From NCBI RefSeq assembly GCF_000934725.1, contig NZ_JYNS01000003.1, forward strand, positions 186,001-250,000: a stretch of 64,000 nucleotides of DNA. The letters are read 5' to 3'. Below are positions 1 to 64,000 of the stretch, in pieces. A program made the translations under genes and the position numbers. The notes under the pieces were generated by a model, which was given only the letters and a program-made list of their open reading frames with translations, did no database searches and was not told where the DNA came from. Source of the DNA: Methyloterricola oryzae (GTDB taxonomy: Bacteria; Pseudomonadota; Gammaproteobacteria; Methylococcales; Methylococcaceae). Every line of letters begins with the position of its first letter. The stretch's first letter is position 1.

Positions 1-248
1 CCCACATCGGGTGAGTGGGGCGCTCAAGGCACGGGTCCCTGGTGGCTCTATTGAGCCTTCCTGGCCATAGGCTGCCTCGGTCAGCCACCCGCCATGCCGG
101 GCGATTTGTTTCGGATGACCGGGGATTGCCTTCGTGCCGAACGCCCGGACGCTAGCCTGATTGACATGCGCGCCACACCGGTTTCTGCAACACGAGCCGC
201 CTTGAGCATTCCATTCGCGCCCAACCCGCGTAAAGTGGCACTTCCGCC

Positions 249-2561
249 ATGAATCGCCAAGAATACCGGCCTCCACACGGCAAGTTGAAGAGTGCAGTCA
301 TCCGCATCACCGCGCTGGTAGCCGGCCTAGGCTCGACGCTGTTTTTTCTGCTGACCCTTTGGGAGCACCAGTACGGCGCGAACGCTCGAAGCGGGCCACT
401 GCCAGCGACAGCGGAGGCCGTTCCCATCACCGACGAATCCCAGAGTTACTTCATTGACGCCCTGCACAACGGTGTGGCCGGGGGCCTTTATACCCTCGTG
501 CTGGCCAGCCTGACCGCATTTGCCGTGCTCAAGGCGGTAAAGACATCCCTCGCGCAGCCGCTCGAGGCGCTGTCCCAGGCGCTGCGTTCCATTGCGGCGG
601 ACGAGGACGCAGGCCTGCCGCCCCTGCCGGACCATGCCGACGACTCCATCCGGCGATTGTCCGCAAGCATCGATGGCTTGTTGGAACGCTACCATCAGCA
701 CTTCGAGGCCAAGCAGGCCTTGCTGAGATTCTCGCTGGACCGTGTCAGCGAAGCCGCCTACCTCGTCGACCGCGATGCGCGCATCCGCGACGTCAATGCT
801 GAGGCCGCCCGGGCCCTAGGGTACAGCCGCGAACAGTTGCTGCGCATGAGCATCCCCGACATCGATCCGGAATTTTCCATGGAGCTCTGGCGTAAAGAGG
901 GCTTCAAGGTTAAGCCGGACCAGACCCTGACCTTCGAGACCGTGCACAAAGCGGCGGACGGCCGGACCTTTCCGGTGGAGATCAGTGCCGTCTACTCTGA
1001 ATTCGATGGCCGGCCCTACAACCTGGCGCTAGCCCGGGATATCAGCGAGCGCAAGAAAGCGGAAAGGGAACTTCGGGCCAGCGAGGCGCGCTTCCGACAC
1101 CTATTCGAGGAATCACCGGTCGCCTACCAGTCCCTGGACATCCAGGGTCGCTATCTGGATGTGAATCCCGGACTCTGCCGCCTGCTGGGATATGCGCGCG
1201 ACGAGCTGATAGGGCGCTGCTTCGATGAATTCTGGGTCGACGAGATACAACCACAATTCCCCAAGGAATTCGAGGGGTTCAAGCTCCGTGGTAAGGTCAA
1301 CAACGAACTGCAACTGCGCTGCAAAGATGGCAGGGTGTTGTTCGTTGCCCTCGACGGCACCATTCAGCGCGACGAAATCGGGAAGTTCGTGCGCACCCAC
1401 TGTATTCTGCACGACATCACCACGTACCGCATGGCGGAGCAGGCGCTCATGCACTATGCCGCCATCGTGGCGTCGTCGGAGGATGCCATCATCAGCAAGG
1501 ACCTGTCCGGCAAGATTACGAGTTGGAATGGGGGCGCGGAATCCCTGTTCGGTTATCGGGCGGAGGAGATGCTGGGAAAGCCCATCGCGGCGATAATTCC
1601 CGCTGACCGGTGGGAAGAAGAAGGCATGATCATGAAGGGAATCAGCGAAGGCCGGACTTTCAAACATTATGAAACCCAGCGACGTCGCAAGGATGGGCAA
1701 CTGGTGGATGTCTCCGTCACGGTTTCGCCGGTCAAAGACAGACAAGGCGGTATCGTTGGTGCGTCGAAGATTGCCCGCGACATCACGGAACGAAAGCGGG
1801 TCGAGAAGGAACTGCAGCGGCATCGTGAGCATCTGGAGGAATTGGTGGCCGCTCGGACCAACGCCCTGGAGGCACTCAATGGCGAGTTGGAGGCCTTCTC
1901 CTTCTCGGTATCCCACGACCTGCGCACCCCTCTGCGCGCCATTGACGGCTTCTCCCGGTTGCTCGCCAAAAAATATGCGGGCCATTTAGATGAGGAAGGG
2001 CATCGCCTCATTAGTGTGGTGTGCCAAAACACCGAGCGCATGTCACAGCTCATCGACGACATACTGGCATTTTCGCGGGTGGGTCGGGGCGAATTGCACC
2101 CGGCGCCGGTGGACATGGAGGCCTTGCTACTGGATGTCTGGACGGAACTGGAGCCGCACCGCCAGGGACGCAAGATTCACCTGGAGTTCGCGCCGCTGCC
2201 GCCTGCGCTGGGGGACGCCGCCTCGCTGCGCCAGGTCTGGTCCAACCTGCTCTGCAATGCCATCAAGTTCACCCTACCGAGGGCCGAAGCCCACGTATGG
2301 GTAGACGCGCGCCAGGAAGGCCGGGATAACTGGTACCGGGTACGCGACAACGGGGTCGGATTCGATCCAGCCTATCGCCACAAGCTCTTCGGCGTATTTC
2401 AGCGACTGCACGCGGTGGACGAGTTTGAAGGTACCGGCATTGGCCTTGCCATCGTCAAGCGCGTGGTAGGGCGGCATGGTGGCCGCGTCGATGCGGATGC
2501 CACGCTTGATCAGGGAGCCAGTTTCAGCTTCACCTTGCCCGCTGCCGACACTAAGGCGTGA
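249..2561 (+). CDS. Membrane-anchored multi-PAS sensor histidine kinase
   Basis: A 770-residue sensor kinase. Two hydrophobic segments (about residues 16-38 and 76-96) flank a short periplasmic loop. Three PAS domains follow (about 155-270, 275-395, 400-520), the first and third ending in typical DISERKKAE / DITERKR linkers. Next come a coiled coil, a HisKA domain with phospho-acceptor His556 in SVSHDLRTPLR, and a HATPase_c domain with DNGVGFD and GTGIGLAIV boxes. There is no receiver domain, so phosphate must go to a separate protein; the stand-alone receiver at 4602 is the obvious candidate. The kinase core is strikingly similar to that of the next gene. No strong ribosome site precedes the ATG. 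The ligand is unknown. Confidence 0.9.
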   Translation: MNRQEYRPPHGKLKSAVIRITALVAGLGSTLFFLLTLWEHQYGANARSGPLPATAEAVPITDESQSYFIDALHNGVAGGLYTLVLASLTAFAVLKAVKTSLAQPLEALSQALRSIAADEDAGLPPLPDHADDSIRRLSASIDGLLERYHQHFEAKQALLRFSLDRVSEAAYLVDRDARIRDVNAEAARALGYSREQLLRMSIPDIDPEFSMELWRKEGFKVKPDQTLTFETVHKAADGRTFPVEISAVYSEFDGRPYNLALARDISERKKAERELRASEARFRHLFEESPVAYQSLDIQGRYLDVNPGLCRLLGYARDELIGRCFDEFWVDEIQPQFPKEFEGFKLRGKVNNELQLRCKDGRVLFVALDGTIQRDEIGKFVRTHCILHDITTYRMAEQALMHYAAIVASSEDAIISKDLSGKITSWNGGAESLFGYRAEEMLGKPIAAIIPADRWEEEGMIMKGISEGRTFKHYETQRRRKDGQLVDVSVTVSPVKDRQGGIVGASKIARDITERKRVEKELQRHREHLEELVAARTNALEALNGELEAFSFSVSHDLRTPLRAIDGFSRLLAKKYAGHLDEEGHRLISVVCQNTERMSQLIDDILAFSRVGRGELHPAPVDMEALLLDVWTELEPHRQGRKIHLEFAPLPPALGDAASLRQVWSNLLCNAIKFTLPRAEAHVWVDARQEGRDNWYRVRDNGVGFDPAYRHKLFGVFQRLHAVDEFEGTGIGLAIVKRVVGRHGGRVDADATLDQGASFSFTLPAADTKA

Positions 2562-2814
2562 GTGCCAGCGCACGAGGAAGGCGCAATCCCGGCATGGCGG
2601 CATGGATCGGCGGGACGCTCCGGCCGCGGACCGTAACGCCCTTTACGGTGAAACGGATGGATGTCGGCCCTCTCCCGGCGGTCCCGCGGCTGGCGCCGGA
2701 GCGAAGGTGTGACGGAGCATTGGTAACATGCGCCGATGGCCGCCCGAAATTGAACACTGAATCCGAAGGACTCTGCGACTCAAGCCATCACAATCTCAAG
2801 GCGGAGCCAGACTC

Positions 2815-4599
2815 ATGAACGGGCTTTCCCTGCCGACCGTCATGCTCGTCTCCGGGCTGATCTCCTGCCTGGTCGCCACTTTTTATGTCGCACTATCGCG
2901 CAATCACCTCTCGCCCGCGGCGACCCGCTGTTACCGCCTGCTTGCGATCGCTTATTTCACCTATGCGGGTCGTCTCGCCTGCCAATTGCTGACACTCGCC
3001 GGACAGGCTGATCTGCGCCTGCCCAGCGATCTGCTTTATGTCGTCTGGGTTACGGCCTTGTGGCTCGGCATACGCGCTTACGATCCGGCCAGGCGCAGCC
3101 ACCCCGGCCTCTTTGCCACGCCGGTCCTGATGATGCTTTGGGTGCTGGCCGCGAGAGCCGCCGACCTCCCATTTTCCTTGAGTACCGCACCGCTCCATGC
3201 CGCGGGCGCCAGCTTGTTTGTGCTGGCCGGCGTTTACCTCTGGCGCTTGCGGCGCGAAGACCACAATTGGGTTCCGCCAGTGCTGGCCGTCCTCATGTGG
3301 CTGCATGCCGGCAGCACGGCCTCCTATCCGTTTACACGCCTGACCTGGTATGCGCCGTACGGCTTTACCCTGTTTGCCCTGTTTAGCGCCGCCATCGGCA
3401 TGGGCCTGATGGTGATGGCCCTGCTGGAGGAGCAGCACGCCCTGCGCAATGAGATGGCAGCCCGCAACGATGCGGAAGCCGCCCTGGCCCGTTCCTATAC
3501 CTTCCTTAACACCCTCCTGACCCATTCCCCGGCGGGAATCACGGCCTATGAGGGCGAGACCGGCAACTGCGTGCTCGCCAACGAGGCCATCGCCGAGATG
3601 ATCGGAGGGCCAGCGGCGGAATTGCGGAGCCATAACTTCCGGGACATCAAGGCGTGGCACGAATCGGGCCTGCATGAACTCGCCGAGGCCAGCTTGCGCG
3701 ATGGTCAGACACGTCATCGGGAAGTCGTCCTGCACACGCGCTATGGGAAAACGGCTGCCTTGGATTGCTTCCTGTCCCGCTTCCTGGTCGGCGATAGGCC
3801 TCACTTGCTGTTCACCGCCTCGGACATCAGCAAACGCAAGCGCGCGGAGGAGGAACTGCGCAGGCATCGGGAACACCTGGAGGACTTGGTTAGGGCTCGC
3901 ACGGAGGCCCTGGCGGCGGCCAACCAGGAATTGGAGGCCTTTTCCTATTCCGTGTCCCATGATTTACGCGCACCCTTGCGTGCCATCGACGGATTTTCCG
4001 CTCTGTTGACGAAACGCTACGAAGAAATCTTAGACCCCGAGGCAATACGCCTGCTCCGAATCGTGCGCGGCAATGTCACGCGCATGGCGCAGCTGATCGA
4101 CGACATTCTCGCATTTTCAAGAACCGGACGTCAGGAACTGCATCACTCACACGTGGACATGGAGTCCCTGGCGCGAAGCGCATGGCAGGAGCTGGAAGCC
4201 ATGCGAGCCGGGCGGGAAATACGTCTGGAGCTCAAGCCCATGCCCCCGGCCCGGGGGGACGCCGCCATGCTGCGGCAGGTTTGGCTGAACCTGCTTGCGA
4301 ACGCAGTCAAGTTCACCCAAACCAGGACCGTGTGCCATATCGAGGCGGGTGGTATGAAGACGATCGGTAAGAACCTATACTATGTGAAGGACGACGGGGT
4401 CGGCTTCGACCCTACCTACCGCCACAAACTTTTTGGCGTCTTTCAACGATTGCACGCCATTGATGAATTTGAAGGCACCGGCATCGGCCTTGCCATCGTC
4501 AAGCGGGTCGTGCCCCGCCACGGCGGCTCTGTCGACGCGGAGGCCCGGATCGGCCACGGCGCGACCTTCCGATTTACCCTTCCGATGGAAGGAGGCTGA
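2815..4599 (+). CDS. Sensor histidine kinase with polytopic membrane N-terminus
   Basis: A 594-residue kinase. The first ~210 residues are a run of hydrophobic helices (about six or seven) forming an integral-membrane sensor. A single PAS domain (about 225-340), a coiled coil, HisKA with His382 in [11 protein letters not shown], and HATPase_c follow. From the coiled coil to the C-terminus it closely resembles the upstream kinase (both carry [14 protein letters not shown] and [13 protein letters not shown]), so the pair probably arose by duplication with exchange of the sensor. Its stop lies 2 nt before the receiver gene, suggesting co-transcription and that the receiver is its direct phosphorylation partner. 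Signal unknown. Confidence 0.9.
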
Positions 4600-4601
4600 C
4601 C

Positions 4602-5048
4602 ATGTCCGTACACGATGCAGTTGAAATTCTCCTGGTCGAGGATAACCCCACCGACGCCGAACTCACCATCGAGGCGCTACGCGAAGGCAACCTGGCAAAC
4701 CACCTGGTCTGGTTGAAGGACGGAGCGCAGGCACTGGACTTTATCTTTGGACGCGGCAACTATGCGGACCGTTCGGAAGATGCCCCACCGAAGGTCATCA
4801 TGCTGGACCTGCGATTGCCAAAGGTGGATGGCATGGAAGTCCTCAAGGCCATCAAGGCCGACGAGAAGACCCGCGGCATTCCGGTGGTGGTGCTGACCTC
4901 GTCCAAGGAAGAGCGCGATGTGACCGAGAGCTACGGTCTGGGTGTCAACAGCTTCGTCAGCAAACCGGTGGAATTTGAGGCCTTCGCGCGGGTTGTGGCG
5001 CAGTTGGGCCTCTACTGGCTTCTGCTCAACCGGCCGCCCAGACCCTAG
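4602..5048 (+). CDS. Stand-alone receiver (Rcp1/CheY-like response regulator)
   Basis: A 148-residue single-domain response regulator with no output domain. An acidic pocket is visible near the N-terminus ([11 protein letters not shown]). The phospho-acceptor is Asp69 in [11 protein letters not shown], followed by a conserved Thr/Ser (VLTSSKEE) and Lys (FVSKPVEF). The extended loop before the Asp (FGRGNYADR) is typical of Rcp1-like receivers paired with phytochrome-type or PAS kinases. A GGAGG ribosome site sits at the end of the upstream kinase gene, 2 nt away, so the genes are probably translationally linked. It likely shuttles phosphate from the two upstream kinases. Confidence 0.92.
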
Positions 5049-5065
5049 ACAGGGCGAGTGCGATA

Positions 5066-8000
5066 ATGGCTGACGACAATCTGGCCGCCCCCCCGACAGC
5101 CGGGGATGGGGCAATCCGCATCCTGATGCTGGAGGACAGCGCGCTGGATGCGGAGCTCATGGAAGTGGCGCTGGGCGAAGCCGGGATCGCATTCACCGCG
5201 CGGCGCGTACAAACCCGCGACGGATTTCTCGCCGCCCTGGCGGAATTTCACCCGGACATCGTCCTCTCCGATTACAACCTTCCCACGTTCGACGGTCGCA
5301 CCGCCCTCGATCTGGTCTTCCAGTTTTATCCGCACACGCCGGTGGTCATGGTTACGGGGGCCATGGGCGATGAATTGGCGGTTGAACTGCTCAAGGCAGG
5401 CGCGCGCGACTACGTGCTCAAGGACCGTCTCGCCCGGCTGCCGGCCGCGGTGAGCCGGGCGCTGGCCGAAGAGCGCGAGCGTCGCGATCTGCAAATGGCG
5501 CAGAAAGCCCTGCGGGACAGCGAGGAGAAATTTCGCGCCATGAGTGCCTCGGCCCAGGACGCCATCATTTTGATGGACGGCGGGGGGCGCATTTCGTTCT
5601 GGAACGCCGCAGCGGAAAAGATCTTCGGCTTCACGGAACGCGAAATCGTCGGGCGCGAGTTGCATACCCACCTGGCACCGGAGCAGTACCACGCGGCATT
5701 CCGCGCCTCCTTCGACAAATTCTGCCAAAGTGGCCAGGGTCCCGTCATCGGCCGAACCCTGGAACTGGTCGCGAAGCGCAAGAGTGGCAAGGAATTTCCG
5801 GTGGAGATTTCCCTGTCGGCCGTTCGTCTGGAGGACAGCTGGAACTCCATCGGCATCGTGCGCGACATCACAGCACGCAAGCAAACGGAACAGGAACTGC
5901 ACGCGCGGGAGCAGGAGTTTCGGGCACTGGCGGAGAACTCTCCGGACGAGATCATCCGCTACGACCGCCAATGCCGTCTCATTTACCTCAATCCAGCCTT
6001 CGAGCGCACGGTCGGCCGTCCGGCTAGCGAACTGCTGGGCAAAACACCCACCGAAACGTCACCCGGGGCGCTCAGCATCGCGGCGTACGAGCTTGCGCTG
6101 AAATCCGTCTTCGAGCAGGGCGCACCCGACGAAATGGAGCTGCAATGGGATTTCGGTCCGGCGCAAAAGCGCATCTGCAACTATGTGCGCCTGGTTCCCG
6201 AATTCGACGACCAAGGTCGGGTCGCCACGGTCCTGGCCATCGCCCGCGACATTACCGCGCTGAAGGAGGGCGAACGGCAGCTGCGCACCCTGGTGGAAAA
6301 CCTGCCGGACATGATCATGCGTTTCGACCGGCACGTCCGCCTCACCTATGCCAGCCCCAGCGTCGGCCGCAATTTTGGGCTGGCGCCGGAAAGCATCATC
6401 GGAAAGCTCGCCTCGCAGGTTTTTCCGCGAGAGCCTGGGCATGAAACCAATTTGTCAGCCTTGGTGAAGCAAGTCTTCGAACGAGGAACCGCCAACGGCT
6501 GCGAGGTGTCCTGGAGCATACCGGAACTGGGCACAAGGACATTCGACGTGCGTCACGTCCCCGAGATTGGCGAGGATAGCCGGGTTGTGAGCGTGCTCGG
6601 AATCGCGCGCGACGTCACCGAGAGCAAGCGTTACGAGGAAAAACTGCGGCAGGCGCAGCGGGCCTTCGACAACACCACGGAAGGCATCATGATTACGGAC
6701 GCCCAGGGGCGCATCGTGGCAGTGAATCGCGCCTTCTCCACCATCACCGGCTACTCGGAAGCCGAAGTGCTGGGAAAAAACGCCAAAATCCTCGCCTCCG
6801 GCAAGCAGGACCCGTTGTTCTACAACAACCTCTGGGCGTCCCTGAACCAGACCGGCGTCTGGGTGGGCGAGATATGGAACCGGCGTAAGAATGGTGAAAT
6901 CTACCCGGAGTGGCTCACCATCAGCGCGGTGGAGGACGGCGAAGGCAAAGTCACGCATTACGTGGGCGTCTTCAGCGATATCACCTCGGTGAAGCGTTCT
7001 CAGGAAGCTCTGGACTTTCTGGCGCACCACGATTCCCTCACCGAGCTGCCCAACCGCCTCTTGTGCAAGAGCCGTCTTGAGCACGCTCTGCACCATGCCA
7101 AACGCGACGGCTCCCAGTTGGCGGTGCTGTTCGTGGATCTGGACCGCTTCAAAGGCGTCAATGATTCCTTAGGCCACCCCGTCGGCGACGAGCTGCTGCG
7201 TACGATTGCGCGCCGCATGTACGAGCGACTGCGCAGCGAAGACACCCTGGCGCGCATGGGTGGCGACGAATTCGTCGTATTGCTGGAGCAGGAGGTATCC
7301 CCCCGCAGCGTGGCCCAGGTGGCCGGCAAACTAAGGGATCTGTTCGTTGAACCGCTGACCTTGGGCGGCCACGAACTCTACATTACCGCCAGCATCGGTA
7401 TCAGCCTTTACCCTGCCGATGGCGAAGATGCGGACACCCTTTTGCGCAATGCTGACCTTGCCATGTACCAGGCCAAGAACCAGGGCCGCAACACCTTTCA
7501 GTTCTACTCACCGGCACTCACGGTCCAGGCCAACGAACGCCTTCACCTGGAGAACGCGCTGCGCCGCGCCATTAGCCAGGAGGAGCTTACACTCGCCTAT
7601 CAGGCGCAGGTGGATCTCCACAGCGGCGCGCTGCTCGGCATGGAAGCCCTGCTCCGCTGGCACCACAAGGAGCTTGGATGGGTCTCTCCGTCCCGCTTCA
7701 TCCCTGTGGCCGAGGAGACCGGCCTGATCGAGCGTCTGGGCAGTTGGGTGCTGCACCAGGCCTGCCGGCAGATGCTCACTTGGCGCGACGAGGGTTTGGA
7801 CGTGCCGCGCATCGCCGTGAACCTGTCGGTACAGCAGTTGGAGCGGGAGTCCCTGCCGACGCTGGTGGCGGAGGTCTTGCGCGAAACTGGATTGGAGGCG
7901 GAGCAGTTGGAACTGGAAGTCACCGAATCCATGATCATGCGCGAGCCAAAACGCGCCCGCGCCGCCATGGATGGCTTACGGGCCCTGGGTGTGAAGCTGG

Positions 8001-8341
8001 CCATCGACGATTTTGGCACCGGCTATTCCTCTCTTAGCCACCTGAAGCAATTGCCGCTGCATCGCCTGAAGATCGACCAGTCCTTTGTGCGCGACCTCGG
8101 CAAGGATCCCAACGATGAGGCCATCGCCCGCGCCATCATCAGCATGGCTGCGAGCCTCGGTCTGGACGTTCTGGCGGAAGGCGTTGAGACTGCGGAGCAG
8201 GCGCAGTGGCTGTTGCGGGAAGGCTGCCGCTTCGGCCAGGGCTATCTGTTCGCCAAACCGATGCCGGCCGGCGAAGTTTCGCGGGCCTGGTTGCAGCCGA
8301 GCCAGGGCAGCAGGGCCATCGCGGCGGATGAGACACCCTAG
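5066..8341 (+). CDS. REC-PAS-GGDEF-EAL cyclic-di-GMP regulator
   Basis: A 1091-residue cytoplasmic protein 17 nt after the receiver gene. Domains in order: an N-terminal receiver (Asp69 in VLSDYNLP), four PAS modules (about 145-650), GGDEF (intact at 732-736) and EAL (EAL at 860-862). An RxxD motif (RSED) five residues before GGDEF matches the product-inhibition I-site. The EAL domain keeps the catalytic [13 protein letters not shown] loop and EGVET. Both halves therefore look competent to make and degrade c-di-GMP; the net activity cannot be read from sequence. Its receiver suggests control by the kinases encoded just upstream. Confidence 0.93.
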
Positions 8342-8392
8342 AATCGGCGTTTTCCGCCACTCCAGCCCCACACCGCTCACCACGCCGCCGGT

Positions 8393-8422
8393 TTGACAGT
8401 CGCCGCGCCGGCGGCATAGCAT
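8393..8422 (+). promoter_or_regulatory. Possible sigma-70 promoter for frk-sus
   Basis: A TTGACA hexamer (8393-8398) lies 18 bp before TAGCAT (8417-8422), in the 89-bp gap ahead of the fructokinase gene. The -35 is perfect and the -10 matches four of six. The predicted start of transcription falls almost at the ATG, so either the leader is extremely short or this is a chance match. Confidence 0.3.
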
Positions 8423-8430
8423 GCAGGTCA

Positions 8431-9363
8431 ATGGAAATCTCAGACACGGCCAGCGTCGAGATCCTTGTCTTCGGCGAAGTGCTGGCCGACCAGTTTCCCG
8501 ACGGCGACCGCATCGGTGGTGCGCCCCTCAACGTTGCCCGCCATCTACAGGCATTCGGAGCGCGTCCGAGGCTGCTCAGCCGCATCGGCAGGGATGAATT
8601 GGGCGAGCGCCTCCTGCGGCTGCTGCGCGGCTGGGGCATGGAGACTGCAGGCATCCAGACCGATGACCGGCACCCCACCGGCCGCGTCCAGGTGCATATG
8701 GCCGCTGGCGGCCACCGCTTCGAGATCCTGCCGGACCAGGCCTACGACCACATCGAAGCCGCCTTGACGTTGGACCACGCGCAGTCTCCCCACCTGATCT
8801 ATTTCGGTACCCTGGCCCAGCGCAGCGCGGGCTCGCGGCAGGCGCTGCAGGCCTTGCTGGGCGGGACCGGTGGCAAGCGTTTCCTTGATCTAAACCTGCG
8901 CCCACCTTGGTTCGACCGGGACATCATCGAACGCTCCCTGGAAACGGCTGACCTGCTCAAGCTCAATGGCGAGGAACTGGCCGTTGTCGCGGACTTGCTG
9001 GAATTGCCCAAAGCGGCCGCACGCGAACAGGCCACTCGCCTGATCGCAGGCTATGACCTCGAAGCCATCCTGGTGACGGAAGGCGCGGAAGGCGCCTGGA
9101 TGCTGGATGCTGCGGGGGCGTTGACTCGGACCGAGACCGCTTCGAACAACGCCGCCCCGGTCGCGGGCGACACCGTAGGCGCTGGCGATGCCTTCTCCGC
9201 CGTCTTTATCCTGGGGCTGATACGCGACTGGCCTCCTGAACGCACCCTGCGCCGAGCCCATGCCTTTGCCGGCGCCATCTGCAACATCCGCGGCGCGGTG
9301 CCGCTGGACGAATCCTTCTACCTGCCCTTTCTGAACGACTGGGAGTACACACCCGCCACCTAG
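8431..9363 (+). CDS. Fructokinase (PfkB/ribokinase family)
   Basis: A 310-residue sugar kinase of the PfkB family. The N-terminal FGEVLADQFPDG and GGAPLNVARHL segments form the sugar site. The C-terminal AGDTVGAGDAFSAVFI carries the anion hole and catalytic Asp. Fructokinases of this type phosphorylate fructose to fructose-6-phosphate with ATP. Sucrose synthase follows 39 nt downstream, so the likely job is to trap the fructose released by sucrose cleavage. Substrate is assigned mainly from this context; other PfkB hexose kinases look similar. Confidence 0.85.
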   Translation: MEISDTASVEILVFGEVLADQFPDGDRIGGAPLNVARHLQAFGARPRLLSRIGRDELGERLLRLLRGWGMETAGIQTDDRHPTGRVQVHMAAGGHRFEILPDQAYDHIEAALTLDHAQSPHLIYFGTLAQRSAGSRQALQALLGGTGGKRFLDLNLRPPWFDRDIIERSLETADLLKLNGEELAVVADLLELPKAAAREQATRLIAGYDLEAILVTEGAEGAWMLDAAGALTRTETASNNAAPVAGDTVGAGDAFSAVFILGLIRDWPPERTLRRAHAFAGAICNIRGAVPLDESFYLPFLNDWEYTPAT

Positions 9364-9402
9364 CTAAGCCCTGGCCCCGGCAAACATGGGAGATGACCCG
9401 CC

Positions 9403-11793
9403 ATGATCGAAGACCTCATTCAATTCAGCGCCGAGCACCGCGACACTGTCTACATGCTCCTCAGGCGCTATTTCTCCGAGAACCGTCAGTTCCTCCTGCA
9501 GAGCGATATCTGGCAGGTATTCTGTGCGTTCTGCGCCGAGCAGCACTGCGAGGAACTGAAAAGCTCCAGCTTCGGCCGCGCCGTCCGCCAAGTGGAAGAA
9601 GCTGTGCTGGACACGCCCTGGGCCTATTTCGCCAGCCGCGAGAGCGTGGGAATCTGGCGTTACGGGCGCATCCACTTCGAGAACCTGGTGACGGAGGAAA
9701 TCCCCGTCGACACCTACCTGAGCTTCAAGGAGCGGCGCGCCAGGCCCGACCTGCCGGCCATGGACACCCTGGAGATCGACCTGGGTCCCTTTAACCGCGA
9801 ATTTCCCAAGATCAAGGATGCGCGATCCATCGGCCAGGGAATGACCTTCCTCAATCGCCAGTTGGCCAGCCGCTTGTTCAACAACCCGCGGCAGGGCGAG
9901 ACCGAACTGTTGCGCTTCCTCAGCATGCACGCCATCGATGGGCAGACGCTGCTGGTCTACAGCCATTTCGACAGCGCCAAGACCCTGCGCGGGGCATTGC
10001 GCCAGGCGCTGGCCTGGCTCGAGCGCCAGGACGAGTCTCTTCCATGGAATGACTGCGCCGAGACCCTGCGCGGCCTGGGTTTCGCCCCCGGCTGGGGCGA
10101 CTGCGCGGCCCGAGTGGCGGAGACTATGGGCTTCCTTTTGGATATTCTCGAAGCGCCCTCCCCCGAAACCCTGGAGGCCTTCCTCGCGCGCATCCCGATG
10201 ATTTCGCGCCTGCTGATCCTTTCGCCACACGGCTTCTTCGGCCAGGCCAACGTGCTGGGTCGCCCTGACACCGGCGGCCAGGTGGTCTATATCCTCGATC
10301 AGGTGCGGGCGCTGGAATACGAAATGAAGAGCCGCCTGGCCAGCCAGGGGTTGCATGTCGCGCCCAAGATCCTCATCGTCAGCCGCCTGATCCCGGAATC
10401 CCAGGGCACCACCTGCAACCAGCGCCTGGAGAAAGTCAGCGGCTGCGAAAATGCCTGGATCCTGCGGGTGCCCTTCCGCCGCGACAACGGTGAAGTGGTG
10501 CCCCACTGGATTTCCCGATTTGCGGTCTGGCCTTATCTGGAACGCTTCGCCCTGGATGTCGAGCACGAGGCGATGGCGGAACTGTCCGGGCGGCCGGACA
10601 TGATCATCGGCAACTACTCCGACGGCAATCTGGTGGCCTCCCTGCTCAGCCGCCGCCTGGGCGTCACCCAGTGCAACATCGCTCACGCCCTGGAGAAGAC
10701 CAAGTACCTCTATTCGGACCTGTACTGGACCGACAACGAGGCCAACTACCACTTCTCCTGCCAGTACACCGCCGATTTGATCGCCATGAACGCGGCAGAC
10801 TTCATCATCACCAGCACGTACCAGGAGATCGCCGGCACCGAATCCTCCGTGGGTCAGTACGAAAGCTATTGCCGCTTCACCATGCCGGGCCTGTACCGGG
10901 TGCTGGGCGGCATCGAGCTCTATGACCCCAAATTCAACATCGTCTCGCCGGGGGCCAGCGCCGGCACCTATTTTCCCTATACCGACACCGAGCGCCGCCT
11001 CACCGGACTGGCCCCGGAAATCGAGCGCCTGCTCCACGGCGATCTGGAGCCCGGCACGGTGCGCGGCGTCCTCACGGACAGGGACAGGCCGCTGATCTTC
11101 ACCCTGGCGCGGCTGGACCACATCAAGAACCTCACTGGCCTGGTGGACTGGTACGGCCGCTCGCCGCGGCTGCGCGGCCTGGCCAATTTGCTGGTGGTCG
11201 GGGGCTACATCGACGCGGAGCAATCGGGCGACAACGAGGAACGGCACCAGATCGGCCTCATGCACGAACTCATGGACCGCCATGGGCTGGATGGGCAGAT
11301 GCGCTGGGTGGGGTTGCGCCTGGATAAGCAGATGGCCGGGGAACTCTACCGCTGCGTGGCGGACGGACGCGGGGTCTTCGTCCAGCCGGCCTTGTTCGAG
11401 GCGTTCGGCCTGACCCTGATCGAGGCCATGGCATCAGGATTGCCGGTGTTCGCCACGTGCCACGGCGGGCCGTCGGAAATCATCCAGCACAACCGCTCGG
11501 GATTTCACATCGACCCCAACAACGGCGACGCCGCCGCGGAATTGATCGCCGACTTCCTGGAACGCTGCCAGGCTCAGCCGAAGGAATGGGAGCGCATCTC
11601 GCGGGGTTCCCTGGCCCGGGTGGAGAAGCGCTACACCTGGAAGCTCTACGCCGAACGCCTGATGACCCTGTCGCGCATCTATGGCTTCTGGAAATTCGTC
11701 AGCGATCTGGAACGGCAGGAAACCCGGCGTTACCTGGACATGTTCTACCACCTGCAGTTTCGTCCGCTGGCTAAGACAGTTCCGACGGACTGA
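9403..11793 (+). CDS. sus: Sucrose synthase
   Basis: A 796-residue enzyme of the length expected for bacterial and plant sucrose synthases. The N-terminal ~240 residues match the family's regulatory region. The GT-B fold catalytic part carries [24 protein letters not shown], the IGNYSDGN / [10 protein letters not shown] region, [18 protein letters not shown] and the C-terminal E-x7-E motif ([15 protein letters not shown]). It reversibly converts sucrose plus a nucleoside diphosphate into nucleotide-glucose and fructose in the cytoplasm. The paired fructokinase upstream suggests sucrose cleavage. Sucrose-phosphate synthase is not in the window. The gene converges on selD with only 3 nt between the stops. 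Confidence 0.96.
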
Positions 11794-11796
11794 GGC

Positions 11797-12840
11797 TCAG
11801 GCTTGCACCCGCACACCGCCGTTTCCTGCCTGCAGCCGGCCGATGATCTGCGCATGCTTAAAGCCCTGTCGATGAAACAGGTCCAGCACATCGCCGGCGC
11901 CGTCCGGATCGCAGGCCACCAGCAGGCCGCCGCTGGTCTGGGGATCGCACAGGAACTTGCGCTGCCACTCGGCCACGTTCGCGTCCAGGCGGACCGAGGC
12001 GCCGTAGCTGTCCCAGTTGCGCCCTGCCGCGCCGGTGGCCACGCCTTGTTCGGCCAGGGCGAGCGCCGTATCGATGACAGGCACCTGGCTAAAGGACAAT
12101 TCCGCGTCCAACCCAGAGCCGCGGCAGATCTCAAGCAGATGGCCGAGCAGGCCGAAGCCCGTCACATCGGTCATGGCGTGCACGCTGTCCATCTCGCCTA
12201 AAGCCGTGCCCACGCGGTTCAATTGAGTGGTGTGTTCGATCATCCGGGCATAGCCGGTTTCATCCAGTTGCCCCTTTTTCAGAGCCGCGCTGAGTATGCC
12301 AATTCCCAATGGCTTGCCCAGGATCAGCACATCGCCCGCCCGCCCCCGGTCGTTACGCTTCACCTGATCCGGGTGCACCAGGCCCAGCGCCACCAGGCCG
12401 TAGATGGGCTCGGGCGCGTCGATGGAATGCCCGCCCGCCAGCGGAATGCCGGCCGCCGCGCACACCGACACGCCGCCGGCCAGGATCTGGCGCACGACGG
12501 TGAGCGGCAGCTTGTCCACCGGCATGCCCACCACAGCCAGGGCCAGGATCGGCTGGCCGCCCATGGCGTAGACATCGGACAGGGCGTTGGTAGCGGCAAT
12601 GCGGCCAAAGTCGTGGGGGTCGTCGACGATGGGCATGAAGAAGTCGGTGGTGGCGACGATGGCCTGCCGCTCATTGAGCCGGTAAACCGCCGCGTCGTCA
12701 CTGCTTTCGGTGCCCACCAGCAGGTCCGGGAATCCGCCCGGCAACGGCAGTTCCGCCATGATCTGCGACAACACGGCAGGCGCGATCTTGCAGCCGCAGC
12801 CGCCGCCATGGGAGAGGGAGGTCAGTCGGATTTCGGTCAT
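11797..12840 (-). CDS. selD: Selenide, water dikinase (selenophosphate synthetase)
   Basis: A 347-residue enzyme, the same length as E. coli SelD. It makes selenophosphate from selenide and ATP, the selenium donor for SelA-dependent Sec-tRNA synthesis and tRNA selenouridine. The N-terminal LSHGGGCGCKIAP motif holds catalytic Cys15 and Lys18; this is the Cys form, not the Sec form. The glycine-rich TDVTGFGLLGHLLE segment and the C-terminal PQTSGGLLVA are also present. The ATG at 12840 is preferred because the longer upstream reading has no homologous character. It is last in a three-gene run, 52 nt behind the PhnD-like gene, and about 5 kb from tRNA-Sec. Confidence 0.95.
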   Translation of the reverse strand: MTEIRLTSLSHGGGCGCKIAPAVLSQIMAELPLPGGFPDLLVGTESSDDAAVYRLNERQAIVATTDFFMPIVDDPHDFGRIAATNALSDVYAMGGQPILALAVVGMPVDKLPLTVVRQILAGGVSVCAAAGIPLAGGHSIDAPEPIYGLVALGLVHPDQVKRNDRGRAGDVLILGKPLGIGILSAALKKGQLDETGYARMIEHTTQLNRVGTALGEMDSVHAMTDVTGFGLLGHLLEICRGSGLDAELSFSQVPVIDTALALAEQGVATGAAGRNWDSYGASVRLDANVAEWQRKFLCDPQTSGGLLVACDPDGAGDVLDLFHRQGFKHAQIIGRLQAGNGGVRVQA

Positions 12841-12892
12841 GAGCGTGTCAACTTTGAGAGAGGGAAGCTTGCACGGGGTGCGGCCGCCGGCC

Positions 12893-13750
12893 TCAGTAGC
12901 GGTATCCGGCAGCCAGGATCGCGCCATCGGGACCGTAAAACCCCTGCTGCTCCACGGCGCGTTCCAGCGCGGCATAGCCGGTGGTCCGTCCGGGCAGCCA
13001 GCGCTGCAGGCCCTCCAGCTTCAGCAGCGGACATACGGCGGGATCGTCCCAGGACATGGCCAGCAGGATTTCCAAGAATCGCTCCACCAGGGGTTCCGGC
13101 GCACCGGGACTGGTGGTGAAGTTGCAGTGGTCGTAATAGTCCGTGTCAGCCAGCGGCTGCGCGGTACCCGGCGGCAACGTGCCCTCGGCGGCAAAAACCT
13201 CGAGGTTGCCCTCGATCATGCAGCAGGCATCTACGTCCCCCCGCATCAGCGCCAGGGCCGCGTCGCGCTCGCCGCCGACGTGATCGCCATGCTTGCCGCC
13301 CAGCACATCGAAATGCTGCACGGTGAAATCCTGGCCAGCCGACAGGCCGTGCCGCGCCAGGAACTCCAGGGGCAGCAGCGTCGCCTGGGGCGAGTCGATG
13401 GCGCCCACGCCCAGTGCCCTGCCCTTCAGATCGTCCAAGGTCTTGATGCCGGAACCGGCGCGGGCCACGATCATCGAGCGCAGGTCGCGATCGGTGTCGC
13501 GCATGGCCACCGCCGATACCGACAGGCCCCGCGCCCGGGCCATGCGTTCGGCGCGCACCCAGGCCAGGGGCGAGTTCCAGGCCAGGTGGATGTCACCCTG
13601 GAACTGGGCCTCCACCTGCCGTTCGTAATTGGAAAACAGCACATAGTCGAAATCCAGGCCCTGGGCGAGGAAATGCGCCTTGAAGCCTTCCCAGATGGTC
13701 ACGACCTGGGGCGAATAGGCCACCGCCCCCATCACCAGCGTTTCAGTCAT
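12893..13750 (-). CDS. PhnD-like substrate-binding protein lacking a signal peptide
   Basis: A 285-residue protein resembling the phosphate/phosphite/phosphonate ABC-transporter binding-protein superfamily: an N-terminal beta strand (LVMGAVAYSPQVV), a GDIHLAWNSPLAWVRAER segment, the hinge region ARAGSGIKTLDDLKGRALGVG and a later VDACCMIEG. Unlike transport-associated relatives it begins directly with the mature fold, has no hydrophobic leader, and no permease or ATPase gene lies nearby, so it is probably cytosolic. It starts 9 nt after the flavoprotein gene and precedes selD, suggesting one transcript. The ligand is unknown; a role linked to selenium or an oxyanion is inference from context only. 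Confidence 0.7.
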   Translation of the reverse strand: MTETLVMGAVAYSPQVVTIWEGFKAHFLAQGLDFDYVLFSNYERQVEAQFQGDIHLAWNSPLAWVRAERMARARGLSVSAVAMRDTDRDLRSMIVARAGSGIKTLDDLKGRALGVGAIDSPQATLLPLEFLARHGLSAGQDFTVQHFDVLGGKHGDHVGGERDAALALMRGDVDACCMIEGNLEVFAAEGTLPPGTAQPLADTDYYDHCNFTTSPGAPEPLVERFLEILLAMSWDDPAVCPLLKLEGLQRWLPGRTTGYAALERAVEQQGFYGPDGAILAAGYRY

Positions 13751-13759
13751 GGCCCCTCC

Positions 13760-14875
13760 TCAAAACAGCGGCAGGCCGCATAGGGCCTTGCCGACGAAGT
13801 CGTAGAGCACATCGGAGGTGGGTGCCATCACCGACGCCGCGCGGGCATCCCGGAACAGGCGCTCGATGCCCAGGTCCTTGCGGAACGCCGCCCCGCCGCA
13901 GACCCGCATGGCGGTGTCGGTCACCTCCAGCGCCGCCTCCGCCGCCGCGGCCTTGATCTCCAGCACCCGCAGCAGTGCGTCGCTGCGCCCGCCGGCCAGG
14001 GCGTCCAAGGTGTCGTCCAGCAGGGTTCTGACCATGTCCGCGCGAATCCGGGCTCGGGCCAGATAGGCGCGCAGGGTCGGCAGTTCGGCCAGGCTGGAGC
14101 CTAGATGATCGAAGCGCGCTCCGGAAACGTGGCCGACGGCGCGCTCCAAGGCCGATTCCATCAGCCCCAGGGAGCAGGAGGCATTCAGCACGGAGAATAG
14201 GGGCAGCACGGTTTCCATCATGATGGCGAAGCCCTCGCCGTCGGCCCCTAAACGATCGGAAACGGAGACTTTGGCGGCTTTAGCCGTCACCGGCGCCGAG
14301 GCATTGCCGCGCAGGCCCAGTCCGTCGAAGGCCTTGGGCTGGCTCAAGCCAGGGTTAGCGGCATCCACCAGCCACAGGGTGCTTGCGCCCTCCGCCGTCA
14401 CCGGCCGGGACGACCACACGTAGGAATCGGCCTTGAGGGCCGAGGTCACCATAGTCTTGGCGCCGGACAGCGCGATTGCATCGCCCTCGGGCACCGCCCC
14501 GCTGACGGGCGCCCAGAAATGGCTGCGCGAGCCGGATTCGGAAAAGGCCAGGGTGGAGACGTGGCGGCCGGCGGCGATTTCCCGCCGCACGGCGTCTCCG
14601 CCATGCTTCTCGATCACGGCGGTGGCGCAGTAATGCATGGTCACTACCATGGCGGTCGAGGCGCAACTGCGCGCCAGGCCGGTGACCACCCGGCTGGCGT
14701 CGGCGAACGAACCTCCGAGGCCACCGACCTCGGGCGCGCTCAACAGGCCGAGAAGGCCCGCGTCAGCCAGCGCATCCAGTGCAGTGGAGGGAAAAACGGC
14801 ATCGCGGTCCACCTGGGTGGCGGCGGGTTCGACGATGGACGCAACGAGGGTATCAAGTGCTTCAAGCTGTTTCAT
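13760..14875 (-). CDS. Acyl-CoA-dehydrogenase-fold flavoprotein, probably atypical
   Basis: A 371-residue protein of the acyl-CoA dehydrogenase superfamily. It has an N-terminal helical domain, a middle beta domain with TLAFSESGSRSHF and LSGAKTMVTSALKADSY, and a C-terminal helical domain with MRVCGGAAFRKDLGIERLFR. The segment where many acyl-CoA dehydrogenases have catalytic Glu (Y-E-G-T) reads MAPTSDVLYD, so a canonical dehydrogenase reaction is doubtful; flavin monooxygenases and nitroalkane-oxidase-like members of this fold also vary here. I place the start at ATG 14875, the first Met before the homologous part, with a gacagg ribosome site upstream. First gene of the run leading to selD. 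Confidence 0.75.
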   Translation of the reverse strand: MKQLEALDTLVASIVEPAATQVDRDAVFPSTALDALADAGLLGLLSAPEVGGLGGSFADASRVVTGLARSCASTAMVVTMHYCATAVIEKHGGDAVRREIAAGRHVSTLAFSESGSRSHFWAPVSGAVPEGDAIALSGAKTMVTSALKADSYVWSSRPVTAEGASTLWLVDAANPGLSQPKAFDGLGLRGNASAPVTAKAAKVSVSDRLGADGEGFAIMMETVLPLFSVLNASCSLGLMESALERAVGHVSGARFDHLGSSLAELPTLRAYLARARIRADMVRTLLDDTLDALAGGRSDALLRVLEIKAAAAEAALEVTDTAMRVCGGAAFRKDLGIERLFRDARAASVMAPTSDVLYDFVGKALCGLPLF

Positions 14876-15114
14876 GGGCAGACCTGTCACATGAAAAGCG
14901 GCGCAAGCCGGAAAGTCCCGAAACCAAGGGGCTGCGGGCGATGGACGAAGGCCCTCAGGCAGAATGCGCGTATTGGGCTTTCGTCCCCATTGTGCCATGG
15001 ACCGGGCAGCCGCGCAGCCCGGACCGTCCGTGAGCACGGCTGGCAGAAGAAATGCTGGTAACCGCGCAGACCCCGACGCGGGCAGGCGAATCAGGACACG
15101 CGCAGGCCGCGCGC

Positions 15115-15321
15115 TTACTGATCCTTCTGGGTGATGATCTCGATGATGGCCGTCGTCAGGCTGATATCGCGTCCCTTCGCGCGCTGTTCGGCCTGATGCG
15201 CCAGGGCAACCGCCGTGAGGCGCTCACTCTGCTGCCGGACCACATCAGCGTTTTCCGCCGCATCCATGAATGGGTCTGCCCCCTGATCGGCACGGTCGTC
15301 GTCGGTACTGCATTCAGGCAT
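15115..15321 (-). CDS. Small hypothetical protein (68 aa)
   Basis: A 68-residue ORF with an acidic N-terminus and an alpha-helical C-terminal half (VALAHQAEQRAKGRDISLTTAIIEI) that reads like a real protein. No signal peptide, membrane segment or cysteine motif. The upstream ribosome site is weak. It stands alone between the flavoprotein gene and a secreted protein gene. Bases 14876-15114 and 15322-15461 on either side contain nothing I can support. Function unknown. Confidence 0.45.
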   Translation of the reverse strand: MPECSTDDDRADQGADPFMDAAENADVVRQQSERLTAVALAHQAEQRAKGRDISLTTAIIEIITQKDQ

Positions 15322-15461
15322 ATGTCATCTCGCAGCGTGTCTGGGTACGCTGAGGCTAATGGCTCAGGATTTTTCGCTATTCTCAGGCCAGGACAGCATG
15401 CCTGTCAAAAAAGCACCCACCAGGCCGTGAGCTATGGTGCAAGCTCGAGCCGGAAAAAAAT

Positions 15462-16586
15462 TCAGAGTGGGTTAGCCACGAACAATTGGGAGTTACCCTG
15501 GGGATTGGTGCACCAAAGCTTCACCTCATCGTCCGCGCGCATGGGAATTTCATCCTGCGAAACTGAGCGATCTTCCTGCACCAGGCCGCTCAGCTCGGCC
15601 ACGCCGTTGTGCCCGTAGATACTGTTCGGCGTGGTGACCTGAATATGCCATTCGGATTTGGGGAAGCATACGGCGTTGATCAGGCTCGACTCCGCGTCGA
15701 CAGCCAGTTGCCCGTCTATGGTTTCGATAGCAGCACCGCGAAAAACATTCGAGCGCAGCACGTCGCCGATTTCGACCGGCACCGCGCTGCCGCCTCGGCT
15801 CATCGTGATCGAGAAAATGCCCTCATCGTTCGTGACCCGCTGGGTGCCCAGGGCCTTGAACGAACCATTTGGACCAAACAGCGCGACTCTTACGCGCTCG
15901 CCCGGATTTGCGTGGCCGCCGACCACCGGAGAGCCGTTCTGAGCCGTTATGTGCGGTGCCCCGTACAACACGTTGACCGAGTCGCCTTGGGGATTGGTCC
16001 AGCTCACGCCGACCGCGTCGCCCCCCTGAATATCGAACTGGCCGCGCACATCGATGGACCAGCGCCCATTACGCCGGATTTCCGGGTGCAGAAAGAGCGT
16101 GTCTCCGGAGCATTCCCGACCGATGACGCAATCGATTACCACGACTTCCAGCGAACCGGGCGGAACTCTGCCCGATGCGCGGTCGGCCCGCACGTCGATC
16201 TCGGGCCGAACGTCCGGAACCTCGAGGCGATGTGTCTCACCGCCGGATTCGGCCACGACGAGGTCTCCGATCCGAGCCCGACCCTCATCAGCGGAGCCAC
16301 AGTCCCATTCCGCCGCGAAGAAGCCATTCTCGACGAATGTGGGCGTGGTCTGCTTGCGAATCTCCAGCCCGTTCCGAATCAGGGTAACCGTCGTGTCGGG
16401 CCCCCGCGCTCCCTCGCCGCTGATAAAGCAGAGCGGCGGCCCGACATTGCGGACGCCCAAAATAACCAAGAGGCGTAAACCTGATTTTTCACCGGGGACG
16501 GCGGCGAACGCCGGGGCGGCCACCAACGCCGAGAGCATGGCAGAGGCCATGAGGAGTGCGTGGACAGAAAAAGGGTGGCGCATCAT
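15462..16586 (-). CDS. Secreted hypothetical protein
   Basis: A 374-residue protein with a clear Sec signal peptide (MMRHPFSVHALLMASAMLSA, cleavage probably after the following APAFA). The mature part is rich in beta-strand patterns and small residues, with several cysteines (PPLCFISG, EWDCGSA, VIDCVIGRECSG, VKLWCTNPQG) suggesting disulfides in the periplasm or outside the cell. A repeated motif (SWTNPQGDSVN and WCTNPQGNSQ) hints at two related beta domains. The start is set at ATG 16586, 4 nt after a GGAG ribosome site; the next codon is also ATG. No recognised family. Confidence 0.7.
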   Translation of the reverse strand: MMRHPFSVHALLMASAMLSALVAAPAFAAVPGEKSGLRLLVILGVRNVGPPLCFISGEGARGPDTTVTLIRNGLEIRKQTTPTFVENGFFAAEWDCGSADEGRARIGDLVVAESGGETHRLEVPDVRPEIDVRADRASGRVPPGSLEVVVIDCVIGRECSGDTLFLHPEIRRNGRWSIDVRGQFDIQGGDAVGVSWTNPQGDSVNVLYGAPHITAQNGSPVVGGHANPGERVRVALFGPNGSFKALGTQRVTNDEGIFSITMSRGGSAVPVEIGDVLRSNVFRGAAIETIDGQLAVDAESSLINAVCFPKSEWHIQVTTPNSIYGHNGVAELSGLVQEDRSVSQDEIPMRADDEVKLWCTNPQGNSQLFVANPL

Positions 16587-16955
16587 GGATCTCCAGAACG
16601 ATCGGAAAAACAAGGGGGGACGGAATGGCGCAAAACACAGCCTGAAGGATCACCCGCGGGGCAAGTGCCGTCAAGGGTATCGTGAAGGTGCCGGCCCCTC
16701 CGGCCTGCCGGGATTCCGCAGACCACTGACGCCGGTTTCCCTCTCTGGATGGGCAATGCGTCAAGGAAAGATTTCGCAGCCGGCCTGCTGACTACTTACC
16801 TGATGGCGCTCGGGTAAACCACCACACTACGGCCTCCGCGAGGCTTCCGGTGTATGAATGAATAGGCTGCGGTAAGCAAGGGGGAATTAAACGCCTTTTG
16901 GGTTAAGTTAAGGCCGCATGCCCCTCAGAGGGCGCTTTCAAGGGAGAAAGCCGTC
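16587..16955. other. Intergenic region between divergent genes
   Basis: A 369-bp gap between the divergently read secreted-protein and membrane-protein genes, so it should hold both promoters. The last part is more AT-rich (around 16870-16915). A GGGAG ribosome site lies 9 nt before the ATG at 16956. I see no convincing RNA gene, repeat or regulator box. Confidence 0.5.
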
Positions 16956-17966
16956 ATGTTGAAGACCATCGATATCCTGCTGGCCCTGACCGTCGTCATG
17001 CTGGTTGCCAGCATGGTGGTAACGGTGCTGACCCAGTTTGTCACCAGTATCGGCAACACCCGCGGGCGCCATCTGCTGCAAGGCCTTGCGGACCTGCTGC
17101 AGCAGATCGACCCGCAGATCGATCGCAAGATCGCCGAATCGGTGTGCGGGGCCGTGCTGAGCCATCCCATGATCCGCGACGTGGGGCAGCGCTATGGCGC
17201 GGCCATCCATCGGGAGGAATTCACCAAACTGCTGATGGACCTGGCATCCGGCCAGGCACCCGCCAACTGCCTGGAAAAACTGGGAGCGGAGACCCGGCAG
17301 ACCTTGCTGAAGACACTGCAGGACAATGGTATCCAGGACCCCAAGGCAACGGTGGAGCGGGTCCGAGACATGGCCTTGCAGTTGGAACTCGACAAGCCCG
17401 AACTAGCCAACTGTACTCGCCAGGCCCGGGCGCTCATGCAGGAAGCCAATAGCAAGCTGGTGGCAAAGATCAACAGCTGGTTCGACCAGACCATCGACCG
17501 GGTCTCCGACCGGTTCACCTTCACCACGCGCGGCATCACCTTCATCTGCTCCGTGGCGGTCGCCCTGCTCTTCCAACTCGACACGGTGACGCTGATCAAC
17601 CGGCTTTCCGTGGACGATCAATTACGCAATACGCTGGTGGAACAAGCCTATCGGAAGGCAGGGGAGCAGCCGCCGTCGGACCCGGTGTCCGCCGCGCTGA
17701 CGGAAAAACAGAAGGCTGAGTTAAGGGAATTAATGAAACTCGACGTTCTCACAATTCCCGGATCGGTGGACGACTGGTACAAAAACTGGAAAAACGTAAA
17801 TGCCATGGGGATTGTACTTTCCGTGTTTCTGATGAGCTTGGGCGCGCCTTTCTGGTATGGAGCCCTGAAGAACCTGCTCAAGCTGCGCGGTACCCTAGCC
17901 GGCAAGGACGACAGCCAGCGTATTGAAAGGCAGAGCACCCAAGCTGCGGCTGTTCTACCCCAATGA
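16956..17966 (+). CDS. Hypothetical inner-membrane protein
   Basis: A 336-residue protein of unknown function. A strong N-terminal membrane helix (about residues 5-27) is followed by a ~155-residue soluble, helix-rich domain, then two more hydrophobic segments (about 190-210 and 282-302). The N-terminal helix runs straight into a glutamine/leucine-rich amphipathic stretch (LLQGLADLLQQIDPQID). It has a good ribosome site and stands alone, upstream of and opposed to the tRNA-Sec/selB genes. No catalytic motif is apparent. Confidence 0.8.
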   Translation: MLKTIDILLALTVVMLVASMVVTVLTQFVTSIGNTRGRHLLQGLADLLQQIDPQIDRKIAESVCGAVLSHPMIRDVGQRYGAAIHREEFTKLLMDLASGQAPANCLEKLGAETRQTLLKTLQDNGIQDPKATVERVRDMALQLELDKPELANCTRQARALMQEANSKLVAKINSWFDQTIDRVSDRFTFTTRGITFICSVAVALLFQLDTVTLINRLSVDDQLRNTLVEQAYRKAGEQPPSDPVSAALTEKQKAELRELMKLDVLTIPGSVDDWYKNWKNVNAMGIVLSVFLMSLGAPFWYGALKNLLKLRGTLAGKDDSQRIERQSTQAAAVLPQ

Positions 17967-18101
17967 CGAGACGGAATTCCAAGGTGGGCTGTTTACTGCC
18001 CACCCGCTCGTGATCGATCTGCCGAAAAGCGTGCGGCGCATTCCATGCGGACCTAAACGCCGTGAGGAGGTGCGGGACCAGACAAATTCTATGAACGCCA
18101 A

Positions 18102-18197
18102 TGGCGGAAGAGAACGGGAGTCGAACCCGCCCGAGGCCGTCTCACGGCCTCAACCGGTTTTGAAGACCGGCCGCCCCACCGGGGACGATGCTCTTCC
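18102..18197 (-). tRNA. selC: tRNA-Sec (anticodon UCA)
   Basis: A 96-nt selenocysteine tRNA read on the minus strand. It begins GGAAGAGC and ends with CTCTTCC, a discriminator G and an encoded CCA, giving seven acceptor pairs plus a mismatched eighth position. The anticodon loop is CUUCAAAA (anticodon UCA). A long variable arm (GAGGCCGTGAGACGGCCTC) and the GGTTCGACTCC T-loop region match bacterial selC. It lies 35 nt downstream of selB on the same strand and may be cut from the selAB transcript. It decodes the in-frame UGA of fdnG at 27629-27631. Confidence 0.97.
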
Positions 18198-18232
18198 ATT
18201 GTTCCGGCATTCTACCGGAAACCGGCAGGCTC

Positions 18233-20137
18233 TCAGAACTGCAGGCTGTCGCTGCGAATCCGATGAACGTCGCCCGTGCGCCGGGTCAGGCCGCAGCGGT
18301 CGAAGTATTCGAGGATATGAATGGCCAGCTTGCGGCCGGTACCGATGCGGTCACGGAAAGCCGCCGCGGTCACGGCGCCATCCGGCGCCTCCCGCGCCAG
18401 ATTTCGCACGATGTCGGCCATCTGCGCCACAGCGGCCCGGTCGAAGTAGTGGTCGTGGGCGACGCGATGCAGCCGCCCCAAGCGCGCCGCCTGGCTGAGC
18501 AAGCGGCGTACCGCGCCTTCCTCCAGGCTTTCGGAACGGGCGATATCCCGCACCCGCGGCGGCTGGAAGGGCTGGGCGGCGAGCAACGGGAACAGGCGCT
18601 GCCAGAGGGCCTCGTCCTTCTCGGCCAGGACGATTTCGTGTCCCGGCAGATGCCACCACGAGCCATCGCGGGCACAGAAGCCGCCCGAAAAGAGTACCGT
18701 CAGGACTTCGACGAATCCGGCCCGATCCAGGCGCGGCGCGCAGCGCAGACGCAACTGCTCGGAATTCAGCCCCAGGGAGTCGGGCTCGGTGACATGATGC
18801 AGACTCAGGGTTTCGAGCACCGCCCTGCACAAGGCGCTCCAGTGTTCATGCTCAAAAGCCACCGGCCTGATCCCGCCGACGCGGCGCAGATCCATCGCGT
18901 CCAGCAGCCGGTTCAATTCCTCGCAGGTCAGATTGGCGTTCAGGGCGAAGGATTTCAGGCTGAGTCCCTGAGGCGAGGCGGCGAGCAAGGCGGTGAGCAT
19001 CGCCTCGAGCCCGGGCTGTTCCCACGCCGCCAGCACCTCAAGCCGCTGCGGACTGCGCCGTCCCCGGGCCGGAGCTTGGGCATCCAGTACATGCCCGCCG
19101 GCGATGGTGCGCAGGGCCGAGGCATCGCGCAGCACCGCGCGATCGCCATGAACCGCGCCAGTGGGCCTGTCCAGCACCAGTTGCGCCAGGGCGTTGCTGC
19201 CAGGCTCCAGCGGCTCATCCCGCAACAGGGCGACCCGGGCCGTGGCGTGAAAGGCCCCCAGGTGCACATGCACCGGCGTCCAGTACCTCAGCGGCTTGCC
19301 CTCACTGGGCAACAGGCGCAGGCGCACATCCAGGCGCGCCGTCGGTTGGTGCAATTCCGGCGTCAAAACCCAGTCGCCGCGCTGGATCCGGGCTTTCTCC
19401 ACGTCGGCCAGATTAAGGGCACAGCGTTGACCGGCGCGACCTACCTCCGCCGGACGATTCTGGGCATGAATGCCGCGCACCCGCACGGGAAGGCCCGAAG
19501 GCGAAAGCAGCAGACGCTCGCCCACCCGCACACGCCCGGAAAAAACCGTTCCCGTCACCACGGTGCCCGCACCGGCCACGCTGAAGCAACGGTCGATGGC
19601 GAGGCGAAACCCGCCCCGCACTGCCTGCGTATCCAGGCTCGCAGCGGCAGACTCCAGATGGGCTTTCAGGGCCTCCACGCCCTGCCCTGTGGCGGCGGAT
19701 AGCGGGAATACAGGACTTGCGGCGAGCGTCGTGCCTTTCAGCAAGTCTTGGATTTCGACCGTAACCTGCCCGATGCGCCCGGCATCAACACGATCGCACT
19801 TGCTCAATGCCACCGCGCCGCGTGAGACACCCAGGAGATCGAGAATCTGCAGATGTTCTAGGGTCTGCGGCATGGGGCCGTCATCCGCCGCCACCACCAG
19901 CAAGGCGAAATCGATCCCGGTGGTGCCCGCCAGCATGTTGTGGATGAATTTCTCGTGCCCTGGCACGTCCACGAAACCCAGGATGTCGCCGCCAGCCAGG
20001 GGCGTGTAGGCATAGCCCAGGTCGATAGTGATGCCGCGCGCCTTCTCCTCGGCGAGCCGGTCCGCGTCGACGCCGGTGAGCGCCTTGACCAGCCCCGTCT
20101 TGCCGTGATCGATATGACCCGCGGTGCCGACGATCAT
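18233..20137 (-). CDS. selB: Selenocysteine-specific elongation factor SelB
   Basis: A 634-residue GTPase that brings Sec-tRNA-Sec to the ribosome at UGA codons followed by a SECIS hairpin. The start at ATG 20137 gives MIVGTAGHIDHGKTGL, with the P-loop at residues 7-14. DVPGHEKFIHNM (switch II) and SKCD (guanine specificity) follow, then EF-Tu-like beta-barrel domains with AGAGTVVTGTV. The C-terminal winged-helix repeats that bind the SECIS RNA (ending GTGRKLAIHILEYFD) are complete. The ATG is one base after the selA stop, so translation is coupled. An ORF extending further upstream is only selA overlap. Confidence 0.96.
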   Translation of the reverse strand: MIVGTAGHIDHGKTGLVKALTGVDADRLAEEKARGITIDLGYAYTPLAGGDILGFVDVPGHEKFIHNMLAGTTGIDFALLVVAADDGPMPQTLEHLQILDLLGVSRGAVALSKCDRVDAGRIGQVTVEIQDLLKGTTLAASPVFPLSAATGQGVEALKAHLESAAASLDTQAVRGGFRLAIDRCFSVAGAGTVVTGTVFSGRVRVGERLLLSPSGLPVRVRGIHAQNRPAEVGRAGQRCALNLADVEKARIQRGDWVLTPELHQPTARLDVRLRLLPSEGKPLRYWTPVHVHLGAFHATARVALLRDEPLEPGSNALAQLVLDRPTGAVHGDRAVLRDASALRTIAGGHVLDAQAPARGRRSPQRLEVLAAWEQPGLEAMLTALLAASPQGLSLKSFALNANLTCEELNRLLDAMDLRRVGGIRPVAFEHEHWSALCRAVLETLSLHHVTEPDSLGLNSEQLRLRCAPRLDRAGFVEVLTVLFSGGFCARDGSWWHLPGHEIVLAEKDEALWQRLFPLLAAQPFQPPRVRDIARSESLEEGAVRRLLSQAARLGRLHRVAHDHYFDRAAVAQMADIVRNLAREAPDGAVTAAAFRDRIGTGRKLAIHILEYFDRCGLTRRTGDVHRIRSDSLQF

Positions 20138-20138
20138 G

Positions 20139-21539
20139 TCAGCCACCCAATTGCGGCAACTGCGCGAGGAAGCCGGCTTCGTCCTCCAGGCAGCGCAGGT
20201 CGAAGCGCAGCGCGCCATCTTCCAGCCGCCCAATCACCGGCACCGGCAAGGCGCGGAAGGTTTCCGCCAGCCGGTTCAGGGCGCGGCCACCGCCCCGCCC
20301 CAGCGGATAGAGGGCAAGGCATGCGCTGGGAAGCCGGTCAACCGGCAGGGAACCGCTGCCGATCTGGCTGCGGCACGCCTCCACGCGCACGTCCGCTTGC
20401 CCGGTCAATGCCGCCTGCATTGGGTCTTGCAAGCGAACGGCGGCGGCGCGGATGTCGTCCTCGCTCCGCGTCAGCAGGCGCAGGGTGGGCAGTCGCCGGC
20501 TCAGATATTCCGGACTCTGATACAGCTTGAGGGTCGCCTCCAGGGCGGCCAGGGTCATCTTGTCCACCCGCAGGGCGCGCTTGAGCGGATTGCGCTTGAG
20601 CTTGGCGATCAGGTCCTTGCGACCCACCAGGATGCCGGCCTGCGGCCCACCCAGCAGCTTGTCGCCGCTGAAACTGACCAGGTCCGTGCCCTTAGCGAGG
20701 GCCTGTTGCGGCGTCGGTTCTTTCGGCAGGCCATGTGCACCGAGGTCGATCAACGTGCCACTGCCCAGGTCCTCCACGAAGGGCAACCCCTGTCCATGGG
20801 CCAGTTCGGCCAGTTGTTCCTCGGGCACGCTGGCGGTGAAGCCCTCGATGGCGTAATTGCTGCGGTGCACCTTCATGATAAGCGCGGTGCGCTGACCGAT
20901 CGCCTCGGCGTAGTCCTTGCGGTGGGTGCGGTTGGTGGTGCCCACTTCCCGAAGTTTGGCGCCGGCGCGGGCCATGATGTCGGGGATGCGGAACGCGCCG
21001 CCGATTTCGATCAATTCACCGCGCGAGACGATCACCTCCTTGCGTGATGCCAGGCTGTTCAGCAACAGGAACACCGCCGCCGCATTGTTGTTCACCACGG
21101 TGGCCGCCTCGGCCCCGGTGAGTTCGCGGATCAGTCCATCGATATGGTCGTCGCGATCCCCGCGCCGCCCGCTGTCCAGACCGAACTCCAGGTTACAGGG
21201 GCGTGCGAGCACCGCAAGCACCGCATTCACCGCCGCGTCGGCCAGCGGGGCGCGGCCCAAGTTGGTGTGCAGCACGGTGCCGGTCAGATTGAAAACCGGC
21301 TTCAGACTAGGCTCGAATTGCGCCAAGAGCCGCTGCCCGGTCGAAGCCACGATACCCTCGCGGCTCCATGGCAGATCGGGTTTGCTCGTGAGCGCCTCGC
21401 GCAGCACCGCCATTTCGTCGCGCAAGGCCGCGACCACTGCCGTGTGGCCGAAGCGGGATTTCAACTCGTCGGCATCTGCGTGATTGAGCAGGCTGTCCAC
21501 CGAGGGTAGGCGGGCTTGCGGGCTATCAGGTCGCGGCAT
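20139..21539 (-). CDS. selA: L-seryl-tRNA(Sec) selenium transferase
   Basis: A 466-residue PLP enzyme that converts Ser-tRNA-Sec to Sec-tRNA-Sec using selenophosphate. The length is normal for the family. The cofactor lysine is Lys294 in [14 protein letters not shown]. Other family marks include [10 protein letters not shown] near residue 91, [14 protein letters not shown] and [12 protein letters not shown]. The end overlaps the start region of selB with one base between stop and start. FdhE lies upstream on the same strand after a 212-nt gap. Confidence 0.97.
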
Positions 21540-21751
21540 GATGAGACGGCTCGATGATGGAGACGCGCTATTCTACCGGCTTCCCACGCCCGCGTTGATT
21601 ACGGCGCCTTCTGACGTTGGCACACCCTATGAAAGCTTACGTCTATCGCCGAACGCGGGCCGCGCAGACCGCATAGGATGCCGCCGAGGGACGAGACGCA
21701 TGGGTCACGTACGCAGCGCCTCCTACGTCGGCACAGCCTAGCTCGGGGTGG

Positions 21752-22594
21752 TCAGCCTGGAATCAGGAGCGGGTTGAAACCCAGGCGCTGGTAGCCGTCC
21801 TCGGCCATGAGCAGGTCCAGGGAAAGGCTAGCCAGGTCGTCGGCGAAGGGATCGAGGCCGTTGTCCTTCTCGCGGTTCATGGACTTCACATAGGTTTTGC
21901 AACCGCCGCAGGCCTCCGCCTTCACCGCCTCGCCGCCGCCTTCGATGCCGAAATACGCCACGTGCTGGCTGGAACCGCACTGAATGCAATGGATGCGCGG
22001 CCGGTTCCATTGGCTGCCACACAGGCCGCAAACCAGGTAGCGCAAGCCTTGCACGTCCCCTCCGGTCTGCAGCACCGAAGCCACGGGCAGGAAGCCACAC
22101 GCCGGGCAGTGATGGGTCGCGGCGCCAGCATTGAGATGCGTCGCATCCAACGCCGCGGCCGCCAAGGTCCAATGCAGTTGCAGGGCGGCGGCCACGAATG
22201 GCGCGAGCCCGGCATCGATCCGTTCGAGATCGGCGGCCAGCAGTCCATCGGCCCAGTCATCCCACTCGGCTTCATCGTTTCTGCCGATGCCGGCGAGCCC
22301 ATCGGCAGCCGGGCTGCGCGCGACCATCCGCGCCGCGATCTGGCGGAATGACTCATGCCAGTTCGCTCCCGGCCGCCACGTCTCGATATCCAGCGCGGGC
22401 GCTCGGTTCAGAGCGGCCGGAAATCCTTCCGTTACTGTCGCCTCGTAAAGCTCATGTTGAATCCCGGTCAGGTCGGCCATCAGTCCGAGATAGCCGGAGA
22501 GCGCGGGGTTGGTTTGAGACAGTTGACGCAGCCGTTCCGAGCGTTCACGGAAAATCTGTCTCGGGTTTGGGGGGATGACGAAAGGCAATTCCAT
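21752..22594 (-). CDS. fdhE: Formate dehydrogenase accessory protein FdhE
   Basis: A 280-residue cytoplasmic maturation factor for respiratory formate dehydrogenase. Four zinc/iron-type cysteine pairs of the FdhE family are present: CPACG, CGLCG, CIQCG and CGGCK, plus the closing ADDLASLSLDLLM segment. It starts at ATG 22594, 80 nt after the methyltransferase gene and in line with the structural genes on the same strand. Its presence next to fdnGHI and selAB agrees with a dedicated assembly cluster. Confidence 0.93.
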   Translation of the reverse strand: MELPFVIPPNPRQIFRERSERLRQLSQTNPALSGYLGLMADLTGIQHELYEATVTEGFPAALNRAPALDIETWRPGANWHESFRQIAARMVARSPAADGLAGIGRNDEAEWDDWADGLLAADLERIDAGLAPFVAAALQLHWTLAAAALDATHLNAGAATHHCPACGFLPVASVLQTGGDVQGLRYLVCGLCGSQWNRPRIHCIQCGSSQHVAYFGIEGGGEAVKAEACGGCKTYVKSMNREKDNGLDPFADDLASLSLDLLMAEDGYQRLGFNPLLIPG

Positions 22595-22674
22595 GGACCT
22601 GTTTCGGATGCGGAAAGATGGAACGGTGGGTCCGTTCGCCAGAACCGGGCCGCCTGGGCGAGCGCGACCTGAGC

Positions 22675-23490
22675 CTAGGGCTTGGTTCCCTTGACGATGA
22701 ACGCGGTGAACGAGCTGAAAAACTGTCCTCGCCTATCCAGTTCGGCAAGTCCCTCCAGCCATTCCTCGATTTCCTCTGTGGAGGCGCGCCCGGCTGCGCC
22801 GGCGGCCGCGGCGGTCCGGGAGAGATCGAGTACCTGATCCGCCAGTTCCAGTTCGTTGAAAACGAGCGTTTGCGGGACGATTTGAATGTCCACCAGCCCG
22901 GCTTGTAGAAAATGCCGCGCCAGTTGGCGGCCTATCCAGCCTCCTGAGGGAAAGCTGTCGCACCAGACGTTCAGGAGGATGCGGGTCAGGACTTTATGGT
23001 TCGAATCGACCGTCAAGGTCTCCCAGTCGGGGTCCATGGCAACCACGTACGCGCCGCTGCGGACGACCCGGCTCATCTCCGCGACCACCTGCAGCGGCTC
23101 GGCGATATGCTGCAAGGTCCGGTCGATACGGGCGCCGTCAAGACTGGAATCGGCAAACGGCAGGCTGCGGGCGTCTGCCTGAATGAGCCGGACCGGCAAC
23201 CCGGAGGGCATCACGGTTTCCCGGGCGACCCCCAGCAGTTCGGTGCTGAGGTCCACGGCGAAAACCTGGCCCGACGGGCCCACCTCGCGCGCCAGGGCCA
23301 CGGCGTCTTCCCCCGTGCCGCAGCCGACCTCCAGGACGCAGTCGCCTTCCTTCAGCGCCAGCAGGTCGCGCGTCTTCTGCTTGTAGGATCGATAAAACTC
23401 CAGCGATTGCTGGAGACGCAGGCACTGAACGAACCGCTGCGCGGCGCCGGCACCATCGACATTCTGGAAATCCGTGGCGAAATAGGTCAT
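22675..23490 (-). CDS. Class I SAM-dependent methyltransferase
   Basis: A 271-residue methyltransferase with a SAM-binding motif I (VLEVGCGTGEDAVALA, about residues 53-68), motif II region VFAVDLS, and a UbiE/Methyltransf_11-like FADSSLDGARIDRTLQHI segment. The C-terminal AFIVKGTKP is typical of small-molecule enzymes of this group. It sits 25 nt after fdnI and 80 nt before fdhE, so it is embedded in the formate dehydrogenase operon. The substrate is unknown; such a gene is not a standard formate dehydrogenase component. Confidence 0.85.
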   Translation of the reverse strand: MTYFATDFQNVDGAGAAQRFVQCLRLQQSLEFYRSYKQKTRDLLALKEGDCVLEVGCGTGEDAVALAREVGPSGQVFAVDLSTELLGVARETVMPSGLPVRLIQADARSLPFADSSLDGARIDRTLQHIAEPLQVVAEMSRVVRSGAYVVAMDPDWETLTVDSNHKVLTRILLNVWCDSFPSGGWIGRQLARHFLQAGLVDIQIVPQTLVFNELELADQVLDLSRTAAAAGAAGRASTEEIEEWLEGLAELDRRGQFFSSFTAFIVKGTKP

Positions 23491-23515
23491 GCCGTGCTTG
23501 GGCCAGGCTCGGGAC

Positions 23516-24157
23516 TCAGTGTTCCTCCCCCTTCATCACCCGCTTGTACCAGCCCGGATGATGCTTGTGAGCCCAGGCTCGGGTGACGGTGCCGCGCACC
23601 ATGGCGCCGATGGTGCCATTGATCCACAGCGCCGCGTAGATATGCACGATGATGCCGGAGATCATGACGAAGGCGCAGAGCGCGTGCAGCAGGGCGCTGA
23701 TGCGGATGATGTCAATCGAGAAATACGGCGCGAACCAGGGCCGCCAGATGACGATGCCGGTGAGCAGCAACGTGGGGATGGTGGCGATCATGGTCCAGAA
23801 CAGCATTTTCTGCCCGGCGTTGTAGCGGTCCACCTCGGGCAGGCGGTCCTCGCGGTTCTGCACCACATCCATGATGCGGGTCAGCCAGATGATGTCGTTC
23901 CGGCTCAACAGGTTATGGTGCCAGTAGCGCAGGGCCAGCCCCGAGAACGACAGGAACATCAGCAGGCCGATGTAGGGATGCAGGATGCGCGTCCATGTGC
24001 CGCCGCCAAAGAACTGGGTAAACCAGAACATGGAAGGATGGAACAGGGCCAGCCCCGAAAAGCTCAGCATCAGGAAGGTGATGGCGGTGAGCCAGTGGTT
24101 GAACCGCTCCGCCGGCCCGTAGCGCTTGATGAGATCGGAAGATTCGTGGCCGCTCAT
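23516..24157 (-). CDS. fdnI: Formate dehydrogenase gamma subunit (cytochrome b)
   Basis: A 213-residue membrane cytochrome b subunit with four hydrophobic helices and histidines typical of di-heme FdnI proteins ([36 protein letters not shown]). It passes electrons from the FdnH iron-sulfur chain to the quinone pool. ATG 24157 overlaps the fdnH stop by 4 nt (ATGA), indicating translational coupling. A longer open frame extends upstream only because of overlap with fdnH. Confidence 0.93.
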
Positions 24158-25026
24158 GGCTTTTTCTCCTCTTCTTCCTCTTCGGTCTCGTTGGGGCCGA
24201 TAGTGACGTAGTGGAAAAACCCGGCCAGGCCCGTGAAGAACAGCGCCGCGGTGGCCAGGGGCTTGAAGATGCCTTTCCACAGGCCCACCGTGGGGCTGAT
24301 CTCCGGGTCCTTGGGCAGTTCGTTGTAGATCTCCGGCTTGTCCGCGTGGTGCAGCACGTACATCACATGGGTGCCGCCCACGCCGGTTGGGTCGTACAGC
24401 CCGGCGTTCTCGAAGCCGCGCTCCTTGAGGTCGACGATGCGCTCGTTGGCGTGCTCGATCATGTCCTCCTTGCTGCCGAAGACCAGGGCCTGGGTCGGAC
24501 AGGCCTTGATGCAGGCCGGCTCCAGCCCCACCGCCACCCGGTCGGAACAGAGGGTGCACTTGTATACCTTGCTGTCCTTCTCCGACAGGCGGGGGATGTT
24601 GAAGGGGCAGCCAGCGATGCAATAGCCGCAGCCGATGCAGTTTTCCTCGTGGAAGTCGACGATGCCGTTGGAGTATTGGATGATCGCCCCCGGCGACGGG
24701 CAGGCCTTGAGGCAGCCCGGATCGGCGCAATGCATGCAGCCGTCCTTGCGGATCAACCATTCCAGCGGGCCGTTGACCTCGGTCTCGGCGAAGCGCATCA
24801 AGGTCCAGCTATTGGCGGTGAGATCGTGGGGGTTGGTGTAGGACCCCTCATTGATGCCCACCTCCTCGCGCAGGTCGTTCCATTCCTGGCAGGCGGACTG
24901 GCAGGCCTTGCAGCCGATGCACTTGGTGACGTCGATGAGCTTGGCCACCTCCGTCATCTCCCGCTGCTGCGGACTGGGGGTGGTGGTGGCGGAACGGCGC
25001 ACGATATCCAAAGATTGCAATGCCAT
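24154..25026 (-). CDS. fdnH: Formate dehydrogenase beta subunit (4 x [4Fe-4S])
   Basis: A 290-residue electron-transfer subunit with ferredoxin-like cysteine clusters [35 protein letters not shown] and CTLCSDR-CIKAC. A C-terminal hydrophobic segment (about 254-272) anchors it to the membrane and a poly-Glu tail follows. It links the FdnG active site to the FdnI hemes. The start at 25026 lies one base after the fdnG stop; a longer upstream frame falls inside fdnG. Confidence 0.95.
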
Positions 25027-25027
25027 T

Positions 25028-28000
25028 TCAGACCTCCGTCCGCCCCTTGAGAATGCGCGCCAGCAGCGAGGTTTTCTCGGTCGCCCCCGCCGCGCCGTTG
25101 GGCCGCTTGCGCTCCTCATGCCCTTCACCCGGCTTGTGGGTATGGGGCATAGACTCGCTGAGATCCCTTTCCACGTTCACCAAAAACGCCTTGAACTCCG
25201 GGGTCTGGGTATTAGCATCGCCCAGGAATGGGGTCAGGGTGTTGGCGATGTAGCCCTTGCGGGTGGCGCCGGTGAAGCCCCAGTGGATGGGAATGCCGAT
25301 CTGGTGCACGGTCTGCCCGGCCACTTTAAGCGCCTTGATGCGCTTGGTGACCATGGCCACGGCCTTGATCACGCCGCGCTTGGAGCGCACCACGACTTTT
25401 TCGCCATTGGCGATACCCAGTTCCTTCGCCAGTTCCTCGCCGATCTCCACGAACTGTTCCGGCTGCAACGAGGCATTGATCTTCGAATGCTTGGTCCAGA
25501 AGTGGAAGTGCTCGGTGAGCCGGTAGGTGGTCGCCACATAGGGGAATTCCTCGTGGCTGCCGAGCATGGCCCGGTCGCTGGCGAACACCCGCGCCGCCGG
25601 ATTGTTGATCACCTTCTCGTGCAAGGGATTGCGGCCCAGGGGCGTCTCGAAGGGCTCGTAATGCTCGGGGAACGGACCTTCCGCCATCAGGTGCCGGGCG
25701 AACAGCCGGCCCACGCCTTCGTCGGTCATGATGAACGGCGAGACACCGCTGTCGGGCGCAGCATCGGCCTTGAAGTCGGGCACATCCAGCCCGGCCCACT
25801 TGGCGCCATCCCATTCGATGAGCTTGCGCTTCTCGTCCCATGGCTTTCCCGCCGGATCGCAGGAGGCGCGGTTATAGAGGATGCGCCGGTTCAGAGGCCA
25901 GGCCCAGGCCCAGTTGGGCGCAATGCCGAGACCTGCCGGATCGGATGTGTCGCGCCGCGCCATCTGGTTGCCGGCCTCGGTCCAGGAACCGCAGAAGATC
26001 CAAGTGCCGCTGGCGGTGGAGCCGTCGTCACGCAAGTGCGCGAAGCTGGACAACTGCTGTCCCGCCTTGGCCAGGGTCTTGGCAGCGTCCTTGGGATCGG
26101 TCAGATCCGCCAGCGCGTAGCCGTTCATCTCCTTGGCCAACTCGTCCGGAGCGGGCTCGGCCGGCTCGCGATAAGGCCAATGCAAGCCGTGGATGGGATC
26201 GGCGAAGGCGCCGCCTTCCGCGTGGTAGAACTCCCGCAGCTTCAGGAACAGCTCGGACATGATGGCGATATCGGTGCGGCACTCGCCCGGCGGTTCGGCC
26301 CCCTTCCAGTGCCATTGGAGCCAGCGCGAGCTGTTGACCAGCGCGCCTTCCTCCTCGGCGAAGCAGGTGGTGGGCAGGCGGAACACCTCGGTCTGGATGT
26401 CCTTCGGGCTGGCGACATTGTATTCGCCGTGGTCCTGCCAGAACTCGGAGGTTTCCGTGGACAGCGGGTCCATCACCACCAGGAACTTGAGCTTGGACAG
26501 CGCCGAGGCGATCTTGCCCTTGTCGGGGAAGGAGGCCAGCGGGTTGAAACCCTGGCAGAAATAGCCGCTCATCTTGCCCTGTTCCATCAGGTCGAAGGCG
26601 CGCAGGCCGTCGTAGACCTTGTCCACCTTGGGCATCCAGTCGTAGCAGAAGTCATTTTCCGTCGTGGCCGACTTGCCGTACCAGGCCTTCATGAGGCTGG
26701 TGTGGAACTTGGGATAGTTGGACCAGTAGTTCACCTGGCCCGGCCGGATGGCCTTGGGTGTGCGCTTCTCCAGATAAGCAGCGCGGGTGGTCTCCTCGTC
26801 ATGGGCCAGGCTCATGTAGCCTGGAAGCTGATCGGACAACAGCCCTAAGTCCGTCAGGCCCTGGATGTTGGAATGCCCGCGCAAGGCATTCACGCCGCCC
26901 CCGGCCATGCCGATATTGCCCAGCAGAAGCTGGATGATGGCCAGGGTCCGGATGTTCTGCGCGCCGATGGAGTGCTGGGTCCAGCCCAGGGCATAGAGGC
27001 TGGTGAGTGTGCGGTCCTTGGCCGAAGTGGAGGCGATCATCTCGCACACCTTCAGATACAGGTCCTGCGGTGTGCCGGTGATATCGCTGACGACCTCGGG
27101 CGTATAGCGCGCCACATGGGCCTTCAGCAGATTCAGCACGCAGCGGGGATGCTGCAAGCTCTCGTCCACCTTGGCGTAGCCCTGCCCGTCCAGCTCGTAG
27201 GCCCAGGTGCCCTTGTCGTACTTGCGCTCCTGCGCGTCGTAGCCGGTGAACAGGCCGTCCTCGAAGCCAAAGTCCTCGCGCACGATAAAGCTGGCATTGG
27301 TATACGCCTTCACATACTCGTGCTGAACCGCCCCCTTTTCCAGCAAATAGCGGATCACCCCGCTGAGGAAGGCGATATCGGTCCCAACGCGGATGGGCGC
27401 GTAGAAGTCAGCCACCGAAGCCGTGCGGTTGAAGCGCGGGTCGACGACGATCAGCTTGGCCTTGTTATGGGCCTTCGCCTCGATCACCCATTTGAAGCCT
27501 ACCGGATGCGCCTCGGCGGCATTGCCGCCCATCACCAGAATGACATTCGCATTCTTGATGTCCATCCAGGTATTGGTCATGGCGCCGCGACCGAATGTCG
27601 GAGCAAGACTTGCCACCGTCGGTGCGTGTCAGACCCTGGCCTGGTTGTCGAGTACGACGAATCCTAAACTGCGTAAAACCTTGTGGGTGAGATAGCCGGC
27701 TTCGTTGGAGGCCGCCGAGGCCGCCAGGAAGCCCACCGTGGGCCAACGGTTGACCGTCTGGCCTGCTTCATTCTTGGCGATGAAGTGGCGGTCGCGGTCT
27801 TCCTTCATCAGCTTGGCGATGCGCTCCAGCGCCCAGTCCCAGGTGACCCGCAGCCAGGCATTGGAACCCGGCGCCCGGTACTCGGGAAAAGTGATGCGGC
27901 TCTCGCTGTGGACGAAGCCCAACAGTCCCGCGCCCTTGGGGCAGAGGCTGCCGCGGCTGACCGGATGGTCCGGGTCGCCCTCGATGTGGATGATCTCGGA

Positions 28001-28216
28001 TTTGGCGTTCTTCGCCTTGTCGCCGAGGCTGTACAGGATGATGCCGCAGGCCACCGAGCAATACGGACAGGTATTGCGGGTTTCCGTGGTGCGCGTGAGC
28101 TTGAAAGTGCGCACCTCCGCCAGGGCCTCACCGGGCGAAAAGCCCAGGGCCGCCAGCGAGGAACCTCCGAGGGATGCGGCACTCAGCTTGAAAAACTGGC
28201 GCCGATTGACTTGCAT
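25028..28216 (-). CDS. fdnG: Selenocysteine formate dehydrogenase catalytic subunit
   Basis: A 1062-residue catalytic subunit interrupted by an in-frame UGA at 27631-27629, read as selenocysteine Sec196: the codons around it give DNQARV[13 protein letters not shown], matching the FdnG-type active site. A twin-arginine signal (VNRRQFFK) directs export to the periplasm. Cysteines 50, 53, 57 and 92 bind a [4Fe-4S] cluster, and the rest binds a bis-pterin Mo or W cofactor. It oxidises formate to CO2. The ATG at 28216 has a GGGAGG ribosome site 7 nt upstream. A simple gene caller would split it into two ORFs (25028-27616 and 27632-28216); they are one gene. Confidence 0.96.
27590..27631 (-). promoter_or_regulatory. 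Bacterial SECIS element after the fdnG UGA
   Basis: Directly after the UGA the minus strand reads CACGCACCGACGGTGGC, then the loop AGTCT, then TGCTCC. The GCA/TGC apical stem with an AGUCU loop and an unpaired U after it matches the SelB-binding hairpin known in E. coli fdnG. Together with selB and selC in the same block this supports UGA recoding. Confidence 0.85.
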
Positions 28217-28325
28217 GTTGACGCACCTCCCACCTGGCGAGGACGAAGATTCGGGAAAAGCCGTTACAGAACGAAATCCTGGCACGGATCGTACTGCCCG
28301 GCAACCATGGAAGCGTAGAGGAAAT

Positions 28326-28916
28326 TCAAGCGGCGGCCAGGGCCTTGGCCAGGCGAGCCACGCTCGCCCCCACCGCATTGACGGCGGACAGCAAACGCTG
28401 ATCGGTCAATTCGCCGGCCGCGTCGAACAGTTGCTGGGCATTGCCCAATGCCGCCATCTCGGGCACCACGATCATGCCCAGATTGCTCAGATACTGGCGG
28501 GTCAGCGGCAAGCCGCGGATGCCGCCCAAAGGCCCAGGGGATGCGGCCACGAGACCTGCGGGCTTGCCGCGCAGATAATCCACGCCCGAACGGCCAGCCT
28601 CGCCGGGCACGGGGCGCGACACCCAGTCCAGGGTGTTTTTCAGAAGCGGCGTGGGAAAGCCATTGTATTCCGGCGTCGCGATCAGCAGTCCCTGATGCTC
28701 GGCAAGCATTCTCTGCAGGCGCGCCGCGGGTTCCGGCAGGCCCTGCTCGGCTTCCAGATCACCGTCATAGAGGGGCAGCGGGAATTCCCTCAGATCCAAC
28801 TCGGTCACCTCCACCCCGGCCTCACGAGCGGCACGGATGAGGGTACCCAAGGCCTTCCGGTTCAAGGATTCGCGCCGGGCGCTGCCGGCGAATGCCAGGA
28901 GGCGTGCGGCGGCCAT
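28326..28916 (-). CDS. NADPH-dependent FMN reductase family protein
   Basis: A 196-residue flavodoxin-fold reductase. The N-terminal AGSARRESLNRK segment binds the FMN phosphate; TPEYNGFPTPLLKNTLDWVSRP and SPGPLGGIRGL are family marks of NAD(P)H:FMN or quinone/azo reductases. ATG 28916 overlaps the stop of the pyrophosphatase gene by one base (TGATG), so the two are translationally coupled. It lies 109 nt ahead of fdnG. The physiological substrate is unknown. Confidence 0.88.
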   Translation of the reverse strand: MAAARLLAFAGSARRESLNRKALGTLIRAAREAGVEVTELDLREFPLPLYDGDLEAEQGLPEPAARLQRMLAEHQGLLIATPEYNGFPTPLLKNTLDWVSRPVPGEAGRSGVDYLRGKPAGLVAASPGPLGGIRGLPLTRQYLSNLGMIVVPEMAALGNAQQLFDAAGELTDQRLLSAVNAVGASVARLAKALAAA

Positions 28917-29464
28917 CAGAAGTTCGGTTTCTTTTTCAGGCTGTTGTAGCGCTCGATGCTGTCGCTGATCTCCTTCTTGGCTTCCTCGGCATCGAACCAG
29001 CCCTCGATCTTCACCCACTTGCCCGGTTCCAGGTCCTTGTAGTGCTCAAAGAAATGGGCGATCTGCGCCAGCTGCAGTTCCGGGATATCGCGGAAGGAAC
29101 TGACCTTGGAATACAAAGGTGTCAGCTTGTCGGCCGGCACCGCCAGCACCTTGGCATCGCCACCGGCCTCGTCCGACATCTTGAGCAGACCGATAGGGCG
29201 GCAACGCACGACAGAGCCACTGAGCAAGCGCGCCGGCGAGATCACCAGCACGTCCACCGGGTCGCCGTCGTCCGACAGGCTGTGGGGCACATAGCCGTAG
29301 TTGCAGGGATACTGCATGGCGGTGCCCATGAAGCGGTCGACGAACAGGGCCCCGGTTTCCTTATCGACCTCGTACTTGACCGGGTCGCTGTAGGCGGGAA
29401 TCTCGATGATGACGTAGATATCGTTGGGGACATTCTTGCCGGAACTTACCTTCATCAATGACAT
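28916..29464 (-). CDS. ppa: Inorganic pyrophosphatase (soluble, family I)
   Basis: A 182-residue soluble pyrophosphatase, hydrolysing PPi to phosphate in the cytoplasm. The [13 protein letters not shown] signature carrying metal-binding aspartates is intact, as are the N-terminal [14 protein letters not shown] and the C-terminal [17 protein letters not shown]. An AGGAG ribosome site precedes the ATG at 29464; a second Met three codons in is an alternative start. It is first in the run leading through the FMN reductase towards the formate dehydrogenase genes. Confidence 0.95.
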
Positions 29465-30124
29465 GGACGTAGGAACTCCTATTTTGTTTGGAAATTGACG
29501 CCAAGTATAACCGCAGCAACCGGCCGACGTCCTAACGACGCGCCAAGGGAACGTCACCCCGCTTTGGCAGATTACGCATGTTTGCTATAAGCTTATTTCC
29601 CTATCCGACGGACACATAATCCGGCCTGGTCAATCCGAGGCAAGGGCGCCCCGACGCGGCGACTAGCCACGTGCGCCCGCGGCCGGACGAGCGCCCTTCT
29701 TGGACTGAGGCCGCGGTGCTACGGGGGAATTTGCGGGCGCGATCATGAACTCCCGCGGAAGCTGTCCGCGAGTACAGTGACCCACCCCGCTGCATCGGGC
29801 GTATTCCGCTTTGACATAACCACTGTTTCTGGAGTGCTTTGCTGGACCAGGGCGCTGGGCTAATGCTTTAGCTCAAGCAATGAGCGCGATGCGGCGCGCC
29901 CGGTTCCAGAACGAGGCGGAATAAAGGGGGCTCCGCCCTCCACAGGGACCGCAGACAGCACGGCGAATCTGAATTGCATGACTATACTTTTCCGCACTTC
30001 AGCCTGGACTAGGGCTCGCGACCTACCTGCGCGCTTAGCCACCGGGCTGCAGGCTAGATTAGCAAAAGACCCTAAAGATTTAACGCACCCGGCCCGCAAG
30101 TCGCCGATCCCGACAGAAGCATCG
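29465..30124. other. Intergenic region between divergent operons
   Basis: A 660-bp gap between the pyrophosphatase gene (minus) and the REC-GGDEF-EAL operon (plus). It must hold the promoters of both long transcription units. A short inverted repeat (GCTAA, 4-nt loop, TTAGC) is near 29860. An ATG at 29978 opens a frame into the plus-strand gene but the added residues are low-complexity. I looked for a c-di-GMP riboswitch and did not find its conserved core. Confidence 0.5.
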
Positions 30125-32233
30125 ATGACAGACATTCCAAGCGTTTCGCAGGCCCTGGTTGCTGACGACGACCCGACCCTCAGGCTGCTCTTGAGCCAGG
30201 CTCTGGGCAATTGGGGCTATAGCGTCCTGGAAGCCAGCGATGGACAGCAGGCGGTGGACATGGCCATCGCCCATCAACCAGCGATCGTGTTCATGGACCT
30301 GCTCATGCCCGTGCTGGACGGTTACGCCGCCTGCCAGGCCATCCGACGGTCCCCTGAGGCCGCCCACATTCCCATCATCGTCGTGACCGGCCGGGAAGAC
30401 ATCGAGGCCATCGAGGCAGCCTTTCAAGCGGGCGCCACCGATTTCACCACCAAGCCCATCAACTGGCCCTTGCTGCGCCACCGGCTGCAGTTCGTGTTGC
30501 GCGCCAGTCACGCCTTCCGCGAGGTCAAGGCCAGCGAACAGCGCTACGCGCTGGCCGCGCGCGGCGCCAATGACGGCCTCTGGGACTGGGACCTGCTGCA
30601 CAACCGTATTTACTTCGCGCCGCGCTGGAAGCAGATGCTGGGCCATGCTGAAGATGCCGTGGGCGAAGATCCCTCCGAGTGGTTCAAGCGAGTGCATCCG
30701 GACGATCTCCCCCGCCTCAGCAACACGCTGGACGAGCACCTGTCGGGACGCTCCGACCATTTCGAAAACGAGCACCGCATGCTCGCCGCGGACGGCAGCT
30801 ACCGCTGGATGCTGTGCCGCGGGCTTGCCATCCGCGATGACCTGAATACCGCCATGCGCATCGCAGGCTCGCAGAGCGACATCACCCTGCGCAAACAGGC
30901 CGAGTCGCAACTGGCGCACGACGCCTACCATGACACCTTGACCCAGTTGCCCAACCGGCTGCTGTTCCATGACAGGCTGCAGCATGCGATCCGCGCGGCA
31001 CAACGGCGGCCCAACTTCCGCTTTGCGGTCCTGTTCATGGACATCGACCGTTTCAAGGTAATCAACGACAGCCTCGGCCACCCCATAGGCGATCGCGTGA
31101 TCCTGGAAGTGGCCGCACGGGTGGGCTCCTGCATCCGCGACAACGACACCCTGTCGCGACTGGGTGGCGACGAATTCACCGTGCTGATCGAGGATATCGC
31201 CGACAAGGAATTCGTCACAGACCTGGTCGAGCGGATCCAGACTGTCGTGGGCCGGCCGTTCCAGGTGGATGGCCACGAATTGCGGCCCAGTCTCAGCATC
31301 GGCGTCACCTTAAGTCACGAGCGCTATGAGAATGCCGACGAAATGCTGCGGGACGCCGACACCGCCATGTACTGCGCCAAGAAGACCGGGAAGGGTCAGT
31401 TCGCCCTGTTCGACGCCGAGATGCACATGCAGGCGCTGCAGTCCCTCATGCTGGAGTCGGAGATCCGCTCGGCCCTGTCGTCCGGGCAGTTCATCCTGCG
31501 CTTTCAGCCCATCGTTGCCATGTCCAGCGGCCGCACCGTGGGACTGGAAGCCTTGTTGCGATGGCAACATCCGCGCCGCGGCGAATTGCTGCCGGAAGCC
31601 TTCCTCAGTTCGGCGGAGGAAACCGGCCTCATCGTTCCTCTGGGGCGCTGGGTGTTGCGGGAAACCTGCAGGCACTTGATCGATTGGGAGCGCAGCGCGC
31701 CGCTGCCGGCAGACTGGTTCGTCAGCGTCAACTGCTCCGTGCGCGAGTTTCACCACCCCAATTTTGCCGCGGATGTGGAGAAAATCCTCGAAGAACATGG
31801 ACTCGCGCCCTCGCGGCTGCGCATCGAGATCACCGAGCAGGTCATCAACCACAACCGTCAGAGTGCGGAGGCCGTGCTCAAGGACTTGCACCGTCTGGGC
31901 ATCCGCGTCGGCATCGACGACTTCGGCTCCACCGCGTCCACCCTGAGCAGCCTGGAGAACCTGCCCATCGACTTCCTGAAGATCGACCGCTCCTTCATGC
32001 ACAATGTCGATGGCGAAAACCGGATGGAGCTGATCAAGGCGGTCGTAACGCTGGTACACAAGCTCAACATGTTCGTCGTCGGCGAGGGCAGCGAGACGGT
32101 GGCCGAAGTGGAACGCCTGAGCCAGCTGGCCTGCGAGTTCGGACAGGGCAATTACTTCCAGAAGCCGGTGCTGGCGCACGAGGTCGTGCCGATGTTGCTC
32201 AAGGGCTCCCTGCCCGGAGGGTATCAGCCGTAA
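30125..32233 (+). CDS. REC-PAS-GGDEF-EAL cyclic-di-GMP regulator
   Basis: A 702-residue regulator. Receiver domain at the N-terminus (Asp58 in VFMDLLMP), a PAS domain (about 140-260), GGDEF (intact at 347-351 with an RDND I-site five residues before) and EAL (475-477). The EAL domain keeps SVNCS, ITEQV, LKIDRSF and EGSET, but loop 6, normally [10 protein letters not shown], reads DDFGSTASTL, which may weaken phosphodiesterase activity. The start at ATG 30125 is chosen because the receiver fold begins just after it. First gene of a compact six-gene operon; 46 nt separate it from the next gene. The receiver suggests phosphorylation by the operon's hybrid kinase. Confidence 0.9.
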   Translation: MTDIPSVSQALVADDDPTLRLLLSQALGNWGYSVLEASDGQQAVDMAIAHQPAIVFMDLLMPVLDGYAACQAIRRSPEAAHIPIIVVTGREDIEAIEAAFQAGATDFTTKPINWPLLRHRLQFVLRASHAFREVKASEQRYALAARGANDGLWDWDLLHNRIYFAPRWKQMLGHAEDAVGEDPSEWFKRVHPDDLPRLSNTLDEHLSGRSDHFENEHRMLAADGSYRWMLCRGLAIRDDLNTAMRIAGSQSDITLRKQAESQLAHDAYHDTLTQLPNRLLFHDRLQHAIRAAQRRPNFRFAVLFMDIDRFKVINDSLGHPIGDRVILEVAARVGSCIRDNDTLSRLGGDEFTVLIEDIADKEFVTDLVERIQTVVGRPFQVDGHELRPSLSIGVTLSHERYENADEMLRDADTAMYCAKKTGKGQFALFDAEMHMQALQSLMLESEIRSALSSGQFILRFQPIVAMSSGRTVGLEALLRWQHPRRGELLPEAFLSSAEETGLIVPLGRWVLRETCRHLIDWERSAPLPADWFVSVNCSVREFHHPNFAADVEKILEEHGLAPSRLRIEITEQVINHNRQSAEAVLKDLHRLGIRVGIDDFGSTASTLSSLENLPIDFLKIDRSFMHNVDGENRMELIKAVVTLVHKLNMFVVGEGSETVAEVERLSQLACEFGQGNYFQKPVLAHEVVPMLLKGSLPGGYQP

Positions 32234-32279
32234 TGGCCTGGCCGCGAAGCGAGCCGGCCGGTCAACGCGGGGACCGGTC

Positions 32280-34442
32280 ATGAACCGCAACCACGAGCCC
32301 TGGGACTCGGGCCGCTCCGGACTTGGCCTCACCGCCCTGGTGGTGGACGATGATGAGGGCACGCGCTTGCTCTTGCGGTCCGTGGTCGAGCAGTTGGGCT
32401 ACCATGTGGTCGAAGCGGTGGACGGCAAGGAGGCGCTGGCGGCCTTCGTCAAAAACGCCCCGCAGTTGATCGTCATGGACGTCCTGATGCCACGCATGGA
32501 CGGCTTCCAGTGCTGCCAGGCGATCCGCGCAGAGCCTGCCGGTTCCGATGTCCCCGTCGTGCTGGTGACCGGCGTGGATGACAATCCCTCCATCGAGCGG
32601 GCCTACCAGGTGGGCGCCACCGACTTCGTGCGCAAGCCGATCAACTGGATCATCCTGCGTCACCGCATCGCCTTCATCACCCGCGCCAACACCGCCTTCC
32701 AAGACCTCAAGCGCAGCGAGGCGCGTCTGGTTCAAGCGCAGCGACTGGCCAAGCTTGCCGCCTGGGAATGGCACTTGCACCGGCGCGAATTCGAAGTCTC
32801 GCAGGAACTGGCCGATCTGCTTTCCCTGCAGCTGCGGCAGGCGCGGCTGGGCGAGGATGAGTTCTGGAGTACCGTCCCCGAAACCATGCGCGAGCGTCTG
32901 GCGCCGACCCTGATCGACGCATTGCGGGACCAGCGCGGCTTCAGCGTGGATTTCCGCCTCATCAGGGACAAGCGCGAACGCATCATCCACGCGGAAGGCG
33001 AGTTTGTGAGTTTTGCGGGCGGCGTGCCGGAAGCCATGCACTGCATCATGCAGGACGTCACCGATCAGTACCTGGCGCAAGAGGAAATCTTTCGTCTGTC
33101 CCATTACGACTGGCTCACCGGACTGCCCAACCAGAGCCTATTCACTGAGCAGTTGCGGGTCGCCCTGCTGCGAGGCAAGCGTCAGGGAACGGATATCGGC
33201 ATCATCTACCTGGGTCTGGGGCGCATCAAGGCGGTCCGGGAAGCCATGGGGCCCGCATTCGCGGACCGGGTCGTGCGGGAAGCGGCCCTGGTCATCCAGG
33301 ACTCCCTCAAATCGATGAAGATCGGCGACAGCGCGCGGGTGGAGATAGCCCGTTACGGCGCCATCGAATTCACCATTTTTGTTGATCAGATCGAATGTCC
33401 CGATCCAGCCGGCAGCGCACTGCCGTTCATAGCCCAGCGCCTGCTCGACGATTTGTCGGAACCCCTGAAAGTGGACCTTCACACGGTTCCCGTGGCCTGC
33501 AGCATTGGCATCGTCTGCGCCAAGGGAGGCCAGGGGGAGGCCGAAACCCTGCTCAAATACGCCCATGTGGCCATGAACGCGGCGCGTGCCAAGGGCGAGC
33601 GCGCCTACGAGTTCCATTCCACCGAGATCCAGCGCCAGGTCATGGAACGTTTCAGCCTGGAAAGCCAGTTGCTCGCCGCCGTCCGCCAGAATGCCCTGAG
33701 TGTCCATTTTCAGCCCCAGATCGACATCGCCAGCGGCACAATCCGCGGCTTTGAAGCCCTGGCACGCTGGCAGCATGTAGATCTCGGCATGATACCGCCG
33801 GACCGCTTCATTCCCATCGCCGAAGAATCGGGACTGATCCTGGAGTTGGGCGAGCAGATTCTGGTGAAGGCGCTGACGGAAGCGAAAACCTGGCCGGCGT
33901 CCGAGGACTGCCCCATCCTGCTTTCGGTGAATGTATCCGCGCACCAGCTCTGGAGCCGCCAATTCGTCCAGTTGGTGCAGCGGGCGCTGGAGACCAGCGG
34001 CGTGACGCCGACGTCTTTGGTGCTCGAGCTGACGGAAAGCGTGCTCATCAAGAACCTGGAAAGTACGCTGCGCATCCTCCACAGCCTCAAGGACCTGGGC
34101 GTCCGGTTGTCCCTGGATGATTTCGGCACCGGATTCTCCTCCATGAGCTACTTTCGGGATCTGCCCATGGATGAATTGAAGATCGACCGAAGCTTCGTGA
34201 AGGCGCTGGAACCAGGCACCCGTGAATTGGCCATCGTCCGCTCGGTGATCTCTTTGGGGCACAACCTGGACCTCAACATCGTCGCCGAGGGCGTGGAAAC
34301 CGAGTACCAATTGAAGGTACTCGCCAGCCAGGGCTGCGACAGTGCGCAGGGTTATCTGATCAGCCAGCCGATGCCCGCCGCGGCGGTCGGCCCCTATGTC
34401 AGGGAGTTCGAGGGCAGTGCAGGAAGCTCGCTGTTTGGATGA
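32280..34442 (+). CDS. REC-degenerate GGDEF-EAL protein, likely c-di-GMP phosphodiesterase
   Basis: A 720-residue protein paralogous in layout to its upstream neighbour. Receiver Asp67 is intact (VMDVLMPRMDG). A PAS-like segment follows (about 150-270). The cyclase motif is degenerate: YGAIEF at 359-364 stands where GGDEF should be, so it is not a cyclase. The EAL domain (EAL at 492-494) is complete, with SVNVS, LELTES, DDFGTGFSSMSY, LKIDRSF and AEGVET, predicting an active phosphodiesterase. Its last 8 nt overlap the start of the first TonB receptor gene. Probably controlled by phosphorylation of its receiver. Confidence 0.9.
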   Translation: MNRNHEPWDSGRSGLGLTALVVDDDEGTRLLLRSVVEQLGYHVVEAVDGKEALAAFVKNAPQLIVMDVLMPRMDGFQCCQAIRAEPAGSDVPVVLVTGVDDNPSIERAYQVGATDFVRKPINWIILRHRIAFITRANTAFQDLKRSEARLVQAQRLAKLAAWEWHLHRREFEVSQELADLLSLQLRQARLGEDEFWSTVPETMRERLAPTLIDALRDQRGFSVDFRLIRDKRERIIHAEGEFVSFAGGVPEAMHCIMQDVTDQYLAQEEIFRLSHYDWLTGLPNQSLFTEQLRVALLRGKRQGTDIGIIYLGLGRIKAVREAMGPAFADRVVREAALVIQDSLKSMKIGDSARVEIARYGAIEFTIFVDQIECPDPAGSALPFIAQRLLDDLSEPLKVDLHTVPVACSIGIVCAKGGQGEAETLLKYAHVAMNAARAKGERAYEFHSTEIQRQVMERFSLESQLLAAVRQNALSVHFQPQIDIASGTIRGFEALARWQHVDLGMIPPDRFIPIAEESGLILELGEQILVKALTEAKTWPASEDCPILLSVNVSAHQLWSRQFVQLVQRALETSGVTPTSLVLELTESVLIKNLESTLRILHSLKDLGVRLSLDDFGTGFSSMSYFRDLPMDELKIDRSFVKALEPGTRELAIVRSVISLGHNLDLNIVAEGVETEYQLKVLASQGCDSAQGYLISQPMPAAAVGPYVREFEGSAGSSLFG
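34421..34426 (+). promoter_or_regulatory. Ribosome site deciding the first TonB-receptor start
   Basis: AGGAAG sits 8 nt before TTG 34435, while ATG 34396 has no ribosome site. This supports the TTG start. Confidence 0.5.
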
Positions 34443-36513
34443 GATAAAGGCACCTGGCCTGCCGATCGTGCCCACGCGCCTACGCGGCGTCGCGGCCTTG
34501 CTGCTGTGCGTCCTGGCCAGCCCGCCGCCCTCGGCGGCTGAGGCCCAGGAGGACGCGAAAATCAGCGACATGAATCTGGAACAGCTGATGCAAATGGAAG
34601 TCACCAGCGTGAGCAAGAAGGCCCAGAAACTCTCCGACACGGCCGCCGCCATCTATGTCATCACCCAGGAGGACATCCGCCGCAGCGGCGTCACCAACAT
34701 ACCCGAGGCGCTGCGCCTGGCCCCTGGCATCCACGTGGCGCGTGTGGACGCCAACAAATGGGCTATCACCGCACGCGGCTTCAACGGGCGCTTCGCCAAC
34801 AAGCTGCTGGTGCTGATGGATGGGCGCAGCGTCTATACCCCCACCTTTGCCGGCGTCTACTGGGACGTGCAGGACACGGTGCTGGAAGACATCGACCGCA
34901 TCGAAGTGATCCGTGGCCCGGGTGCTACCGTCTGGGGCGCCAATGCGGTCAATGGCGTCATCAACATCATCACCAAGGAGGCCGCCAAAACCCAGGGCGG
35001 TCAGGTCAATGTCGGCGTGGGCAGCCAGGAGCGCGCCTTCGGCAGCGCCCGCTACGGCTTCAACCTCGACGAACACACCCATGGCCGCGTCTATTTCAAG
35101 GGCTTCGACCGCGAGCGCTTCCACATCGACGATCCCGTCGACCGCGGCGGCTCCGACGCCTGGAACTCCCTGCGCGGCGGCTTCCGCCTGGACCGCGACG
35201 ACAAGTCCGGCGACCTGCTCACCTTGCAGGGCGACGTTTACACCGGCCAATACAATCAGGTGCTGGGTTTCGGCGCGCCACCCCCGACGCCCGACCATGT
35301 TCACGACCTCGCCAATATGGCCGGCGGCAACCTGCTGGGCCGCTGGAAGAAGGCCTTGAGCCTGGACTCGGACCTCAGCCTGCAATTCTTCTACGACCAC
35401 ACCGAGCGCCATGAAGCCATCGTGGATCAGGTGGACGACACCCTGGACCTGGATTTCCAGCACCATTTCGCCTGGGGCGAGCGCCAGGACATCGTCTGGG
35501 GCCTGGGCTACCGCTACATCCACGACGATCTGAGCAATAATTCCATCTTCACCTGGACCAGCCGCAGCCGGAACCTGCAGCTGTTCAGCGGTTTCATCCA
35601 GAATGAAATCAGCCTGCTGCCGGAGCAGCTCAAGCTCACCCTGGGCAGCAAGCTGGAGCACAACGACTTCACCGGCTTCGTGGTGCAGCCATCGGCACGG
35701 CTGTCCTGGACGCCAAATTCGCAGCACGCGCTGTGGGGCGCCATTTCCCGCGCCGTGCGCACGCCCAGCCGCGTCGAACAGGACAGCCGTTTCTACTCGC
35801 TGACGCCCCTGCCGCCCCTGAGCGGCGACAACCCGACCCCCTTCCCGGTGTATTTCTCGGCCGTGGGCCGCCCGGACTACCAGGCCGAGGACATGATCGC
35901 CTTCGAACTCGGCCACCGCTTCATGCCCTCGCCCGAGTTTTCCCTGGACACGGCACTGTTCTACAACATCTACAACCGCCTGCGCAGCTTCCGCGGCGGC
36001 ACCCCGACCCTCACCGGCCTGTCCTATGTGGATCAGCCCGTGGACTTCTACAACGACATGCGCGGCAACACCTACGGCGCGGAATTGGACGCCAAGTGGA
36101 CGCCCACGCCCTGGTGGACCCTGGAAGCTCAATACACCTATCTGGGCATGGACCTGACCTCCCGCCCCGACCCCTTCGAGAATGCCGGCGCGGTTGAAGC
36201 CACCGACCCCTCGCAGCAGTGGTCGCTGCGCAGCAGTTTCGACCTGCCCGAGAACGTCGAGGTCGACCTGCGCCTGCGCTATGTGGACCACATCGTGGCG
36301 GGGCTGCCAATCCCCGGATTCGAGACCCCGATTCCCGACTACCTGGCCCTGGATGCACGGCTGGGCTGGCGACCGCACCCGAACCTCGACCTGTCCCTGG
36401 TAGGCCAGAACCTCCTGGACAGTCATCACCCGGAGTTCTACCAGGAGTCCTTCCAGGGCGCCATGTCGGAGGTCCCGCGTGGATTCTATCTAAAAGCCGA
36501 TTGGAGATTCTGA
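34435..36513 (+). CDS. TonB-dependent outer-membrane receptor, first of a tandem pair
   Basis: About 692 residues. A signal peptide core (GVAALLLCVLASPPPSAAEA) is followed by the LEQLMQMEVTSVSKKAQKLSD leader typical of one TonB-receptor subgroup, a plug domain (YVITQEDIRRSG to INIITKEA) and a 22-strand barrel ending in ...YLKADWRF with terminal Phe. I prefer TTG 34435 (ribosome site AGGAAG 8 nt upstream) over ATG 34396, which has none and gives an over-long leader. Ligand unknown. The partner receptor follows after one base, and a YfiR-family gene comes next, so it is probably an uptake or sensing channel tied to the c-di-GMP/phosphorelay genes of the operon. Confidence 0.88.
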   Translation: MDEIKAPGLPIVPTRLRGVAALLLCVLASPPPSAAEAQEDAKISDMNLEQLMQMEVTSVSKKAQKLSDTAAAIYVITQEDIRRSGVTNIPEALRLAPGIHVARVDANKWAITARGFNGRFANKLLVLMDGRSVYTPTFAGVYWDVQDTVLEDIDRIEVIRGPGATVWGANAVNGVINIITKEAAKTQGGQVNVGVGSQERAFGSARYGFNLDEHTHGRVYFKGFDRERFHIDDPVDRGGSDAWNSLRGGFRLDRDDKSGDLLTLQGDVYTGQYNQVLGFGAPPPTPDHVHDLANMAGGNLLGRWKKALSLDSDLSLQFFYDHTERHEAIVDQVDDTLDLDFQHHFAWGERQDIVWGLGYRYIHDDLSNNSIFTWTSRSRNLQLFSGFIQNEISLLPEQLKLTLGSKLEHNDFTGFVVQPSARLSWTPNSQHALWGAISRAVRTPSRVEQDSRFYSLTPLPPLSGDNPTPFPVYFSAVGRPDYQAEDMIAFELGHRFMPSPEFSLDTALFYNIYNRLRSFRGGTPTLTGLSYVDQPVDFYNDMRGNTYGAELDAKWTPTPWWTLEAQYTYLGMDLTSRPDPFENAGAVEATDPSQQWSLRSSFDLPENVEVDLRLRYVDHIVAGLPIPGFETPIPDYLALDARLGWRPHPNLDLSLVGQNLLDSHHPEFYQESFQGAMSEVPRGFYLKADWRF

Positions 36514-36514
36514 C

Positions 36515-38632
36515 GTGAAGGAAAACTCGATCTTCAAGCCCTCCCCTCGGCGATCCGCCGCCAGTACCTCCTTGCCTCCCGAACAGCGGCGCCTGGCGCG
36601 GATTGCGGCCCGCGCAGGCTTGCTCGCCCTGCTGTTGCAAGGGGCCCCGTTTGTCTGCGCCCAGGAGTCCGACATCACGGACCTGAACCTGGAGCAACTG
36701 ATGAACATGGAGGTCACCAGCGTCAACAAGAAGGCGCAGAAACTGTCGGGAGTCGCCGCCGCCGTCTACGTCATCACCCAGGAGGACATCCGTCGCAGCG
36801 GCGTCACCAGCATTCCCGAAGCCCTGCGCCTGGCGCCCGGCGTGCAGGTGGCGCGCATCGACGCCAACAAGTGGGCCATCACTGCGCGCGGCTTCAACGG
36901 CCGCTTCGCCAACAAGCTGCTGGTGCTGATGGACGGCCGCAACGTGTACACGCCCACCTACGCCGGCGTCTACTGGGAAGCCCAAGACACGGTTCTTGAG
37001 GACATCGACCGCATCGAGGTGATCCGGGGTCCCGGCGCCACCGCCTGGGGCAGCAATGCCGTCAATGGTGTGGTCAACATCATCACCAAGCAGGCGGCGA
37101 AAACCCAGGGCGGCGAAGTCACGATTGCCGCGGGCAGCCCGGAACGCGTTTTTGGCAGCGCGCGCTACGGTTTTCAGTGGGGCGAAAACACCCATGGCCG
37201 CGTCTATGTCAAAGGCTTCGACTTTGACCGCTTCCATGTGCTGGACGCCGAAGACAAGGGCGGCAGTGACGCCTGGAACTCCCAGCGTGGAGGTTTCCGC
37301 CTGGACCACGACAGCCGCGACGGCGAACTCTGGACCCTGCAGGGCGACATGTACACCGGCAGCCTCAATCAGGACCTGGAACTGCCGCAGCTCACCGCTC
37401 CCTACTCACTGCACCTGCACGACACACCCAACATGGCGGGCGCCAACCTGCTGGGCCGCTGGCAGAAGGCGCTGGGCATCGGCGAGGATATCAGCCTGCA
37501 GGTGTTCTACGACCACACCGTTCGCAACGAGTCCTTCATCGACGAAAGGCGCGACACCGTCGATGTGGATTTCCAGCATCATCTCCCTTTCGGTGAGTGG
37601 CACGACGTGATCTGGGGGCTGGGCTACCGCTACACCTATGACCGCATTCCAGGCTCGCCCTATGTCAGCTTCGGCCAGCCCGGACGCGGAATCAACCTCT
37701 ACAGCGGCTTCCTGCAGGACGAAATCAGCCTGATTCCTGACCAGCTCAAGCTGACCTTGGGCAGTAAGCTGGAGCATAACGACTTCACCGGATTCGAGGT
37801 CCAGCCCTCTTTGCGGCTGGCCTGGACCCCCAACAACCAGCATGCCGTGTGGGGCGCGGTATCCCGGGCAGTCAGGACCCCCAGCCGCGCGGAGGATTCC
37901 GCCAACACGCGCATCATGGTGCTGCCGCCGTTCGACGGCCCCAACGTCTCGCCGTTTCCAGTCGCGTTGCAGATTCGTCACAACAAGGCCTTCCTGGCGG
38001 AAACCCTGCTCGGCTTTGAACTGGGTTACCGATTCATGCCGTCCACCACGCTCACCATGGAGACGGCGCTTTTCTATAACGTCTACAACCGCCTGCGCGG
38101 GCTGGCGCGCGGGGATGTATCCCTGCAGCAGTCAGGAAGCACGCTCTACGCCCAGCAGGAACTGCCCTTCAGCAACAACCAGTCTGCGCACACCTACGGG
38201 GGCGAGCTGGCCATCAACTGGAACCCCGAGCCCTGGTGGACGCTGCAAGCCCATTACAGCTACATTGGCGTGGACTTGGTGGACAACGGCATCGCTTTCA
38301 GCTCCGGCGAGGGCCTCGACGCCAGTACGACGCCCCAGCAGCAGTGGTCGCTGCGCTCAGGCTTCGACCTGCCCTACGATGTGGAACTGGACCTGTGGCT
38401 GCGCTATGTGGACCGCATCCGCGCGGGTACCCCGCAAGTGTCCATTCCCGATTACCTGACACTGGATGCCCGCCTGGGCTGGCGGCCCCATCCTTCCTTG
38501 GACCTGTCCCTGGTGGGACAGAACCTGCTGGATAGCGCCCACCCCGAGTTCATCATGGAAAGCGGGTTCCAAGGCAATACAGTGGTGGAAATCCCGCGCG
38601 GTTTCTATCTCAAGGCGAACTGGCGGTTCTGA
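36515..38632 (+). CDS. TonB-dependent outer-membrane receptor, second of a tandem pair
   Basis: A 705-residue paralogue of the preceding receptor, alike throughout the plug (LEQLMNMEVTSVNKKAQKLSG, SVYT/NVYTPTYAGVYW, IEVIRGPGAT) and barrel, ending YLKANWRF. It starts at GTG 36515, one base after the upstream stop, with a GGAG ribosome site 8 nt before. The signal peptide is long, with a hydrophobic core LLALLLQGAPFVCA. Differences concentrate in presumed extracellular loops (for example the stretch around residues 455-480 and 525-560), suggesting different ligands. Its stop overlaps the YfiR-family start by one base. Confidence 0.9.
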   Translation: MKENSIFKPSPRRSAASTSLPPEQRRLARIAARAGLLALLLQGAPFVCAQESDITDLNLEQLMNMEVTSVNKKAQKLSGVAAAVYVITQEDIRRSGVTSIPEALRLAPGVQVARIDANKWAITARGFNGRFANKLLVLMDGRNVYTPTYAGVYWEAQDTVLEDIDRIEVIRGPGATAWGSNAVNGVVNIITKQAAKTQGGEVTIAAGSPERVFGSARYGFQWGENTHGRVYVKGFDFDRFHVLDAEDKGGSDAWNSQRGGFRLDHDSRDGELWTLQGDMYTGSLNQDLELPQLTAPYSLHLHDTPNMAGANLLGRWQKALGIGEDISLQVFYDHTVRNESFIDERRDTVDVDFQHHLPFGEWHDVIWGLGYRYTYDRIPGSPYVSFGQPGRGINLYSGFLQDEISLIPDQLKLTLGSKLEHNDFTGFEVQPSLRLAWTPNNQHAVWGAVSRAVRTPSRAEDSANTRIMVLPPFDGPNVSPFPVALQIRHNKAFLAETLLGFELGYRFMPSTTLTMETALFYNVYNRLRGLARGDVSLQQSGSTLYAQQELPFSNNQSAHTYGGELAINWNPEPWWTLQAHYSYIGVDLVDNGIAFSSGEGLDASTTPQQQWSLRSGFDLPYDVELDLWLRYVDRIRAGTPQVSIPDYLTLDARLGWRPHPSLDLSLVGQNLLDSAHPEFIMESGFQGNTVVEIPRGFYLKANWRF

Positions 38633-39201
38633 TGAGCGGACGGACACGCGCCATTCCGTTTCACCTAAGGCTGCGGCGGTGCGCCCTGAACGCGCTGCTC
38701 AGCAGCCTGCTGCTTGGCCTCTCCGCCACTACTGTCCAGGGCGCGGATCAGGGCGCGGTTCAATTGGCCTTCCTCTACAATTTCACGAAATTCGTGACCT
38801 GGCCCGAAGCGGCCATGAAGGCGGCGTCGGAATTCGAGCTGTGTATCCTGGGCGATGACCCCTTCGGCCCCACCCTGGACGAACTGAGCAGCAAGACCGT
38901 ACGCGACAAGCCGGTGCGCATCACCCGCCCGCGCAGCGCGGCGGCGCTGCTCAAGTGCCAACTGGTCTACATCGCCCCGTCCGAGAGCTGGCGCCTCAAA
39001 CAGATCCTGCAGGAGATCGGCAGGGCCCCGATACTCAGCATCAGCAGCCTGGACGATTTTGCTGATCAGGGCGGCGTCATCCGCCAGTTCTGGGAAAACG
39101 GCAAGCCTCGCTTCGAGATCAACCTCAAGGCCGCGCAGCAATCCGGGCTGAGCCTGAGTTCCAAGCTACTGGAACTGGCGGCCCGCATCATTAAGGAATA
39201 G
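38632..39201 (+). CDS. YfiR-family (DUF4154) periplasmic protein
   Basis: A 189-residue exported protein with a signal peptide (hydrophobic core [17 protein letters not shown]) and the YfiR-family start of the mature chain, [18 protein letters not shown]. Further family marks are [12 protein letters not shown] and the closing [20 protein letters not shown]. In Pseudomonas, YfiR binds the periplasmic CHASE8 domain of the cyclase YfiN and represses it. Here the next gene, 2 nt away, encodes a kinase with such a domain, so an equivalent inhibitory contact is likely. The start ATG overlaps the receptor stop (TGATG). Confidence 0.9.
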
Positions 39202-39203
39202 AC

Positions 39204-42029
39204 ATGCTGCGCAACCTGTCCCTGCGATACAAGCTGACGCTCTTGATGGTGCTGGTGGCCAGCATCGTATCGTTAGCGTCCAGCACGGCCTACTTCGTCG
39301 CCGAGGCCATTACCCTGCAGACCACCCTGCACCAGCAGCTGACCACACTGGCCCAGATCATCGGCGCGCGCGGCACCGCCGCCCTGTCCTTCGGCGACGA
39401 GGCCGCGGCCCGGGAATCCCTGAGCGCCCTGAAGTTCCAGAGCGATGTGTCCGGCGCCTGGATCCTGGACGCGGAAAACCGGGTTTTCGCCGAGTACCGC
39501 AAACCGGCGGACCCGCCGAATACGATTCCGGACTTTGCCCTCCTCCTGGCGCACATCGAAGCGGATCAGGATCCGGTCAGCAGCGCCATAACCCATTGGC
39601 GGGAGCGCAAGGTGGAGATGGGCCTGCCCATCCTGCTGGAGCAGGAGCGCATTGGCACCATCGTGATCCAAGGCGACTTGACGCCGATCCTGGCCGCGCT
39701 CCTGCGCTACGCCGGCGTCGTGCTAGCGGTGCTGCTGATCTCCGGCGCCTTTTCCTGGGTGCTTTCCTCACGCCTGCAAAGTATCGTCACCCGGCCCATT
39801 TTCCATCTGCTGGGTCGGATGAAGACCGTCACCCAATCCCACGATTACAGCATCCGCGCCGAGAAGACCGCCGAGAACGAGTTGGGCTGGCTGATGGACG
39901 GCTTCAACGAGATGCTGGCCCTGATCCAGTCGCGCGATCAGGAACTGGCGGAGGCCAATGACCTCCTGGAAGCCAAGGTGGCCGAGAGGACAGAATCCCT
40001 GAATCAGCTGGTGGCCGATCTGCGCGCCGCCAAGGAAGCCGCGGAGGCGGCCAGCCGGGCAAAAAGCGAATTCCTCGCTACCATGAGCCACGAAATCCGG
40101 ACGCCCATGAACGGGGTGCTGGGCATGGCCGAAGTGCTGCAGGGAACGACACTCAACGACCAGCAGCGCAAGGGCCTGCAAACCATCCAGAGTTCGGGGC
40201 TGGCCCTGCTCAGCCTCATCAACGATATCCTGGACTTCTCCAAGATCGAGGCAGGCAAGCTGTCCCTGGACTACCAGGACTTCGATCTGCGCGAACTGAT
40301 CGAGGATTGCGCCGGCATGCTGGCGGAGCGCGCCCATGCCAAGGGGCTGGAACTGCTCCCGGTGATTCCCCTGGATCTCCCGACCCAACTGGTGGGAGAT
40401 GGAATGCGCGTGCGCCAGATCCTGGTGAATCTGCTGTCCAACGCCATCAAATTCACCGAGCACGGCGAGGTGCTGATCACCGTGCATCGCCTGCCGCCCT
40501 TGGAGGGCTCAGACGCTGACCTCAGATTGCGCTTCGAAGTGAGGGATACCGGCATCGGCGTCCCCACCGAGGCCCAGAGTCAGATTTTCGAAGCCTTCTC
40601 CCAGGCCGACAGTTCCACCACCCGCCGCTATGGCGGCACCGGTCTGGGACTCGCCATCTGCCGGCAACTGGTCAACCTCATGCACGGCGAAATCGGCCTG
40701 GAGAGCTCGCGCGGAACCGGCTCCACCTTCTGGTTCAGCCTGCCCTTCAAGCAGTCCGCCATGGACACGCCACGCCTTCAAGCGGCCGACCTGGTCGGCC
40801 TGAAAGTGCTGGTGGTGGACGATCACCCCGTCAACCGGGAAATTTTCTCCCACCAGCTCAGCGCCTGGGGCATCAAATGCCATCTGGCCAGCAGCGGGAC
40901 GCAGGCCCTGGAGATGCTGCTGGGCGCCTCCCTGGGCGAAGCGCCCTATCAACTGGCGATTCTGGACTGGCACATGCCCGAAATGGATGGCTTGGAACTG
41001 GCCCACCGCATCACCACCGATGAGCGGCTGACGGGCATGCCCCTGGTCATGCTGGGCTCCGTCATGCCCTCGGACGAGGACGAGCAAACCCGGGCTGCTG
41101 GCTTGAGTAGTTGCCTCACCAAGCCGGTCAGGCAATCCCAGTTGCTGCAGTGCCTGCTGCGTGTCATGGGCAAGGCCATGGACGATACCCGGATGCCGGC
41201 CCGCGCCGCCGCCTTGCTGGCAGACGCCGACGTGTTGCTGGTGGAGGACAGCATGGTGAACCAGGAGGTGGGACGGCGCATGCTGGAGCTCTGCGGCTGC
41301 CGCGTGACTCTGGCCAACAATGGGCTCGAGGCGCTGCATTGCCTGGACGAAAACGGCTATGACCTGGTTTTCATGGACTGCCATATGCCCGAAATGGATG
41401 GCTTTACCGCCACCCGCGCCATCCGCGAGCGCCACTTGACGAGCCGCCGGGGTGCACGGCTGCCGGTGATCGCCCTGACGGCCAACGTCATCAAGGGCAC
41501 CCGCGAGGAATGCCTGGACGCGGGCATGGATGACTACCTGGCCAAGCCCTTCAGCCGCGAGCAGATCGAAGCGATGCTGCGGAAATGGCTGGGCCTGGCG
41601 CAGGCGGAGGAAGCCGAGGCAGCCGTGGACGAAGGGTCACCCGAGCCGTCAAACGAGGTCTCGGCTCCGGCAGAGACAGGTCCGGCGCTGGACCAGGCGA
41701 CCCTGGATTCCATCCGCGACCTGTGCCCGCCTGGCACCCCGGATCTGCTGGGGCGTATCGTGACCATCTATCTGGAGCAGGCTCCCGGACTGATCGCACG
41801 GATCGTGGAGGCGGTTGGCGGCGGCGATGCGAACGAATTGCGCGAAGCGGCCCACAAGCTCAAGTCCAGCAGCGCGAATGTCGGCGCCCTGGGACTGTCG
41901 GAGCTGAGCCGGAGTCTGGAGGAACTGGGGCGCACCGGGCGGTCACAGGAAGCGGCGGACCTGCTCGAGCGGATGCAGGCCGAATACACGCGCGTCACCG
42001 AGGCGCTCAATAGGCTGCGGTCGGGCTAG
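39204..42029 (+). CDS. Hybrid histidine kinase with CHASE8-like sensor, two receivers and Hpt
   Basis: A 941-residue phosphorelay protein. TM1 (about 10-32), a ~130-residue periplasmic domain resembling the CHASE8 domain of YfiN ([20 protein letters not shown], then a [16 protein letters not shown] strand), TM2 (about 170-190), HAMP, coiled coil, HisKA with His296 ([13 protein letters not shown]), HATPase_c, receiver 1 (Asp588), receiver 2 (Asp725) and a C-terminal Hpt domain with His884 ([14 protein letters not shown]). An AAGGA ribosome site overlaps the end of the YfiR-family gene. Phosphate probably leaves through Hpt to the receivers of the two c-di-GMP proteins at the head of the operon; this is inference. 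Confidence 0.9.
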
Positions 42030-42032
42030 AAT

Positions 42033-42046
42033 TGACGCGCGCGTCA
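42033..42046. repeat. 14-bp perfect palindrome upstream of glycan cluster
   Basis: TGACGCGCGCGTCA reads identically on both strands. It lies 4 nt after the hybrid-kinase stop and about 32 bp before a probable extended -10 box, a position where a dimeric regulator could act. No known box matches exactly. Confidence 0.4.
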
Positions 42047-42075
42047 CGGCGGAGCCTGCCCGCCGGGCGCGGAAG

Positions 42076-42084
42076 TGGTAAAAT
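42076..42084 (+). promoter_or_regulatory. Probable extended -10 promoter of the polysaccharide cluster
   Basis: TGG-TAAAAT (42076-42084) fits an extended -10 element (TGn followed by a five-of-six hexamer) in a very GC-rich stretch. No clear -35 is seen. It would give a leader of about 145 nt before the first glycosyltransferase. Confidence 0.45.
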
Positions 42085-42237
42085 GCGCGCACAAGAAGGC
42101 CGCGCTCGGGCGAAAACCACCCGCGACGGGCCGCGCAAACGCAAGCAACGACCCGCGATGACCCGGCCTATTTCCGATTTCCCATCCAAACCACGGGCCT
42201 TTATGAATACCCGTGCTCCGACGGCCTGCCCGGCGGC

Positions 42238-43350
42238 ATGACCTCAGTCCCTGCAGGTCGGCGACTTGCCGTACTCGCCGCCTTTTCCGGCCAGGGCGGG
42301 GTGGAGAAGATGGTGAGCAACCTGCTGGCGGGGTTCGCCGACCAGGGGATTGCGGTGGACCTGCTGCCGGTGGTGCGCGCCCAGCGGCACATGCCGGACT
42401 GCCCGCCCTCCACCCGCGTCATTGAACTGGGCACCCGACACACCGCGCTGGCGGTGCCGGCCATCGCCCGATACTTGCGGCAGGAACGTCCCGCCGTGCT
42501 GCTGGCCGTGCGCGACCGGGGCATCCGCAGCGCCCTGCTGGCGCGCCGCCTGTCAGGCATTGCCATGCCCATCGTCGGTAACCTGCATACCAACCTTTCC
42601 GCCGCCCTGCAGCAGCGTGGCCCTTTGACGCGCTGGTGGCGGCTGCGTTCGGCGCGCGCCAGCTACCGGGCACTACAGCGTATCATCGCGGTTTCCGAGG
42701 GCGTGGCGGCGGACACCCGACGCCTGGCGGAGCTCCCCGGCGAGCGCGTGGTTGCGATCCCCAATCCGGTCCTGACCCAGGACTTTCAGCAACGCGCTGC
42801 GGAACCGCCTCCACCCGGAATCCTGCCGGCCGGCGACGCGCCGCTCATCGTGGGCTCCGGCCGTCTGACCCGGCAAAAGGACTTTCCGACCCTGATCCGC
42901 GCCTTCGCCCAGGTGCGGGCGCAACGCCCCTGCCACCTGCTGATTCTGGGCGAAGGAGGTCTTCGCCCCGAGTTGGAGGCCCTCGTGCACGCGCTGAGGC
43001 TGAAGGACGCGGTTTCCCTGCCCGGATTCCTGGACAACCCATTTCCCTGCATGGCCGCCGCGCGCCTGTTCGTCCTGTCCTCGCGCTGGGAAGGTTCGGG
43101 CAATGTCATCACCGAGGCGCTGGCCCTGGGCGTGCCGGCGGTGTCTACCGACTGCCCCAGCGGCCCGGCGGAGATTCTCGGTTACGGCCGCTTCGGGCGG
43201 CTGACACCGGTGGGCGATGTCAGCGCCTTGGCCGAGGCCATGCTGGCGACCCTCGACGATCCGCTGCCGGCGCAGGTGCTGCGCGACGCGGTGGCCGATT
43301 ACAGCGTGACGCGCAGCGCGGCGCGCTATCTGGAAGTGCTCGGATTCTGA
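42238..43350 (+). CDS. Glycosyltransferase family 4
   Basis: A 370-residue GT-B enzyme, first gene of the envelope-glycan cluster. The N-terminal FSGQGGVEKMVSNLL loop and the C-terminal nucleotide-sugar site SRWEGSGNVITEALALG (E-x7-E) identify the family; IAVSEGVAAD and GSGRLTRQKDFPTLI are also typical. It transfers a sugar from a nucleotide donor to a lipid-linked or core acceptor at the cytoplasmic face. It is clearly related to the enzyme at 48048 (both contain TDCPSGPAEILG). Sugar specificity unknown. The next start directly abuts its stop. Confidence 0.9.
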   Translation: MTSVPAGRRLAVLAAFSGQGGVEKMVSNLLAGFADQGIAVDLLPVVRAQRHMPDCPPSTRVIELGTRHTALAVPAIARYLRQERPAVLLAVRDRGIRSALLARRLSGIAMPIVGNLHTNLSAALQQRGPLTRWWRLRSARASYRALQRIIAVSEGVAADTRRLAELPGERVVAIPNPVLTQDFQQRAAEPPPPGILPAGDAPLIVGSGRLTRQKDFPTLIRAFAQVRAQRPCHLLILGEGGLRPELEALVHALRLKDAVSLPGFLDNPFPCMAAARLFVLSSRWEGSGNVITEALALGVPAVSTDCPSGPAEILGYGRFGRLTPVGDVSALAEAMLATLDDPLPAQVLRDAVADYSVTRSAARYLEVLGF

Positions 43351-44442
43351 ATGAGCGGACTATATCCATCCATACATGTCATCGGCAGCCGCCAGTTCGG
43401 GGGGGCCGACCAGTTCTACGTGCGACTGGTGCGCGCCCTGGCGGCGGCGGGTCAGCCGGTGACCGCCGTCGACCGCGCCGGCACACCCATCGCACAGGCC
43501 CTGTCCGATGGACCGGTGGAGCAGATCCACCTGCCCCTGGCCAACGGCTGGGACGCCTGGTCGATATGGAAACTGCGCCGGCTGGTGGCCGCGCGCCGGC
43601 CCGCCATCGTGCAGACCTACATGGGCCGGGCGACACGGTTGACCCGGCTCTCCAGGGGAGGGGGCAGCGTTCACGTGGCCCGGTTGGGCGGTTACTACAA
43701 GATCGACGGCTATTACCGCCACGCCCATGCCTGGATCGGCAACACCACCGGACTCTGCGATTATCTGGTGCAGGAAGGGCTGCCGGCGGAGCGGGTGTTT
43801 CATATCGGCAATTTCGTGCCCGACCCTGTTCCCCACGCCCCAAAGGAACTGGCAGCGCTGCGTCAGGCCTGGCATCTGCCGGAGGACGCCAGCCTGCTGT
43901 TCACCCTGGGCCGGCTCATCGACATCAAGGGTTTCGACGATCTCCTGCGCGCCCTGGCGCGGCTGCCGGAGCAGATCGGCGGGCGACCCTGGCGCATGCT
44001 GATCGCGGGGGACGGCCCCCTGGCCGCCGACCTGAAGGCGCAGACGGCGCAACTGGGACTGCAGGATCGCGTGATCTGGCTGGGCTGGCAGGACCCGCCC
44101 GACCCGTTCTACGCCCTGGCGGATGCCTTTATCTGCCCGTCCCGGCGCGAGACCCTGGGCAATGTGATCCTCGAGGCCTGGAACTACGGCCGGCCCGTCA
44201 TCGCCACGCGCACCCCCGGCGCCCTGGAACTGGTGACGGACGGCGAGCGCGGACTGCTGTGCGATATCGGCGACGAAGCCGCACTGGCGGCGCACATCAT
44301 CTCCCTCCTGTCCGCCAGCCCGCAGGAGCGGGCGGAACTGGGCGCGGCGGGACAGCGTTACCTGCGGGAACGCTTCGGCCGCGAGGCCATCCTCGCCCAG
44401 TATCTGGACCTGTACGAGCGGCTCACCGGCGGCGGCGCATGA
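43351..44442 (+). CDS. Glycosyltransferase family 4
   Basis: A 363-residue GT4 enzyme beginning immediately after the preceding stop codon. It has the FGGADQFYVRLVRAL N-terminal loop, TLGRLIDIKGFDDLL, GDGPL and the SRRETLGNVILEAWNYG (E-x7-E) donor site. It also carries a QTYMGRATRLTRL segment seen in LPS-core and teichuronic-type transferases. Its stop overlaps the next start (ATGA). Acceptor and donor are not determinable from sequence. Confidence 0.9.
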   Translation: MSGLYPSIHVIGSRQFGGADQFYVRLVRALAAAGQPVTAVDRAGTPIAQALSDGPVEQIHLPLANGWDAWSIWKLRRLVAARRPAIVQTYMGRATRLTRLSRGGGSVHVARLGGYYKIDGYYRHAHAWIGNTTGLCDYLVQEGLPAERVFHIGNFVPDPVPHAPKELAALRQAWHLPEDASLLFTLGRLIDIKGFDDLLRALARLPEQIGGRPWRMLIAGDGPLAADLKAQTAQLGLQDRVIWLGWQDPPDPFYALADAFICPSRRETLGNVILEAWNYGRPVIATRTPGALELVTDGERGLLCDIGDEAALAAHIISLLSASPQERAELGAAGQRYLRERFGREAILAQYLDLYERLTGGGA

Positions 44443-45524
44443 AGATCCTGCATGTGGAACTGGGCCGCTTCCTCTACGGCGGGGCCCGCCAGGTCACCTA
44501 CCTGTTGGAGGGCGTGGGCGCACACCCGGAAGAGCACATCCTGGCCTGCGCGGAGGGTGCCAGCATCGCCTCGGCCATCGCCAATCCGCGGGTGCGCGTG
44601 TTTCCCCTGCCCTGCCGGGGCGATGCCGACCTGGGTTTTCTGGGGCGACTGCGCCGGCTGATCCGGGAGCAACAACCCGACCTGATGCACATCCACAGCC
44701 GGCGCGGCGAAACCCTGAGCGCCCTGGCCGCCGTGCTGGAACACCTGCCCGCGGTCTACAGCCGGCGGGTGGACAACCCGCCCCTGTGGCTGGACCTGAA
44801 ATTCAAATACCCGCGCATCAAGCGCATCATCACCATTTCCCAAGGCATCCGCGAGGTGCTGATCCGTCACGGCGTCCCGGACAGCCAAATTGCCTGCGTG
44901 CCCAGCGCCGTGGACACGGAGCGCTACCGGCCCGGCAACGACCGTGAATGGCTGAGCAAGACCTTCGGCCTGCCCGGAACGGCGCCGGTGTGGGCCATCG
45001 TCGCTCAGTTGATCCCGCGCAAGGGACACGCCGTGCTGTTCCGCGCCCTGCCCGAAGTCTTACGGAAACACCCCGGCTTGAGGGTGTTGGTGCTGGGCAA
45101 AGGGCCCCTGGAGGGCGAACTGCGGCGCTTGTCGGCGGACCTGGGCTTGAGCGAGAATGTGCGTTTCGAGGGCTTCCGCACCGACCTGGAACGCGTGCTG
45201 CCATGCCTGGACGGCTTGGTGCATCCGGCCTGGATGGAAGGACTGGGGGTTTCATTACTGGAAGCGGCGGCCTGCGGCATCCCCATCATCGCCTGCCGCA
45301 GCGGCGGCATGCCGGAGATCGTGCGCGACGGCGTCAACGGACGCCTGATCGAGCCCGGCGACGTGGCGGGCCTCGGCGCCGCCCTGAGCGAACTGCTGGA
45401 CCACCCGCATCGGGCGCAGGCATTCGGCCACGCCGGGCGCGAACTGGCGACCAGCGAGTTTTCCATCAGGCGCATGGTGCAAGGCAACCTCGAAGTCTAT
45501 CGACAGGCCCTCGCCCTGCCCTGA
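44439..45524 (+). CDS. Glycosyltransferase family 4
   Basis: A 361-residue GT4 enzyme with the FLYGGARQVTYLLEG N-terminal loop, HIHSRRGETL, ITISQGIREVLIRHG, LIPRKGHAVLFRAL and AWMEGLGVSLLEAAACG (E-x7-E). The true start is ATG 44439, overlapping the upstream stop by 4 nt; the same frame happens to stay open back to 42636, but that part is a shadow of the two preceding genes. The short segment YSRRVDNPP resembles LPS-core transferases. Specificity unknown. Confidence 0.9.
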   Translation: MKILHVELGRFLYGGARQVTYLLEGVGAHPEEHILACAEGASIASAIANPRVRVFPLPCRGDADLGFLGRLRRLIREQQPDLMHIHSRRGETLSALAAVLEHLPAVYSRRVDNPPLWLDLKFKYPRIKRIITISQGIREVLIRHGVPDSQIACVPSAVDTERYRPGNDREWLSKTFGLPGTAPVWAIVAQLIPRKGHAVLFRALPEVLRKHPGLRVLVLGKGPLEGELRRLSADLGLSENVRFEGFRTDLERVLPCLDGLVHPAWMEGLGVSLLEAAACGIPIIACRSGGMPEIVRDGVNGRLIEPGDVAGLGAALSELLDHPHRAQAFGHAGRELATSEFSIRRMVQGNLEVYRQALALP

Positions 45525-45557
45525 ACCGCCGCCCAGCGATACCTTGCACGAGAAGCC

Positions 45558-46220
45558 ATGCTCCTGTCCCTGAAATACAAGTTTTTGTTCGTCCACATCG
45601 CCAAGACCGGCGGCACCAGCGTCCGCGATTCCCTGTGGTTCTACAAATGGACCGATCCCTACCGGATCCCGCAGTTCCTCTGCAGCAAGCTCAGCGGAGT
45701 CACCGGGCACCGCATCGGCGCCAAATTCCCTCGCCATGCCAAGGCCATCGCGGCTCAGGAGATGCTGCCCCGCGAGGTGTACGAGAGCCTGTTCAAGTTC
45801 GCCTTCGTGCGCAATCCCTGGGATCTGCAGGTCAGCTCCTGGCACCATCTGCGCCGCGAACGCCCGGACCTGGTGGCCGGCGTCCCCGATTTCGAGGTCT
45901 TTCTCGACTGGAAGCTCGACCCGGCGCGCCCGCCCCAGTATCACGCGGACATGTCCACGGTGACCCAGGCGGATTACCTGGTGGACCTGCACGGACACCT
46001 GATCGTGGACTTCGTCGGCCGCTACGAGAACCTGCACGATGACTTCGCCGAAGCCTGCCAGCGCATCGGCATCAAGCAGCCCAAGCTCCCGCACAGCCGC
46101 CAGGCCAAGGACCGCAAGCGCGATTACCGCGACTATTATTCAGACCGCGCCGCGCAGAGGGTCGCCGACTTCTACCGGGCCGACGTGGAGCGCTTCGGCT
46201 ACCGATTCGACTCGCCCTGA
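45558..46220 (+). CDS. Sulfotransferase family protein
   Basis: A 220-residue protein of the Sulfotransfer_2 type. The N-terminal FVHIAKTGGTSVRDSL matches the PAPS 5'-phosphosulfate loop, and FAFVRNPWDLQVSSW matches the 3'-phosphate binding motif. Such enzymes move sulfate from PAPS onto a sugar hydroxyl. Its position between glycosyltransferases and a deacetylase suggests that the surface glycan is sulfated. No signal peptide or membrane helix is seen. The PAPS-making genes are not in the window. Confidence 0.85.
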   Translation: MLLSLKYKFLFVHIAKTGGTSVRDSLWFYKWTDPYRIPQFLCSKLSGVTGHRIGAKFPRHAKAIAAQEMLPREVYESLFKFAFVRNPWDLQVSSWHHLRRERPDLVAGVPDFEVFLDWKLDPARPPQYHADMSTVTQADYLVDLHGHLIVDFVGRYENLHDDFAEACQRIGIKQPKLPHSRQAKDRKRDYRDYYSDRAAQRVADFYRADVERFGYRFDSP

Positions 46221-46227
46221 GGGAGGA
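46221..46227 (+). promoter_or_regulatory. Ribosome site deciding the deacetylase start
   Basis: GGGAGGA lies 6 nt before TTG 46234 directly after the sulfotransferase stop. There is no ATG in frame at a sensible distance, so TTG is the likely start. Confidence 0.7.
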
Positions 46228-46233
46228 ACGCCC

Positions 46234-46986
46234 TTGGCAACCCCGGAATTACAGCCCAATCCGCCCATTTCCGTGCTCATGTACCACCAGGTGGGCCGCT
46301 TCGCCGAGCCCAAGGCGCACCGCGCCTGCTTCTGCGAGGTGGACAGCTTCCGCCGGCAGATGAGGCTGCTCAAGCTGCTGGGCTACGACGTCATCAGCCT
46401 GCGCAGTGCCGTCGAGGCCCTGTGGGGCGGGCAGCCCCTCAGCCGCCGCTCGGTGGTGCTGAGCTTCGACGACGGCTACTGCAACTTCCACGAACACGCC
46501 TTCCCCATCCTGCAGGAATTCGGCTATCCCGCCATCGTGTTCGCCGTTTCGGGACTGCTCGGGCAACCGGCGCGCTGGCTGAGCGACGGGGGCGAAGGCT
46601 CGGCGCTGATGCCCCCCGCCATGCTGCGGGAGCTGCGCCAGGGTGGGGTGGAAATCGGTTCCCATACCGAAAGCCACCCACGCTTGAGCAAGCTCTCCCC
46701 GGAACAGGCGCGACAAGAGATCGCCGGCAGCAAGGCCGCGCTGGAAGATGCGCTGGGCGAGTCCGTGGATTTTTTTGCCTACCCCTATGGCGACTTTGAC
46801 GCGGGTGTTCGCGACGCGGTTGCGCAGGCCGGTTACCAGGCCGCCGTCACCTGCAGCCGCGGCGCGGCCAACACCGCCCCCGGCCCGTTCGAGATCCCGC
46901 GCAAGGCTGTCTCCTGGGGCGACAACCTGGCGGGGGTGTTCTGGAAGCTGGCCTTCAAGAACAAGCGCAAGGACCGTTATGCCTGA
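46234..46986 (+). CDS. Polysaccharide deacetylase (NodB/CE4 family)
   Basis: A 250-residue CE4-type deacetylase. SVLMYHQVG opens the barrel; LSFDDGYCNFHEH carries the catalytic Asp and a metal-binding Asp, and GSHTESHPRL supplies metal-binding histidines. FAYPYGDFD is a further family motif. It removes acetyl groups from N-acetylated sugars. The TTG start has an excellent ribosome site. No signal peptide is visible, so it may act on lipid-linked intermediates in the cytoplasm. Its last 8 nt overlap the GT9 gene. Confidence 0.9.
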   Translation: MATPELQPNPPISVLMYHQVGRFAEPKAHRACFCEVDSFRRQMRLLKLLGYDVISLRSAVEALWGGQPLSRRSVVLSFDDGYCNFHEHAFPILQEFGYPAIVFAVSGLLGQPARWLSDGGEGSALMPPAMLRELRQGGVEIGSHTESHPRLSKLSPEQARQEIAGSKAALEDALGESVDFFAYPYGDFDAGVRDAVAQAGYQAAVTCSRGAANTAPGPFEIPRKAVSWGDNLAGVFWKLAFKNKRKDRYA

Positions 46987-48058
46987 TGCGTCCGCGCCGG
47001 CCAGCATCCTCATCGTGCGCCTCAGCGCCATCGGTGATGTGGTGATGGCCTCCGCCCTGATTCCGGCTCTACGCGAGGCCTACCCGGATGCGCGCCTGGC
47101 CTGGCTCACCGACGAGGCCAACGCGGGCCTGTTGCGCCACAATCCGCGGCTGGACCGCTTGTTTCTCTGGCCGCGCGCCCGCTGGCGCCAACTGCGCCGC
47201 GAGGGCCAGCTGCGGCGCTACCTGCAGGAGATGACCGGCCTGGTCCGCAGCCTGCGGCGGGAACGCTTCGACTGGGTGTTGGACACCCAGGGCCTCTTGA
47301 AAAGCGGCCTGTGGGCCCGGCTGGCGGGCGGAAAGCGGCGCGTCGGCCTGGGCTCGCGGGAAGGCAGCCAATGGCTGATGACCGAAACCCTGGACCGCCA
47401 CGGCGGCGAGCGGCGCATCGGCAGCGAATACCTGAAGCTGGCGCGATTCCTGGGCGCAGAGCCCACGCACTTTCCCATGGACATCGTGCCCTCGGCGGAC
47501 GAGGCGGCGCGGGCGGCCGAAGTGCTCGCGCAGGCCGGCGTCGCGGGAGCCTATGCCGTGCTCTGCCCTTTCACCACCCGGCCGCAGAAACACTGGTTCA
47601 AGGAACACTGGGCGGAACTGGCTCCGCGCCTGCAGCGGGAACTGGGCTTGGCCGCGATGATGCTCGGCGGCCCCGGCGATGACGAGGAGGCCCGCCAGAT
47701 CCAGGCCTTGTGCCCGGGCATCGTCAGCCTCGCAGGCCAGACCGGACTCGGCGAAGCCGCCGCTGTCATCGCCGGGGCGAGCTTGCTGATCGGGGTGGAT
47801 ACGGGGCTGACCCATCTGGGCATCGCCATGGATACCCCTACCCTCACCCTGTTCGGCTCCACCCGCCCCTATCTGGACACCGGCAGCGCAACGGCACGTG
47901 TGTTGTACCATGCCATGGAGTGCTCGCCCTGCCGTCGCAGGCCCACCTGCGGAGGCGAATTCACCTGCATGCGCCGCCATACGGCGGACACTGTCATGGC
48001 CGCGGCCAGGGAACTCATGCAGACAATCGGCAAGGAGATGACGGCGCATGCCAGCTAG
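46979..48058 (+). CDS. Glycosyltransferase family 9 (heptosyltransferase-like)
   Basis: A 359-residue GT9 enzyme. The N-terminal ILIVRLSAIGDVVMASALIPAL and C-terminal GVDTGLTHLGIAMDTPTLTLFG motifs are those of WaaC/WaaF ADP-heptose transferases; PFTTRPQKHWFKEHW forms part of the donor site. A cysteine cluster near the end (CSPCRRRPTCGGEFTC) is typical of the family. It probably adds heptose or a related sugar to the LPS inner core. It overlaps the genes on both sides. Confidence 0.9.
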   Translation: MPDASAPASILIVRLSAIGDVVMASALIPALREAYPDARLAWLTDEANAGLLRHNPRLDRLFLWPRARWRQLRREGQLRRYLQEMTGLVRSLRRERFDWVLDTQGLLKSGLWARLAGGKRRVGLGSREGSQWLMTETLDRHGGERRIGSEYLKLARFLGAEPTHFPMDIVPSADEAARAAEVLAQAGVAGAYAVLCPFTTRPQKHWFKEHWAELAPRLQRELGLAAMMLGGPGDDEEARQIQALCPGIVSLAGQTGLGEAAAVIAGASLLIGVDTGLTHLGIAMDTPTLTLFGSTRPYLDTGSATARVLYHAMECSPCRRRPTCGGEFTCMRRHTADTVMAAARELMQTIGKEMTAHAS

Positions 48059-49196
48059 CAAGATTGCATTCTTCATGGCCACCTCGGGCCACAGCGGCGT
48101 GGACCGCGTCGTCAAGCATCTGGTGCCGGCCATGGCCGAACTGGGGCATTCGGTGGACGTGCTGAAAGTTCGCAACCACGGGCCGGAGCTGGAACATGTC
48201 CCGCCCGGCGTGCGCATCATCGACCTGGGTGGCTCCCACGTCTACACCAGCCTCTGGCGCCTGTGCCGTTACCTGCGCCGCGAGCGCCCCGATGTGCTGC
48301 TCTCGGACAAGGACCGGGTGAACCGGGCCGCCTACCTGGCGCGCACGCTCAGCGGCGCGCCCACCCGCCTGGTGTTTCGTCTCGGCACCACCCTGTCCCT
48401 CGATCTGGCCGAACGGGGCTGGCTGGAGCGCTGGGTGCAGCGGCAGTCGGTCCGCCACCTGTACCCGCGCGCCTACAACTTCATCGTCAACAGCCAGGGC
48501 GTGCTGGACGACATGCTGGAATTCACCGGCATCGGTCGCGAGCATGTGCAGGTGGTGCCTAATCCGGTGGTGCCGGAGGCCCTTTTCAGCATGCCCCAGC
48601 CGCGGCCCGAGCATCCCTGGTTCGGCACGAACCAGCCTCCAGTGATCCTGGGCCTGGGCGAGCTGTGCGAGCGCAAGGACTTCGAGACCCTCGTGCGCGC
48701 CTTCGCCCGCATCCGCCGCGAGCGGCCCTGCCGCCTGCTGATCCTGGGCCGTGGCAAGCGGCGCGAGCGCCTGCTGAGCCTGGCGCAGGAACTGGGCGTC
48801 GCGGAACACGTGCAACTGCCCGGCTTCATCGCCAATCCCTACCCCTATCTCGCCCACGCGGCGCTGTTCGGATTCACCTCGCGCATGGAAGGCTCGCCCT
48901 TCGCCCTGATCGAAGCCCTGGCGGTGGGCACTCCGGTGGTGGCCACGGACTGTCCCAGCGGACCGGCGGAAATTCTCGGCAACGGGAAATACGGCGCCCT
49001 GGTGCCTGTAGGCGACTACGAGGCCTTTGCCCGGGAATGCCTGGCCATCCTGCAGCGACCGCCTTCCCGAGATTTCCTGCAAGAGGCGGCACGGCCTTAC
49101 GAGGTCCGCCGCAGCGCGCTGGCTTATCTGTCCGCCATGGGCGTGGACGGTCGCCACACGGCACAGCCTCCCCAGCCATCCGATGTCCGCGCCTGA
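48048..49196 (+). CDS. Glycosyltransferase family 4
   Basis: A 382-residue GT4 enzyme overlapping the GT9 stop by 11 nt. Motifs: FMATSGHSGVDRVVKHL, NSQGVLDDML, GLGELCERKDFETLV and SRMEGSPFALIEALAVG (E-x7-E). It shares the TDCPSGPAEILG block with the first transferase of the cluster, so the two are probably paralogues acting on similar donors. Its 3' end overlaps the O-antigen ligase gene by 14 nt. Donor sugar unknown. Confidence 0.9.
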   Translation: MPASKIAFFMATSGHSGVDRVVKHLVPAMAELGHSVDVLKVRNHGPELEHVPPGVRIIDLGGSHVYTSLWRLCRYLRRERPDVLLSDKDRVNRAAYLARTLSGAPTRLVFRLGTTLSLDLAERGWLERWVQRQSVRHLYPRAYNFIVNSQGVLDDMLEFTGIGREHVQVVPNPVVPEALFSMPQPRPEHPWFGTNQPPVILGLGELCERKDFETLVRAFARIRRERPCRLLILGRGKRRERLLSLAQELGVAEHVQLPGFIANPYPYLAHAALFGFTSRMEGSPFALIEALAVGTPVVATDCPSGPAEILGNGKYGALVPVGDYEAFARECLAILQRPPSRDFLQEAARPYEVRRSALAYLSAMGVDGRHTAQPPQPSDVRA

Positions 49197-50538
49197 GCCC
49201 ATGACGCCGCGGAGCTGGCCGGAGCGGCTCGGCGGGTTCGGACTGGGAGTACTGCTGCTGTTCTTCCAGATGAACGCCACCGTGGCCTGGGTTGGCCTGG
49301 GCTTCATCATCCTCGCCTTCCTGCTGGAAGCCCCGGCCAGTATGCGCAGGCTGGCGGGCAATCCGCTGATCCCGTTATGGTTGGCCTTGCTCGCCTACAT
49401 CGCCGCCAGCACCGCTCTGGCCGCCAAGGCCTTTCCTGATACGGCCGATGAGCAATGGAAAAGCCTCAGGCTCTGGTATGGCATCCTGTTCTTCATGCCT
49501 GTGGTGGCGTGCTATATCGAACGCGGAACCATGAGCCTGCCGAAGGTGCTGCTGTTCGCGGGCGGCAGTGTGGTGCTGCGCATCGTGACCCATTTCGACG
49601 ACACCAATCCCTTCGTCGGCGAGCGCGTGGGCTTCGGACTCAACCCCATCGCCACCGCGCTCTACATGGAGGTGTGCGCCCTGGGGCTGCTGGTTCTCGC
49701 GCCGCGCCTGCTCGAGGCGACCGTGGCCCCTCCGTGGCTCAGGAGCCTGACTCGAATTCTCGGCCCCATTCTGCTGCTGCTGTTCCTGGAGGCGCTGGTG
49801 CTTTCCCAGTCCCGCAGCGGCTGGGTGGCCGCCGGCCTCGTGTTTCCTCCGATCCTGCTGTTGCGCTACCGCCGCGCCCTGGCGGCTCTGAACTGGCGTT
49901 CGCCGCGGACGCTGGCGACCGTGGCGCTGTTGCTGGCGGGCCTGGGCCTGTTCGTGCGCGAAAACGCCGAGATCATCGGCCGCCGTCTGCCTGCCAATGT
50001 TGCCGGGGTGGAGCATGCCATCAAGGGCGAAAAGGCGGAGGAAGCCGACACCAGCATCGGTTTTCGTCTGCTGATGTGGCAGGTGGGCCTGGAGCGCTGG
50101 CTGGAACGGCCGCTCACCGGCTGGGGGCCCGGCTCCACGGAAATGCTGCTGACTCAGTCGAAGGTGGCCATGCTGCACCGCAAGTCCGGCAAGTCGCTGT
50201 TTAGCCACCTGCACAACACCTACCTGGAAGTGCTGCTGAAATTCGGACTCGTGGGCGCAGGCCTGTTCGGAGCCCTGGGCGCCGGTTTCCTGCTGGCGCT
50301 GTGGCGTGGTTGGCAGGCAGGCCTTCTCGCCGCAGACCTGGCCTGGCTGCTGCTCGGAATATGGGGCTTGAGCCTGGTGTGGAGCTTCTTCGAATTCCGC
50401 TTTTTTCACTACGAATGGCGAAACTACTGCATGCTGCTGGGCGCCGTGAGCTTTTCGCTCAGCTCGCGCCTGCGCCATCGGCAGCCGACTTTTTGGCGGC
50501 CGCACCCGGCGGGCCAGGATTGCGCCCGGCCGTTATAA
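49183..50538 (+). CDS. O-antigen ligase / WaaL-like membrane protein (Wzy_C family)
   Basis: A 451-residue polytopic protein with about ten to twelve membrane helices. A large periplasmic loop (about 290-345) ends near GWGPGSTEMLL and HLHNTYLEVLLKFG, the O-antigen ligase/polymerase signature with its His. LSQSRSGWVAA supplies the conserved Arg region. Such enzymes attach an undecaprenyl-linked glycan to lipid A-core at the outer face of the inner membrane, or polymerise it. ATG 49183 or 49201 could be the start; the former overlaps the upstream gene. Confidence 0.85.
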   Translation: MSAPEPMTPRSWPERLGGFGLGVLLLFFQMNATVAWVGLGFIILAFLLEAPASMRRLAGNPLIPLWLALLAYIAASTALAAKAFPDTADEQWKSLRLWYGILFFMPVVACYIERGTMSLPKVLLFAGGSVVLRIVTHFDDTNPFVGERVGFGLNPIATALYMEVCALGLLVLAPRLLEATVAPPWLRSLTRILGPILLLLFLEALVLSQSRSGWVAAGLVFPPILLLRYRRALAALNWRSPRTLATVALLLAGLGLFVRENAEIIGRRLPANVAGVEHAIKGEKAEEADTSIGFRLLMWQVGLERWLERPLTGWGPGSTEMLLTQSKVAMLHRKSGKSLFSHLHNTYLEVLLKFGLVGAGLFGALGAGFLLALWRGWQAGLLAADLAWLLLGIWGLSLVWSFFEFRFFHYEWRNYCMLLGAVSFSLSSRLRHRQPTFWRPHPAGQDCARPL

Positions 50539-50566
50539 TGACGGTCCCAACACCAGACACCTGCCC

Positions 50567-52357
<1,791 letters not shown>

Positions 52358-52516
52358 ATTACCGGGCGCAGGAATTACGCGGGAATGTATTGCGGTTTTG
52401 CCAGTTTCGGCCTATGTTGTTGACGATTTTTGCATAGAATCGTCGGCGGCATTACGCCATCTCCCGAATGATCGGGCCGACTCCAGTCACCTAGAACGAT
52501 AACAAGGAGAAGCGCT

Positions 52517-52951
52517 ATGACAGAAATTCTCGCCGCCCTGACCGTCGCATTCGCGGGTTATGTGTTGTACGAAGTGTTCAAGACCGTTTCCCAGCCCGGC
52601 AGCGACAGCCAGTCCCATTTCCAAGCGGCGCCGCCCAAGGACACTCCAGAAGTTGCCAGCGTGCCCACGCCCGCGGAGCCGGCGATCAGCGCAAGTGCTC
52701 CGGCCTCAGCAACCAGCCCGGAACCGGCGGCAGCCGAGGAAAAGACCATCACCCTGCGCAATCCTTCCACCGGTGAAACCTGCCCCATCCCCACCAACTA
52801 CCGCTTTGCCAAGAAATGGGTCAAGGAAGCCCTGGTAGCCGAGGGATTGCTGAAGAAGGTCTACAAGAACTCCGAACTGACCGAGGCCGTCAGCCCCAAG
52901 GTCAAGGAAGCCTTGGAAAAATTGAGAAACCTCGAAAAATACCACGCCTAA
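52517..52951 (+). CDS. Hypothetical protein with N-terminal membrane anchor
   Basis: A 144-residue protein. A single hydrophobic helix (about residues 3-20) is followed by a Pro/Ala-rich linker (about 35-75) and a charged C-terminal domain (about 80-144) containing LRNPSTGETCPIPTNYRFAKKWVKEALV. An AAGGAG ribosome site lies 8 nt before the ATG. The 159-bp gap upstream contains TTGACG and TAGAAT motifs but spaced too closely to be one promoter. No recognised family. Confidence 0.75.
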   Translation: MTEILAALTVAFAGYVLYEVFKTVSQPGSDSQSHFQAAPPKDTPEVASVPTPAEPAISASAPASATSPEPAAAEEKTITLRNPSTGETCPIPTNYRFAKKWVKEALVAEGLLKKVYKNSELTEAVSPKVKEALEKLRNLEKYHA

Positions 52952-53106
52952 GGGCCAATCGCGGGGCGCGGCCGCATCGCGGCTTCCGCCCCGACTGGAG
53001 CGACAATCAAGGGAGCGACAGCGACGGTTGAGCGCTCCCCGGCAACAGTGTCTGCATCCCCTTCCGCACCCCCGGCCGCGCCAATCCTTTCGCCGACCCT
53101 GCCTGA

Positions 53107-53877
53107 ATGACCAAGATCGCCACCTGGAACGTAAATTCCCTGCGCGTGCGCATGCCCCATGTCCAGGAGTGGCTGACGCGCGTTCAGCCAGATGTTTTGG
53201 CTCTGCAGGAAACCAAGACCGCAGACCCGGAGTTTCCCGCCGCCGCTTTCAGCGAACTGGGCTACCAAGTCAATTACAGCGGCCAGAAGACCTACAATGG
53301 CGTGGCCATCATCAGCCGCGAGCCCGCCGTGGACGTGATCACCGATCCACCCGGCCTGGACGACCCGCAGCGCCGTATCCTCGCCGCCAGCTTCGGCGAT
53401 TTGCGCGTGATCGATCTCTACGTGCCCAATGGCAGCGAGGTCGGCTCCGAAAAATACGCGTACAAACTGGACTGGCTGGTCAAAATGACCGAATTCCTGC
53501 GCGGCGAATTGGCGCGCCATCCGCGCCTGATCGTGCTGGGCGATTTCAATATCGCGCCCGAGGACCGTGACGTGCACGACCCGGAAGCCTGGCGCGAGAA
53601 GATACTGTGCAGCACAGCGGAGCGACAAGCCTTTCAGGGATTTCTCGACCTGGGCCTGAGCGACGCCTTTCGCCTCTTCGAACAGGCCGAGGCCAGCTTC
53701 AGTTGGTGGGACTACCGGGCCGCGGGATTTCGCCGCAACCTGGGCCTGCGCATCGACCATATCCTGGTCAGTGCGGCCTTGCGCCCGTGTTGCAGGGCCT
53801 GCAGCATCGACAAGGAGCCGCGCAAACTGGAGCGGCCTTCGGACCACGCGCCGGTGCTGCTGGAACTGGAGCCTTGA
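53107..53877 (+). CDS. xthA: Exodeoxyribonuclease III
   Basis: A 256-residue AP endonuclease/exonuclease of the ExoIII family. ATWNVNSLRVR, LALQETKT (metal-binding Glu), DLYVPNGSEVGSEKY, VLGDFNIAPEDRDVHDP and the closing RIDHILVS...RPSDHAPVLLEL give the full set of catalytic motifs. It repairs abasic sites and trims 3' ends. A methyltransferase gene follows after 9 nt. Confidence 0.95.
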   Translation: MTKIATWNVNSLRVRMPHVQEWLTRVQPDVLALQETKTADPEFPAAAFSELGYQVNYSGQKTYNGVAIISREPAVDVITDPPGLDDPQRRILAASFGDLRVIDLYVPNGSEVGSEKYAYKLDWLVKMTEFLRGELARHPRLIVLGDFNIAPEDRDVHDPEAWREKILCSTAERQAFQGFLDLGLSDAFRLFEQAEASFSWWDYRAAGFRRNLGLRIDHILVSAALRPCCRACSIDKEPRKLERPSDHAPVLLELEP

Positions 53878-53886
53878 CGTCCGCTC

Positions 53887-54555
53887 ATGCTGCGCGTACC
53901 CGAACCCGAATTGATGGACAGCGAGGAACAAGCCCTCGCCTACGCCCAGGCGGATTTCGCCGAGCCGCACGAGCGTTTCGTCACCCTGTTCCGGGAGACC
54001 TTTCCCGGTATTGACATGGCAGGGACGGTGCTGGACCTGGGCTGCGGTCCCGCCGACGTGACCGTGCGCTTCGCCAAGGGCTTTCCCCTGGCCCGCATCG
54101 ACGGCGTCGATGCCGGTCCCAATATGCTGAAACTGGCCCACGACCGGGTGCGCCGCGAGGGTTTGGCAGAGCGCGTGCGGCTCACGCTGGTACGGCTGCC
54201 GATGGACAGTCCGCCTCTCGCGCAATACGGCGCCGTTATCAGCAACTCATTGTTGCACCACCTGGCCGATCCGGCAGTCCTGTGGAATGCCGTGCGCAGT
54301 CATGCCGCTCCCGGCGCACCGGTCTTCATCATGGATCTGGCCAGGCCCGCCGATGAAGCCACCCTCGACGCCCTGGTAGCGCGCTACGCCGAAGGCGAGC
54401 CGGACATCCTGCGCAACGATTTCCGCAATTCCCTGAAGGCGGCCTACCGGCCCGACGAGGTCCGTGAGCAACTGGCGCGGGCAGGACTGTCAGGGCTTTG
54501 CGTGAACGCCCTGGGCGACCGCCACCTGACGGTAAGCGGCTTCGCGCCCGGCTGA
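53887..54555 (+). CDS. Class I SAM-dependent methyltransferase
   Basis: A 222-residue methyltransferase with motif I VLDLGCGPADVTVRFA (about residues 54-69), the acidic RIDGVDAGPNML loop, NSLLHHLADPAVLW and MDLARPADEA. It resembles small-molecule methyltransferases but gives no clue to substrate. It lies 9 nt after xthA and is probably co-transcribed with it. Confidence 0.87.
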   Translation: MLRVPEPELMDSEEQALAYAQADFAEPHERFVTLFRETFPGIDMAGTVLDLGCGPADVTVRFAKGFPLARIDGVDAGPNMLKLAHDRVRREGLAERVRLTLVRLPMDSPPLAQYGAVISNSLLHHLADPAVLWNAVRSHAAPGAPVFIMDLARPADEATLDALVARYAEGEPDILRNDFRNSLKAAYRPDEVREQLARAGLSGLCVNALGDRHLTVSGFAPG

Positions 54556-54626
54556 CTGGAAGACCCTGCTCGGCCAACACGAAGTACGCAGCCACGGTTC
54601 AACTCCGTGCATCCACCAGCGGGCAG

Positions 54627-54872
54627 TCAGATTCGCTTGACCAGCCGAATGACGACGATGAGCACAATTGCCCCCGCGGTAGCGGTCACGATGCTGCCGA
54701 GCAATCCGCCACCGGCTGAAATACCGAAGTTCCGGAAAAGATAACCGCCCACCATGGCCCCGAGGACGCCAAGGATCATGTTGCCGAGTGCGCCGAAGCC
54801 CCCGGTTTTCATCATCAGGCCGGCGAGCCAGCCGGCAATCATTCCAACCAGCGCGAACCAAAGAAATTCCAT
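54627..54872 (-). CDS. GlsB/YeaQ/YmgE family small membrane protein
   Basis: An 81-residue glycine-rich membrane protein with three hydrophobic helices. GMIAGWLAGLMMKTGG, NMILGVLGAMVGGYLF and the C-terminal IVLIVVIRLVKRI are characteristic of the transglycosylase-associated/YeaQ family, often stress-induced. The start at ATG 54872 has a GGAGGT ribosome site 5-6 nt before it; a longer frame upstream lacks one. Confidence 0.92.
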   Translation of the reverse strand: MEFLWFALVGMIAGWLAGLMMKTGGFGALGNMILGVLGAMVGGYLFRNFGISAGGGLLGSIVTATAGAIVLIVVIRLVKRI

Positions 54873-54929
54873 CGTGACCTCCGATCGTCGTGACGCGCGA
54901 GCCACTGATGCGGCCCGCCAAGTTCCCCT

Positions 54930-55370
54930 TCAGGGTCGCCCGTCCTTACCCCATTGAATCAGCCAGTCGGCCCAGTTGAGTATGCTTTTCAGGCGAGGTG
55001 CGAGGATGGCGCGCGCTTCGTCATAGGGCAGCCAGCGGAACTCCTCATGCTCCGGGCGGCCCAGCTCCGGATTGACCGGCAGATAAACCTCGCCGGTCTG
55101 TGACTGCGCCAGATAATACCGGGCGATCTTGCCCATGCCATAGGGCGGCGTTTCCTGGTAGCCCTTGCCCCACAGAAACTCCAGATCGATGAGGCCGGTT
55201 TCCTCCCGCACCTCGCGAATCGCTGCCTGAAAAGGATCCTCACCTTCCTCCAGCATGCCCTTGGGGAAGTCCCAGTAGTTGAAGGCGCGAAGCAGCAGAA
55301 AGCGGGTCTGATCCGGAAATACGCGTGCTATGACGACGCCGCACGAGAGCTTATAAGCATTCGTCTTCAA
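54930..55370 (-). CDS. Nudix hydrolase (Ap4A-hydrolase type)
   Basis: A 146-residue Nudix enzyme. The box is complete: GMLEEGEDPFQAAIREVREE followed by TGL. The N-terminal SCGVVI and RAFNYWDFPKG segments and late WLPYDEARAIL match bis(5'-nucleosyl)-tetraphosphatase-type members, but substrate is uncertain. The start is TTG 55370, with AGGAGG 8 nt upstream; the nearby ATG is out of frame and stops at once. Confidence 0.9.
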   Translation of the reverse strand: MKTNAYKLSCGVVIARVFPDQTRFLLLRAFNYWDFPKGMLEEGEDPFQAAIREVREETGLIDLEFLWGKGYQETPPYGMGKIARYYLAQSQTGEVYLPVNPELGRPEHEEFRWLPYDEARAILAPRLKSILNWADWLIQWGKDGRP

Positions 55371-55378
55371 GACATAAG

Positions 55379-55384
55379 CCTCCT
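55379..55384 (-). promoter_or_regulatory. Ribosome site deciding the Nudix TTG start
   Basis: AGGAGG on the minus strand lies 8 nt ahead of TTG 55370, the only in-frame start codon at a proper distance. Confidence 0.75.
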
Positions 55385-55490
55385 TTCACGCCCATAATAC
55401 ACGGAGAGACCTGACAAGGGACTACACCCCTCGCGCGCTTGACGAGCGCTATACTCTTGCAACCCCAAACATCGCCTTCCCAGACGGAAC

Positions 55491-57617
55491 GTGCCAGCGA
55501 GCAGACAAGGACAAACGGCTCTTACCTTCATCGCCGACAACACCCTGAGGCCGCCATTGCTGGCGAGCCTGGGCCGTGTCTGCGAGAAAGTCCATGAACT
55601 ATCAGACCTTGCTGCCCTGGAACGGTTGCCGGCGGAATTTGCATTCGACCTGGTTTTGGTGGACGGTCAATTTCCCGAAACAGCCTTCGCCGCAATCTGC
55701 TCGGCCATCCGCCAGCAGCTCAGCTGGCACCCAGGCAAGCCCATCATCGTGTTGGCGGATGACGTAGCCGCCGCCGCCCGTGCACGGCGAGCCGGCGCGA
55801 CAGACTTCGTGCTGCGCCCGGTGGATTGGCCCGCGTTTGAAGAGCGCATGCGCTTCCACGTAGCCGCCGCCGCCCAAAGTGACTTTGACGTCCGCCAGCG
55901 GGAGTGGCTGCGCCATACGCAGCGGCAGGCGGGTGTGGCCAGTTTCGACCTGGATACCGGCACAGGACACTTGCTCTGTTCAGAGGAGATCACTCACCTG
56001 CTGGGCCGCGCGGACAGCACGCCGCCCCGTCATCTGGACGAGTTGTTCGCCGCCATCGCCGAGGATGACCGGCAGCGGGTCTGGGAGATTTTCGAGGCGG
56101 CCATTCTCAACGGCACCGAGCTCAAGGTCGAGTTCCGTGTGAACCTGGCGGGCAGCGAGAACCGCATCCTGCTGGCCCAGTCCACCGGTAAAATCAAAGG
56201 GCAGCGCCTGTGCGGCACGCTTCAGGACGTCACCGAGGGACGCAGAATTGCCGAGCGCCTGAGCTTCCTGGCCTCCTACGACGAACTGACGCTGCTGGCT
56301 AACCGCAACCACTTCAAGGACATTCTGGCCAAGGCCATGTCCCAGGCCCAGCGCAGCGGGGTAAAACTGGTGGGGCTGTTCATGGATCTGGACAAATTTC
56401 AGCGCATCAACGACTCGTTGGGCCCGAACATCGGCGACCAGTTGTTGCGCATGGTGGCAAACCGCGTCCGGGGCGTGTTGCGCGGAACCGACTGCCTCGC
56501 ACGGAGCATTGCGGGTGATGACGACCGCCTGGACCAGGTCGCCCGGCTCGGCGGCGACGAGTTCACCATTTTGCTGGTGGACGTCGCCAGGGTCGAGAAC
56601 AGCGCACGGGTCGCACAGCGCATACTCGATGCCCTCAAGGATGCCTTCGTCGTCGACGAGCACGAGATCGTCGTCTCAGCCAGCATAGGTATCACCATCT
56701 TCCCGGACGACAGCACCGATCTGGACTCGTTCATGAAGAACGGCGACGCCGCCATGTTCCATGCCAAGGCCCAGGGCCGCAACAACTACCAGTTTTTCAA
56801 CGAATCACTCCACCTCAGCGCATCCAGCAAGCTGGCCCTGGAAGGCCGTTTGCGCCGTGCCATGGAAAACCGCGAACTGGTACTGCACTATCAGCCCAAG
56901 ATAGACGCCGGCAGCGGCCGGGTGCTCGGCGTCGAGGCACTGGTGCGCTGGAGCCATCCGGATATGGGGCTGGTGCCACCCAGCCAGTTCATACCCGTCG
57001 CCGAGGAAACGGGATTGATCGTTCCCATTGGCGAGTGGGTGCTCAACGAGGCCTGCCGACAGGCCATCGAGTGGCGGGCTCAGGGCCTCAAAGATCTGTC
57101 CATAGGCGTCAACCTCAGCGCCCTGCAGTTTCGGGGCGCCGACCTGAGTCAGCGCCTGGCCGACATCATTGCGGCGCACGGCATCCAGCCCGAATGCATC
57201 GATGTGGAGTTGACCGAAAGCATGCTCATGTACGATGTGGAGGACGCCATCCACAAGATGAATGAACTGCGGGGGATCGGCTTGACCCTTTCCATCGATG
57301 ACTTCGGCACCGGGTACTCGTCACTTAGCTACCTGATGCGCTTCCCGCTGAACACGCTCAAGATCGACCGCTCCTTTGTCCGCGACCTGGCCGCGGATAC
57401 CCACTGTGCATCCATCACCCGCGCAATCCTGATGATGGCCAAAAGCCTGAACCTCAAGGTGGTGGCGGAAGGCGTGGAAACCTCCCAGCAGGCAGCCTGG
57501 CTAAGGGAGAACGAGTGCGACGTCCTGCAAGGCTACTATTTCTCACGTCCCCTGCCAGCGGACGAACTGGCGCGCTTCTGCGCAGAGAAACAGGTTTCCG
57601 CCCACGACGGCGGCTAA
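55491..57617 (+). CDS. Degenerate REC-GGDEF-EAL cyclic-di-GMP protein
   Basis: A 708-residue protein starting at GTG. The N-terminal ~125 residues resemble a receiver (LVLVDGQFP) but the conserved Lys reads Arg (VLRPVDW), so phosphorylation is doubtful. A PAS-like segment follows (about 135-250). The GGDEF motif (354-358) is intact, but about 14 residues are inserted between the usual RGTDxLAR and LGGDEF. The EAL domain (482-484) is complete: [37 protein letters not shown]. Both activities are possible. It stands alone, away from the other c-di-GMP genes. Confidence 0.88.
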   Translation: MPASRQGQTALTFIADNTLRPPLLASLGRVCEKVHELSDLAALERLPAEFAFDLVLVDGQFPETAFAAICSAIRQQLSWHPGKPIIVLADDVAAAARARRAGATDFVLRPVDWPAFEERMRFHVAAAAQSDFDVRQREWLRHTQRQAGVASFDLDTGTGHLLCSEEITHLLGRADSTPPRHLDELFAAIAEDDRQRVWEIFEAAILNGTELKVEFRVNLAGSENRILLAQSTGKIKGQRLCGTLQDVTEGRRIAERLSFLASYDELTLLANRNHFKDILAKAMSQAQRSGVKLVGLFMDLDKFQRINDSLGPNIGDQLLRMVANRVRGVLRGTDCLARSIAGDDDRLDQVARLGGDEFTILLVDVARVENSARVAQRILDALKDAFVVDEHEIVVSASIGITIFPDDSTDLDSFMKNGDAAMFHAKAQGRNNYQFFNESLHLSASSKLALEGRLRRAMENRELVLHYQPKIDAGSGRVLGVEALVRWSHPDMGLVPPSQFIPVAEETGLIVPIGEWVLNEACRQAIEWRAQGLKDLSIGVNLSALQFRGADLSQRLADIIAAHGIQPECIDVELTESMLMYDVEDAIHKMNELRGIGLTLSIDDFGTGYSSLSYLMRFPLNTLKIDRSFVRDLAADTHCASITRAILMMAKSLNLKVVAEGVETSQQAAWLRENECDVLQGYYFSRPLPADELARFCAEKQVSAHDGG

Positions 57618-57704
57618 ATGGCCCACCTGGTCTGATGACTGCCCCTCGCCGGCCCCCTGCGCTATGCTAACGGCGATTGCGAATTTTCCGACAAGGAGAC
57701 GCCC

Positions 57705-58421
57705 ATGCACATCGAAACCGTTCGAGCCGGACGCGGCCTGGACTGGATCACCGAAGGATTCGGCCTGTTCCGCAAGAATGCTCTGATCTGGATCGTGAAT
57801 TTCATCATCGCCTTGGCCATCGTCACGCTGCTGTCCCTGATTCCCATCGTTGGCTCCATCGCCACCATGCTCCTGCAGCCGGTACTGCTGGGCGGACTGC
57901 TGTTGGGCTGCGAATCCCTGCGAAAGGGGGAGGAATTGCGGATCGAGCACTTGTTCGACGGCTTTCGCCAGAACACCAAGCCGCTGCTCATGGTGGGGCT
58001 TTATAGCGGCCTTGCCTACATGGCGGTGGCACTGGTGGCTGCTTTGATCGTCGGCGGAGGGGCCATCAGCGTGGGCATTCTGGGCGAAGTGTCGGACAGC
58101 CCGGATCTGGCCTCCGGCGCAGCGGTGGTGGGCACGCTACTGGTGGTTCTGGTATCGGCTCTCATGGCCCTACCCATCGCCATGGCCACCTGGTTCGCCC
58201 CGTCCTTAGTGCTGTTCAGCGGCCTGGCCCCACTGGAGGCACTGAAGGCAAGCTTCTTTGCCTGCCTCAGGAACTGGCTGCCTTTCCTGGTCTACGGCCT
58301 CATCATGATGGTACTCGCGGTCATCGCCATCATTCCGGCTGGTCTGGGACTGCTGGTGCTGGGGCCAACGGGCATCGGCTCGGTTTATGTGGGCTATCGG
58401 GATATTTTTGGAGAGACCTAA
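57705..58421 (+). CDS. BPSS1780-type integral membrane protein
   Basis: A 238-residue polytopic membrane protein with about six hydrophobic helices. The opening RAGRGLDWITEGFGLFRKN and the closing GPTGIGSVYVGYRDIFGE are marks of the BPSS1780 family of unknown function. AAGGAG lies 6 nt before the ATG. No linked pathway genes. Confidence 0.85.
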   Translation: MHIETVRAGRGLDWITEGFGLFRKNALIWIVNFIIALAIVTLLSLIPIVGSIATMLLQPVLLGGLLLGCESLRKGEELRIEHLFDGFRQNTKPLLMVGLYSGLAYMAVALVAALIVGGGAISVGILGEVSDSPDLASGAAVVGTLLVVLVSALMALPIAMATWFAPSLVLFSGLAPLEALKASFFACLRNWLPFLVYGLIMMVLAVIAIIPAGLGLLVLGPTGIGSVYVGYRDIFGET

Positions 58422-59058
58422 CTTCGCCCCTTGGCACAATACGCGTCTCGCTAACCTGGATCCCGCGTAAGCTGTGCTGACCACAGCGGGCGTGTCGTTA
58501 GAATGGGCGCCCGAAAGCCGCTTTATCCTGCACGACTCGCCTTAAGGCGGAGTCTATCGGAAGGGCTCCTGCCGTTAAACCCGGTTCATGGGCAGGGCTA
58601 ATGGTATTCATGATTTCTCCGGACATGCCAGGCCAGCCCGTCTATATAATTCCGAGGCGGGACGCGCCTATTGCAGTCAGTCAGAAAGAATAGGGACCTT
58701 CAAGACTTGCATTGCTCCTGAACAAAAAAATGTCCGACATCCCTGCCGGACAAAGTCACGCTAGGAGCTAACCAGAAATGCCGAATCCCTTCCGAGCATT
58801 CGCTCGGCATCCTTATGCTGGAATCGGCGCTGAAAATTCATTCCATGTGCCGACCTCGGGCACTGTTTAAGTCATACATTCTTGCGAACGGTTCTCATTT
58901 TTGTGGCCATCAACATGTTTGTCAAGTCTTGTTCCTTACGTTGATTGACGGACCATTCTAAGTGTGTGAAGACAGAGCCCAGCAAGGCAAACGCAGGCTC
59001 AATCGCTGCCCAGTCAGTGTTTCCCTGCAATAAATCGTCGTGGAGTTGCGTTAGATTG

Positions 59059-59086
59059 TTGACGGACGAATGGGAATGCTTATCAT
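59059..59086 (+). promoter_or_regulatory. Sigma-70 promoter of hemP
   Basis: TTGACG (59059-59064), a 16-bp spacer and TATCAT (59081-59086), each five of six to consensus. Transcription would begin at about 59093, the A of the hemP start codon. Confidence 0.6.
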
Positions 59087-59090
59087 TTGC
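59072..59090 (+). promoter_or_regulatory. Fur box over the hemP promoter
   Basis: The 19-mer from 59072 matches the Fur consensus at 14 of 19 positions and covers the -10 hexamer, the usual position for iron-dependent repression. hemP genes are commonly Fur-controlled. Confidence 0.6.
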
Positions 59091-59092
59091 CC

Positions 59093-59293
59093 ATGAGAAA
59101 ACCTACTATCTCGCTTTCTGACAAGCTGACCCAAGACAATTCCGAACCGACGAGCCATGATCGAGACCTTGAGCGCCCTAGGTGGCGAAGCGAGCAGTTG
59201 TTTGGAGCAAGCAAGGAAATCGTGATCGTCCACGACATGCAGGAGTATCGCCTGCGGATCACCAAGAGCAACAAACTCATCCTGAACAAATAG
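59093..59293 (+). CDS. hemP: Hemin uptake protein HemP
   Basis: A 66-residue protein ending with the HemP signature: SEQLFGASKEIVIVHDMQEY followed by RLRITKSNKLILNK. HemP is a small cytoplasmic protein linked to heme uptake and its regulation. There is no ribosome site before ATG 59093, and the promoter geometry places the transcript start on the ATG itself; TTG 59087 is an alternative but overlaps the Fur box. A heme-type TonB receptor lies 1.3 kb downstream. Confidence 0.85.
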   Translation: MRKPTISLSDKLTQDNSEPTSHDRDLERPRWRSEQLFGASKEIVIVHDMQEYRLRITKSNKLILNK

Positions 59294-59992
59294 TCATGCT
59301 GCCCCTGCATCCAAGGGGGCTATCGATCAGGCCGCGAAGTCCTAATTGGCAGTCACGAAGTGGAAACCCGCGAGGTAGCGAACCCCAAATGAACGACCGA
59401 TTGGGGAGCGACGTAGCGCATGATCCCACCAGCGACTTGGCCAATCCTGTCATTCCCGATTCCCGGCCAGGCGCAAGCAAGCGCGGGGTAAAAGCCACGC
59501 TTCCGGTCAGGCTTTCCGGCCTGCCGAACGTGCAGGGTTGTCCGCTTTACCCGTCTATCCCTAACCTGCCTCCACCTTCGGGCGGGCGGCCCCAAGGCCC
59601 AGCCAAAAAGAAATTCGTTGCTCTCACCCGCCCAAAGCCAGCGCCTGGTGCATACACGTAGGACGGAGATTTCCAAGCCAAACCCGGATGATCCGACGGA
59701 AGGGCAAGCCACCCATTGGTTTCCTCCCGTTTTGACCAAGCAAGCCGAGTCCAAGCGTGATCAGGATATGTTCCGGTAACGGGCGGTAACCATAGCAAAT
59801 TCGAAACGCACACTTGCAATTTTGTTGAGAAGCATTATCATTTAGGCGTGTCGAAAACTTGAACTGAGAAAAGCAGGATCCAAGGGCACCGCTTCCGCGA
59901 AGTGAATCGCCCCGCATGAGGGCAATGATCCGCAATGGCCAGGTTCCCAAGGATTTCTCAGGCAACCACTCCAGCGATGACAGGGGATTTTT
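59294..59992. other. Long gene-poor stretch between hemP and the small cysteine-pair gene
   Basis: A 699-bp stretch. A 160-codon frame crosses it from 59182 but it overlaps hemP, has no ribosome site and a Pro/Gly/Ser-rich composition without domain character, so I do not call it. The last 180 bases hold a promoter with a Fur box. A 26-codon leader ORF (59916-59996) ends by overlapping the next start (ATGA). The middle may be decayed coding sequence; I recognise nothing in it. Confidence 0.4.
59814..59845 (+). promoter_or_regulatory. Second Fur-box promoter
   Basis: TTGCAA (59814-59819), a 16-bp spacer and TATCAT (59836-59841). A 19-mer at 59827-59845 matches the Fur consensus at 13 of 19 positions. 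Spacing, -10 hexamer and the shared TTATCATTT core repeat the hemP arrangement. Confidence 0.5.
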
Positions 59993-60247
59993 ATGAGCGA
60001 TCATACGGGATGCAAACTTATCACTCTGGCCAAGTCCGGCGGCAACACCGTGGAATACTGCGAGGGTTGCCAGGCCTTTCACGTGAATTTGGGGGGTATC
60101 AGTCTGCACCTGAATCCCGAGGGCCTTCATTGCATAGGTGGGTTGATCAACCGGGCTCAGCGGCAACTCAAGGAACTTCAAGCACCGAAGCCCCATAAGT
60201 CCACTGGCAAGCGCGCCGCCGAAGCGGAAGAATTAATCGTGCATTGA
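59993..60247 (+). CDS. Small cysteine-pair protein in the heme region (84 aa)
   Basis: An 84-residue protein with an AGGGGA ribosome site 5-6 nt before the ATG. It contains CKLITLAKSGGNTVEYCEGC, a Cys-x2-Cys pair preceded by a strand, then VNLGGISLHLNPEGLHCIGG and a basic C-terminus. The layout (one Cys, then CxxC, then N-x-x-hydrophobic strands) recalls small DUF6686-like proteins, but I am not certain of that. It lies downstream of a Fur-box promoter and upstream of a heme receptor, so a role in iron or heme metabolism is likely. Confidence 0.65.
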   Translation: MSDHTGCKLITLAKSGGNTVEYCEGCQAFHVNLGGISLHLNPEGLHCIGGLINRAQRQLKELQAPKPHKSTGKRAAEAEELIVH

Positions 60248-60597
60248 GCAGTACGCCATCTGCCGAGGCTTCCGCCCCTGCCAGCTCGTGTCCGGGAGGG
60301 CACGGAACGCTCTGGCGGAACTGGACACCTTGAACGGACAGCAAGGCGGCCCGGATGAGCAAGCCACTGGGGAATCTCTGTCGTAATCGGTCTCTCCCGA
60401 AAGGGAGCACCGAAGAGATCAGCAACTCCCGAACTGAATCGACAGGAAAGGGACGGACGGACACGCCGTCCAGTCGACATGCTCTGCGCGAGGGTCGGAC
60501 CTGGCCCTGACGCAGACTCCAATTTGACCGAGCCAGCGACCGAGTGCCCAGGCACGAGGCAGCCAGCCCTTATTGCAAAACCTTTAAGGGTTCGTGT
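60248..60597. other. Leader region of the heme receptor gene
   Basis: A 350-bp gap. Two short perfect hairpins are present: CTCCC-GAAA-GGGAG near 60395 and GGACGG/CCGTCC near 60455-60471. No good promoter or Fur box is visible, so the receptor may be co-transcribed from upstream. A 51-codon ORF here has no ribosome site and is not called. Confidence 0.4.
60586..60590 (+). promoter_or_regulatory. Ribosome site deciding the heme-receptor start
   Basis: AAGGG lies 7 nt before GTG 60598, favouring that start over ATG 60604 or GTG 60544. Confidence 0.5.
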
Positions 60598-62916
60598 GTG
60601 AGGATGGCTGATCGTTTGTTCTGTTGTGCACTGTCGATGCTCGGGAGCCAGGGCGCCGTTGGCAATGATGCTCCGGCCACGGAGCCGGCGCACGAGTTGG
60701 ATACCGTGGTGGTCACCGCCACCCGCACCGAACGCGGTGTGCTGGATATCCCGGGTACTGCCTCTGTCATCGACGAGGCAACGGTGGAGCGCAGGCTGTA
60801 CCGCAATATCAAGGATCTGGTTCGCTACGAGCCAGGGGTCGATGTCCAGAACGACCCGCTGCGTTTCGGCCTGGCCGGCTTCACCATCCGCGGTATCGGC
60901 GGCAACCGGGTGCAGATGTCGGTCGATGGCGTCCGCATCCCGGACACCTTTTCCATCGGCACGTTCCAGAGCGGCCGCCGCAACATGGTGGACGTGGACG
61001 CGCTGAAAACCGTGGAAATCATTCGCGGCCCGGCCTCCGCCATGTATGGAAGCGATGGTATCGGCGGCGTGGTCAGTTTCGTAACCAAGGACCCGCGCGA
61101 CTACCTGGACCTCTTCGGCAGGAATCATTACGAAAGCCTGAAGCTGCTCTATTCAAGCGCGAACAAGGGATTCCTGCAGACCGCCGCGTTCGCCGGGGGA
61201 TGGAACGACCTGGAAGGCCTGCTGCTCATGACCCACGGCGAGGGCGACGAGATGAGCAACGAGGGAACGGACAACAGCCGATCCAGTTCGCGGACAGCCG
61301 CCAATCCGCAAGACACCCGCAACCTCAACCTGCTGGCCAAGGGGCTCTATCACTTCAATGTCGACAATCGCCTGCGCCTGACCGGGGAGGCGTTTGAAGA
61401 CCAGGTGCACACGGAGGTATTTCATCTTTATGGCCCCCAATACACGGGCCGCGACACGTATCAGCTGGTCACCCATGACCGACAGTCACGCTGGCGCGTC
61501 AGCCTCGAGCAGTCGATCAAGAACATAGACTGGCGATGGCTGGACACGCTCAGCTGGCAACTCTATGGCCAGGTCACCCGCGCGCGCCAGCAGACCGACG
61601 ACCGCAGCACCGTGCAGATCGACACCGGACTGGGCACCAACCAGTACCGTGACCGCGGCTTCAGCTACGACCAGGACATGATCGGCGGCCAAGCGGACGC
61701 CTCCAAGGCCTCCGAATGGGGACCGAGCACCCACCGCATCGCTTACGGGGCGGAAGCCTTCCGCACCCATGTGGAAGAACTGCGGGATGGCCTCTACACC
61801 AATCTGGATACCGGGGCGACGTCCAATTTCATCACCCCGGACAACTTTCCCCTGCGCGACTTCCCGAACACCGACACCCTTCGCGCCGGCGCCTACCTGC
61901 AGGACGAGATCGGCCTCTGGAACAAGCAACTGGAACTGCTGCCTGCGATACGCTTCGACTACTTCGGTTTGCGCACCGACCTCGACTATCTGTACGCCAA
62001 GGAGAACGTAGGCAATCCCGTCGTCGAACAGGACGTGACGGAATGGTCACCCAAGTTCGGCGTGCTCTATCACTTCACGGATTGGTTCGCCTTTCATGGT
62101 CAGTACACCGAAGGCTTCCGCGCCCCCAACTTCTCCGATGCCAACAGCGGCTTCGTGAACGCCGCGTTTGGCTATGCCTCGGTGCCCACCGCCAACTTGA
62201 AGCCCGAAACCGCCATCGGTGGTGAAGTCGGCCTGCGCGGGTCGGGTCCCGCCGGCAACTTCGATGCCACCTTCTTTCGTAACGATTACGACGGCTTCAT
62301 ACAGAACACCACGGTCTGCGACCCCGCGAACTCCGCTACCACCTGCAGCGCAGGCAACGTCGAGAACATCATCGTTTACCAGACCATCAACAATCCGGAC
62401 CCGGTCCGCATTCAGGGGTTCGAATTCAAGAGCCAGCTCTATCTGGGACCCTGGCCGTCGAACGCACTGGATGGTTTCAGCCTGCTCGGCAGTTACGCCT
62501 ATGCCGAAGGACAGAATCTGAAAAACGGGCAACCCATCAGTTCGGTCACCCCGATGAAAGGCGTGATGGGTGTGCGCTATGACGCCCTCTCAGGCAACTG
62601 GGGACTGGAAGCGATCCTCACCCTGGCCGCGCCCAAGAAGGAAGAGGACATCGACTTCGAACTCTCGGGCAGCGTGTTCCCCACCCCTGGCTATGGCGTC
62701 GTCGACCTCACCGGCTATTACCGTTTTGGAGAACACGTGAACCTGAATCTGGGCCTGTTCAACCTGCTGGACAAGAGATACACGGAATGGCAGGACCTCA
62801 GAACGCGAGGCGGCGACCCGCACGCGAGCCTGGACGGCAACAGCGCGACGGACATACGCGACCGCTACACCCGCCCCGGGCTGAATGTGGGCGCCAGCCT
62901 GCGCGTCGAGTTCTAG
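60598..62916 (+). CDS. TonB-dependent heme/hemoglobin-type receptor
   Basis: About 772 residues. A short signal peptide (MADRLFCCALSMLGSQGAVG) leads to the TonB box region ELDTVVVTATRTERG, a plug domain (VERRLYRNIKDLVRYEPGVD, VEIIRGPASAMYGSDGIGG) and a barrel ending ASLRVEF. The plug sequence is that of the TonB hemoglobin/transferrin/lactoferrin receptor family. The barrel has CDPANSATTC, a Cys-bounded loop. GTG 60598 is favoured by an AAGGG site 7 nt upstream. It imports heme or a heme-protein ligand using TonB energy. The neighbouring hemP supports this; exbB/exbD/tonB are not in the window. Confidence 0.9.
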   Translation: MRMADRLFCCALSMLGSQGAVGNDAPATEPAHELDTVVVTATRTERGVLDIPGTASVIDEATVERRLYRNIKDLVRYEPGVDVQNDPLRFGLAGFTIRGIGGNRVQMSVDGVRIPDTFSIGTFQSGRRNMVDVDALKTVEIIRGPASAMYGSDGIGGVVSFVTKDPRDYLDLFGRNHYESLKLLYSSANKGFLQTAAFAGGWNDLEGLLLMTHGEGDEMSNEGTDNSRSSSRTAANPQDTRNLNLLAKGLYHFNVDNRLRLTGEAFEDQVHTEVFHLYGPQYTGRDTYQLVTHDRQSRWRVSLEQSIKNIDWRWLDTLSWQLYGQVTRARQQTDDRSTVQIDTGLGTNQYRDRGFSYDQDMIGGQADASKASEWGPSTHRIAYGAEAFRTHVEELRDGLYTNLDTGATSNFITPDNFPLRDFPNTDTLRAGAYLQDEIGLWNKQLELLPAIRFDYFGLRTDLDYLYAKENVGNPVVEQDVTEWSPKFGVLYHFTDWFAFHGQYTEGFRAPNFSDANSGFVNAAFGYASVPTANLKPETAIGGEVGLRGSGPAGNFDATFFRNDYDGFIQNTTVCDPANSATTCSAGNVENIIVYQTINNPDPVRIQGFEFKSQLYLGPWPSNALDGFSLLGSYAYAEGQNLKNGQPISSVTPMKGVMGVRYDALSGNWGLEAILTLAAPKKEEDIDFELSGSVFPTPGYGVVDLTGYYRFGEHVNLNLGLFNLLDKRYTEWQDLRTRGGDPHASLDGNSATDIRDRYTRPGLNVGASLRVEF

Positions 62917-63069
62917 GCGAATCCGCAAGCTAACCCGGAGAGAACATGCGAGCCCGTGAGTTCACCGACTACAGTCCCGCAAGCTTCCGTTGCCGAGGCT
63001 GTCGAGAGCCCAAAAACAGCCCGGACGCCGGATCGAAAGCGTTGGGCGGCCCAGCGCCGGGAGCCCGCC

Positions 63070-63324
63070 ATGACTGATACCGTCCGCCACGGCGATGTGA
63101 AAAGACGCCTCGGCGCGCTGTACGACGAGCTATTCGCCCACGATGGCTATGCGGAGTTGCGGGTGGAGATCCGCATCCTCAAGCGCGGGCAGAAGGAAGT
63201 CATCCTGCACTGCGGCAAGCAGTACCGCTACGTGGTCGATTACCGGCCGGCCGCCCCTGCTCAGGCGGCCTCGCCCACCGATTCCCATGCCGAAAAGGCC
63301 CAACCGGGAGGCATCCATGAATGA
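63070..63324 (+). CDS. Small hypothetical protein after the heme receptor (84 aa)
   Basis: An 84-residue protein with GGGAG 7 nt before ATG 63070. A helical N-terminal part (VKRRLGALYDELFAHDGYAE) leads into a beta hairpin with LRVEIRILKRGQKEVILHCG and KQYRYVVDYRP, then a disordered Ala/Pro tail. A frame open from GTG 62956 would add 38 polar residues. It has no signal peptide. It lies 153 nt after the receptor gene and is probably part of the same unit. Function unknown. Confidence 0.6.
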   Translation: MTDTVRHGDVKRRLGALYDELFAHDGYAELRVEIRILKRGQKEVILHCGKQYRYVVDYRPAAPAQAASPTDSHAEKAQPGGIHE

Positions 63325-63520
63325 ACCAGACGAATCCAATGTTTATACCACCCCGCCGGTATTGCTCTGGAGCAATGGCGAACGAACGGCATGGGGCCGC
63401 ATGGTGGTGCCCGGCAACCCGCCTTCGACGCACCGTCCTCGCGCTGAGGAGCTGTGTCAGAACCCAACGAGCCCATCCATTTCAAGAGGAAAAACAACAT
63501 GTCACACAAGCACAGCCTGA
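63317..63520 (+). CDS. Possible small ORF overlapping its neighbours (67 aa)
   Basis: A 67-residue frame with GGGAGG 5 nt before ATG 63317, overlapping the upstream gene by 8 nt and the downstream secreted-protein gene by 22 nt. The first ~35 residues (ESNVYTTPPVLLWSNGERTA) look protein-like; the rest does not. The good ribosome site is the main support. Confidence 0.35.
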   Translation: MNEPDESNVYTTPPVLLWSNGERTAWGRMVVPGNPPSTHRPRAEELCQNPTSPSISRGKTTCHTSTA

Positions 63521-64000
63521 CCTTCGCCAGTTTATTGCTCACGTCAACCGGCCTGGTTTACGCCGACAGAGTCAACGGCCCGAATCCGTACGCGGCGGGT
63601 TACGGCTTCGATACCCCCAGCGAGGCCAATTGGGGTGGCTGGAACCGCGGCGACGCGGGAACCCTCTATGCGGAATGGGATAGCTTCAGCGACGCCTCCC
63701 ATGGAACGGCCACCGACCGCACCTCAGCTCCGGGAGTCGGCAGTTCCGGTACCACCGGCGCTTACCTGAGCTGGAATGCCGGAACCTTTGCGGCGGGTAG
63801 CGGCAATTTGTACAGCTTCAGCGTGCCGGAGGTCTTTCAGGTGAATCTCACAGGAACCACGGGCAGCGCGCCACTTCGGGTCGCCCTGCAGGTCGAGGAC
63901 TGGGGCACGCCGCTGGATACCGCCAACGTGCGGCTGAACGGCACCGCGCCCACATCCAGCGGCGTGACCTATTTCGAGTCACCGTACGCATCCAGCTTCG
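63499..64000 (+). CDS. Secreted hypothetical protein, cut by window end
   Basis: The first 167 codons of a protein running off the window. AGAGG lies 9 nt before ATG 63499. A signal peptide (KHSLTFASLLLTSTGLVYA) is followed by a Gly/Ser/Thr-rich, low-charge chain with tryptophan-aromatic motifs (GYGFDTPSEANWGGWNRGD, GAYLSWNAG, LRVALQVEDWG) like an extracellular beta-sandwich protein. It could be a PEP-CTERM surface protein, but the C-terminus needed to tell is missing. Confidence 0.75.
   Translation, partial: MSHKHSLTFASLLLTSTGLVYADRVNGPNPYAAGYGFDTPSEANWGGWNRGDAGTLYAEWDSFSDASHGTATDRTSAPGVGSSGTTGAYLSWNAGTFAAGSGNLYSFSVPEVFQVNLTGTTGSAPLRVALQVEDWGTPLDTANVRLNGTAPTSSGVTYFESPYASSF

Follow-up and report, generated by a model that had tools for sequence, protein, structure and literature searches.

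A conserved Fur-overlapped promoter predicted to produce a leaderless or near-leaderless hemP transcript in Methyloterricola oryzae and related Methylococcales

The Fur-repressed hemP, hmuP and chuP genes reported from S. maltophilia, B. multivorans, B. cenocepacia, Y. enterocolitica and C. violaceum encode members of the same protein family as the M. oryzae gene described here, stand first in a haem uptake locus and have a promoter whose -10 element is overlapped or adjoined by a Fur box. For hemP-type genes of such species, Fur binding and a response to iron have been reported (PMC9241770, PMC9131926, PMC7377471). In S. maltophilia, a hemP promoter fusion is described as rising approximately 10-fold on iron removal, whilst loss of fur raised the transcript of hemA, from the hemP operon, 63.9-fold (PMC9241770). 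B. cenocepacia differs from the present case in having a measured hemP start, which dRNA-seq placed immediately beyond the Fur box; BrrF, an sRNA processed from the 3' end of this hemP mRNA, has its own 5' end 282 nt downstream of that start (PMC7377471).

Leaderless mRNAs are also known from bacteria, in which a -10 element of the form TANNNT, around 12 bp before the start, lies directly 5' of an AUG codon that has no Shine-Dalgarno (SD) sequence (PMC3160421; PMC4376681). The M. oryzae locus shares these attributes, but differs in that the same stretch doubles as a predicted Fur operator, and is kept for one gene across genera. Zheng et al. (2011) reported leaderless genes in 15 of 239 gammaproteobacterial genomes, where they accounted for 3.0-5.7% of genes (PMC3160421); dRNA-seq of B. 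cenocepacia gave 72 starts exactly at a start codon and a further 42 within 10 nt, with 24 corresponding to tRNAs (PMC4603805), and 14 leaderless mRNAs are reported for Y. pseudotuberculosis (PMC4376681). The original prediction, in calling leaderless mRNA rare in Proteobacteria, was broadly fair but overstated the case, as these reports suggest that it is uncommon rather than exceptional (PMC3160421, PMC4603805, PMC4376681). Hence leaderless mRNAs and Fur-repressed hemP genes are each known already, and it is the conserved fusion of the two for a single gene that is new. Among the open-licence full texts in PMC, we found neither an RNA 5' end for any Methylococcales hemP nor a paper naming a leaderless hemP.

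The stretch of DNA that was analysed, hereafter the window, is 64,000 nt long and contains hemP at 59093..59293 on the forward strand, a gene of 66 codons plus a stop codon encoding a haem uptake regulator of the HemP/HmuP family (PF10636, E 2.7e-15, 56.4 bits against a cut-off of 25); the match to the E. coli-type family, NCBIfam NF007559, was below its cut-off (30.3 versus 77). Read directly from the forward strand, a -35 element TTGACG (59059..59064) is followed, after a 16 nt spacer, by a -10 element TATCAT (59081..59086), and the 6 nt discriminator TTGCCC is all that separates the latter from the ATG at 59093. The predicted transcription start (59093..59093, +), inferred from the sequence and from relatives, is the A of this codon, the seventh base after the -10 element, with a C at -1. 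A promoter scan of the window scored exactly 59059-59086 at 10/12; only four promoters reached at least this score on the two strands, and a start codon 5-9 nt downstream of one of them opened a reading frame of at least 40 codons only in the case of hemP and one other ORF (8393). A stricter pattern, TTGAC-N16-18-TATNAT-N6-9-ATG, has a single match in the 4.9 Mb genome, that at hemP, and the reversed pattern used as a control does not occur in it at all; the whole unit of promoter, Fur box and ATG at hemP is not a product of chance.

The hemP start codon has no SD match of at least three bases at a spacing of 4-11 nt, and so combines the features typical of a leaderless mRNA: an AUG start that has no SD and is preceded, at a distance of 5-10 nt, by a -10 element. 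Absence of an SD is nevertheless weak evidence at this locus, because SDs in the window as a whole barely exceed chance (23 of 42 ORFs, compared to 17.25 in shuffled sequence), and for the same reason SD usage across the window was uninformative as a control. Nothing unusual was seen in the predicted RNA structure at the hemP 5' end (z -0.72).

The predicted Fur operator (59066..59090, +) covers the -10 element and most of the discriminator, and is composed of two overlapping 19-mers 6 bp apart. One, at 59072-59090, matches the consensus at 14 of 19 positions in the reverse orientation and 13 in the other; the second, at 59066-59084, matches at 12. Taken singly, a 14/19 match is weak evidence, because 0.25 are expected per 64 kb of Markov-1 sequence, and two others are present in the window (57791 and 58597). 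The box is also weaker than those of most relatives, and by itself was rejected as proof of Fur control; it is, however, backed by Fur boxes of 13-17/19 at the equivalent position in relatives. Thus the main elements of the original prediction, namely a TTGACG-16 bp-TATCAT promoter before the hemP ATG, the lack of a ribosome binding site and a 14-of-19 Fur box over the -10 element, were all found as described, with the reservation that the last is weak when considered alone.

As that prediction had also proposed, hemP leaders were compared between relatives. The set comprised 248 distinct loci: the window's own, 80 from the order, 66 from the class, 48 from the phylum, 52 named loci, these being the ones nearest the query, and that of E. 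coli; the class and phylum matches are a sample of those detected. A Fur match of at least 13/19 was present in 140 loci, it overlapped a sigma-70-like promoter in 110, and an in-frame ATG followed in 106. The distance from the -10 element to the first in-frame ATG in these 106 is bimodal, with 27 loci at 6-9 nt, three at 13-17 nt, 50 at 26-60 nt and 26 beyond. One of the 27, L226 from the Geobacteraceae, has a poor -10 element and an SD, and was dropped. An SD of at least four bases is absent from all 26 loci left in this group, and present in 33 of the 50 at 26-60 nt (Fisher p 3.7e-8 with L226 kept, the rows not being independent). Since the other 17 of these 50, as well as E. coli hemP, also have no four-base SD, its absence is not proof of leaderlessness. 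Across the 26 loci, TTGAC, the combined Fur and -10 block and the ATG are conserved, the ATG having been a requirement of the search, and an A-rich patch lies just 5' of the -35 element. Little is conserved further upstream, where neither a second conserved promoter nor an SD was seen, and C occupies -1 in 77% of cases.

Such an arrangement could in principle arise through an ATG falling behind a Fur-regulated promoter by chance. The window's Fur box is not rare by itself, and chance ATGs do occur in the equivalent position at genes other than hemP; Fur-box sequence can itself create ATGs, as in-frame examples are frequent within the box (the bins at -18 and -14 hold 11 and 6 of the 106 loci). 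However, in-frame ATGs at 6-9 nt were found in 28 of 106 loci, as against 0-3 in the 4 nt bins from -6 to 25, those from 26 nt on representing led starts, and just two of 106 had an out-of-frame ATG at 6-9 nt. With the arrangement also found in nine genera of Methylococcales, chance placement is extremely improbable, and the offset counts led us to discard it. Equally improbable is translation from another codon, such as the in-frame TTG at 59087 or a non-ATG codon further downstream. The TTG lies within the Fur box, upstream of the predicted transcript start, and none of the tabulated relatives has a start codon at its position; the window contains no other ATG ahead of the HemP domain, and in seven relatives (L006, L015, L017, L019, L024, L092 and L126) the equivalent ATG is the only ATG, GTG or TTG before it. 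The residues that follow are alike between relatives, mostly beginning MNK or MDK, whilst the frame upstream simply reads the Fur box.

It is unlikely, although somewhat less so, that hemP is carried on a longer transcript from upstream and translated without an SD from 59093, with the promoter adjoining the ATG being weak or secondary. There is another forward-strand promoter match at 58477, and E. coli hemP has no SD despite its ATG being further from the Fur box; yet the 58477 site is approximately 600 nt away and scores only 9/12, and upstream conservation in the 26 loci is concentrated mainly in TTGAC with the -10 element. Taken together, the comparison points to hemP being transcribed, in all likelihood, from the Fur-covered sigma-70 promoter, with a start on the AUG or no more than a few bases from it, and hence to an mRNA that would be leaderless or nearly so. 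The exact base is less clear. Transcription is preferentially initiated at an A preceded by a C, and the A of the ATG with its C at -1 fits this preference; moreover, TTGCCC offers no purine near +1 other than that A. In 21 of the 26 loci, however, the discriminator is 8 nt long, and an A is often found 3-4 nt 5' of the ATG, so that transcription could equally well begin 1-4 nt ahead of the AUG as on it. A very short leader of this kind, which is a sub-case of the preferred explanation, may be considered a minority possibility. The original placement of the start on the A of the ATG is very probably correct to within 4 nt, and the broader proposal of a leaderless, Fur-repressed hemP is supported by the comparison of relatives: Fur repression of the gene, and a leader of no more than 0-4 nt, are both very probable.

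Genomes with hemP numbered 81 among the 301 from the order, 73 among the 369 sampled from the class and 94 among the 398 sampled from the phylum. Including that of the window, the Methylococcales contain 24 leaderless-type loci, in nine genera of two families. In f1, the family of the window, genera g1, g5, g12 and g14 have one each; in f8, they are found in g23 (14 loci), g34 (two), g35 (two), g36 and g44. The g15 loci of f1 (two, both with SDs), those of g25 (24 loci) and g26 (nine) and those of 11 further genera of the order are not of this type, and three g23 loci and one g35 locus fail to qualify in genera that are otherwise leaderless-type. One g23 locus that is a second copy of hemP, L116 in genome G111, retains the Fur and promoter unit but not the ATG, and in the g35 locus, L056 (from genome G271, as is L026), the unit is kept with the hemP ATG out of frame; either may reflect assembly error or decay. 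Outside the order, only L126, from the class, and L243, from a betaproteobacterial metagenome-assembled genome, qualify. Since both also have a relative of the small ORF found at 59993 in the window, shared ancestry or transfer of the locus is possible. On a poorly resolved HemP tree the leaderless label requires nine changes, compared to 21.0 when shuffled; the trait is clustered and does not represent one event, and a single origin was not adopted, the tree having too few columns.

The same kind of promoter is also found with a leader. The hemP genes of Solimonas, Hydrocarboniphaga and Panacagrimonas (L179, L181, L184, L186, L187, L189, L190, L193, L195 and L217) have a near-identical TTGAC-16-TATCAT-type promoter within a Fur box, but their -10 elements are 29-45 nt from the ATG, which is preceded by GAGGT, AGGAG or GGAG in nine of the ten, L184 having only GAG. 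Other led loci likewise carry a near-identical promoter and Fur unit 26-60 nt from the ATG, often with GAGGT or AGGAG. Three of the loci (L131, L154 and L155) contain TGATTGTCAACTGAGAATCA, a stretch reported for S. maltophilia hemP (PMC9241770); this type of promoter is 26 nt from the ATG, whereas in the window the ATG abuts the promoter. Hence the promoter and operator unit provides a conserved single-gene case existing in both led and leaderless forms in related bacteria, and because the two versions coexist, the effect of leader loss on the iron stress response could be tested by a single gene swap. Named relatives with the leaderless type are available for such work, these being Methyloglobulus morosus KoM1 (L182) and Methylobacter tundripaludum SV96 (L234).

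When iron is plentiful, iron-loaded Fur over the -10 element would be expected to block RNA polymerase; when it is short, Fur would leave the element, RNA would begin at or within 4 nt of the hemP AUG, and ribosomes would initiate on the 5'-terminal AUG of the SD-less message. By analogy with the published HmuP, HemP and ChuP systems, HemP may then increase production of the haem receptor encoded at 60604, perhaps by way of an element resembling the HmuP-responsive element (HPRE). The original suggestion that Fur relief would be coupled directly to translation by 70S ribosomes is a conjecture. A more speculative proposal, which we consider rather doubtful, is that approximately 40 bp in Methylococcales combine the promoter, the Fur operator and the translation start of hemP, selection having removed the leader or prevented its gain because the leaderless HemP message would be preferentially translated in cells starved of iron or haem; HemP would then be made first upon derepression, before the receptor mRNA with its leader is used.

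The receptor gene (60604..62916, +) encodes a TonB-dependent haem/haemoglobin receptor, scoring over the cut-offs of TIGR01786 and TIGR01785; a GTG at 60598 is also a possible start. The presence of such a gene close by is in keeping with a HemP/HmuP regulator, and it is the likely target of HemP. Around 35 nt before its ATG is AGCCAGCC (60561..60568, +), resembling the HPRE described in PMC9131926; the HPRE is a repeat of this sequence, of which the window has one unit rather than the full repeat. In the order, 66 of 81 loci have a similar unit, AGCCA[GA]CC, no more than 400 nt beyond hemP. Between hemP and the receptor, a second Fur site (59821..59845, +), with two 13/19 registers 6 bp apart, overlaps a TTGCAA-16-TATCAT promoter, both being identified by the respective scans, from which the downstream genes are likely to be transcribed behind a leader of around 145 nt. 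It is followed by a small conserved ORF (59993..60247, +), detected in the ORF list and in relatives, with the motif VEYCxxC...FHVN and no match in Pfam or NCBIfam. Relatives of this ORF are found at hemP loci L013, L018, L182, L233, L126 and L243, and also behind a Fur-type promoter in L336, L337 and L339.

Matches to the TTGAC-to-ATG pattern occur in 109 of 151 Methylococcales genomes, although the reversed control also gives matches. In L336, L337 and L339, from three g15 genomes, a Fur-overlapped promoter lies 5' of a short GGAGG-led ORF (MGSITPPLNE...); the ATG at the equivalent place opens a nine-codon ORF, after which the GGAGG-led ORF follows. In Methylomonas L030, the Fur promoter is followed first by a small gene (CPKLxxxIVxQL) and only then by hemP, which is consequently the second gene, and L032 and L005 have the same promoter. 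All six proved to be short ORFs or ATGs placed by chance, so that we do not claim a leaderless Fur regulon extending beyond hemP. Among the Fur-like matches at genes other than hemP that were inspected, L338 ended at the edge of its contig.

Two further sequences flank this region. A match to the RyhB-like sRNA family (RF00057) at 58725-58790 on the reverse strand is full-length but weak, scoring 24.9 bits where the gathering score is 55, and is not claimed as an sRNA. It has no clear Fur box before it, and a good intrinsic terminator, situated 300 nt 5' of hemP, forms its end. At 63454-64000 on the forward strand, a reading frame with no Pfam or NCBIfam match adjoins the haem receptor; its product is possibly secreted, and only the first part of it is encoded before the window ends.
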